Shown in pieces: positions 1 through 35,580 of a stretch of DNA of 35,580 bases. Made by a program: the position numbers and the translations under genes. The stretch covers positions 1-35,580 of the IMG/VR virus record IMGVR_UViG_3300037487_000033; one strand, given 5' to 3'. The notes under the pieces were generated by a model that ran no database searches, was not told the origin of the DNA, and saw nothing but the letters and a program-made list of their open reading frames with translations. The number at the start of each line of letters is the position of its first letter. Position 1 is the first letter of the stretch. The DNA comes from a virus.

Positions 1-62
1 CCAGCGTAGGCGTGGCCCCAACAGCGCAAGAGGCGCTGTCGAGCGTCATTGACAAAATCAAC

Positions 63-1634
63 TTACTTGTCTTTGCCACTCAGGTACTTGTTCCCAAGTA
101 AGCCTGCTGATGTTGCGGTCGCAATTGCACCGGCCAATTTGGGGTCAATAAACCCGGCGTGGGCGTCACCCCGGATGATCATGTCTCGCGCTGTTTCTGG
201 CGACACGTTCATGCGTTTTGCTGCCTTGCCAATTTGCATTGCCAGCAATTCCAACTTACCCGCACCAATCGGTGAGGTCACGCCGGTAGCGCCCGATCCA
301 GCACCCCAAACCACCGCCTGAGCAGGCACCGCCTCAAGTTCTGCCTTGGCAGCAATGCGATTTTTCCACCACGGCCCCAACGCAACCATCTCAGGAACCG
401 ACGCACTCGCATTTGGCACCGACTCAACGCCCTTCTTGGTCGTAGCGCCGCGCACATCAGGCAACCCCACCAAACGCGACCAATGCGCGTCACCCACCGG
501 CCATTCAGTCTGAAACCCCGTCTCAGGCACGCCCGACGCATGAATGTAACTTGGCACCTTGGCAGAACCCATGTCCAGTTCGCCGCTGTTGACGTACTTT
601 TCCATTGGCCCGCTGTGCGCCGTGCTGTGATACGGGTGACCAATGATCCCGCGCATATCCGCCGGGAAGTTGGCACCGCGCCGGAATTCTGCCTGCCCGC
701 CAAAATTCTTGAAGTCGTCAAACCGGCCCTGCTTTGCCAGCCAGTTCGCACCCGTGCCACGGTTAAATTCCGTCAACACCTCAGAACCCGGCGATGCCAT
801 GCCGGTCAGCGTGTTGAACTTCATGTACTCCGACACCGCCTTGTCCGGGCCGTAAATTTGCTTGAACTGCTGGAACAGCGGATCCATCGTGTACCAAGAC
901 GCCATGCCCTGATTCAACTCCGGGTACCTCCGCGCCTCCTCCAGCATATTCAGAATTCGGGCCTCGTTTCTTGGGTTCATCACCTCCGACGCATGAGCCG
1001 CCCCACGCGCACTAGCCGCCGCCTTAAACGGACGCTCGGTCATGTTCCCCTTGCGCCTGCCCTGCTCCGAGATTTCCCACAAGTCCTGCCGGTTCACACC
1101 AAACAACTGCTTAAGCAACGGGTCTTCCGGCGCAACCCTCGACGCAGCCTCAGCAACCAACGCCTTGGGGTCACCATAAATCTCAGGGTACGCCACCCGC
1201 TGCGGGCGCATCACCGTAGGCTTGCCAGATGTAGCCGCCAACGAGTTGGTGGGTGGCGCAGCATTCAACTGCATCCCCATGCGGGTCATGTAGTTCTCAG
1301 CCATGCGACCCGCCTGCGGTGCCAGTTCCCTCGCACCCGCTTGCAATGCCCGACCGCCCAACCTCGCCGCAGGCGAAACAAACGGCGCGACCGCCAGCGC
1401 AGCCTCAGCCACATCCGGCTTGAGTTGCGTCGTCTGGCCCCTGCCCGTGGTCAGCGCATCCCCATACGACATCTTATCCAGCGTGCTGGCTATCGCAGGA
1501 ACCCCAAAGAAACTAGCCACACCCTGCATCTGCTGAGTTCGCTCTGGCGAGAAGGTGGCGGCTAGTAGATCATGGAACGCCCCAATGTACGGGTTGCGTT
1601 CGATGGGCTGCATGGAGTCAGGGTATTGAGGCAT
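63..1634 (-). CDS. Conserved phage protein of unknown function lying between the terminase subunits (523 aa)
   Basis: I cannot assign a function. The first ~130 residues are Ala/Gly-rich with hydrophobic helices (AALAVAPFVSPAARLGG), as in the membrane-interacting regions of phage ejection proteins. From ~160 to 480 the protein is dense in Trp, His, Gly and Pro (DPLFQQF, FNTLTGMASPGSE, GVPETGFQTE, VGDAHWSR), which looks like a folded conserved globular domain rather than a fibre. The C terminus is a short Ala/Gly helix. The start is ATG with no clear Shine-Dalgarno; Met8 is an alternative. If the window edges join, the large terminase gene begins about 141 bases downstream, so this gene sits between terS and terL, where P22 has nothing of this size. 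An ejected virion protein or an enzyme are both possible. That it is a gene is nearly certain. Confidence 0.85.
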   Translation of the reverse strand: MPQYPDSMQPIERNPYIGAFHDLLAATFSPERTQQMQGVASFFGVPAIASTLDKMSYGDALTTGRGQTTQLKPDVAEAALAVAPFVSPAARLGGRALQAGARELAPQAGRMAENYMTRMGMQLNAAPPTNSLAATSGKPTVMRPQRVAYPEIYGDPKALVAEAASRVAPEDPLLKQLFGVNRQDLWEISEQGRRKGNMTERPFKAAASARGAAHASEVMNPRNEARILNMLEEARRYPELNQGMASWYTMDPLFQQFKQIYGPDKAVSEYMKFNTLTGMASPGSEVLTEFNRGTGANWLAKQGRFDDFKNFGGQAEFRRGANFPADMRGIIGHPYHSTAHSGPMEKYVNSGELDMGSAKVPSYIHASGVPETGFQTEWPVGDAHWSRLVGLPDVRGATTKKGVESVPNASASVPEMVALGPWWKNRIAAKAELEAVPAQAVVWGAGSGATGVTSPIGAGKLELLAMQIGKAAKRMNVSPETARDMIIRGDAHAGFIDPKLAGAIATATSAGLLGNKYLSGKDK

Positions 1635-1646
1635 GGGGTGATGATA

Positions 1647-1693
1647 AAAGAAAAAATAAAAAAAAGGGGCGCGGGTCTACCGTTCCCGTGGCC
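1647..1693 (-). terminator. Candidate rho-independent terminator after the small terminase gene
   Basis: Read on the minus strand, a GC-rich imperfect stem (CGGG/CCCG with a 9-base loop, outer GGCC/GGGG pairing possible) is followed by a T-tract of eight Ts, one A and six Ts. It lies between the end of the small terminase gene and the start of the 523-aa gene. The stem is short and imperfect, so termination may be partial. Confidence 0.4.
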
Positions 1694-1800
1694 CTTTCGC
1701 GTCGGCCCTACCCCCCCCCCGGCCACCGGCGGGCCAGCGGGGCACCGGCCCTGCCGGACGTTAGTGAGTGCTCACGTCGCGGTTGACATAACGCTCGTTG
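1694..1800. other. GC-rich gene-free spacer with a run of ten Cs
   Basis: The spacer between the small terminase and 523-aa genes holds ten consecutive Cs (1711-1720, G on the minus strand), followed by overlapping GGCC/CCGG inverted motifs up to 1758. A small inverted repeat GTGAG-TG-CTCAC lies at 1764-1775, and GTTGAC/GTCAAC arms lie at 1782-1787 and 1799-1804. ACGTCGCG occurs twice (1774 and 1811). No ORF is convincing here. With the G-rich tract upstream of terS it brackets the small terminase gene. Confidence 0.5.
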
Positions 1801-2298
1801 TCAACATTTGACGTCGCGTGACTCAACATCGACCACATCACTACTGTCTTGCAACACGCGCTGCTTTGCCTGGGCGAGCGCATCCATGACGCTGATGCGT
1901 GTGTCGGTGACGGCAACATCGATGCGATCACCATACCTGCGCGGTTGCAGTTTCGCAGCCACCCACTTGCGTGCGTCAACGCGCAGCCGCTTGTCGGCCA
2001 CCCAAGCGCTCATTGCAGCGGGTTCTAAGCCCTCTGGAGGCGTTGAATCGCTGATCTCAAGTATCTCCTCGGCCAACCTGTCTGCGCGGTCTTGTAGCGC
2101 CTTCTCGTAGCGTGCTTGAAAGTCAAGGTCATCAGCGATGTGCTGTCGAGCCACCGCCACGCTCGGCATCCACGGGTGCGCCTTCAACGCGCTGCTGAGG
2201 CTCCCGCCCTCGGTTATGGTTTCCAAGATAACATTCCAGCACTTATTGTCGGGGCCATATAACTTGGGCTGGCCCCCACGCTTAATTACTGCGTTCAT
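1801..2298 (-). CDS. terS: Terminase small subunit (Sf6 gp1-like)
   Basis: This is the DNA-recognition subunit of the packaging motor; it binds the pac region and feeds concatemeric DNA to the large subunit. The 165-aa protein has an N-terminal helical region able to form a helix-turn-helix. A central block (RYEKALQDRADRLAEEILEI, then KLRVDARKWVAAKLQPRRYG) is the hallmark of the Sf6/P22-type small terminases that assemble as a ring. The C-terminal tail is acidic. The ATG at 2298 is preceded by a good purine-rich ribosome-binding site (GGGGGGAG, 3 bases upstream of the start). It is separated from the large terminase only by the 523-aa gene once the window edges are joined. Confidence 0.9.
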   Translation of the reverse strand: MNAVIKRGGQPKLYGPDNKCWNVILETITEGGSLSSALKAHPWMPSVAVARQHIADDLDFQARYEKALQDRADRLAEEILEISDSTPPEGLEPAAMSAWVADKRLRVDARKWVAAKLQPRRYGDRIDVAVTDTRISVMDALAQAKQRVLQDSSDVVDVESRDVKC

Positions 2299-2350
2299 AT
2301 ACTCCCCCCATGCGCCTGCGCGTACATATCAGCGTTGGCGCAAAATGCGC

Positions 2351-2380
2351 CCTCCCCCCTCTCCACCCCCACCCCACCCC
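2351..2380 (-). other. G-quadruplex-type tract in the terS leader
   Basis: On the minus strand four G-runs of four or more (4, 4, 5 and 6 Gs) are separated by T, T and a short TGGAGA spacer. This meets the usual sequence definition of a G-quadruplex. It lies about 50 bases upstream of the small terminase start, so it would be present in the non-template strand and in the leader mRNA. Whether it folds is not known. Confidence 0.55.
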
Positions 2381-2447
2381 ACAAGTTAGCACTCACCAAC
2401 ATCTTAGTCCTCCCAGAACGATTTCAGCCGCGACGAACAGGGAACTC

Positions 2448-2473
2448 GGAACTATCTCTTTAGAGATAGTTCC
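2448..2473. repeat. Perfect 12-bp inverted repeat in the GTTCCC array
   Basis: GGAACTATCTCT and its exact complement AGAGATAGTTCC are separated by two bases. Flanking GGGAAC (2440-2445) and GTTCCC (2479-2484) extend the symmetry outward with bulges. On the plus strand the hairpin is followed within ~12 bases by T-rich sequence (GTTTTTCGTCTTTTTG), so it could also terminate rightward antisense transcription. A dimeric protein-binding site is equally likely. Confidence 0.7.
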
Positions 2474-2506
2474 AGTTCGTTCCCGTTTTTCGTCTTTTTG
2501 CCCCCT

Positions 2507-2526
2507 GAACTGTTCCCGAACAGTTC
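2507..2526. repeat. Perfect 9-bp inverted repeat in the GTTCCC array
   Basis: GAACTGTTC and its exact complement GAACAGTTC flank two Cs. The palindrome overlaps two of the phased GTTCCC copies, so the repeats appear both as direct copies 11 bases apart and as an inverted pair. That is typical of a site bound by a dimeric regulator or initiator. Confidence 0.65.
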
Positions 2527-2553
2527 CCAAAAAGTTCCCAGTTCCCACCTTGT

Positions 2554-4566
2554 TCACCCCTTTTTCTTGCGGATCATCATCGCGCTTGACTCGACGGGAT
2601 CGCTCACAATCCAGCCTCCATCGTCTGATTCAATAACCTGCGCCACTAATAAAGCAGCGATCAACTTACCATCTGCTGATGGCCTGACATATACCCGCGC
2701 AGACGCCTCGCTGATACCCATCTTGTGAACCAGATACTCCATCAACGCACCACGCTCAATGTACGGATGGCCCCTTCGTTCTGGTGTGCCTGACGCCCAC
2801 CATGCGTTCTCAATCGTCTTGCGGTGCGTTGCCAACTTGACATCAGTCTTGACTGTTGCCTGCATGGTGGATGGCACCAACACCGCGCTGGTGACTGGCT
2901 GTCCATCCTCATCCAGCCAACCAGGGATCGTGACCTGTTGCAGTTCCACGTTGATGGTGGGTGCCAGTTCTGCATCCTTGCTCTTGCGCTGCACCAGTTG
3001 CATGGGCAGGTTGGATGTGGCGGGCACAATGCTGATCTCAATGTCCAGCGCACCTCGCCATGCTGATGATCCACGGGCACGGTGCTGTGCTTCGTCGCTC
3101 ACGCCTGTGTGGTGGACAAGAATGACCGTGCACTTAGATTCGCGCATAAGTTGTGCGCAGGCGTCGAGCATGGTCTTGGCGTCTTGAGCGCTGTTCTCGT
3201 CGCCTGCCAAGAACCTATGCAACGTGTCCACCACGATCACGCCTGGTGTGCGAGGCAGCGACCTGATGTGCGCTGCTGCCAGTTGGTAGCCCTCTGGTGT
3301 GTTGAGGTCGCAGCCTGACTGACTCAGCCACATCGACAGGCTGGTCACGCTGTTGTGATGTTTCCATGCTGCAATGCGACCACGCAGGCCTTGGTGACCT
3401 TCACCGGCAAGGTAGACCACATCACAAGGCTTGACCTTGTGGCCTTGCCAATCGGTCTTGCCTGATGCAAGGTGCAGCACCCAGTCCAACACCACGAACG
3501 TCTTGCCACCGCCTGATGGGCCGTGAACCATCACCAAAGCGTCGGCTTGTATCCACCTCTTTACCAGCCAACTGACTGGGCTAGGCTGTGCGCTGAATGA
3601 GTCAGCACCTACCAGCCAATCGTTGACGGGTGGCGTCAGCAAGGCCAGCAGGTCACCACCTGCTTGCACATAATCGTTGGCGTCTCCAAGGTCTGGTGGC
3701 ATCACCATGCGTGCGCCGTACTTGGCACAGGCCTGCTCGGCGTACCGCTGGCCGACTCCGCTTTTGTCATGGTCGGCCACAATCACAAGGTCGCTGGTGG
3801 GATGAAGCGCACGCAGCGTGCCTGTCACGGGCACGAGGTTGGACGCTGAGTATGCAACGATTACCGGCCTCGAGGTGACCTGGTGGATAGTGGCCGCGGT
3901 GGCGAAGCCCTCGGCAACGTAGATCGTGCCGGGTTCATCAAGGTTGCCCAACCACCAGAACTTGCCGCCTGTCTGCCCACCGGGGTGGTAGAGTTTACCG
4001 CCCTCGCTGTCGATGTACTGCAACGACGCCATCGTGCCGTCAGCATCGTACAAAGGCACCACCAGACGGCCATCGCCCGTGACCCGTGCGTTGTTGGGCA
4101 GGATGTTCTTGCGCTTGAGGTACGGATGGTCTGGCGATGCACCTATGCAGTCGCTCCAAATCTGATCAACGACATCCGCGGCCACTTCGTGCTTGCGTGC
4201 CTGTTCCGCATCGCGTGCAGCCTTGGCCTCGGACATCCTGCGAGCGAACGCCATCTCATCAACCTGGTTCAGCTGCCTGCCCACCTCGGCACGCCACGTT
4301 GATTCCATGCCGGCACGCCAACAACCAAACCGCCCAGCCGGTATGCCGTCAGAAAAGGCAACATACCAACCAGGCTTGTCGCCGTGGCCCGGCGTGCCCT
4401 TGGTGCCTGACTTGAAGCGGTGAATCTTGCCGTCAAGGTGAATAATGTCTGGTGGCTCCAGACCAGCCCCGCGCATGGCGTCTTGGAGCTGCTGCTCTGG
4501 CGAAGCCAACACAGGATCGGCTGGCGGCGACCAGGAGCCGCCGAAGATGTGGACTAGGTTAGCCAT
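2554..4566 (-). CDS. Toprim primase - RecA-fold helicase fusion
   Basis: This protein should prime and unwind phage DNA during replication. A Toprim domain is visible (YVAEGFATAA near residue 218 and the metal motif VIVADHDKSG near 263). It is followed by a RepA/DnaB-like ATPase with Walker A GPSGGGKT (~350), Walker B VIVVD (~445), a VILVHHTG motif (~483) and RGSSAWRG (~498). The C terminus (~560-665) resembles a winged-helix region. No complete N-terminal zinc ribbon is seen. I chose the ATG at 4566, which overlaps the stop of the upstream regulator by eight bases (ATGGCTAA); an in-frame TTG at 4575 would add three residues. The gene is translationally coupled to the Cro-like gene, so both share the leftward promoter. 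Confidence 0.92.
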   Translation of the reverse strand: MANLVHIFGGSWSPPADPVLASPEQQLQDAMRGAGLEPPDIIHLDGKIHRFKSGTKGTPGHGDKPGWYVAFSDGIPAGRFGCWRAGMESTWRAEVGRQLNQVDEMAFARRMSEAKAARDAEQARKHEVAADVVDQIWSDCIGASPDHPYLKRKNILPNNARVTGDGRLVVPLYDADGTMASLQYIDSEGGKLYHPGGQTGGKFWWLGNLDEPGTIYVAEGFATAATIHQVTSRPVIVAYSASNLVPVTGTLRALHPTSDLVIVADHDKSGVGQRYAEQACAKYGARMVMPPDLGDANDYVQAGGDLLALLTPPVNDWLVGADSFSAQPSPVSWLVKRWIQADALVMVHGPSGGGKTFVVLDWVLHLASGKTDWQGHKVKPCDVVYLAGEGHQGLRGRIAAWKHHNSVTSLSMWLSQSGCDLNTPEGYQLAAAHIRSLPRTPGVIVVDTLHRFLAGDENSAQDAKTMLDACAQLMRESKCTVILVHHTGVSDEAQHRARGSSAWRGALDIEISIVPATSNLPMQLVQRKSKDAELAPTINVELQQVTIPGWLDEDGQPVTSAVLVPSTMQATVKTDVKLATHRKTIENAWWASGTPERRGHPYIERGALMEYLVHKMGISEASARVYVRPSADGKLIAALLVAQVIESDDGGWIVSDPVESSAMMIRKKKG

Positions 4567-4744
4567 TGAGCGCAACCGTGCTTGTCTGGCGCAGGTACGT
4601 CTCGATGCTGCGCATGGTGGACTTGCTCGGCCTGCTCTTGCCGTTGACCAGCCGGTACAGCGTGAACACGCTCAACCCCGTTGCCTCAGCCACCACCGGC
4701 AGGCGGCGATCAGCCAGACGTTGCTTGATTTCGGTCAGGTTCAT
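4559..4744 (-). CDS. Short Cro-like helix-turn-helix regulator (61 aa)
   Basis: A minimal XRE/Cro-type DNA-binding protein. Residues ~14-38 (VVAEATGLSVFTLYRLVNGK) form a recognisable helix-turn-helix, with ATGLS-TLYR at turn and recognition helix, followed by a short dimerisation helix. There is no C-terminal cleavage or oligomerisation domain, so it is Cro-sized, not a CI-type repressor. It is the first gene leftward from the divergent promoter region and overlaps the primase-helicase start. It probably represses one or both of the promoters at 4774-4806. No good ribosome-binding site precedes the ATG. Confidence 0.8.
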   Translation of the reverse strand: MNLTEIKQRLADRRLPVVAEATGLSVFTLYRLVNGKSRPSKSTMRSIETYLRQTSTVALNG

Positions 4745-4773
4745 GTGATGTCAAAAAAAGTTGCAGAAAGTGC

Positions 4774-4802
4774 TTGCATCGTAGCATCAATGTCTGTACA
4801 GT
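4774..4802 (+). promoter_or_regulatory. Candidate rightward early promoter
   Basis: TTGCAT at 4774-4779 and TACAGT at 4797-4802 are separated by 17 bases, a sigma70-type layout. It is the only plausible promoter I saw ahead of the uninterrupted plus-strand operon that starts at 4857. The -35 match is weak. Confidence 0.45.
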
Positions 4803-4806
4803 TCAA
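4778..4806 (-). promoter_or_regulatory. Candidate leftward promoter for the regulator and primase genes
   Basis: On the minus strand TTGAAC (4806-4801) and TACGAT (4783-4778) are separated by 17 bases. It overlaps the rightward promoter candidate almost completely, so the two would compete for polymerase. Confidence 0.45.
4794..4801. promoter_or_regulatory. Candidate operator: CTGTACAG palindrome
   Basis: A perfect 8-bp palindrome overlaps the -10 of the rightward promoter and the -35 edge of the leftward one. GTTCA/TGAAC arms follow at 4801-4805 and 4816-4820, and GCATC is repeated at 4776 and 4785. It is a natural target for the adjacent Cro-like protein; binding is inferred from position only. 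Confidence 0.35.
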
Positions 4807-4856
4807 CTCATGCGCTGAACAGATTGTCTGAAGAGCGCCAACCCGAGGACCCCGCC

Positions 4857-5063
4857 ATGGCAACTTCCAAAACCATCTCTGCTGAAGCTCGCAGCCTTCG
4901 CGCCGCAATCGGCCGCAGCAGCAAGACCTTTGCTGCCGCCCATCGCCAGATTGCTTTGCGTCGCATCAGCAACGTGCTGCTGCTGGCCGACAAGAATCTG
5001 GATTACGCGCAAACATGTATGGCAGACGCTCGATTCCACGCTCAGTTCATTCTTCGCGCCTAA
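4857..5063 (+). CDS. Small basic protein of unknown function, first early gene (68 aa)
   Basis: This is the first gene of the rightward operon. The product is Ala/Arg-rich and helical (SLRAAIGRSSKTF, RQIALRRISNVLLLADKN) and could bind nucleic acid or act as a small regulator; no family is recognised. The ATG at 4857 has a GAGG ribosome-binding site at 4845; an upstream in-frame TTG at 4824 lacks one. A stable hairpin follows the stop at once. Confidence 0.65.
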   Translation: MATSKTISAEARSLRAAIGRSSKTFAAAHRQIALRRISNVLLLADKNLDYAQTCMADARFHAQFILRA

Positions 5064-5070
5064 ACCAACC

Positions 5071-5088
5071 CGCCCCCTTCGGGGGGCG
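5071..5088 (+). terminator. TTCG-capped hairpin after the first early gene
   Basis: A perfect 7-bp stem (CGCCCCC/GGGGGCG) closes a TTCG tetraloop, an exceptionally stable RNA fold. No T-tract follows on the plus strand, so it is unlikely to be a full terminator. It may protect the upstream mRNA end or attenuate the downstream genes. Confidence 0.5.
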
Positions 5089-5098
5089 CACCAACACC

Positions 5099-5197
5099 AT
5101 GAAACACCTCCTTATCCAACTAGCCCAAGCCACCCTAGCCGCCGCCATCATCGGCGCACCGTTGGCTTACTACTTCATCTTTGTGATGACCCCCTAA
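5099..5197 (+). CDS. Small single-pass membrane protein (32 aa)
   Basis: The product starts MKHLLIQ and is almost entirely one hydrophobic helix (LAAAIIGAPLAYYFIFV, residues ~11-29). No strong ribosome-binding site is visible other than the G-run of the preceding hairpin, 10-15 bases upstream. Small membrane peptides at this early position are common in phages, sometimes host-takeover factors, but no function can be assigned. Confidence 0.5.
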   Translation: MKHLLIQLAQATLAAAIIGAPLAYYFIFVMTP

Positions 5198-5234
5198 TGC
5201 TTTACCGCCGCCGGTCGGTCACCGGCACTTACTA
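5196..5234 (+). CDS. Possible 12-codon leader peptide with internal hairpin
   Basis: An ATG overlaps the preceding stop (TAATG) and opens a 12-codon frame, MLYRRRSVTGTY, ending 23 bases before the Sak4-like gene. A 6-bp stem GCCGGT/ACCGGC (5210-5226) lies inside it. The run of Arg codons within a hairpin would fit a coupling or attenuation element, but so short a frame may be chance. Confidence 0.25.
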
Positions 5235-5257
5235 ACGCCAAACCGGAGAAACCCAAC

Positions 5258-5932
5258 ATGGCTATTTCACTCAAAACCACCAGCGGCTTAAGTGCCAACG
5301 GTGTCAAAGTCTTGGTTTACGGCCAAGCAGGGGCTGGCAAGACCAGCCTTATCAAGACGCTGCCTAACGTGGTGGTGCTGTCAGCGGAGGGTGGCTTGTT
5401 GAGCATCCAAGACGCAGATTTGCCTTATCTGGAGATCACCAGCATGGCTGATCTCATGGAGGCTTACGAATGGCTCAGTTCTGGTGACGCCAAGAAGTTT
5501 CAAAGCGTTGCCCTTGACAGCATCAGCGAGATCGCAGAAGTCTGTTTGAATTCTGAGAAGAAGATTGCCAAAGACCCTCGGCAGGCATACGGCAGTATGC
5601 AAGAACAGATGGCCGACGTTATCAGGGCGTTCCGCGACCTGCCTGGTCGCCATGTCCTGATGACCGCCAAGTTGGAAAAGACCGCCGACGAGATGGGTCG
5701 GATTCTGTACTCGCCCTCAATGCCGGGTAACAAGACCGGCCAGTCGCTGCCCTACTTCTTTGATGAGGTGCTGGCCTTGCGCGTTGAGAAAGACGGCGAA
5801 GGCGTAAGCCAGCGGGCGCTGATGTGCGATTCGGATGGTCTGTGGATCGCCAAAGACCGCAGCGGCAAGCTGGGCACTTGGGAAGCGCCTGACCTTGGCG
5901 AGATCATCCGCAAGATCGGAGGCCAAGCATGA
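5258..5932 (+). CDS. Sak4-like RecA-fold ATPase (AAA_24), recombination
   Basis: Single-strand annealing/recombinase-type ATPase of the Sak4 group, which stimulates homologous pairing of phage DNA. The Walker A motif GQAGAGKTS is at residues ~22-30, Walker B FQSVALDSIS at ~81-90, and an Asp/Glu-rich core follows. The C terminus holds the short beta segment DSDGLWIAKDRSGKL characteristic of this family. Length (224 aa) is typical. A strong ribosome-binding site (GGAGAAA) precedes the ATG. The gene overlaps the next by ATGA and sits two genes before a DUF669 protein, the usual Sak4 neighbourhood. Confidence 0.88.
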   Translation: MAISLKTTSGLSANGVKVLVYGQAGAGKTSLIKTLPNVVVLSAEGGLLSIQDADLPYLEITSMADLMEAYEWLSSGDAKKFQSVALDSISEIAEVCLNSEKKIAKDPRQAYGSMQEQMADVIRAFRDLPGRHVLMTAKLEKTADEMGRILYSPSMPGNKTGQSLPYFFDEVLALRVEKDGEGVSQRALMCDSDGLWIAKDRSGKLGTWEAPDLGEIIRKIGGQA

Positions 5933-6315
5933 GACCCATGCGCGAGATTGCCGCCGAATGGGCGGCTGAGAAAGAGGTTGAGCGGCAGGCTGTCGAGAAC
6001 CGCCGACTGCTTGAAGACGAGATGGTGCGATCGTTTGCGTTGCAGCCAGACCTTGACAGCACCGTCACCAAAGATATTGACGGCTTTGTGATCAAGATCA
6101 CCGGACGCATTGACCGCAAGGTTGACGCCGACAAGATTCAGGAGTTGGCGGCACAGAACGGCTTGGAGTCTCACCTTTCAACCCTGTGCCGCTGGAAACC
6201 AGAACTCAACATCACCATATGGAAGAACACCGATCCCAAGATCACAGCCCTTCTGGCACCGGCGATCACCGCGAAACCCGGTCGTCCATCCTTTTCAATC
6301 GCTCACAAGGAATAA
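5929..6315 (+). CDS. Conserved companion of the Sak4-like ATPase, unknown function (128 aa)
   Basis: Starts in an ATGA overlap with the Sak4-like gene (Met4 at 5938 is an alternative). Residues 1-45 are a charged helix (EWAAEKEVERQAVENRRLLEDE). The rest is an alpha/beta domain with strands FVIKITGRIDRKVD and ELNITIWKN separated by a helix, and a Pro-rich tail. I do not recognise a catalytic motif. Its fixed place between a Sak4 ATPase and a DUF669 protein suggests it helps load or regulate the recombinase. Confidence 0.8.
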   Translation: MRPMREIAAEWAAEKEVERQAVENRRLLEDEMVRSFALQPDLDSTVTKDIDGFVIKITGRIDRKVDADKIQELAAQNGLESHLSTLCRWKPELNITIWKNTDPKITALLAPAITAKPGRPSFSIAHKE

Positions 6316-6320
6316 GAACC

Positions 6321-6803
6321 ATGAAACTCGGAGAAACCTACAGCGCAGCTGAGCTGCAACCGTCGCAGTCCTATGACCTCCTGCCGTCTGGCTGGTACAC
6401 GGCCATCATCACCGAGGCCGAACTCAAGCCCACCAAGGCCGGAACTGGCGAGTACATCAAGGTGCGCTATGACATCACCGGCCCGAGCTGCCAAGGTCGT
6501 TGCGTGTTCGGCAACTTCAACATCAAGAACCCGAACCCGAAAGCCGAGGAAATTGGACGCGCGCAACTGGGTGACTTGATGCGTGCGCTGGGCCTGTCTG
6601 CGGTGCATGACACCGACCAGCTTATCAACGGCCACCTGAGCATCAAGGTGGACATTCGGCCAGCATCGGGCGAATACGGTGCCCAGAACGAGGTGAAGGG
6701 CTGGCGCAGCAATACGGCAAGCCTGCCGCCTCAGCCTAAGCCAGACGCAGCAGCCACCGGCAATGCCAGCACTAAGGCTGCGCCACCTTGGGCACGCAAG
6801 TAA
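6321..6803 (+). CDS. DUF669 family protein, probable ssDNA-binding partner
   Basis: The 160-aa protein has the DUF669 signature: SGWYTAIITEAELKPTKAGT near the N terminus, then KVRYDITGP, GRCVFGNFNIKNPNPKAEEI and LMRALG. DUF669 proteins occur beside phage recombinases and replication genes and are thought to act as single-strand-binding proteins. The tail is Pro/Ala-rich and ends PPWARK, like the flexible tails of SSB proteins. The true start is ATG 6321, with AAGGA 10 bases upstream; the longer frame extending back to 6186 overlaps the previous gene and is not supported. Confidence 0.85.
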   Translation: MKLGETYSAAELQPSQSYDLLPSGWYTAIITEAELKPTKAGTGEYIKVRYDITGPSCQGRCVFGNFNIKNPNPKAEEIGRAQLGDLMRALGLSAVHDTDQLINGHLSIKVDIRPASGEYGAQNEVKGWRSNTASLPPQPKPDAAATGNASTKAAPPWARK

Positions 6804-6835
6804 AAAAATGCCCCACTCGCGTAAACGGGTGGGGC
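6801..6835 (-). terminator. 10-bp hairpin with an A-run, terminator-like on the minus strand
   Basis: GCCCCACTCG pairs with CGGGTGGGGC (one G-T pair) around a 6-base loop at 6810-6835. Seven As lie immediately to its left, so only leftward (antisense) transcription would meet stem plus T-tract. On the plus strand it is a stable hairpin between the DUF669 and nuclease genes that may cap the upstream message. Confidence 0.5.
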
Positions 6836-6857
6836 CAACTGAACAAGGAGTAGAAAC

Positions 6858-7886
6858 GTGGAAATTCCACAATCAGAGAATAGCATCACCGCGCTGATTG
6901 ACAAGCATCATGAGGCGCAGGCCCAGCAGGAGATGCCACGCGCCCACATGGGTTGCAGCATCGTCGGCCACCCTTGTGACCGTTGGCTGTGGCTGAACTT
7001 CCGCTTTGCGGTCAAGCCATCGTTTCCCGGCAGAGTCCTGCGGATGTTTCGCCGAGGCCGGAACGAAGAAGCCACCATCATTGATGACTTGCGAGCGATC
7101 GGCATCAAGGTGCGGGCGCTGGAGGAGCAGATGCGGGTGGAATTTGGCAGTCACCTGTCTGGCAGCATTGACGCCATCCTTGACGCTGGCGTGCCAGGTG
7201 CAGTCAAGACCAAGCACGTTGCTGAGTTCAAAACGCACAGCAGCAAGTCGTTTGCCGATGTGGTCAAGCAGGGCGTTGAAAAGTCCAAGCCCGAGCATTT
7301 TGTGCAGATGCAGCTTTACATGAGTGGCACCGGCATCCACCGCGCTTTGTACGTTGCCGTCAACAAGGACGACGACAGCATCTACACCGAGCGCCTAGCC
7401 TATGACGCAGCGGTGGCCGACAAGTACATCAAGCGCGGTCAACGCATCGCGCTGGCCGACAGGATGCCGCCGCCAATCAGCACCGACCCGAGCTGGTATC
7501 AATGCAAGTGGTGCCCAGCCTACTCAATGTGCCATGAGGCGCAGCATACAAAAGAGGTTAACTGCCGCACCTGTGCTCACTCGACAGCCAAGGCCGACAG
7601 CACCTGGCATTGCGCCAGACACAATGCTGACGACATACCGATGGAGTGGCAAGTCAGCGGCTGCGAATCGCACGTTTTGCATCCTGATCTTGTGCATTGG
7701 AAGCGCAAGGATGGCCCCAACGAGTGGACTGCCATTTATGTGGTGAACGGCAAAGATGTCTGCAATGGCGAGGCAGACGCGCACATCTACAGCAGCAAGG
7801 AGTTGCTGGCTAATCCGGCAATGTGTGCGGCGGGGGATGTGGAGATTGAGCGGTTGCGGGGGAATGGGGCGAGGGTGGTGGGGTGA
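6858..7886 (+). CDS. Cas4/RecB-like PD-(D/E)XK nuclease with Fe-S cysteines
   Basis: Probable exonuclease that resects DNA for recombination. The nuclease core is visible: GSIDAI (Asp ~105), VAEFKT (Glu ~123, Lys ~125) and the downstream QMQLYM motif (~150). Cysteines at ~33 and ~40 together with the CKWCPAYSMC cluster at ~216-225 match the split Fe-S binding pattern of Cas4 and AddB. After it comes a second Cys/His module (CRTC, WHC, GCESH, ~236-272) resembling an extra zinc finger. The start is GTG at 6858 with AAGGAG seven bases upstream. The stop overlaps the helicase start (GTGA), so the two proteins are made together. Confidence 0.85.
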   Translation: MEIPQSENSITALIDKHHEAQAQQEMPRAHMGCSIVGHPCDRWLWLNFRFAVKPSFPGRVLRMFRRGRNEEATIIDDLRAIGIKVRALEEQMRVEFGSHLSGSIDAILDAGVPGAVKTKHVAEFKTHSSKSFADVVKQGVEKSKPEHFVQMQLYMSGTGIHRALYVAVNKDDDSIYTERLAYDAAVADKYIKRGQRIALADRMPPPISTDPSWYQCKWCPAYSMCHEAQHTKEVNCRTCAHSTAKADSTWHCARHNADDIPMEWQVSGCESHVLHPDLVHWKRKDGPNEWTAIYVVNGKDVCNGEADAHIYSSKELLANPAMCAAGDVEIERLRGNGARVVG

Positions 7887-9475
7887 TCGAACTGCGCCCC
7901 TACCAACAGCGCACCATCGACGAACTGTACGCTTGGTTTGCAGCAAACCCGCACGGCAACCCCTGCGTGGTGCTGCCAACTGGCGCAGGCAAGTCGCACA
8001 TCGTCGCTGCCATCTGCAAAGATGCGCTGCAAAACTGGCCTGAGACACGCATCCTAATGCTCACGCACGTTAAGGAACTGATTGAGCAAAACTGCGAGAA
8101 GATGCTCCAGCATTGGCCTGATGCCCCGCTGGGCGTTTACAGCGCCAGCCTTAACAAGCGCCAGATTGAACCCATTACTTTTGGCGGAATTCAGTCGGTA
8201 CGCCGCAAGGCTGGCTTGCTGGGTCACATCGATCTGGTGCTGGTCGATGAGTGCCACCTGATCAACCACAAAGACGAAGGTGGCTACCGAACTCTGCTGG
8301 CCCATCTCAAGCTCATCAACCCGCAGTTGCGAGTAATCGGGCTAACGGCCACGCCTTACAGGTTGGGCCACGGTCTGATCACCGACGAGCCTGCGCTGTT
8401 TCATGCCTTGATCGAGCCGGTAATGATTGAGGAATTGATCCACAAAGGGTATCTGTCGATTCTGCGATCCAAAGTCACCAAGTCCAAATTAAGTGTTGAT
8501 GGCGTACACAAGCGCGGTGGCGAGTACATCGAATCGGAACTGCAAGCGGCAGTCGATACCGACGACAACAACCGATCTGTGGTGCGTGAGGTCATCAGTC
8601 TTGCTGGTGAACGCAAGGCGTGGTTGTTCTTTTGCGCTGGAATCAAGCACGCCGAGCACGTTTGCGCGGAACTGATCAACCAGGGCATCAAGGCAGCGTG
8701 CGTCACATCGTTTACGCCCAAACAAGACCGCGAACAGATACTGGCCGACTTCAAGTCTGGTGCGTTGCAGGCGCTTACAAACGCAAATGTTTTGACCACC
8801 GGATTTGATCACAGCGCCATCGACCTGATTGCCATGCTGCGCCCGACGATGTCACCGGGCCTGTACGTTCAAATGGCAGGCCGCGGTCTGCGTCCATCAC
8901 CCGGCAAGGCAGATTGCTTGGTGCTGGACTTTGCAGGCGTAGTTGGCACGCATGGCCCGATCACCGCGGTGCAGCCTCCCAAGCGAGGCGGCGAAGGCAA
9001 CGGCGAAGCGCCGGTGAAGGTCTGTGACGCCTGCGATGAGCTGTGCCCCATCAGCGCCAAAGTTTGCCCCGCCTGCGGCGCTCCGTTTCCTGAGCCGGAA
9101 GAGAAGAAGCTGCGTTTGTGCCAGGATGACATCATGGGCCTGGACGGCACCGACATGACTGTGACCGGGTGGAAGTGGAGAGAACACACCAGCCTAGCCA
9201 GCGGGAAGATCATGCTGGCTGTGTCGTACTACGGGCGGCTGTCTGACCCTGCCGTGACTGAATACTTTCCGGTGTTGCATGAGGGTTATGCAGGACAGCG
9301 AGCCATGAAGGAGGTCATTAAGATCGCAGACCGAGCCAAGATCGTCGGCATGAATGTGGACAATCTGAGCAGCTTGGCAGCGCAGTTGACTAACGGCAAT
9401 GCTCCGATTCAGATCAAGTATAAAAAGGACGGGAAGTTTTTTCGGGTTTTGAAAAAGGAGTGGCATGAAAACTGA
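7883..9475 (+). CDS. Superfamily II DEAD/DEAH-type helicase with C-terminal zinc ribbon
   Basis: ATP-driven DNA helicase or translocase. The motifs in order are Q-like RPYQQ (5-9), Walker A PTGAGKS (32-38), DECH box VDECH (121-125), TATPYR (155-160), and motif VI QMAGRGLR (330-337). A zinc ribbon CDAC-x3-C-x6-CPAC follows at 381-398. The C-terminal ~130 residues are a domain found on phage helicases of this type. The start is GTG at 7883 in a 4-base overlap with the nuclease gene. Working beside a Cas4-like nuclease, it could unwind ends for resection, or act in origin or branch processing. Confidence 0.9.
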   Translation: MIELRPYQQRTIDELYAWFAANPHGNPCVVLPTGAGKSHIVAAICKDALQNWPETRILMLTHVKELIEQNCEKMLQHWPDAPLGVYSASLNKRQIEPITFGGIQSVRRKAGLLGHIDLVLVDECHLINHKDEGGYRTLLAHLKLINPQLRVIGLTATPYRLGHGLITDEPALFHALIEPVMIEELIHKGYLSILRSKVTKSKLSVDGVHKRGGEYIESELQAAVDTDDNNRSVVREVISLAGERKAWLFFCAGIKHAEHVCAELINQGIKAACVTSFTPKQDREQILADFKSGALQALTNANVLTTGFDHSAIDLIAMLRPTMSPGLYVQMAGRGLRPSPGKADCLVLDFAGVVGTHGPITAVQPPKRGGEGNGEAPVKVCDACDELCPISAKVCPACGAPFPEPEEKKLRLCQDDIMGLDGTDMTVTGWKWREHTSLASGKIMLAVSYYGRLSDPAVTEYFPVLHEGYAGQRAMKEVIKIADRAKIVGMNVDNLSSLAAQLTNGNAPIQIKYKKDGKFFRVLKKEWHEN

Positions 9476-9830
9476 ACACGAAGAGCAACGAGATTTTGTG
9501 CAATGGTTTCGCCAAACGTACCCCGCCACGTTGATCTTTGCCATCCCGAATGGCGGTGCTAGGTCACCAGCCACCGCCTCACGCCTTAAGGCTGAAGGCG
9601 TGACCAAAGGCGTGCCAGACCTGTTCATCCCAGCCTGGGAAACTTGGGTCGAAATGAAACGCGCAAAGGGTGGCAGTCTCAGCCCCGAGCAGAACTTGAT
9701 GCACCTACATCTGCGAGGCTTGTTTTACAAAGTGCTGGTGGCGAAGGGATTTGAAGATGCAAAACAACAAATTGAGGAATTGAGAAATGAAGTGGATGAA
9801 GTGGAACAAGGGCAATCCCCCAGCCATTGA
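9465..9830 (+). CDS. VRR-NUC domain nuclease
   Basis: Stand-alone VRR-NUC nuclease of 121 aa, a family that includes phage Holliday-junction-type structure-specific nucleases. Visible are IPNGG (27-31), the GVPDL metal motif (Asp ~52), the catalytic pair in WVEMKR (Glu 63, Lys 65), and GGSLSPEQ with Gln 76. The ATG lies 11 bases inside the helicase gene. It probably resolves branched intermediates before packaging. The C-terminal tail is a charged helix overlapped by the next gene. Confidence 0.9.
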   Translation: MKTEHEEQRDFVQWFRQTYPATLIFAIPNGGARSPATASRLKAEGVTKGVPDLFIPAWETWVEMKRAKGGSLSPEQNLMHLHLRGLFYKVLVAKGFEDAKQQIEELRNEVDEVEQGQSPSH

Positions 9831-10017
9831 TTGGTATCCGACGATGAAAATCAGAGGTCGTAGCTGGGACAACAGCTACAGGTGGTGGGACGGAGAGCGG
9901 TGGTCGTGGCCTGCGTTTCCGCATGAGTCGGCAATGAAGGCCGGTAAGTGGGCGGCTCAGAAGGAGCCAAAAGGGCACAACTCAGAAATTATGTGGGGGA
10001 CAGCATGGATTTTTTGA
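9787..10017 (+). CDS. Trp-rich small phage protein, unknown function (76 aa)
   Basis: ATG 9787 has a GAGGAAT site upstream and overlaps the end of the nuclease gene. The product is unusually rich in Trp (about ten) with a central RSWDNSYRWWDGERWSWPAF segment that resembles a compact WW-like fold found in small phage proteins. No function is known. Confidence 0.6.
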   Translation: MKWMKWNKGNPPAIDWYPTMKIRGRSWDNSYRWWDGERWSWPAFPHESAMKAGKWAAQKEPKGHNSEIMWGTAWIF

Positions 10018-10307
10018 GACAAGCAGCGCAGATGGCGCTAGAGGCATGGGACAGGTCGCGGCAATGGCCGTTCCCTACTAGACCAGACAAAGAGTTTGAC
10101 GCCCTCCGCGCTGCCCTCGCGCAGCCTGAGCAGGAGCCGGTGGCGTATCAATGGCTGGGCACTAGCGTGATCCGCAAGCGTGTTCCAAAAACCGCAGAGG
10201 CAGACGCATGGCAACCCCTCTACACCGCCCCGCCCCAGCGCAAGCCGCTGAGAACCGTTATCTACGCTTGCCCGATATGCGCGGCCAGTTTGGAGAGGCA
10301 GGAATGA
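10005..10307 (+). CDS. Phage accessory protein of the 'ALRAALAQPE...PLYTAPPQR' type (100 aa)
   Basis: The ATG at 10005, after GGGGGAC, is chosen because the product then begins with an amphipathic helix (MDFLRQAAQMALEAWD). A Pro/Gln linker follows (LAQPEQEPVAYQWL), then PLYTAPPQR and a C-terminal CPIC pair. This helix-linker-PLYTAPP architecture is very common in small proteins of betaproteobacterial phages. Its function is unknown. Overlaps the next gene by ATGA. Confidence 0.7.
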   Translation: MDFLRQAAQMALEAWDRSRQWPFPTRPDKEFDALRAALAQPEQEPVAYQWLGTSVIRKRVPKTAEADAWQPLYTAPPQRKPLRTVIYACPICAASLERQE

Positions 10308-10549
10308 GCCGCGCGGAGTTTCTTGCTCTTGTCAAGAAATCCGGCGTGGCGCAGTACGGGCTTGCATTTACTGCTTGGGAAGGAACTCTTGAGAAATTTG
10401 CCGAACTCGTTGCGCAGCATGAGCGCGAGGCGTGCGCCAAGGTCTGCGATCAGCGCAAGATTGTCACGCCAGAGTGGCAGATGGACCAGCACTATAACCA
10501 AGCGGCCAGCCACTGCGCGCAGGCAATTCGGTTGCGGGGGCGCACATGA
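10304..10549 (+). CDS. Small phage protein of the 'EREACAKVCD' type (81 aa)
   Basis: Starts in an ATGA overlap. The product carries an N-terminal helix with LVKKSGVAQYG, then HEREACAKVCDQR and an AIRLRG ending. This short Cys-containing helical motif recurs in small phage proteins of unknown role. Starts and stops in overlap with both neighbours, so it is part of the same translated cluster. Confidence 0.7.
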   Translation: MSRAEFLALVKKSGVAQYGLAFTAWEGTLEKFAELVAQHEREACAKVCDQRKIVTPEWQMDQHYNQAASHCAQAIRLRGRT

Positions 10550-10956
10550 AAACCTGCCGCACCTGCAATCAAGCCAAACCATCAGCCGCCTACCGTGGCA
10601 CCCGCAGCATGTGCCTTGCCTGCGAACACGCTCGCAAACGTGATTGGTACGCGGCGCAGTCGGTCAAGCCGCACCAGACAGCCGAAGGCAAGCAGTATTT
10701 CCAAGATTGGTACGCCGCCAACGCGGAGCGCGTCAAGGCTAACGCGGTGCAGTGGGCAAAAGCCAACCCTGGAAAGCGCCGCGATATATGCCGAGAAAAC
10801 ATGGCCCGACAGCGTCAAAAGCTCAACAACGCCTATGTGCGCCGGATGCTGGCCCAAAGCATCGGACTCAAAGCCGCAGACATGCCCCAGCCGCTGGTGG
10901 AAGTCCAGCGCGAACTACTCAAGATCAAGAGGTACATCCGTGAACACAGCGTCTGA
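10546..10956 (+). CDS. Zinc-ribbon protein resembling the N-terminal half of phage HNH proteins (136 aa)
   Basis: Two CxxC pairs (CRTC near residue 4 and CLAC near 23) make a zinc ribbon. Charged helical repeats DWYAANAERVKANAVQWAKANPGKRRD follow, typical of the region before the HNH motif in phage endonucleases. No HNH catalytic triad is present; the C terminus is instead a helical block (YVRRMLAQSIGLKAADMPQP, ELLKIKRYI). It may be a DNA-binding protein derived from such nucleases. Confidence 0.75.
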   Translation: MKTCRTCNQAKPSAAYRGTRSMCLACEHARKRDWYAAQSVKPHQTAEGKQYFQDWYAANAERVKANAVQWAKANPGKRRDICRENMARQRQKLNNAYVRRMLAQSIGLKAADMPQPLVEVQRELLKIKRYIREHSV

Positions 10957-11146
10957 ACTTCGGGCAGAGCTTGCTGCCGTATTCGCTCAACTTAAGGCTG
11001 GCGAGATTAAGCCAAGCGAGGCCGCAGAACTAGCCAATCTTGCCGGGAAGATGATCGCATCGGCCAAGGTGCAGGTGGAATACGCCGCGCTGCGCAAAGA
11101 CACACCAACCATTGAATTCTTGAAGGACGACAGCGATGTGGCCTGA
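10940..11146 (+). CDS. Small helical protein of unknown function (68 aa)
   Basis: I chose the GTG at 10940, which has AAGAGG 7 bases upstream and overlaps the previous gene by 17 bases. The product is a helical pair (ELRAELAAVFAQLKAGEIKP, SEAAELANLAGKMIASAKV) with an acidic tail. The form recalls small phage regulators, but no family is certain. Confidence 0.65.
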   Translation: MNTASELRAELAAVFAQLKAGEIKPSEAAELANLAGKMIASAKVQVEYAALRKDTPTIEFLKDDSDVA

Positions 11147-11390
11147 TGACGACGACACCCCAGAACCCGCCGCGTGGATTAACTTTAACGCGGCAACGAG
11201 CGAGCGAAACGTCAGCTTTGTTTGCGAGAGCGAACTGGCGTCGATACCGTTGTGGCCGGAACCTCCGAGAGCACAGCGCAAGCCGCTGACGGATGACCAG
11301 ATCGCAGAAATCTGCATGGACTGCTCGCTGGTGACGCCGAGCGACATCTATTTTGCCCGTGCCATTGAGAAGGCGCATGGGATTAAGTGA
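11136..11390 (+). CDS. Small acidic phage protein of unknown function (84 aa)
   Basis: Begins 11 bases before the previous stop. The N terminus is acidic (PDDDDTPEP). The C terminus carries KPLTDDQIAEIC and FARAIEKAHGI, a segment seen at the ends of many small phage proteins of unknown role. The plain codon pattern and overlap support a real gene. Confidence 0.65.
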   Translation: MWPDDDDTPEPAAWINFNAATSERNVSFVCESELASIPLWPEPPRAQRKPLTDDQIAEICMDCSLVTPSDIYFARAIEKAHGIK

Positions 11391-11407
11391 AATTAGGAGA
11401 ATTATCA

Positions 11408-11566
11408 ATGAACCATAAACACCCAAGAACACTATCCGAAGCCTTCGGCCCATACACATCAGAGTACATCTACGATGATGACCCCGCGCAGCCTTGGATG
11501 TTCTGGCTGGCCGCAGGGGTTACGGTCTTGCTGGCCGTCTTGATTTTGTGGTTGCTGATATGCTGA
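11408..11566 (+). CDS. Small single-pass membrane protein of the 'LSEAFGPYT' type (52 aa)
   Basis: The product has a soluble N terminus (PRTLSEAFGPYTSEY) and one transmembrane helix near the C terminus (WMFWLAAGVTVLLAVLILWLL). The N-terminal motif is common in small membrane proteins of betaproteobacterial phages. An AGGAGA site sits 9 bases upstream of the ATG. Function unknown; possibly a superinfection or envelope factor. Confidence 0.65.
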   Translation: MNHKHPRTLSEAFGPYTSEYIYDDDPAQPWMFWLAAGVTVLLAVLILWLLIC

Positions 11567-11775
11567 TCTTCCGCCGTTGTATGCTCGTGGCGATGTTGAC
11601 CGAAGACGCGCCGCCAGACAAAGCCGAGAGCATTGTGCTGGGTGCGTTGGCAGCAATCGGCTACACCGTGCCCACACCGATCCCCCCATCAGTCAGGAGC
11701 GACCTTGTGGCGCTGACCCTTTACATCAGAAACTACGCGCATGAATCTGGCCGAAGAAAAACCGACCAACTTTGA
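11560..11775 (+). CDS. Small protein of unknown function (71 aa)
   Basis: ATG 11560 lies inside the last codons of the membrane protein gene (ATGCTGA overlap). The product has a helical N terminus (RRCMLVAMLTEDAPPDKAES) and a hydrophobic middle (IVLGALAAIGYTVP). No family is recognised. Confidence 0.5.
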   Translation: MLIFRRCMLVAMLTEDAPPDKAESIVLGALAAIGYTVPTPIPPSVRSDLVALTLYIRNYAHESGRRKTDQL

Positions 11776-11911
11776 ACTTTGGGATCACGATTCGCTCGTA
11801 TTGTTTGCGAACGAAGCGAACGAAAAAATGAAAAGCCAGCAGGCCGAGATTGACGCCTTGCGCGTAGACTTGAAAACTGTACTGAAAGCCTGGCGTGATC
11901 AAATGTCCTGA
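11741..11911 (+). CDS. Small coiled-coil protein (56 aa)
   Basis: ATG 11741 overlaps the previous gene by 35 bases. The product begins NLAEEKPTNFELWDHDSLV and continues as one heptad-like helix (ANEKMKSQQAEIDALRVDLK). Small coils of this form are frequent in phage accessory operons, with no assigned role. Confidence 0.55.
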   Translation: MNLAEEKPTNFELWDHDSLVLFANEANEKMKSQQAEIDALRVDLKTVLKAWRDQMS

Positions 11912-12074
11912 GTGTGGGCGCAACGCCAAGATCATTGAGTCTCGCCCGCGCCTTGATGGGCGCTACCGGCGGTACGAGTGCCAGACAGGGCATCGATGGA
12001 GCGTTCTGGAACGCAGTACAGATACGCCCCCTGCTGCTGACAATGCCACAGATCATCCTCCTCTGGAGGACTAG
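11895..12074 (+). CDS. Zinc-ribbon protein, NrdR/Ogr-like (59 aa)
   Basis: Last gene of the rightward operon, starting at GTG 11895 within the previous gene. The product has the complete ribbon: CPECG at residues 4-8, ESRPRLDGRYRRYEC and GHRW. This is the CxxC-SR-RRYxC-x2-GHRW pattern of NrdR-type and Ogr-type small zinc proteins. A DNA- or RNA-binding regulator of late expression is a reasonable guess. It converges on the lysis genes and overlaps the last 4 bases of the endolysin gene and most of a possible lipoprotein gene on the other strand. Confidence 0.7.
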   Translation: MIKCPECGRNAKIIESRPRLDGRYRRYECQTGHRWSVLERSTDTPPAADNATDHPPLED

Positions 12075-12123
12075 CGCATCCTGTCAGCAGCAAAACTATT
12101 TGCAGTTGCTTTAACTTCTTCAA
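11932..12123 (-). CDS. Possible outer-membrane lipoprotein (Rz1/o-spanin-like), overlapping two genes
   Basis: A 63-aa minus-strand frame reads MKKLKQLQIVLLLTGCASPP, a short lipoprotein signal with lipobox LTGC, then WHCQQQGAYLYCVPE. It starts at a TTG inside the endolysin 3' end (GGGAG upstream) and runs antisense to the zinc-ribbon gene. A small lipoprotein directly after holin and endolysin is where Rz1-type spanins occur, and spanin genes are often nested. The TTG start and antisense overlap lower confidence. Confidence 0.4.
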   Translation of the reverse strand: MKKLKQLQIVLLLTGCASPPEEDDLWHCQQQGAYLYCVPERSIDALSGTRTAGSAHQGAGETQ

Positions 12124-12595
12124 CCCTGCGCTCCCAGCCTTTGCCGAACGTGGGCCAGGTTGACCGGCCTTTGAGAAACTCCAGCCGGATTGCGCTGTAT
12201 TTGTCGATCAACATTTGGGAATTGGTCAGCATTACCAGCTTCAGCGTCTGCTCGCCGATCATGCCGTCGGCAACGGCTGCGACGGTGGTTTGTAACCACT
12301 TGGCTGCGCGGCCGACGCCTGAGTTGACGGCTGCATCAAACACGCAGTAGTCCACGCCAGACGGCAGTTTGTCGGCCTTGATCCTGTCCCAGTACATCTC
12401 GCGGTACAGGGGCGCAACTTTGGCTGGCGTCAAAGCCTTCATCTCGGCCTCGCTGACTGCGCGGTCAAGCCAATCTTCCCAGACATCTTGCGTTACGCCG
12501 AGGTTAGTCCTTCCGCCTGGGTCTTGCGGGTGGTTGACGTAGCCGCCCTCGTGCTTGAACAGCTCGGCCAGACTTTTTTCAAAGTTTTCGCGCAT
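12071..12595 (-). CDS. Endolysin, glycoside hydrolase family 108-type lysozyme
   Basis: Cleaves the peptidoglycan glycan backbone at lysis. From ATG 12595 the protein is 174 aa. The catalytic region is FKHEGGYVNHPQDPGGRTN-LGVTQ with Glu ~16, the signature of GH108/zliS lysozymes. DYCVFDAAVNSGVGRAAKWL and the C-terminal LQTT...ADGMIGEQTL peptidoglycan-binding part follow. An AGGA site lies 6 bases upstream of ATG 12595; the frame could be extended to TTG 12625, but that start has no support. No signal peptide is present, so it depends on the upstream holin. It overlaps the holin gene by 17 bases. Confidence 0.9.
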   Translation of the reverse strand: MRENFEKSLAELFKHEGGYVNHPQDPGGRTNLGVTQDVWEDWLDRAVSEAEMKALTPAKVAPLYREMYWDRIKADKLPSGVDYCVFDAAVNSGVGRAAKWLQTTVAAVADGMIGEQTLKLVMLTNSQMLIDKYSAIRLEFLKGRSTWPTFGKGWERRVEEVKATANSFAADRMR

Positions 12596-13061
12596 CTTTT
12601 TCCTTGCTGCCAATGCTTGAGCCAAACCAAAAGTTCAACATGGTGGCGATGACCGTGCCTAGGATGAATCCGAGAATCGTGTCGGCGAATCTCACGTTTG
12701 ACTCTGGGATTACGCTGAACGTAATGAAGCCAACGTAGGTTGCAGCGCAGACTGACCAGAAGGCGGTCAGGTACATGGTGAAGCGTTTGCTAAATACGTC
12801 CGACTGCTGCAAAGCGATCTTCTGCATATCGCGCGCGTCGGCGGTGTTGGCGTACTCCGCTTTGATTGTTTCAAGGTCAATCTGCGCCAACTTCAGCGCG
12901 GCGTCTGGGTCAGCCGCGATGGCCTGCGTCACCGCCTCGACGGTATCTTCTACTCCCAAACGTCGAGCAATAGCTGATACAGCAGCGCCCCCCAGGGGGC
13001 CAGCAACAGCAGTTGCAAGAGCGGGTGCAATGCTTCCGAGAAGTTTGAGCAGTTCATTCAC
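12579..13061 (-). CDS. Holin of the GTA_holin_3TM type
   Basis: Forms the inner-membrane lesion that releases the endolysin. The 160-aa protein has a hydrophobic Ala/Gly N-terminal helix (IAPALATAVAGPLGGAAVSA), a charged middle (DPDAALKLAQIDLETIKAEY), then two transmembrane helices (YLTAFWSVCAATYVGFITF and TILGFILGTVIATMLNFWFG). It ends in the family hallmark FGSSIGSKEKD. The start is GTG 13061, in a GTGA overlap with the preceding gene. Confidence 0.85.
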   Translation of the reverse strand: MNELLKLLGSIAPALATAVAGPLGGAAVSAIARRLGVEDTVEAVTQAIAADPDAALKLAQIDLETIKAEYANTADARDMQKIALQQSDVFSKRFTMYLTAFWSVCAATYVGFITFSVIPESNVRFADTILGFILGTVIATMLNFWFGSSIGSKEKDARKL

Positions 13062-13291
13062 TTGTCTGCCTTCCCGTCAATTCGGTCAAACAACTTGGTT
13101 AGCATCTCTTTGATCTCGCGGATGTCGTCCTTGTAATCGTCCCGCACGACATACGTTCGCGGCAACTCCTCGCGCAGCTTAGCAAGGTCAGATTTCAAAT
13201 CCTTGACCGCTGCCCACAACTCGCGGGCAAACCAGCCCAACACGCTTGCCGCTGCCCCGAAGGCAAGGTTTATCAGGTCTTGTGAGTTCAT
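13058..13291 (-). CDS. Membrane-anchored coiled-coil protein of the lysis cluster (77 aa), possible i-spanin-like
   Basis: One N-terminal transmembrane helix (LINLAFGAAASVLGWFARELW) is followed by a coil (KDLKSDLAKLREEL...DDIREIKEMLTKLFDRID). This form is common beside GTA-type holins in betaproteobacterial phages. Its topology fits an inner-membrane spanin or a holin modulator. It is joined by ATGA/GTGA overlaps to the genes on both sides, so its dose is tied to the holin. Confidence 0.75.
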   Translation of the reverse strand: MNSQDLINLAFGAAASVLGWFARELWAAVKDLKSDLAKLREELPRTYVVRDDYKDDIREIKEMLTKLFDRIDGKADK

Positions 13292-15144
13292 GGGGCAAGG
13301 TTGTTAACTGGCGGTGTTGAGGGAGCCAACTGGTTGGTTGGTTGCTTCAAAGCTTTTGAAACTTGACTCTTGGCGTACAGACCTTCTCCCATTTTAATAG
13401 GAAGCCCAACGCCGGGGATGGCTCGCAAAGATGCCCGAAAACCTTGCATCACGGCGCTACCGCTGCCGGAAAAGTTTACTGCGCCGGGCTCTTTAACCAG
13501 CACATCCCGAACGCCGTCTCGCAAATCCAAAATGTGATCGCGTCCTTTTTTGCCAAACAAGTATTCAAGTTTGCGCTCTTTGTCCAATTGGTTCACGATC
13601 TTAGTAAACGATGCTGCCGACATTGAATCGTTTTTAATCAACGCATCTTCAAGGTGCTGAATGGTTTGACCACGCAATTCAGCCATTGCTTGCTGACCTT
13701 TAGGGCCGCCTTTTTTTAGCAGCGTGGTAACCGTCCGCATTTCTTCAAGCGGCCCCTTTAACACCACATGATCAAAAATTTTGTCCAGCGCAACCTTACG
13801 ATCAGCGTATCCAGTTTTGGTGCTTAACAGCGCATCAACTTTTTGCACATCTTCAAATTGCCGCGCAAGGTTTAATCTTGCGGTGCGTGCTTGTTGATAC
13901 AGTTTCCCGCCAGCCCCATCACCAATTTGGGTAATGATGTCTTTAAGTTCGCGGGCACTAGGCGAATTTTTAACTTTGCCAATCTGTTGATAAATGTCTT
14001 CCAACGCCCGCACAGTAATTTGCCCCGTCTTGCTTGGGTCATTCATTACCAATGATTCGGCCACCGAATCCAAAATTGGGTCAAGTGTTTTGCGAAATGT
14101 TGGTGTTTTAGCGTTGATGAAATCCAACAAGGGTTGATACGGAACCGGTTGCAATGTCTCGCCAGATTCGTCTGCCAATCTGTATTTTTCTTTGTATGCG
14201 TTAAACTTTTTGGTGTACTCAGCGTTCAGCGCCTCATCAACAATCTCGCCAACTTTAGATGCTTCAGTTGTTTGCGCTCCCACTTCGTCGCTCATGCGTG
14301 CAAAGTTGTTAGCAATGGCTTGCTTTTGAGTGCCCCGAAAATTGCTCATGCTTTGCTGAATATCTCGGGACGCACCCTCGTTGATGCCTCCCAAAGAACC
14401 ACGTTCAGCTTGCGATTCAAACTGCTGCTGCGGCAAACTCTTGGTGCGCTCGCCAATTGTTGATGGGATGTTGAGGCGTTGCAGACGCTCAGTACGCAGC
14501 AGCTCATCTGCGGTGACAGCAGCACCTCCACCAGCCATCTGCGGGCCTTGGCGAGTCAAAGCGTTGGTAATCGGGGCAGTAGCCTGTCTGACCATAGGCG
14601 GCACGGCAGCCGCGCCTTGTTGAGCCATAGTCCCAGCCTGCCGCATGGCCGGTGCAGCCAACGCATTGGCGGTGGCTGTAAGCCCACCCATTGGCTGCAT
14701 TGGAAATGCGTTGCCAATAACCCCCATTGCATCGCTGACCCCGCCCATGATGTCCTGGCCGGTCTGGGTGCGTGGCGTAAACAAGCCACGCGAGACTTGT
14801 TGCATTGCCCGTTGACCAGCAGCGGTAGCTTCTGGCGATCCTTGCGGAGCGGAACTAGACAATTCGCCCACCATGCCAGCAACCGGGCGCACAATCCCGC
14901 CAACAACTGCGCTGCCTAACGCCAGCGGCGTCTCGAGCACGCCGCCCAACACATCCATGACAGAGCGATCTTGTTTTACAGCAGCAGACGCTGGCGCCAC
15001 ATTGCCGGGGATTTGATCAGGAGACGCAAACGTAGGCATTACGCCAACCGCACGCATCCGTGCGTTTGCCAAAGCAATCGCCCGCTGTTGCTCTATGGTC
15101 ATGGCTGCCATAGTTTGCGCTCGTCTGGGGTCATAAATTGCCAC
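13288..15144 (-). CDS. Large internal virion/ejection-type protein (618 aa)
   Basis: Position after the p32-like protein and before lysis matches the P22 ejection proteins (gp7, gp20, gp16), though no direct similarity is seen. Residues 60-210 are Ala/Gly/Met-rich with hydrophobic helices (LGGVLETPLALGSAVVGGIV), and 230-560 are long charged helices (EIVDEALNAEYTKKFNAYKE, LEDIYQQIGKVKNSPSAREL). The C terminus is Pro/Asn-rich. The start is GTG 15144, overlapping the upstream gene by 46 bases; ATG 15111 is a plausible shorter start. Base composition is more AT-rich than the flanking genes. Confidence 0.75.
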   Translation of the reverse strand: MAIYDPRRAQTMAAMTIEQQRAIALANARMRAVGVMPTFASPDQIPGNVAPASAAVKQDRSVMDVLGGVLETPLALGSAVVGGIVRPVAGMVGELSSSAPQGSPEATAAGQRAMQQVSRGLFTPRTQTGQDIMGGVSDAMGVIGNAFPMQPMGGLTATANALAAPAMRQAGTMAQQGAAAVPPMVRQATAPITNALTRQGPQMAGGGAAVTADELLRTERLQRLNIPSTIGERTKSLPQQQFESQAERGSLGGINEGASRDIQQSMSNFRGTQKQAIANNFARMSDEVGAQTTEASKVGEIVDEALNAEYTKKFNAYKEKYRLADESGETLQPVPYQPLLDFINAKTPTFRKTLDPILDSVAESLVMNDPSKTGQITVRALEDIYQQIGKVKNSPSARELKDIITQIGDGAGGKLYQQARTARLNLARQFEDVQKVDALLSTKTGYADRKVALDKIFDHVVLKGPLEEMRTVTTLLKKGGPKGQQAMAELRGQTIQHLEDALIKNDSMSAASFTKIVNQLDKERKLEYLFGKKGRDHILDLRDGVRDVLVKEPGAVNFSGSGSAVMQGFRASLRAIPGVGLPIKMGEGLYAKSQVSKALKQPTNQLAPSTPPVNNLAP

Positions 15145-16418
15145 ACTTTAGGGTCAACACCTTTAGGCGGTGCGCCTGCTGATGCGTCTGGGCCAAGATT
15201 AGAAATTGCTTTTGCGGTTGCTTTTAACGGGCGACCAAACGCAGTTTCTGTGTTGATATGATTGCGCCGCAACATATCTTCAATGGTTTGAATTTGAGCA
15301 TCAAATGCCTTTTTAGAAGTCATTGACCCTGCCCATGTAGCAGGGTTTTGAAGTTGATTTTCAATGATCCCCATGTCTGGGCCGGTCAACGCGCCAAGCG
15401 TGTACAAGTCTTTGACACCCATCAAAAGCGAGGTGTATTTAGCAGTCATGTTGGCGGTGTCTTCGCCAGTAAATAGACCTTTTGCTCCGGTAATCTTTCT
15501 TTTTGCAACCTCATCCTTAAACGCTTTAAGCGAACCTGCCAAGGCAGACAGTTGCGTGTCAACTTCAATCAACTTAGCTGGCGGCGCTTTTGCGCCAACA
15601 GACTTGCCGTCCACGGTAATTGGCACCACATCGCGTGGATTGTTTTTGTTGACCGCAACCAACCCAGTTTCGGTTTCTTGCAAAGCGTAACCAGGATTTG
15701 CTTGTTCAAAAGCAAACTTCTGCTGCGCCAACGACAAGTTGCCCTGCGCCGTTCTTTCGCCAATGGTTGCAGTTTTAGGAATTGGCGCTATTCCCGCCAT
15801 AGCTTGGCCGTAATTAGGTTGAAAACGATTGCCTTGCGTAGCAATAAAACTACCGCCAACATCAAGCCGATCAATTTTTGGAGCCAACATTTCCAATTGA
15901 TCTTTGCCCGCTACGGTACGCATCAACATATCCATGCGATATTGCGCGTAATCTTGCGGTGACATACCTTGCAAGTGAGACGTTGCCGCAGAAGCTTCCT
16001 GCATTGAAAAAACGCCGTCTTTTAAACCTTTAGCAATGTTTGCAATTGCTTTGTCTGGGGTAGGCGATGATCCAATTGCTTGCCATGTCCAATTCAAACG
16101 TTTGTTTTGCAATTCCGCCTCAGAAGCTGCTGCTTCTGCGGTTGTTTTTCTAATCGTTGCTTGTTTTTCGCGTTGTTCCATGCCCAATTTTGGGTTAATG
16201 CGAAACAATTGACGCTCATACTCAGGAGAATTTGGATCTAATTGACGCAATGCGTTTCGCTCTTGCATCATTGCTTGCGCTTCTTGCATCTGCAAGTCAG
16301 CCATCCTGTTCTGATTCTGCGCCGCTTGAATCTGCTGCATTTGGCCGTACTGCGCCAACTGGTTGGGCAGCTCGATGCCTCGGTAGCTCATAGCGATGTT
16401 TGGGTCAACGAGTGCCAT
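15099..16418 (-). CDS. Internal virion/ejection-type protein, Gln-rich (439 aa)
   Basis: The N-terminal ~100 residues are a Gln/Met-rich amphipathic region (LAQYGQMQQIQAAQNQNRMA, MQEAQAMMQERN), as in proteins packaged inside capsids and injected with DNA. Downstream are helices, an ETETGLVAVNKNNP beta segment, and a C-terminal TGPDMGIIENQL motif recalled from phage structural/injection proteins. It lies second in the three-gene ejection block. The stretch is AT-richer than its neighbours. Confidence 0.75.
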   Translation of the reverse strand: MALVDPNIAMSYRGIELPNQLAQYGQMQQIQAAQNQNRMADLQMQEAQAMMQERNALRQLDPNSPEYERQLFRINPKLGMEQREKQATIRKTTAEAAASEAELQNKRLNWTWQAIGSSPTPDKAIANIAKGLKDGVFSMQEASAATSHLQGMSPQDYAQYRMDMLMRTVAGKDQLEMLAPKIDRLDVGGSFIATQGNRFQPNYGQAMAGIAPIPKTATIGERTAQGNLSLAQQKFAFEQANPGYALQETETGLVAVNKNNPRDVVPITVDGKSVGAKAPPAKLIEVDTQLSALAGSLKAFKDEVAKRKITGAKGLFTGEDTANMTAKYTSLLMGVKDLYTLGALTGPDMGIIENQLQNPATWAGSMTSKKAFDAQIQTIEDMLRRNHINTETAFGRPLKATAKAISNLGPDASAGAPPKGVDPKVWQFMTPDERKLWQP

Positions 16419-16421
16419 GAT

Positions 16422-17270
16422 TTATGCTCCGGTTGGGCGTTTATTGATCGCGGCTAACAAATCGTTGTTGCTTGTATAGTTCATATACTGACCAACACCT
16501 TGGCTTAATGCGTTCGCCATGCCCATGTAGCCAGAGGCTTGCGCTTGGCCCGCTGCGCCGTAAGCGGCACCTGCTTGACCAGCGTAATTCTGTCCTGCGT
16601 TGCCCAATTGTGTAGCAGAAGTTTGACCTTGACCCGCCATAGCTTGCAACGGATTCAGTTGGTTGGCACGGTTTACTTGGTAGCGGTTAAAGGCGTTCTG
16701 GTACTCTTGCGAGCCCAAGTCCTGCCCGTACCGCTGCGCGGCCTTCAACGCCCCGCCAGAGATCAAGCCACCACGCGCAGCAGCTTGGCGGTCTAGCGAC
16801 TTTAGACCTTCGCTCATGCGAAACGCATAGCCTGGGTCAGTCTGGAAATCCTGCATTGAGAAGTCGCGGGCGTACCTTCCGTAGTCAGGCGACGACGTAT
16901 TCTTAAAAAAGTCGCCTGTGCGGCGCGAGCCATCAGCCACAAAATGCTCGTAGGCCAATTGTTCTGCGTTTGCGCCGGGCAGCCTTGATTTAGACTCCAC
17001 ATACGCCTTGGCGTCTGGGTTGGAGTTAAGGTACGCGCCTGCGTTGAAGTTGGCAAACGATTTGTCAGTTATCCCCAGCAGTTCATTCAGACGATTAGTC
17101 GCCCCGTAGCCAGCTTCCAGAAACGGCATCTGGTCTTCACGGGTTTGGTAGTATTGCTCTTGCGATACATCAGCCGCTTGACCTGCGGCTTTCGCTTGCT
17201 TTTTGGCGGCTGAGTTTGCCGCTACCCCGCCGACAACGGCGCTGCCTGCTATGGCTGCTGCAATGCACAT
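16422..17270 (-). CDS. DNA transfer/ejection protein (p32-like, P22 gp7 position)
   Basis: The 282-aa protein has an Ala/Gly hydrophobic N terminus (CIAAAIAGSAVVGGVAANSA), then a globular part and the motif DPGYAFRMSEGLKSLDRQAA followed by RGGLISGGALKAAQRYGQDL. These are the diagnostic blocks of the phage DNA transfer/internal virion family often annotated as p32. The C terminus is low-complexity Ala/Gln/Gly. It is expected to leave the virion with the DNA and help cross the envelope. It overlaps the acetyltransferase gene by 22 bases. Confidence 0.8.
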   Translation of the reverse strand: MCIAAAIAGSAVVGGVAANSAAKKQAKAAGQAADVSQEQYYQTREDQMPFLEAGYGATNRLNELLGITDKSFANFNAGAYLNSNPDAKAYVESKSRLPGANAEQLAYEHFVADGSRRTGDFFKNTSSPDYGRYARDFSMQDFQTDPGYAFRMSEGLKSLDRQAAARGGLISGGALKAAQRYGQDLGSQEYQNAFNRYQVNRANQLNPLQAMAGQGQTSATQLGNAGQNYAGQAGAAYGAAGQAQASGYMGMANALSQGVGQYMNYTSNNDLLAAINKRPTGA

Positions 17271-17740
17271 ATACGTTTCTCCATAATTACGTCATCAGGC
17301 GCGTACCCAAGAGCTTTAAGTACGCCAAACAAGCCACCGCTAGGGGACACAGGCCATCCAACCACCACAACCCCGCGAGCTTCAAAGTGTTCTTCCATCA
17401 GCGCGATAAAACTTCGCATCCTAGTGCGAACAGCAGGGCGCAGATAGAAGGTGTCCACATTCGCGCAGCTTACAGGCGCGTGATGCAAACTTTGATAAAA
17501 AATTGCGTAAGCATACCCTTGCAGCACATTTTCGTCGTCGCGCAAGACAAACGCCAGCAGTAAATCATTTTCCGCAAGGTCTAGATACCGAGCCTCAAAA
17601 GGTTCAATCTTAAATCCACGTTCGCCATGAAACGAGCAAGTGTCTTTTTTGATCTCGCTACATTCATCCCAAGCCTCTTGCCCAAGGGGGAGAACTTCAG
17701 CAAACAACTCAGGCGTCAATTTTTCAACTGCTATTCTCAT
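17249..17740 (-). CDS. GNAT-fold acetyltransferase
   Basis: The 163-aa protein has the GNAT fold order: N-terminal strand-helix, DLLLAFVLRDDENVLQGYAY (beta4-like), VDTFYLRPAVRTRMRSFIAL with the R-x-x-R acetyl-CoA pyrophosphate loop, and a C-terminal LGYAPDDVIMEKRI. GNATs transfer an acetyl group from acetyl-CoA to an amine on protein or small molecule. It lies among virion genes with ATGA overlap to the upstream gene, so it is expressed late. It could modify a capsid, ejected or host protein; the substrate cannot be read from sequence. Confidence 0.8.
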   Translation of the reverse strand: MRIAVEKLTPELFAEVLPLGQEAWDECSEIKKDTCSFHGERGFKIEPFEARYLDLAENDLLLAFVLRDDENVLQGYAYAIFYQSLHHAPVSCANVDTFYLRPAVRTRMRSFIALMEEHFEARGVVVVGWPVSPSGGLFGVLKALGYAPDDVIMEKRICALQQP

Positions 17741-18072
17741 GTCACCTCACGCCCAGACGCCCGGATGTTGATCGCGCTGGCCGTGCCAGCGATGGTTGAG
17801 ATGAACGACGAAGGCGACAACACTTGACCGACGATCTCGGGGAAAGTGTACACCTCAGAAGGTTGCAGCGTCTTGAGCTTGGTGATTAGGTTATCGTTGC
17901 TTGCCGACCCGGCAGCGGTCACCAAGTTGATGCTGATGGTGGCTGCGCTGGCGCTGTAGTTCGTAGCGGTGAACTTGTCAATAATCGTCGTCACGTTCGT
18001 CGCGGTGTACTGCGTCGTCTGCGTGGCCTCGGCGGTCTTGGCCGGGATAAGCGTTTTTATTGTGACGGTCAA
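17737..18072 (-). CDS. Small beta-rich virion protein, unknown role (111 aa)
   Basis: Product is Thr/Ala/Ser-rich with alternating beta segments (TATNVTTIIDKFTATNYSAS, STIAGTASAINIRASGREV). The start is TTG 18072, the only start in the frame, supported by GGAG seven bases upstream and a TTGA overlap with the preceding stop. Such proteins are typical small decoration or fibre-associated components; function is unproven. Confidence 0.7.
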   Translation of the reverse strand: MTVTIKTLIPAKTAEATQTTQYTATNVTTIIDKFTATNYSASAATISINLVTAAGSASNDNLITKLKTLQPSEVYTFPEIVGQVLSPSSFISTIAGTASAINIRASGREVT

Positions 18073-18341
18073 TTTAGCACTCCAATGATCGTCACCGCCA
18101 CAATCGGCAGCGCGAGGTTCCAGAAGAAATTATGCGTGTTCCAGACCTTTGGGTCTAGCGCGTTCCACCAGCGCAGGTTTTCGCGCTTGCCACCGTTCTG
18201 AGCGATCCAGCGGTACTCAGCCTGGGCCTGCTCACGCCCGATCCACAGCGCAGCGCAGACTGCTGCGCCAGCCCACCAGTTGCCTGTGATAAAGCCGATA
18301 ACGGCTTGGAGGCAGAGACTGATCAAGAGGTGCTCAAGCAT
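18069..18341 (-). CDS. Small membrane protein of the late operon (90 aa)
   Basis: Two or three hydrophobic helices are visible: LLISLCLQAVIGFI, WWAGAAVCAALWIGREQ and, near the C terminus, LALPIVAVTIIGVL. Between them is an aromatic segment (EYRWIAQNGGKRENLRWWNA). ATG 18341 forms a TGATG overlap with the previous stop; an upstream TTG would add one residue. It could be an accessory holin/antiholin, but sits away from the lysis cluster. Confidence 0.7.
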   Translation of the reverse strand: MLEHLLISLCLQAVIGFITGNWWAGAAVCAALWIGREQAQAEYRWIAQNGGKRENLRWWNALDPKVWNTHNFFWNLALPIVAVTIIGVLN

Positions 18342-18523
18342 CAATCACTCGCCCGAGCCAAGACTTCAGCCGCAGCCAAACGCTGATCCAGCGGGCTAAC
18401 CACTTTGGCGTTGACAATGGCTTGTTTGGTTTCGTAAGCCATGTCCAGCACAGCACCGGGAAACTGCACTTGGTTAATAAGTTCAAGCAAGAATTGCTTT
18501 TGAGCGGGGCTGTCAAGAGTCAT
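18341..18523 (-). CDS. Small helical protein (60 aa), unknown
   Basis: Two helices (PAQKQFLLELINQVQFPG and MAYETKQAIVNAKVVSP) and an Ala-rich tail ending LARASD. Short helical proteins directly after fibre genes sometimes act as assembly chaperones; that is inference from position only. Confidence 0.65.
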   Translation of the reverse strand: MTLDSPAQKQFLLELINQVQFPGAVLDMAYETKQAIVNAKVVSPLDQRLAAAEVLARASD

Positions 18524-18531
18524 GTCAATCC

Positions 18532-19788
18532 TTATGCAATGGTTGCCAATTTGCGCTGGTTGCCAGCGGCGTCAGTAATTAAAACATATCCGGTAACGGC
18601 GGTGTCTACGTTAGACGTAAAGGTGCCAAACGAAACCGTGCCTGTGCCCTTGGTGAGCAACCGCAGAGAGATGTTGGTGTCCGTACCTTTGGCCTCCATC
18701 ACCGCCAGCCCCGAGCCGCTGTTGCTGCCGTAGGCGTGGGCGTAATTGACGGGTGCTGAATTGATGCCGCCAATGCGAAACTCGTCGTTGTTGCCAGACC
18801 CTGCCGAAGCAAAACGCACCGCCCCAAGTCCTTGGGTTACAAATTGTGCACCTACGTTGGTGTCGGAGCCAAGAAAACGAAAAACAGGCGAGTTGCCCGT
18901 GGTGGCGTTTTCCAGCACCGGATAATTCACGCCGGTCAAGTTGTCCTTGAAGAGCGCAATCGGCTGGCTGTTGTTGCCCAGCATATTTATGTAGGTGTCG
19001 CCGGCCGTCAGCTGCTTTTGCTTGCCGGTGCCAGTAATGTCCGAGCGCACAATGAACCCCGTAAAGTTGCCGGGAGTCCTCCAAACAATTTGCTGGCCTT
19101 TCGCCATTTCGATGGCCGTGCCAGTGCCCGTGGTGCCATCTGTGCCCGAGATGCCGTCGGCCAAGAACACAATGCCTCGATTCCAGTTGTACGCCTGAGT
19201 GTTGTTTTTGCCAATCAGGATGGCTGTGTTGCTGTTTGCCGTTGCTGCGCCACCGTAAGATGGGTCGCCCCCTGCCGCCACCCACAGGCCGTAAGTGCCT
19301 GTGGTTGCGAAGTAAGGCGTGGTGGTGACATCAGCGCCCTTGTTCTTGATGGCGAACTCGCAGCCGTAGCCGTAGGTGCCAGCTTCAAACTGAACGTCTG
19401 AGTACAGACCCCACACCGAGCGCGATGCCGTAGCGCCAATTACAAAACCACCTACACCAATGGTTTCAGTTGGCTTTCCTACGCCGGTGTCAATTGACAC
19501 ATTGCTGGCAACGCCAGACAAAGCAATAAGCCCCGTGTTGCTACCAAAAAAACCAACTGAATCACGCGAAGCCCAATTAGCACCATCTGCCGCTAAAGGA
19601 ATAATGCCGCCTTGCGTGCCAACTAGATTGCCAGTAGACGCTGCGCCCGCCCCCGCAAACAAACGATCTCGCGTTCTGTAGATGGTCGCTGCGGGGGTAA
19701 CATCCGGCCAGAAACCGCCCAGCCCAGGATCGGTGCTAGTTGTGCCTCGGGCCAACGTCTCAACATTATTAAATGCGTTACTCATCAT
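18532..19788 (-). CDS. Tail fibre or receptor-binding protein, distal (418 aa)
   Basis: The sequence is rich in Gly, Thr, Asn and Ser with many short beta segments (IGVGGFVIGATASRSVWGLY, NNEDEF-like turns, SLRLLTKGTGTVSFGTF), consistent with a trimeric beta-helix fibre. The C-terminal TGYVLITDAAGNQRKLATIA is a common ending of phage fibre proteins. The start region reads MMSNAFNNVETLARG, with a TGATG overlap to the 463-aa fibre. It lies with two other fibre-like genes, so it likely contributes to host range. Confidence 0.75.
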   Translation of the reverse strand: MMSNAFNNVETLARGTTSTDPGLGGFWPDVTPAATIYRTRDRLFAGAGAASTGNLVGTQGGIIPLAADGANWASRDSVGFFGSNTGLIALSGVASNVSIDTGVGKPTETIGVGGFVIGATASRSVWGLYSDVQFEAGTYGYGCEFAIKNKGADVTTTPYFATTGTYGLWVAAGGDPSYGGAATANSNTAILIGKNNTQAYNWNRGIVFLADGISGTDGTTGTGTAIEMAKGQQIVWRTPGNFTGFIVRSDITGTGKQKQLTAGDTYINMLGNNSQPIALFKDNLTGVNYPVLENATTGNSPVFRFLGSDTNVGAQFVTQGLGAVRFASAGSGNNDEFRIGGINSAPVNYAHAYGSNSGSGLAVMEAKGTDTNISLRLLTKGTGTVSFGTFTSNVDTAVTGYVLITDAAGNQRKLATIA

Positions 19789-21179
19789 CAGGCTCCGATC
19801 AATCCGTGGGCGGTCAAGTCAATAATCAGTTGCGCTACCGCCGCAGATGTCTGCGCCAGCGTTGCGGTGCTGCCGTTAAGCGCCGCCCTGCTGCCGTTGG
19901 TGGCTACGCCCCATCCTGTTTTGCGGGTGCCAAGCAACTGCACTCCGTTAGAAGTCAGCGTAAAATTATCGTTTAAGCCCCAATAGTTAATCGTAGTGTT
20001 ATCTTTAAAAACCCATCCGCCGCCGTTGTGACTCAATTGACGAGTAGTTGATGAATTAAACGAAAAAATCTGATTGGTTTCCATTTGGAAAGCAGCCGTT
20101 ATGCAGGTTGCAGTGCTGGCGTCAAATGCTTTATTGCAAATCATTCCCGGAAAAAAGCTGAATCCGCGATCTACTACGCTGGTGGCATCGCCTCCGTTTT
20201 GAATTCGGAAGCCCCAAGCCACATTGGCCGCAACGCCAGCTGCGGAATATTTTCGGATCGCCAAATCCACGCCAACACGCGAACCATAAGCACCAAACGC
20301 ATCGGTACCGTTGCAATTTACGTCAACTTCAAGCGCCACAGTTCCTGTGGTGGGATTGTTGACTGCTGTGGTTTCAATTACTTCTGCCACAGCCCCCCAT
20401 GTCGGCCCGGTAGAATTCTTTTTTCCTTGAAAGTACCCGCCGACGTTTTGGCCTGCTACTGCTGAGTTGTCCATTACGCCCGTAATGGCCCACTCATACG
20501 CGGTTACGCCTGCGGCAACGGCTGTGTCTGCGCGAATAGCCGAGTTAACAAACCCAGGTGTGCCTCCCGTGTACCCGGCAATGCGCGACACTTTGAGCGT
20601 ACCGACATCGTTGCTGGCGGCTACAGGTTGAGACACAAGCAAAGTCGTGAAGACGTTGCTGTTTTGCTGCACCGATATAGCGTACTGAACCAAAATTTGC
20701 GCCCCAGAAATAGGGGCAACGGTAAACGTAAGTGTTGTACCGCCCGACCAAATGTAATCCACATTAGGCACAAACGTCAGCCCATCCACGCTGACTTTCA
20801 ACGCCGCCTGTGAGCCTGGGCTGCCCGTCAAAGTAAATACGGTTTGTGATCCTGTTCCGCTAAATTGATCAGCCACCGCTGATGCAAGAAAATCAGCGAC
20901 GTTGCTATTCCCAAGAATGTTGTCCACAGTCCAGATCAGCGCATCGTCCGCATCGTACAGCGCCAACTTGTATATGAACGCGCCGAGCCACACGTTAGCC
21001 TCACCACGCGAGTCCAAGATGACCGGGTTGGTGTTGGCTACCGTGCCAGCGTAGGTGGTGTACGTCGCCAGCGGGGTCGTGCTGCCCGCAGCGTAGCTGT
21101 ACAGCTTGCCGCCAACAAGCGGCGTGCCGTCGTCGGCGAAGAATTGAATCTTGGGAACTGGCGTAAGTGCTGCGGTCAT
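19788..21179 (-). CDS. Tail fibre/spike with N-terminal virion-attachment domain (463 aa)
   Basis: Residues ~8-95 match the widespread fibre attachment domain: KIQFFADDGTPLVGGKLYSY, ATYTTYAGTVANTNPVILDS, RGEANVWL and a DADDALIWTVDNI ending. A beta-sandwich linker (~100-170) and a beta-helix-like body with motifs such as YFQGKKNSTGPTWGAVAEVI follow. A C-terminal helix (LAQTSAAVAQLIIDLTAHGL) probably trimerises the tip. It is the best candidate for the main host-recognition protein. Confidence 0.82.
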   Translation of the reverse strand: MTAALTPVPKIQFFADDGTPLVGGKLYSYAAGSTTPLATYTTYAGTVANTNPVILDSRGEANVWLGAFIYKLALYDADDALIWTVDNILGNSNVADFLASAVADQFSGTGSQTVFTLTGSPGSQAALKVSVDGLTFVPNVDYIWSGGTTLTFTVAPISGAQILVQYAISVQQNSNVFTTLLVSQPVAASNDVGTLKVSRIAGYTGGTPGFVNSAIRADTAVAAGVTAYEWAITGVMDNSAVAGQNVGGYFQGKKNSTGPTWGAVAEVIETTAVNNPTTGTVALEVDVNCNGTDAFGAYGSRVGVDLAIRKYSAAGVAANVAWGFRIQNGGDATSVVDRGFSFFPGMICNKAFDASTATCITAAFQMETNQIFSFNSSTTRQLSHNGGGWVFKDNTTINYWGLNDNFTLTSNGVQLLGTRKTGWGVATNGSRAALNGSTATLAQTSAAVAQLIIDLTAHGLIGA

Positions 21180-21186
21180 AAGAGCC

Positions 21187-22338
21187 TCAAGTTGCGTTCA
21201 ATCCGACGCCTAGGGTTGTCGATGAGTCGTTCACAAGCGAAACAATCAACTGCTTCAGTATCAGCACATCTGCTGCCAAAGCGTTGACCTTGGTGGCGAT
21301 TGCGTCTGCTTGCGCTGCTGTGGTGAATCCGTAGGGAGCAACGTTTGTTGCCGCTGTGGTAGCAAGGTTTGTAAACGTCGCAACAGGAATGGTACGGGAC
21401 GCCGTGGCGTAGGTCTTTGTGTAGGCTGCCGCTTGTGCAACAGGGGTTGTTCCGTAAAACCCGAGTTGCAATGTAGGGGTTGCGTCCTGGGTGACTTGAA
21501 TCACAGTCCCTGAGTCAGCGCCTAAATAGATGCTGCCGCTTGGAATTCCAAAACCAGAAACAATCGTAACCTCTCCACCTTGCCCGGTAACAGACGCGCC
21601 AGCCAGCATGGTAAAATTGCCGCCCGCACCAGATGACGCAGCTGCGCCAGCGGTCATCTCAAAGTTGCCACCTGACGCCGTAGTAGTCCCCAAACCAGCG
21701 TTTAGAACAAAACTGCCCCCAACGCCCGTTGGGCCGCTGCCGCTTCCAGCGTTAAAAGTTACGGAGCCACCAAAAATTGTTCCGTTGGCAGAGGTAAAAC
21801 CTAAACCCCCACCCGTTTGGCCGGTGCCGGTATTGAATGACAAGCCACCGCCTGTGCCGGTGCCAAGCGCAGTACCACCAGTAAATTGAAGACTGCCGCC
21901 CGCACCGTTAGCCGCGCTGGCGTTTTTGCCCAAAAGCCGCAAAGTTCCCGCAACCGTAGCACCCGTAGGCGCAAGCGTTTCAATGGTGGTGGTTGCCCCC
22001 GCAGGGCCAACGGTAAAGGTATTGGTGCCTGTAGCGTAGGTGAAGTTGGCGCTTGCGCCAAACGAGCCGCCGCTGTTGAACTGAACTTGGGTGTTAGAAC
22101 CAGCAGGCTGCGCCGGTATAACAGGCGGTGCCAAGTCGGCGTAAGACGTAGTATTAAAGGCAAAACCATCCAAAGACGGTGGCCCAACTTGCAAGTCAGT
22201 CAGCGAAATGGTGTTGGTGCCGTCGCCTGTTAGGTTGAACAGGTTGATGAAGAACCGATACCACTCCCGAGACATCAGCCCCGTCTTCTCGTCAATTACC
22301 GGCACTCGCGGCGCAGGAATCTGAGTGATGTTAGGCAT
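21187..22338 (-). CDS. Gly-rich repeat tail protein after gp10 (383 aa)
   Basis: The N terminus (VIDEKTGLMSREWYRFFINL) is a conserved phage head/tail-attachment segment. Residues ~145-265 hold about eight short repeats of form GG-x-hydrophobic-x-hydrophobic-x-x-Gly (GGSLQFTGG, GGGLSFNTG, GGSVTFNAG, GGNFEMTAG, GGNFTMLAG), suggesting a beta-solenoid. The C terminus is a coil (ATKVNALAADVLILKQLIVS) that probably trimerises. Its place, directly after gp10, is that of the tail needle gp26 in P22, but no similarity to gp26 is seen. Start overlaps gp10 stop by 8 bases. Confidence 0.75.
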   Translation of the reverse strand: MPNITQIPAPRVPVIDEKTGLMSREWYRFFINLFNLTGDGTNTISLTDLQVGPPSLDGFAFNTTSYADLAPPVIPAQPAGSNTQVQFNSGGSFGASANFTYATGTNTFTVGPAGATTTIETLAPTGATVAGTLRLLGKNASAANGAGGSLQFTGGTALGTGTGGGLSFNTGTGQTGGGLGFTSANGTIFGGSVTFNAGSGSGPTGVGGSFVLNAGLGTTTASGGNFEMTAGAAASSGAGGNFTMLAGASVTGQGGEVTIVSGFGIPSGSIYLGADSGTVIQVTQDATPTLQLGFYGTTPVAQAAAYTKTYATASRTIPVATFTNLATTAATNVAPYGFTTAAQADAIATKVNALAADVLILKQLIVSLVNDSSTTLGVGLNAT

Positions 22339-23881
22339 TGGTGCCGCTCACCTGAAGTTCAGCGCCCATGATAGCCACCTTCACCGGGTCTGTGCCGGAG
22401 ACTTCATACACCCGATCCCGCAACTTGAGCGTCATGCCCAGACGCCGCCAAAACACTCGGTGGCTGAACTGGCCGATCTCGCCCATGTCTGACCAATGTT
22501 CGTTGCTCCAAGTGTGACCACCATCGTCCGACCACCGCAGCATGACTCGCGGCTTCATCATGCTCCACTCAGTCTCGTTGAGCAGGATGCCAAAACCGTC
22601 TTCAGTCAGCAGCTCGCCGCCGTCTTCCAGCAGCAGCAAGTCGTACAGGTTTTCAACCTCAGTTGGCCCAATCGGGTCAAGATAGTCCAGCCCGACGCCA
22701 GACTCGCAATCAAGTTGCAACGCATGGTGCGCGGTGCGCTTGAGGTCGTTCTGCCCCGTGGGGATTGCCCGCCAAGACCGCAACCACTTCTGAATCTCAC
22801 CGTTGTCGGCATAGACATCTAAATCAAGCGCGTAAATGTTGCCGTTCTGATAGTCGCCAACAATCGTTGTGCCGCCAAAATTGCATTGAGTGTTGGCGCG
22901 GTGCCGGGTGAACTCGCCATCAGCAAAACCAGCACGCTCGTGCCATGCTTGCGTAGCTACGTCATACACCCATGTGGCTTCCGCAAAACTCAGCACATAG
23001 AAGGCGTGCCCCTCCTGCTGGTAGGTGTATGCCACCGCGGTGCTGATGTCGGCGTACTGCGCGATGGCGTACTCAATGGCGTGCGTGCTGACGCGCTGCG
23101 CGTTGTAGCCCGCGGTGCGGTAGACAATGCCTTGACCGCGGGCGTCGGTGCCTAGCCAGAACAAAGAGTTGTCCAGTTTGGCAATCGAGTAAGCCGCCAC
23201 GCAACCAACCTCAGAAAACGCGCCTTGAATTCTGGTCAACGGAAAGTCGGCCAACCCTGCGTCATACCAAACTTCAACCGAGTCGGTGCCAAACAGCCAC
23301 GCTTCGCGGTTGTTGATGTTGACGGCCACCAGACCGTCAGGCGATCCTTCTGCGCTGGCGAAATCCAGCGGGTCAATCTGAGTGCCCTCAAGGATAGCGG
23401 TAACCCAGATGCGCTGACCGCTTGGCTCGTTGAAAACAAAGTAGCCGTCCAGATAGCCAACCGTCTTGGCACCGGGAAAGTCAATGTCGGTGATCTGCTG
23501 GAATACGTTGGTAACTTCGTTATAAATGTAGCTTGGGCCGTTGCAGGCAAAGAAAATCTGCGTTCCATTATCTGCAATGCTGACCGGCCCCGTGCCGGAC
23601 ACATTGCCCAGCTTAATGGGCGTGCCGGTGGTGGAGGTCAGTTTGTAGACCTCTGTGCCTGACACAACGTAGAAGTCTGTGCCGTTGGTCTGGTGCGCCC
23701 ACAGCCCTCGGATTGGGCCGGTGCCCACGGTCTGAAGAAACGCCAGCCCAGGCGCTCGATTTAAGAAAGCTGGCTCTTTGCCACCTTCGGGGATAACTTC
23801 TGGGAACAAGTTGACCATGCGGTTTGCCGCAGCGTTGACGCTGCGGGCCACATAGCTAGAACCCAGAATGGGCGTGTGCAT
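22331..23881 (-). CDS. Packaged DNA stabilisation protein (P22 gp10-like, Phage_stabilise)
   Basis: Tail hub/plug protein that closes the portal after packaging. The 516-aa protein has the typical N terminus (ILGSSYVARSVNAAANRMVN, LFPE, FLNRAPGLAF), repeated beta-propeller-like blades (SVEVWYDAG, GIVYRTAGYNAQRVSTHAIE), and the conserved C-terminal WSDDGGHTWSNEHWSDMG followed by FWRRLGM. An acidic Leu-rich insertion (YDLLLLEDGGELLTEDGFG) near residue 415 recurs in some relatives. It is immediately downstream of gp4, as in P22. Confidence 0.88.
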   Translation of the reverse strand: MHTPILGSSYVARSVNAAANRMVNLFPEVIPEGGKEPAFLNRAPGLAFLQTVGTGPIRGLWAHQTNGTDFYVVSGTEVYKLTSTTGTPIKLGNVSGTGPVSIADNGTQIFFACNGPSYIYNEVTNVFQQITDIDFPGAKTVGYLDGYFVFNEPSGQRIWVTAILEGTQIDPLDFASAEGSPDGLVAVNINNREAWLFGTDSVEVWYDAGLADFPLTRIQGAFSEVGCVAAYSIAKLDNSLFWLGTDARGQGIVYRTAGYNAQRVSTHAIEYAIAQYADISTAVAYTYQQEGHAFYVLSFAEATWVYDVATQAWHERAGFADGEFTRHRANTQCNFGGTTIVGDYQNGNIYALDLDVYADNGEIQKWLRSWRAIPTGQNDLKRTAHHALQLDCESGVGLDYLDPIGPTEVENLYDLLLLEDGGELLTEDGFGILLNETEWSMMKPRVMLRWSDDGGHTWSNEHWSDMGEIGQFSHRVFWRRLGMTLKLRDRVYEVSGTDPVKVAIMGAELQVSGTNA

Positions 23882-24591
23882 TAGTAGTTACCCGCATAGA
23901 CGTTAAACCTCTGGCGAGTTGCCACAATGGCGTAAGGCATTGACATCACATCATCAGGGTTGTTGATGCGCTTGAGGTTGCGCTTGCTGGTCATGGCAAT
24001 CCGTTGCACCGTGGGTGATGGCTCGACGCCAAACTCAGGTGCAATTTCGCAAGCCAAGTTGTACTTGAAACACCGCAAGTAACCCGGCGGCATATAGATT
24101 TGCGTTGCCAGCGTGGCGGGCGCCGCCAGTTGTTGCACCGATACAAAGTGCCACTCCAAATCCCGTGTAGGCTTGGGATAGATGGTCATGGTGATGTCGG
24201 GGTGCGTCATGTTGACGAAGATCACCTGCGGGTAGGTGCTCGTCACCGTCTTGACAGCAATGCCGTTGTACTGCTGCTGGTTGATGAACTTAATGCCAAA
24301 CGACACGTTGGTGCCGGGGTCGCGGTAGTACGTTGAATCGTCCAGCAACACAGGCCGCACGCCAACAAAATCACCCGTAGGCCCAAGCGTGCGCTCAATC
24401 ACACCAGACGGCCAAGTGAACACTTGGTCAAGCGTGTTGTAGATCATCAGGCGCTCAGTTGACCAAGAGTCAATCATCTGGTTTAGCGCCGCCAGAGCGT
24501 CCTGAGACGCGTCTGGGGAGGTAGTCTCGCCTTCTGCCAGAACACCCAAAAGCCGCAGAGCGGCATTGATCTGATCGCCAGCAGTTGTCAT
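23881..24591 (-). CDS. Tail accessory factor (P22 gp4-like)
   Basis: First protein added under the portal after packaging. The 236-aa sequence has the P22_Tail-4 blocks: GDQINAALRLLGVLAEGETT, ALAALNQMIDSWSTERLMIY, a beta region with FVSVQQLAAPAT, IYMPPGYLRCFKYNLACEIA and the ending RRIN/VATRQRFNVYAGNY. P22 gp4 also has muramidase activity; no catalytic residue can be pointed out here. The stop overlaps the gp10 start (TAATG). Confidence 0.88.
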   Translation of the reverse strand: MTTAGDQINAALRLLGVLAEGETTSPDASQDALAALNQMIDSWSTERLMIYNTLDQVFTWPSGVIERTLGPTGDFVGVRPVLLDDSTYYRDPGTNVSFGIKFINQQQYNGIAVKTVTSTYPQVIFVNMTHPDITMTIYPKPTRDLEWHFVSVQQLAAPATLATQIYMPPGYLRCFKYNLACEIAPEFGVEPSPTVQRIAMTSKRNLKRINNPDDVMSMPYAIVATRQRFNVYAGNY

Positions 24592-24606
24592 GACTACCCC
24601 TCTTTT

Positions 24607-25056
24607 TTACGCAGCGTGAATGATTGCAAAATTGATAACAATTGCCTCAGACAACGAACCACCAGAAATGTTTCGCAACGTAATGCTGACCGTTCCAGCA
24701 GCAAGAGCGTTAGCAAACACATTGTACGAGCCAGCGGTGGCTTGACCGCCAGAAATGGTCAGGATGACAGCATCTTTTGCGCTGATCAAGGAGTTGTTCA
24801 GCGTGAACGTGGCGTTGGTGGCAGTAGCCAGCGATGCGTTGTTCATCGTGATCCGGCCAGCCGAAGTGTTCAGCGTAACAGCGGTTGACTTGTCGGTCAA
24901 TTGAGTGACCGCGCCCTGCGCGGCAGCAGCGTAGCCGATTTCGCTGGTTGCATAAACAGTCGTGCCAACCACGGTTGCTGGAGTGACAGCGCCGATAGTG
25001 CCGCCATCAATGTCTTGGTCGCTGTACGCAACGCCGATTGATTTCGTATTACCCAT
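24607..25056 (-). CDS. Small beta-rich virion protein, probable decoration protein (149 aa)
   Basis: The sequence contains the recurring VTLNTSAGRITMNNASLATA-type strand, FTLNNSLISAKDAVI, and the ending ISGGSLSEAIVINFAIIHAA. This beta-sandwich of small phage proteins lies close to coat genes in many phages. It may decorate the capsid or be the tail connector. The start has AGAGGGG five bases upstream. It is separated from the coat operon by a terminator. Confidence 0.75.
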   Translation of the reverse strand: MGNTKSIGVAYSDQDIDGGTIGAVTPATVVGTTVYATSEIGYAAAAQGAVTQLTDKSTAVTLNTSAGRITMNNASLATATNATFTLNNSLISAKDAVILTISGGQATAGSYNVFANALAAGTVSITLRNISGGSLSEAIVINFAIIHAA

Positions 25057-25070
25057 TTTCTGATCCTTTG

Positions 25071-25095
25071 AAAAATGGGGGCCGAAGCCCCCATT
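25071..25095 (-). terminator. Rho-independent terminator downstream of coat and decoration genes
   Basis: On the minus strand the stem AATGGGGGC/GCCCCCATT is perfect (9 bp), capped by a TTCG tetraloop and followed by a T-tract. It lies 3 bases after the 138-aa gene stop, so transcripts through coat and decoration genes end here at least in part. That lowers expression of the downstream tail genes relative to coat. Confidence 0.8.
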
Positions 25096-25098
25096 AGG

Positions 25099-25515
25099 TT
25101 AGGCGGTGCGGTACACCGTGTAAGCGCCGTCGCCGGTCTTGCGGAACCGGAACATTCCGCTAGAGGTGATGGCAAGTGCCACCGTAGCGTTGCCGCCATC
25201 AGTAAAGCCCGTACCAGAACCCATAGCCAATGCACCCGTGCCCGAGCTGGTGCCGATGTTGACCACAAACAGATCAAACGTGCTGCCAACCTTTGCGGAA
25301 GACACAACAGCGTCAATCAGCGTAGCCGCTGGCAGCGTGTAGGTCTGAGCAGCAGTTGCGCCAGAACCCACCACCAAGATGCCAGAGGTGACTTGAGCCG
25401 CCGACAGCGTAGCAGTTGCAGCCGCCGACAAAGGCGTATTTTCGTAACCAAGAATAACTTCGCCCAGATTGCCGCTACCAACTTGGTAACCGCCTGCGCC
25501 ATTTGGAAAAGCCAT
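25099..25515 (-). CDS. Small Gly/Ala-rich virion protein, possible capsid decoration (138 aa)
   Basis: The gene follows the coat gene at once and ends at the strong terminator, so it is co-expressed with coat. Product motifs are NLGEVILGYENTPLSAAATA, LPAATLIDAVVSSAKVGSTF and ITSSGMFRFRKTGDGAYTVY. The alternating beta segments and the dose imply a high-copy capsid-associated role; no named family is certain. ATG 25515 follows an AAGGAGCAA site. Confidence 0.75.
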   Translation of the reverse strand: MAFPNGAGGYQVGSGNLGEVILGYENTPLSAAATATLSAAQVTSGILVVGSGATAAQTYTLPAATLIDAVVSSAKVGSTFDLFVVNIGTSSGTGALAMGSGTGFTDGGNATVALAITSSGMFRFRKTGDGAYTVYRTA

Positions 25516-25538
25516 GATATTTGCTCCTTAGAAAAAGT

Positions 25539-26741
25539 TTAACCCCAGATGCGGCAGGCCATCTGTGGGCGAATGGTGCTGAAGCCGTACAGAACGTCAA
25601 TACGGCAAGGCATACGGTCGTTGTTGATGTCGTACTGACGAACAACGCGCAAGCTGATACCGTTATGGACAGCACGAGCGGCCATGTCAACACCTTGCGG
25701 CAGCAAGAGGTCAGCGGTGGCAAACGTGATGGCGTCCTTGTGGTAGACCAAGTTTTGAGCGTACTGCGTAGATGCAGAACCCAAGAACGTAACGGTCTTG
25801 CTGTTACCAGGCAGCGTGTTGACGGTAGCCAGAGCGTGATTGGCCGAGTAGATTGCCGCCACGGTCACATCAGCAGCGCCGCCGCCAGAAGCGGTGACGT
25901 TAGCCAGCGCAACAAACTGAGCCAACGAGCCGGTGGTTTCACGGGTTTGCGGGTTGACAGCGTAGCAGTCAGCAACCGTGAACACATCGCCAGCCAGAAT
26001 GGTGCCAGAAGCGCCCAGACCGGTCAGGGAGATGGTCGTAGCACCTTCAGTCGTCACGGCAGCCGAGGTGGTGCCGTTGGTACGCGAGCCGGTGGTGTGC
26101 TGCTTGATTGACTGCGACATATTGACTTCTTCAAAGCCAAGCACGCCGGTGCCCATCATGCCGTTGCGGAACTGCTTAGAAACCGTATCGGTTGGGTTAA
26201 ACAAGCCCTTCATGCCTTCAACCAGAGCAGCGTTAGCGGCAGGGTTGACGGTGGCGTAACGTGGCGACATAACCGCTGCGTTCTCGTTGAGCTTCTGTTG
26301 CGCTTGCAGCAGAACCAGCGAGGTGCCTGGGGTCGTGCCGGGGGTGCCGACGCTGTTACCAATGGTCTTGTAAGCGTTAGCCACATCAGCGTCAATGGAC
26401 GATGCCAACTGGCTGATACGAGGCTTCAGCACGCGGTCTGCAAAGTCGTCCAACTGCATGGTCAGTTCAGCAGAGGTAAAGTTCACGCCGATGTGCTTTT
26501 GATTGGCAACAGACAGGGTAGTGAACTGCTCGTTGTCGTCCTGCACTTGCAGGGCGGCACCGTCCGTCACCAGAGCGCGGTCAGGCAGACGAATACGCAG
26601 GGTCGAGCCGATCTTTGCGCCTTCAACGGCGAACGAGTCGTCGTACTGTCGGTTGCAGTTGCGGGTCAGAACAAGGTTGTTTTCGAGAATCTCAAGCGCC
26701 TTGCGCGTGATCATGTCGATGGTAAGAATCGAATTAGCCAT
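25539..26741 (-). CDS. Major capsid (coat) protein, P22 gp5-like
   Basis: The 400-aa protein matches the P22 coat family: N terminus ILTIDMITRKALEILENNLV, RQYDDSFAVEGAKIGSTLRI, ALVTDGAALQVQDDNEQF, FTSAELTMQLDDFADRVLKP. A middle insertion (~210-320; TGSRTNGTTSAAVTTEGAT to AAIYSANHALATVNT) corresponds to the I-domain, and the C terminus is ISLRVVRQYDINNDRMPCRI with an ending shared by the family. HK97-like fold; assembles the procapsid on the upstream scaffold. SD AAGGAAT before ATG 26741. Confidence 0.9.
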   Translation of the reverse strand: MANSILTIDMITRKALEILENNLVLTRNCNRQYDDSFAVEGAKIGSTLRIRLPDRALVTDGAALQVQDDNEQFTTLSVANQKHIGVNFTSAELTMQLDDFADRVLKPRISQLASSIDADVANAYKTIGNSVGTPGTTPGTSLVLLQAQQKLNENAAVMSPRYATVNPAANAALVEGMKGLFNPTDTVSKQFRNGMMGTGVLGFEEVNMSQSIKQHTTGSRTNGTTSAAVTTEGATTISLTGLGASGTILAGDVFTVADCYAVNPQTRETTGSLAQFVALANVTASGGGAADVTVAAIYSANHALATVNTLPGNSKTVTFLGSASTQYAQNLVYHKDAITFATADLLLPQGVDMAARAVHNGISLRVVRQYDINNDRMPCRIDVLYGFSTIRPQMACRIWG

Positions 26742-26758
26742 AATAAATTCCTTAAAAG

Positions 26759-27511
26759 TTAGTAGCGGCTGCGCTCAAGTTTCTTCATCTGCCTAGCCCT
26801 GTCAGCAATAATCCATTCGCTTGCGCTCATGGTCTTGACTGACCGAGGGTCGGTAGTGTCGTAAACAGGCGCACCAGAAGAACGTGCGGTAACCGGCGCA
26901 ATAGGGGTTGGTGCGCTGGTCGTTTTCTTGACAACGGGATTATCAGCCAATTTGGCCTCCAATTTCCCGATTTCTTTCGCCTGCAAAATAGGCTGCAACT
27001 TGGAGATGCGATCAGCCTCTTTGGGGTTCGCCCCCAAGAAATAAGCCACATCAGGGCCGATTTCAGATGCTTGAATCGTCTGCGCCATCACGTCGGTGAT
27101 TCTGAGGTTTGGGTTGTACGCGACTTGCTCGAAGTCCTCGTACTTGTCCCTAGCTTCTTCTTCCCTGTCGCGGTAGCTATCAAGAGTCTCTGCTTGCTGT
27201 CGTTGCACCTCACGTTCACGGATAATCTGCTCGGCCTTTTGATAGGCTAACGCCTCGGCGTAAGCCTCTGGCGTGTCAGCGTTTTCCAGTAACGGGGCTG
27301 GCGGCTGCTTTGCAGCAAACTCCCTCTCCATCTTGCGGCGTTCTCTTGCGAGACGCTTGCCGAATTCAGCGTTCAATTCTTCCTGAGTAAACAGTTTTTC
27401 TGAAGGCGCTTCATCAGCTACTTCCGGCGTTTGTTCTTCTGGTGCAGGCGCTGCCGTAGCCACCTGTTCCGGCGCGGGTACTTCCGCTACTACTTCTACT
27501 TCTTCAGTCAT
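26759..27511 (-). CDS. Scaffolding protein
   Basis: The 250-aa protein is acidic and helical: a Pro/Ala/Glu-rich N terminus (EVVAEVPAPEQVATAAPAPE), a coiled region with Lys/Arg/Glu heptads (EFGKRLARERRKMEREF, EQIIREREVQRQQAETLDSY), and a basic C terminus (WIIADRARQMKKLERSRY) where P22 scaffold binds coat. Position directly before coat is that of P22 gp8. It directs procapsid assembly and leaves the shell. Confidence 0.85.
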   Translation of the reverse strand: MTEEVEVVAEVPAPEQVATAAPAPEEQTPEVADEAPSEKLFTQEELNAEFGKRLARERRKMEREFAAKQPPAPLLENADTPEAYAEALAYQKAEQIIREREVQRQQAETLDSYRDREEEARDKYEDFEQVAYNPNLRITDVMAQTIQASEIGPDVAYFLGANPKEADRISKLQPILQAKEIGKLEAKLADNPVVKKTTSAPTPIAPVTARSSGAPVYDTTDPRSVKTMSASEWIIADRARQMKKLERSRY

Positions 27512-27552
27512 TGCTTGAATCCTAAGATTCCCTGGTCAACGGGCCAGTACGT

Positions 27553-27861
27553 TTATCCTACTTTCCACGCTGCACCATCTGAATATACAGGGACAGGTAC
27601 TGCGCCGCTTCCAGCAACAGTAGCCCCAAATACCGGCACCAACGCATCTGATACAAAAGCACGAGACCCAGCCCCAACTGTTGCCGCAACAGGCAAAGTC
27701 GCAACCGTAACCGGCGTTGTTTTTGTGTTTGCTACCGCTGTTCCCAAAACCGACACAACAGTCGTCTGCACCGTCGCGCTGCTCTGCACGACAGGCAAAA
27801 TCTCCGCGCCAGTCAGCGGGGTGGCTGACGGTGGCAGTTGGGTGATTTTCTTGTTAGGCAT
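27553..27861 (-). CDS. Small virion protein with the 'KKITQLPPSATPLTGAEILP' motif (102 aa)
   Basis: The N-terminal KKITQLPPSATPLTGAEILP is a well-recurring segment in phage fibre and head proteins, followed by repeated Val/Thr strands (TTPVTVATLPVAATVGAGS) and the ending VPVYSDGAAWKVG. It overlaps the upstream coil gene by 8 bases. Likely a surface-exposed minor virion component. Confidence 0.7.
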   Translation of the reverse strand: MPNKKITQLPPSATPLTGAEILPVVQSSATVQTTVVSVLGTAVANTKTTPVTVATLPVAATVGAGSRAFVSDALVPVFGATVAGSGAVPVPVYSDGAAWKVG

Positions 27862-28342
27862 TTAGTGCTGCCACTTTGTCTTGGAAGGCCTTGATCCGTG
27901 CGTCCAGCGCAGCGCGGTCAGCGTCCAGCTTGGCCTGTGCGGCAAACACGGCAGCGTCTTTGGCGTCCAAAGCGTCTTGCTGCGTTTGCACTTGTGTTTC
28001 GCGCAGGCTCAATGCCTTGTCGCGGGCGCTAAACGTAGCCGCCATGTCAGTCTCGCGGGCGTTCAGTTCTTTCTCGCGGGTGTCTTGTGCAGTCTTCTTG
28101 GCTTTAGCCGCAGCGTTTTGTTCTTTGGCATCAGCCAAGATGGCGGCAGCATCAGTCTTGGCGACTTCCAGCGCCGCAGCAGCGTCGGCCTTCAGTTTCA
28201 CGGTGTCAGCCGCTGCCGTCAACGCGCCCTGGCGAACAGCCAGCTCATCGCGCAGCGCAGCCATTGCCGCAAGGTCTTTGGGCATCTGCGTCGTAAAGTA
28301 CGACAGATAGTCGGTGCCTGGGGTGTCGTTGGTGATGTTCAT
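27854..28342 (-). CDS. Coiled-coil protein before the scaffold gene (162 aa)
   Basis: Almost the whole chain is an Ala/Lys/Asp/Glu-rich heptad coil (VKLKADAAAALEVAKTDAAA, AKKTAQDTREKELNARETDM, LSLRETQVQTQQDALDAKDA). N terminus NITNDTPGTDYLSYFTTQMP is soluble. It could be a second scaffold-like or assembly factor, or a structural rod; the sequence gives the form only. Confidence 0.7.
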   Translation of the reverse strand: MNITNDTPGTDYLSYFTTQMPKDLAAMAALRDELAVRQGALTAAADTVKLKADAAAALEVAKTDAAAILADAKEQNAAAKAKKTAQDTREKELNARETDMAATFSARDKALSLRETQVQTQQDALDAKDAAVFAAQAKLDADRAALDARIKAFQDKVAALNA

Positions 28343-28351
28343 GTGGCCCCC

Positions 28352-28657
28352 TTATGCGTAATAACTGACGTTGAGCTTGGCGCTGGCCGTCTGCTCAATA
28401 AAACGAATCTTGGTCAGATCGCCATCGTACTGAAGCGTCACGCCAGCCGCCAGCGGCATACCAACCGAAGCGGTTGGATCAACATCGTCGTCACGCCACC
28501 GGACTGCCTGAGTCTCAGCGGTAATGATCGCAATGCTTGGCTTGCACGACAAACCGTTAAGATCAGTTGTCGGCACGGTCAGGGCGCTGGATGCGCTCAA
28601 TGATGTGATCTGCTGGTAGCCTAGCCGCGTGGTGACAGCTTTGAGAGTAAGAGCCAT
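28352..28657 (-). CDS. Small beta-rich virion protein (101 aa)
   Basis: N terminus ALTLKAVTTRLGYQQITSLS followed by beta segments and LAAGVTLQYDGDLTKIRFIE before SAKLNVSYYA. The sequence ends in a typical Ig-like small virion-protein strand. No family assigned. It lies one base from the stop of the gene upstream. Confidence 0.7.
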   Translation of the reverse strand: MALTLKAVTTRLGYQQITSLSASSALTVPTTDLNGLSCKPSIAIITAETQAVRWRDDDVDPTASVGMPLAAGVTLQYDGDLTKIRFIEQTASAKLNVSYYA

Positions 28658-28921
28658 TTAAAATCTCCGTTCAGTAAACGATCTAATCTCGATCAAAGTC
28701 TGCACAAACCCCGGTGTCGGCGGCGCTCCCGAATTGGTTGCGGTCATGGCAACATTGATGCCATCAAGCGCAAACGCAATCGTAGCGTTATGCCCCGATA
28801 CTATAGCACCATCAAACGAAATGCCGTCAAGGATGACCGCTAGGGTAGCGGTAATCCCCGCCGCTGTGGCTACAACATTCGCCCCAATCGGACGCGATGC
28901 GATTGGGTAAAAGCCAAGCAT
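28658..28921 (-). CDS. Small hydrophobic-beta protein (87 aa)
   Basis: Rich in Ala, Ile and Val with two similar halves (ITATLAVILDGISFDGA and ATIAFALDGINVAMTATNSG), suggesting an internal duplication of an 'A-x-LDGI' unit. The C terminus is basic (IEIRSFTERRF). Role unknown, probably virion. Confidence 0.65.
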   Translation of the reverse strand: MLGFYPIASRPIGANVVATAAGITATLAVILDGISFDGAIVSGHNATIAFALDGINVAMTATNSGAPPTPGFVQTLIEIRSFTERRF

Positions 28922-28924
28922 GAC

Positions 28925-29326
28925 TTACACCACAGGCCAATCACCGCGCATATCGTAGGCGACCACTTCTTCAATGGTTGTCAGGGCGTCAATGGCATCG
29001 CGGTGCATCCCTGACACGCCAGCGATCTGGGCCTCAAGGGTGCTCAGTTGCTGCGCTTTGTCCAGCACCAGCGTTACCAGCGCAGCCTCGGTGATGCCTC
29101 GATAGCCAGCCTCAAGCGTCAGCATCGGGCCACCGCCTGCATTTGCTTCATTGAGTTTGATGGGCCATGAGGACATTTCAGCGGGGGAGGTGCCTGCGGT
29201 GACCTGATCACGCAAAGATGCTGCTGCCGCATCGACCACAGCAGATCGGTCGGCCTGGGCTTCAGCAAGCGTTGCAAACTCAATGTCAGGGCCGTTCCAA
29301 AATTGATTGTCTTGATAAATTAGCAT
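28925..29326 (-). CDS. Virion-associated tail-assembly-like protein (133 aa)
   Basis: ATG 29326 with a strong AAGGAGG site 7 bases upstream fixes the start. N terminus LIYQDNQFWNGPDIEFATLA, then a long helical part (AALVTLVLDKAQQLSTLEAQ) and ending VAYDMRGDWPVV. The aromatic N terminus and position after a Gly-rich fibre-like gene suggest an assembly partner for it; unproven. Confidence 0.65.
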   Translation of the reverse strand: MLIYQDNQFWNGPDIEFATLAEAQADRSAVVDAAAASLRDQVTAGTSPAEMSSWPIKLNEANAGGGPMLTLEAGYRGITEAALVTLVLDKAQQLSTLEAQIAGVSGMHRDAIDALTTIEEVVAYDMRGDWPVV

Positions 29327-29337
29327 GGTGGGCCTCC

Positions 29338-30156
29338 TTACAAGAAATAAATAAACGCCGCTGCTGGGCCACCTGCCCCACCTGCTCCACCCGTCAAGCC
29401 AGCACCTCCACCGCCACCCCCACAACCATAGCCACCACCAGCACCACCCGCGCCACCAACGCCAGAGTTGTTAGTGCCTCCACCTCCGCCGCCAACACCA
29501 TAATTGAGGTCGGCCATAAAAAACCCGCTACCACCTTTCCCGCCCGCTGCCGTGCCCCCAGGCACAAGTAATCCCCCCAAAGCAGTAAACGTCAAGCCGC
29601 CCCCTGCAAAATCGGTCGTAGTACAGCCGCCGCCGCCCATGCCGCCCGTGTGGGTGTTCAGGTTTGTAGCGGTTGTAGAAACACCCGCGCCGCCAGCGGC
29701 TATGCCACCCGCTGTGGCTGCCTGAATAGTGTTGGCTCCAGTATTAAGCGCATAAGTGCCTGATGTGCTAACGGTTCCGGTAGTGCCAGCAGCACCGACT
29801 GTAGCCGCCGCTCCATTACCACCAGCACCCCCGTTATTTACAGAAACCAAAGTCAATGATTTTGTGTTGGTTAAAGAAAGAACACCTGTAGAGGAAATGT
29901 CAATTCTCAAACTTCCTTGAAATAAATTTGCAGGCATCAAAACAAAGTTTGCGCCGCCACCGCCACCACCGCCTCCTCCGGTTCCTGCGCTACCCGCTGC
30001 GCGGGAGTGCCCGTTTCCACCGTTTCCGCCTCGCCCACGCAAATGTGCAAAAACAAATGAAGCAGATTTTGGAACTGGAATTGTGGAAACTAAAGACCCC
30101 TGACTTGATACAATAACTGGCTTTTTTAAGTCAGATAGAAATCCTTGAAAGTCCAT
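29338..30156 (-). CDS. Glycine-rich adhesin-like virion protein (272 aa)
   Basis: The start ATG 30156 makes a TGATG overlap; a longer reading is unsupported. A short leading domain (FQGFLSDLKKP) precedes a Gly-rich region (residues ~40-70, e.g. GRGGNGGNGHSRAAG) and a small beta block (ANFVLMPANLFQGSLRIDIS). From ~108 to the end the chain is Gly/Ala/Thr repeats with runs of up to six to nine Gly. This resembles the glycine-rich tip adhesins of phages, where Gly-rich loops form the receptor-binding surface. A role as virion adhesin or decoration is inference. Confidence 0.7.
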   Translation of the reverse strand: MDFQGFLSDLKKPVIVSSQGSLVSTIPVPKSASFVFAHLRGRGGNGGNGHSRAAGSAGTGGGGGGGGGANFVLMPANLFQGSLRIDISSTGVLSLTNTKSLTLVSVNNGGAGGNGAAATVGAAGTTGTVSTSGTYALNTGANTIQAATAGGIAAGGAGVSTTATNLNTHTGGMGGGGCTTTDFAGGGLTFTALGGLLVPGGTAAGGKGGSGFFMADLNYGVGGGGGGTNNSGVGGAGGAGGGYGCGGGGGGAGLTGGAGGAGGPAAAFIYFL

Positions 30157-30557
30157 CAATAATCCCCGCCAACAACAGTTGCCTGCCACCCTGCCGCCAC
30201 CGTTGTGCCAAGAGCAAAGTTAATTTTGTACCCTGCTTCAATAGCCATATTTAGGGATATAACTATTTCCGTGAGCGCAGCGTTGGCAACAGCCGTTGTT
30301 GCTGGAAGTGTTGTTTCTGCAACCAAATAATTGTTGGCTGCGGTGGCGTTGGTCAATCCATTATTGACCCAAAATCTTCCAACAGACGCGACGTTTGTGC
30401 CCAAAGGTTTAAGTTTGATAAATCCGACATACGAACCATTGGCACCTGCGGTAAACGCCGTGCCTACAGTTCCAGTTCCATCATAGACGTTATTGGCTGT
30501 TGTTTTTGTATCTGCCGAGATATTCGGCGTGGTGGTGTATTGCGGGTCAAGTGCCAT
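30156..30557 (-). CDS. Small beta-rich virion protein (133 aa)
   Basis: Thr/Ala/Asn-rich beta segments (SYVGFIKLKPLGTNVASVGR, FWVNNGL) and an LNMAIEAGYKINFALG-type ending. Typical of the small proteins between the portal and scaffold genes. TGATG overlaps on both sides tie it to its neighbours. Role unknown. Confidence 0.7.
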   Translation of the reverse strand: MALDPQYTTTPNISADTKTTANNVYDGTGTVGTAFTAGANGSYVGFIKLKPLGTNVASVGRFWVNNGLTNATAANNYLVAETTLPATTAVANAALTEIVISLNMAIEAGYKINFALGTTVAAGWQATVVGGDY

Positions 30558-30907
30558 CAGATAACTCCAAAATTGCCACGGGCCAGAATTTGTGCTGTGC
30601 CAGATCGCGTGTTTTTCAAGGCGCGTGCGCTAGGCGTCAGGAACACGTTGACGGTGCCTGTAAACGTCACCCGGCTGCCTGTGCTGCTGCCGCTGATCTC
30701 GCCCCGACTCAAGGTTGTGCCGTCCCAAACGGAATCGCAGACTTCCCAATCGCCGGGTGTGCTGCTTTCAATGGCGATGGTGACGACACAACCTGTTGTG
30801 ACGCCAGACGCAAACGTCTGGTAACCAGACACAGAACCAGAAGGCGTGACCGCCCCCGAGCCAGGGTTGGCGGCGGTCTGGGATACGCGGTCAGCTACAA
30901 AACTCAC
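30557..30907 (-). CDS. Small beta-rich virion protein of the 'FVADRVSQT' type (116 aa)
   Basis: GTG start at 30907 in a GTGA overlap. The N-terminal VADRVSQTAANPGSGAVTPS and the block YQTFASGV-x8-IAIES-x-TPGDWEVCDS are features I recall from small phage proteins of unknown function near tail genes. The C terminus (NVFLTPSARALKNTRSGTAQ) is helical. Likely a minor virion protein. Confidence 0.7.
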   Translation of the reverse strand: MSFVADRVSQTAANPGSGAVTPSGSVSGYQTFASGVTTGCVVTIAIESSTPGDWEVCDSVWDGTTLSRGEISGSSTGSRVTFTGTVNVFLTPSARALKNTRSGTAQILARGNFGVI

Positions 30908-31281
30908 GCATTACCCTCTGTAATCGTTGCGGAAGTCACGGTAATCGTGTCGCTGATGGCAATGGTCGTGTTGGTGATGTTGATGTTGCTAGCCGATACG
31001 CCAACCGTCAAACCCTCAATCACAATCGTTGTGCCATCCGACTTGTAGATGCGTGCGATTGCCGCCGTGCCCGCTGCGCTTGCAGTTCCCGCCGTAATTG
31101 CGTTCAGCGTCAACACGCCGCCAGATGCAGCCGCAGCAAACGCCGACGCGCTACAGATGCACTCAACCAGTTGAGAAGCGTAAGCTGCGGTGTAAATTCG
31201 CAACTTGGCGCTCGTACCGGCAAAGGTGGTGATCTGGTCAGCGCGGTTGTTCCGCAGCGTGGTGTTAAGTGTAATTGCCAC
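30904..31281 (-). CDS. Small Thr/Ala-rich virion protein (125 aa)
   Basis: GTG start at 31281. N terminus AITLNTTLRNNRADQITTFA is a recurring phage segment. The remainder alternates beta strands (AKLRIYTAAYAS, TAAIARIYKSDGTTIVIEGL, TIAISDTITVTSATITEG). Probable virion surface or neck component; unproven. Confidence 0.7.
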   Translation of the reverse strand: MAITLNTTLRNNRADQITTFAGTSAKLRIYTAAYASQLVECICSASAFAAAASGGVLTLNAITAGTASAAGTAAIARIYKSDGTTIVIEGLTVGVSASNINITNTTIAISDTITVTSATITEGNA

Positions 31282-31284
31282 GTT

Positions 31285-31647
31285 TTACGCCAGAAACTTG
31301 AGCTTGTAGAGCGTTGACAAGTACAACGCCACGATCTCATCAATGATGTTCTGAATGGCGGTGTCTGACTTGTCGCAAACCTCATACCGGCACTTTTCAA
31401 TTTCATCAAGCTGGCCTTGCAGAAACTCAATGATATTGGCAGCTTTTTTGTTGGCGGGGACGGCAATTTGTCCCATCAAACCGTGCCTGCCCTGATACGC
31501 CTCGGCAAACGAGTCGGCCAAATCAATGACCGAATCGTAGAACGTGTTTAGCGCCATGTGCTTGCTGAACGAGCGGGTGCTCAAATGCGTTGAGTGACTT
31601 ACGTCTCTTGCAAGAAACAGCAGGCCAACAAACTGACAGGCGTTCAT
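31285..31647 (-). CDS. DUF5856-like phage protein (120 aa)
   Basis: The sequence is almost fully helical: NACQFVGLLFLARDVSHSTH, LSTRSFSKHMALNTFYDSVI, FAEAYQGRHGLM and a C-terminal IQNIIDEIVALYLSTLYKLK. It has the pattern of the DUF5856 family of small phage proteins beside the portal. Starts in an ATGA overlap with the portal stop, so it is made with the portal. The conserved His and Asp/Glu pattern in the bundle looks like a possible metal site. Confidence 0.7.
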   Translation of the reverse strand: MNACQFVGLLFLARDVSHSTHLSTRSFSKHMALNTFYDSVIDLADSFAEAYQGRHGLMGQIAVPANKKAANIIEFLQGQLDEIEKCRYEVCDKSDTAIQNIIDEIVALYLSTLYKLKFLA

Positions 31648-33824
31648 TGCGGCATCTCCATCTGCTCAGGCGGCATCTGCTCCATGCCATCCATTGGCAT
31701 TTCTTGCCCCATAGGAATGTCTTCATCCTGCCCAGGCATCTCGGCAATCAGATCGCCGCTGGTAATCATGCCGTGGATGGTGCCCAGCACAATCTCTTGA
31801 ATCTGGTCTGGTGACATACCGGCCTGCACGGCAGAGATGCGCTTGGTTTCGGCGTCAAACGCCTTGATCTTGGCTTCGTAGTCCTTGCGTTCTTGCTCTT
31901 GAACTTCAATGGACTTGCCGACGTTTTGCAGCATCTGGTGCATTTGCTCCATCTCCTGCCCCATCGCCTCCATCTGCTGCTGGGCGGCGGCCAACGCTGG
32001 ATTGTCTTCGCCGTCGCTCATCAGTTTAGGATCAATGGTGCGGGCAAAGCGTTTCGCCATCTCCTGCGCCCCAGGCCAATCCATGTTCTTGACGAACAAG
32101 TCACCAGCCACAGCCCACAGTTGCGGGTTGCCTTGCAACAGTTGGCCCATCGCCTCCAACGCCTCTTGGCGCTTGGTTGCGTAGCCTGGGCCGGTGACAG
32201 CCACCACATCGTACTTACCAACGCTCAAGTTGTAGATTTTCTCAATCACAATGCCTGATTGGTCAACGATCTTGTTAACCGGTTGCTGTTGGTCAGGGTT
32301 GACCTTGACCATCTTAGTATCGCCGTCTTCGCCAATGATCCGAGCCACGCGCTGTGTGTCGTAAATCTTGGGGATCAAGTCCACCAGTTGCCGAGCGACG
32401 TTTCGCACGCTACGGGCCAAGTTATCGCCGTAATGGTACGTTCCAACGTCGCCCTCGCGCTGGCGGGCCAGAATTGCTTTACCAGATCGCTCGTTCGACC
32501 CCATGCCCAACGATGCGTTGTACTGCCCGGTGGTCGATTTGATGTCTTCAGACGCGCCTGCCTTGGCCTGCAACAGCCCCGACGACGCCATCGGCGGCTG
32601 GGCACGCTGCGGAAGCGGCAAAGTAGCACCTTGGCCGTCAGTTACGTCAGGGTTGACCTCCAAATACGGCCAGTTTTGCGTGTTGGCGGTCTTCCATTGG
32701 GTTTCGTACCCTTCAAACTGCCCGCCATAGCCAATAAACGGTGCTTTTGGGGCCAAAGCCAGCATTTCTGCCTCTTGGCTGACCCAATAGTTGTACATCC
32801 GCTGTGCGTCCTTGGCATTTCTGACCAATCCGCTCACATACAGACGCCCATCCACCTCGTATTCGTTGCCAACCACGCGAATGACCGGAATACACTTCCC
32901 GGCCCAGTCGTGTTGCTCCAAGACTTCGTAGCCGTTGATCTTGCAATACTTAATCTTTGGCCTGTCTGACTCGCGTGAGCGAATAGGCTTGCCAAAAAAC
33001 ATCTTGAGTTGCTTGTCTTCCGGCGTGTTGGCAAACGCCGTCTGGTTGCCTGGGTACAAATTCAGCGTAGCGCGGTCGTAGTCCACATAGTAGTAATCAG
33101 CCACCCGCACGGTGTCTTCGTTCAACCAGTTGCTGATGGACTGATCGCCAACACCCAACGATTGCAGCGTCGTCACAGGCGCTGCGTTGGGGTACATCCG
33201 TTCGTACTCTTCGCGGGTCAGGTCTTGCGTAATGAAGCAATACTTGGCATCCGCGCCAGTCGGGTCTTGGATCATTGGATCCATGTAGACCGAGAACGAA
33301 TTCCGCACCCGCCCAATCTTGATGTCCTGCTCAAACGTGTTGTCGTCGCAGTATTCGGTCAGCAGTCGGATGTAGCCCTCACCATACGCCACTTGGTTCT
33401 CGCAGGCGGTGTCGTAGGCTACGTCAGCGTCCGAGATGTACTCAATGTGCCGGATCATGCCGTTGAAGATGTCGGCCACCTCGATGTCGGCGTTGTCGTC
33501 CACCGGAATGACCTTCGCCGCTGGCCTGTTTTGGCGCTGGTCGTTGGTCACTTGCTTAACGTGCTGCGGCAACTTGTTGATCGTCAGGCACGGGCGTGCG
33601 TTGATTGTCTGCCCCTGCACCGCGCCGCGAGTTGCCAGCACATCAGCGGGCCATTGCCAATGATTGTCAGGTGATCCTGCGTAAAAGCGCAGATCGTCAA
33701 TCTCATCCTCGCGGGATTCAGACAGCGCCGACATAGCCATGTCCAGCCGACTGCGTGCCGTTGACAGCAAGTCTTCGTTCCCGCTGGCTACAGCCTTCGC
33801 TGCCGTAATCCCGTTATCAATCAT
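31644..33824 (-). CDS. Portal protein (P22 gp1-like)
   Basis: Dodecameric DNA entry channel at one capsid vertex. The 726-aa length and motifs fit the P22 portal family: SRLDMAMSALSESREDEIDD, LRFYAG, ARPCLTINKLPQHVKQVTND, QRQNRPAAKVIPVDD, then RHIEYISDADVAYDTACENQ, VYMDPMIQDPTGADAKYCFI and the central SGKAILARQREGDVGTYHYG. The C terminus is a Met/Gln-rich helix with an acidic end, a region P22 uses for its barrel. The start overlaps the small upstream gene (ATGA). Confidence 0.92.
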   Translation of the reverse strand: MIDNGITAAKAVASGNEDLLSTARSRLDMAMSALSESREDEIDDLRFYAGSPDNHWQWPADVLATRGAVQGQTINARPCLTINKLPQHVKQVTNDQRQNRPAAKVIPVDDNADIEVADIFNGMIRHIEYISDADVAYDTACENQVAYGEGYIRLLTEYCDDNTFEQDIKIGRVRNSFSVYMDPMIQDPTGADAKYCFITQDLTREEYERMYPNAAPVTTLQSLGVGDQSISNWLNEDTVRVADYYYVDYDRATLNLYPGNQTAFANTPEDKQLKMFFGKPIRSRESDRPKIKYCKINGYEVLEQHDWAGKCIPVIRVVGNEYEVDGRLYVSGLVRNAKDAQRMYNYWVSQEAEMLALAPKAPFIGYGGQFEGYETQWKTANTQNWPYLEVNPDVTDGQGATLPLPQRAQPPMASSGLLQAKAGASEDIKSTTGQYNASLGMGSNERSGKAILARQREGDVGTYHYGDNLARSVRNVARQLVDLIPKIYDTQRVARIIGEDGDTKMVKVNPDQQQPVNKIVDQSGIVIEKIYNLSVGKYDVVAVTGPGYATKRQEALEAMGQLLQGNPQLWAVAGDLFVKNMDWPGAQEMAKRFARTIDPKLMSDGEDNPALAAAQQQMEAMGQEMEQMHQMLQNVGKSIEVQEQERKDYEAKIKAFDAETKRISAVQAGMSPDQIQEIVLGTIHGMITSGDLIAEMPGQDEDIPMGQEMPMDGMEQMPPEQMEMPQ

Positions 33825-33973
33825 TTTTTCTTGGCCGTCTTGGCCGAGTCTTTGAAGTCCTTGGCACTAGGCGCTGCCTTGCTGCCGGGCTTGTTCATCT
33901 TCTCGCCAGAGCCAGCCTTGATGCGCTCTTGCTTGGCGTGGATGTTTGCGTAGAGTCCAGGTTTAGTAGCCAT
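33821..33973 (-). CDS. Small basic protein between terminase and portal (50 aa)
   Basis: A very short basic protein, ATKPGLYANIHAKQERIKAG, then SGEKMNKPGSKAAPSAKDF and a Lys-rich end. This 'KPGLYANIHAKQERIKAGSG' type small protein recurs beside terminase and portal genes in phages. It begins one base after the terminase stop and overlaps the portal start by ATGA. DNA-binding or assembly role possible. Confidence 0.75.
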   Translation of the reverse strand: MATKPGLYANIHAKQERIKAGSGEKMNKPGSKAAPSAKDFKDSAKTAKKK

Positions 33974-33974
33974 T

Positions 33975-35501
33975 CTATGATCCCATCCAAGATGTACTCA
34001 CGCTGTTGCCGCCCTGCGCATTAACTCGCCGCGCTGGTTCCTTGTACTCCCGATGCGCGACCGGAAACGCAAACGTCACGGCCAGCGCATCCGCTGCGTC
34101 GGGCGAGGCAAGGCCTCTCGATTTCATCTCTTTCTTGCTCTCCAGAAAGATTGTACCCCGCGAGTCCGGTTTCATCATAGGCGAAATCAGATCGGTTTTC
34201 AAGAACCGATCTTTCGGGATACTTGCCGTACGCAACCACTCTTTCATCTTGCCCCACATCTCGGCGCGTTTGTTGCCGTACATGATAGGGTTGACTGACT
34301 TATTGCCAAAGTTCACGCCCTTGATTTTAAAGCGTTGTTCCTTCAGCCTATCCACAATACCCGCGCCCAGACCGCCCTCATCAATCACCACCATGTCGGG
34401 TTTCCATTCCTCAATGGCCTCAATAATGTACCCCACCACGGTCATGGTGTCGTCGCCGCGGTGCCGGTCAATTCGCACAATATCGCGCCCCTGCCTCACC
34501 ACAATCACCGTGGCATCAGCCCCAAAACGGGCAGGATCGACCCCAATAATTGTTGGTGCTGTCTGATCCTTGTACTTCTCCCGCGCCATCGCCTCATCCA
34601 CAATGTCCGCCGGAATAAACTGATCATCGCCCTCAGACGGAAACTGCCCGTACACCTCAACGTGCGCCTGACTGCTGTCGGGGCCGTATTCGTCAATGAT
34701 GTTTTGGTACACCGCCTTGTCGGTGCCCTCCACCGTCCGAGCATCCACCACCTTGTTAGACCAAAAGTCCCGCTTTGAGTTAAAGCACTCGTAAAAGTAC
34801 CCGGTGTTGCGCCGCGGGTTGCTAAACGCCAACCACAAGCGATTCGGCGTGTTTTCCGTAAAAAAACCCGCCGTCACAGCCCAGATTGAATCGTCGATAC
34901 CTGACGCTTCATCAAAGATCACCAGCACGCCATCAAAGTTGTGCACACCGGCATACGCATCAGGATTCTCAGCCGACCACAGCCGACCCTCCACGCCCCA
35001 GTACCGCGTGCCCTTGCGTAAGTCCTTCTCCACCAGTTGCGTCAACCACGACGCCGGAGCCAGCTTGGTCGCGCTCACCTCAAACCAATGGCTGTTGATT
35101 GACATCGCCAGCCACTTGGTGATCTCGGCCCAGGTGACCGCACGCAGCTGGCTTTCCGAGTTAGCCGAGATGATGGTCGTTGAGCCGATGCGGGTCGATA
35201 GCATCCAAATCGTCAACCATGACACCAGCGCCGACTTGCCGATACCCCGTCCAGACGACACCGCATGGCGCAGCGTCTCAAAATCCACCAGCCCCTGCTG
35301 CCTCTTAATATGTGCAGCAATCTCCCGCAGCACCTCCCGCTGCCACTTGCGTGGCCCCTTGAAGTTCGCCAGCGGGGTGTTCTCCTGCCCCCAAGGAAAC
35401 GCAAACAACACAAACGCCTCCGGGTCATCCGCAATCGCTGGTGACCACATAGTGGTCATCAGTTCTTGTTCTTCCTCGGGTTTGTAGATGGTTGTTTGCA
35501 T
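33975..35501 (-). CDS. terL: Terminase large subunit (P22/Sf6-type packaging ATPase-nuclease)
   Basis: Motor and nuclease of headful DNA packaging. Walker A-like SSGRGIGKSA is at residues 82-91, Walker B VLVIFDEAS at 192-200, and the coupling motif SNP at 227-229. The RNase-H-like nuclease Asp residues are in GVDPARFGAD (~322), VVIDEGG (~374) and SPDAADAL (~468/471). Length 508 aa fits. Start ATG 35501 with a weak TAGGC upstream. If the edges join, the 523-aa gene and terS are its upstream neighbours. Confidence 0.93.
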   Translation of the reverse strand: MQTTIYKPEEEQELMTTMWSPAIADDPEAFVLFAFPWGQENTPLANFKGPRKWQREVLREIAAHIKRQQGLVDFETLRHAVSSGRGIGKSALVSWLTIWMLSTRIGSTTIISANSESQLRAVTWAEITKWLAMSINSHWFEVSATKLAPASWLTQLVEKDLRKGTRYWGVEGRLWSAENPDAYAGVHNFDGVLVIFDEASGIDDSIWAVTAGFFTENTPNRLWLAFSNPRRNTGYFYECFNSKRDFWSNKVVDARTVEGTDKAVYQNIIDEYGPDSSQAHVEVYGQFPSEGDDQFIPADIVDEAMAREKYKDQTAPTIIGVDPARFGADATVIVVRQGRDIVRIDRHRGDDTMTVVGYIIEAIEEWKPDMVVIDEGGLGAGIVDRLKEQRFKIKGVNFGNKSVNPIMYGNKRAEMWGKMKEWLRTASIPKDRFLKTDLISPMMKPDSRGTIFLESKKEMKSRGLASPDAADALAVTFAFPVAHREYKEPARRVNAQGGNSVSTSWMGS

Positions 35502-35580
35502 TTGCCTAGTTTTTTGGTAACATCAACGCATGGAATCAAGCCAAATTCTGCAAATTTTGCGCGAAGAATTTGATCTGGCA
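35502..35580. other. Right-edge spacer upstream of terL, probable circular junction
   Basis: Contains the terL leader on the minus strand and no clear promoter. Joined to positions 1-62 it makes a 141-base spacer that includes a 7-bp hairpin ACAGCGC/GCGCTGT (21-27, 33-39). No direct repeat links the two edges, as expected for a permuted genome opened at an arbitrary point. Confidence 0.5.
35530..35580 (+). CDS. Possible start of a short plus-strand gene at the right edge
   Basis: ATG at 35530 opens a 17-codon frame to the edge (MESSQILQILREEFDLA). If the edges join it ends after two more codons (TAG at 7-9), giving 19 aa. No ribosome-binding site is seen. It may be chance, or a frame broken by an assembly error at the join. 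Confidence 0.15.
   Translation, partial: MESSQILQILREEFDLA

Follow-up and report, generated by a model that had tools for sequence, protein, structure and literature searches.

Why does a phage genome carry a dense cluster of short repeats in the gap between its primase gene and its small terminase gene? We addressed this question for a 35,580-bp virus record (hereafter the window, meaning the whole stretch of DNA analysed), which encodes a P22-like portal, a large terminase (TerL) and an Sf6-like small terminase (TerS). The minus strand carries, in this order, a Cro-like helix-turn-helix (HTH) protein (4559..4744; HTH_3), a primase-helicase (2554..4575), a 255-bp gap containing the array, and TerS (1801..2298; PF20901 and phrog_1482). 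The 673-aa primase-helicase combines a TOPRIM domain, a RepA-like helicase of the AAA_25 type and a C-terminal winged helix, according to PF13362, PF13481, PHROG primase families and an AlphaFold2 model, and its helicase part matches AAA_25 and RepA/DnaB-like families. An initial annotation had left three functions open, namely a replication origin, a late-gene operator and a packaging-start site. Comparison of related sequences indicates that the array is very probably the phage's replication origin, built of iterons plus a hairpin and bound by its own primase-helicase, with a specificity that is modular and often changing. Beyond TerS, a 523-aa ORF (63-1634, minus strand) had neither a PHROG match (E 0.001) nor a Pfam match (E 0.1), and it would fall between TerS and TerL on a circular map.

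Architecture of the array in the window

The array (2440..2546, minus strand) contains eight GGAAC/GTTCC words, of which, in the sense of the primase gene, five are direct, one is direct and forms the outer arm of the hairpin, and two are inverted. Read on the plus strand, GTTCCC starts at 2479, 2512, 2523, 2534 and 2541, GGGAAC lies at 2440-2445, and two shorter copies occupy 2448-2452 and 2469-2473. The copies at 2512, 2523 and 2534 are separated by 11-bp steps, and 33 bp separate 2479 from 2512. The left module (2507..2546, minus strand) consists of four direct words (2541-2545, 2534-2538, 2523-2527 and 2512-2516) together with a perfect 9-bp inverted repeat (2507-2515/2518-2526). It is followed by a linker (2485..2506, minus strand), whose GGGGGCAAAA part recurs in relatives whatever their word. 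The central hairpin or dyad (2448..2473, no strand assigned) has perfect 12-bp arms (2448-2459 and 2462-2473) around a 2-nt loop, and two words in inverted orientation form its outer ends. Beyond it lies an outer inverted word (2441..2445, minus strand; GTTCC in the primase sense), which forms the right module together with the words at 2479-2483 and 2469-2473 across the hairpin. The copies, the 11-bp phase and both perfect inverted repeats described initially were therefore all found to be real.

We then asked how much of this could arise by chance. None of 2000 dinucleotide shuffles of the gap reached eight GGAAC/GTTCC words (1.0 expected), none contained a 12-bp hairpin arm (the longest shuffled arm was 9 bp), and none contained two 11-bp GTTCCC steps, the word-count and phase tests being devised post hoc with the motif already known. 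An unbiased test, in which any 6-mer repeated as often in the gap was counted, yielded a more modest P = 0.045, since G/C runs make part of the gap low in complexity. In the kind of shuffling test proposed initially, the impression that density and phasing look selected was upheld by the motif-specific shuffles of words, hairpin arm and phase, but only modestly by the fair any-6-mer test, and the phase is not kept in relatives. Since the chance test on the window alone is modest, the proof rests on relatives. Across the whole window, GTTCCC was not enriched (17 copies against 17.0 expected).

Low-complexity C/G-run tracts lie on both sides of TerS (2345-2390 and 1700-1745), and the first inflates chance repeat counts in the gap. 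A second stretch of the window, at 29541-29735, also holds one 6-mer at least five times within 110 bp. The alphaproteobacterial LexA box is GTTC-N7-GTTC, and all four matches to it in the window fall in the array. We rejected this candidate as a by-product of word spacing, as word and spacing vary in relatives and the GTTC-N7-GTTC spacing is not conserved across them.

Arrays and their words in related phages

Relatives were collected by searching viral contigs, genome contigs and phage records for the primase-helicase. Once duplicates had been removed, this gave 171 distinct loci, each a primase with the DNA downstream of it, the window included. The initial annotation had suggested looking for the array in related phages, and an array was indeed present after the same gene in 156 of the 171 loci, with a single word per genome that differs between genomes. 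The usual layout begins right behind the stop codon of the primase and comprises two to three direct words, inverted words, a linker, two words, the hairpin and inverted words. The linker is often GGGGCAAAA; GGGGC[AG]A[AG]A or GGGCAAA is present in 98 of 146 loci. Spacings between words are mostly 10, 5, 8, 7 and 11 bp, so that the 11-bp phase, initially taken as a key property, is not one for the group.

Candidate words were listed after a first pass over the top 6-mers, and 156 of the 171 loci fell into 17 classes, a number to be read as 'many' because class borders are partly arbitrary. Among the 156 classed loci, the commoner words are GGAAC (41), GTAAC (32), AGGGGGC (26) and GGGTCA (18), followed by AGGGGCA (7), CGGACC (6), GGTACA (5), CGTACC (4), ACCCCCA (4) and others with fewer members. 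The cultured phages CGphi29 (a Salicola phage), 1N2-2 (an Idiomarinaceae phage), XX1924 and PB15 (an Alteromonas phage), whose primases are 50-55% identical, also have the array. The dyad is conserved with 57 different sequences among relatives: at least 9 of 11 pairs are formed in 136 of 156 loci and in 22 of 300 shuffled regions, where the evidence lies in this comparison rather than in the raw count, the dyad being the best one per region.

The remaining 15 of the 171 loci received no word class, and a few of them (e.g., L107 and L275) appear to be arrayless. In L048, the counting script assigned no class because an insertion displaces the array; its predicted recognition helix, SAKQYIKPSV, belongs to the GTAAC type, in agreement with the GGTAAC of the displaced array. 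In L029, the array is absent after the primase despite a GTAAC-type domain, and the downstream DNA looks unrelated and possibly bacterial, perhaps reflecting an assembly chimera. Six related phage contigs from a single sample (metagenome 3300020045; L252-L256 and L258) use two words, ACCCCC(A) and CTAACA, and their primases are about equally distant, possibly representing origin types that coexist in one community. PMC12045711 also traces a TIGR-Tas (TasH) locus to one of these relatives, Salicola phage CGphi29 (L103). A search for plasmids with the whole module returned no match spanning 80% of the protein. Furthermore, an exact 22-mer search for satellites that have the array without the primase matched five contigs, none of which was such a satellite: four were the primase loci L012, L013, L014 and L016, and the fifth was the primase fragment L160.

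Co-variation of the word with a C-terminal domain of the primase-helicase

Given that each genome uses its own word, we compared local protein identity with word sharing while holding core identity (residues 60-560) constant. The partial correlation ranged from -0.12 to 0.09 over residues 1-510 and from 0.03 to 0.13 over residues 511-590, and rose to 0.43-0.65 at residues 601-650 of the primase-helicase. Among pairs with a core identity of 0.90-0.97, residues 605-657 were 91% identical when the word was shared and 56% identical when it was not. Single-residue co-variation peaked at 628, 629 and 634; positions 634, 628 and 635 ranked top of 355 tested, and the best position outside the domain reached less than half of the top value. 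When the word was predicted from the nearest neighbour, residues 620-636 gave the correct word in 140 of 142 cases and the core in 102 of 142. With neighbours of core identity ≥0.8 barred, the figures were 91 of 106 and 29 of 106, respectively. These results suggest that the word is most likely read by the C-terminal winged helix of the primase-helicase.

Linkage without function was considered and rejected. Hitchhiking would affect synonymous sites equally and would peak beside the array, and neither was seen: the correlation of synonymous identity with the word was about -0.02 (codons 600-640) and 0.18 (codons 640-673). The signal from amino acids, in turn, weakened toward the array: it was down to 0.06 over residues 655-662 and rose again, less strongly, to 0.33 over the final eight.

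The predicted reader (residues 590-673; 2557..2808, minus strand) is supported by AlphaFold2, fold matches in the PDB and co-variation. The AlphaFold2 model of residues 575-673 (pLDDT 95.1, pTM 0.85) has helices at 608-618, 623-629 and 638-644 and a strand pair at 648-651/654-657. Its best PDB matches include many winged-helix proteins at a generic level (Z up to 7); only generic winged helices were found, and the P4 alpha domain is not among the matches listed. A search with the sequence of the C-terminal domain against solved structures gave no meaningful match. By analogy with helix-turn-helix proteins, residues 623-629 would be the recognition helix, and this predicted helix with its following loop (residues 620-636; 2668..2718, minus strand) includes the word-tracking residues 628, 629 and 634. 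In 12 phylogenetically independent GGAAC/GTAAC pairs on supported branches, Gln628 went with GTAAC in nine and against it in none (p = 0.004). The Val-to-Gln change at 628 accompanies C to A on the strand complementary to the word, which would fit a putative Gln-adenine contact, a kind of contact that is established chemistry. Two loci (L011 and L094) have GTAAC but retain Val628, their differences lying at 627 and 634, so that this word has more than one solution.

Changes of word class numbered 45 on the core tree and 21 on the C-terminal tree, with a minimum of 16, as counted on quick FastTree trees. Some changes involve the whole domain. The cores of L022 (GGAAC) and L166 (AGGGGGC) are 99.8% identical and their C-terminal domains 34.5% identical, while their DNA is about 95% identical until 300-350 bp before the stop codon, then drops, and is 96% identical again from 250 bp after it. 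As this drop is confined to the surroundings of the stop codon, the reader domain and the array can be exchanged in one piece, a cassette of about 0.6 kb, between near-identical phages. Other changes are small: between L021 (GGAAC) and L023 (GTAAC), the word changed with only a few residues of the helix and loop differing.

A probable origin of replication and its alternatives

The origin reading is supported by the predicted reader being part of a fused primase and helicase, by the conservation of the dyad and by the enrichment of DnaA boxes. In the 350 bp that follow the gene, the density of exact DnaA boxes (TTATCCACA) is 3.13/kb, compared with 0.037/kb in the rest of the same loci, an 84-fold enrichment, and 76 of the 156 arrays have such boxes beside them. 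Iteron origins are recognised by clustered short direct repeats that share a single sequence within a replicon, which is what the relatives have, and by DnaA boxes near the iterons, which are frequent, though not universal, and were found among the relatives. Within the window itself, no exact DnaA box follows the primase gene, and the proposed check by GC skew gave no clear switch at the array. A dyad with a varying sequence fits a structure that may open when replication initiates, and not a single fixed site for a protein. Of the functions first suggested, the replication origin is accordingly the one retained, the array being tied to the primase-helicase gene, co-varying with the C-terminal domain of its product, and accompanied by DnaA boxes in about half of the relatives.

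Among the alternatives, the one that survives best is an operator, through which the winged helix of the primase-helicase would repress or time its own operon or the downstream genes while replication starts elsewhere. Co-variation reveals that the word is read, not for what purpose, and the array does sit between genes of one strand. However, it lies after rather than before the primase gene, the downstream genes vary widely among relatives, and DnaA boxes cluster at the array. A search for sigma-70-like promoters near the array on the minus strand, which is a weak test, also found none. We regard this explanation as improbable. Far less credit still is due to a packaging-start (pac/cos) site recognised by the small terminase. 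TerS does come next in the gene order of the window and its closest relatives, but only 44 of 144 loci have a TerS like that of the window within 1.5 kb, 74 arrays have none nearby, and the word co-varies with the C-terminal end of the primase. Whichever gene comes next, it is the primase that the array follows, and the initial proposal of a packaging site was dropped. It is equally hard to credit the Cro-like HTH protein with reading the words as a late operator, as was also proposed. This DNA-binding protein is encoded directly upstream of the primase, but it does not co-vary with the word (r = -0.02 over 104 loci; the same test yields 0.62 for residues 605-657 of the primase), and GTTCCC is absent near its own start. 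A transcription terminator or RNA element ending the primase operon, with the repeats incidental, is just as implausible despite the perfect hairpin shortly 3' of the gene, because a T-tract follows the hairpin in only 1 of 129 cases, no terminator was predicted at the hairpin of the window, there was no Rfam match, and the words would be left unexplained.

For the replication origin, we infer that the protein physically binds the words and loads the helicase, that priming takes place at the hairpin and that replication starts at the array. The words (5-7 bp) would be iterons for the winged helix of the primase-helicase, whose gene directly precedes them. The protein might occupy the direct and inverted words in several copies, leading to loading of the helicase, and the hairpin between inverted words would be opened or extruded for the TOPRIM primase to begin synthesis there. 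Host DnaA, bound at flanking DnaA boxes, may assist in many relatives. Because the coding end of the reader is only 8 bp from the first site of the array, one recombination event can exchange both; changes of word are also accompanied by small changes of the recognition helix.

Possibly, though we hold this only tentatively, these phages hold a large natural family of orthogonal origins, in which the winged helix of a single initiator scaffold has branched into some 17 or more word specificities and is exchanged as a cassette together with its origin, under selection by co-infecting relatives, satellites or origin-directed nucleases. If so, these selecting agents would exploit or attack a shared word. 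For a large and mostly uncultured group of phages, the locus offers a concrete candidate origin and a candidate initiator that lend themselves to testing. Matched pairs of reader and sites from near-identical phages could be used to study how winged-helix specificity changes and why origins change their password, and might act as mutually independent replicons. What is new relative to iteron origins is best called the unusual breadth and modularity of specificity; a word-based literature search with partial coverage found no description of such an origin in this phage group.

Among known systems, phage P4 is an obvious comparison. The helicase of its alpha protein is of the SF3 type, and the one here is AAA_25/RepA-like instead. 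According to PMC4234260, which cites Yeo et al. 2002 and Ziegelin and Lanka 1995 for alpha and its iteron origin, P4 alpha likewise unites a TOPRIM-type primase, a helicase and a C-terminal winged helix in one protein and acts at an origin with short repeats. Here, unlike in P4, the array lies directly after the gene around a hairpin, and the word differs between close relatives. The archaeal plasmid pRN1 and phage BIP-1 also have a primase-helicase with a C-terminal winged helix. Directly downstream of the gene for it lies an essential stem-loop origin, which retains its structure despite a varying sequence (PMC4234260). The downstream stem-loop is shared, but pRN1 has an archaeo-eukaryotic primase, an SF3 helicase and no iterons, whereas here TOPRIM and AAA_25 domains occur with iterons around a shorter hairpin. 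Since its helicase is of the AAA_25 type, the protein is filed under neither the P4 alpha nor the pRN1 family. By analogy, the system would work like the iterons of P4 alpha and the stem-loop downstream of the initiator gene in the pRN1 family combined. The oriV of RSF1010 (IncQ) has iterons bound by RepC, a RepA-type helicase, and priming hairpins (ssiA/ssiB) used by the RepB' primase (described in PMC4234260). RSF1010 divides these roles among three separate proteins, and here one protein appears to unite them.

The origins of lambdoid O proteins are type-specific. As a phage initiator, lambda O resembles the proposed one here in that it reads iterons lying beside or within the gene that encodes it; it differs in being without primase or helicase and in having its iterons inside that gene (PMC6022878). 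In the geminivirus Rep, residues of an iteron-related domain vary with the iteron sequence and iterons flank a stem-loop (PMC10653810), but this is a rolling-circle system of plant ssDNA viruses with an unrelated protein and mechanism. Modular exchange is best paralleled by the PLE satellites, in which the RepA_N reader and its iteron co-vary and modules are swapped, a phage origin-cutting nuclease that mimics the RepA domain being thought to have selected for the swaps (PMC8263062). PLE differs in its unrelated RepA_N initiator, its N-terminal reading domain and its iterons of ~30 bp, and it comprises two groups compared with about seventeen classes here.
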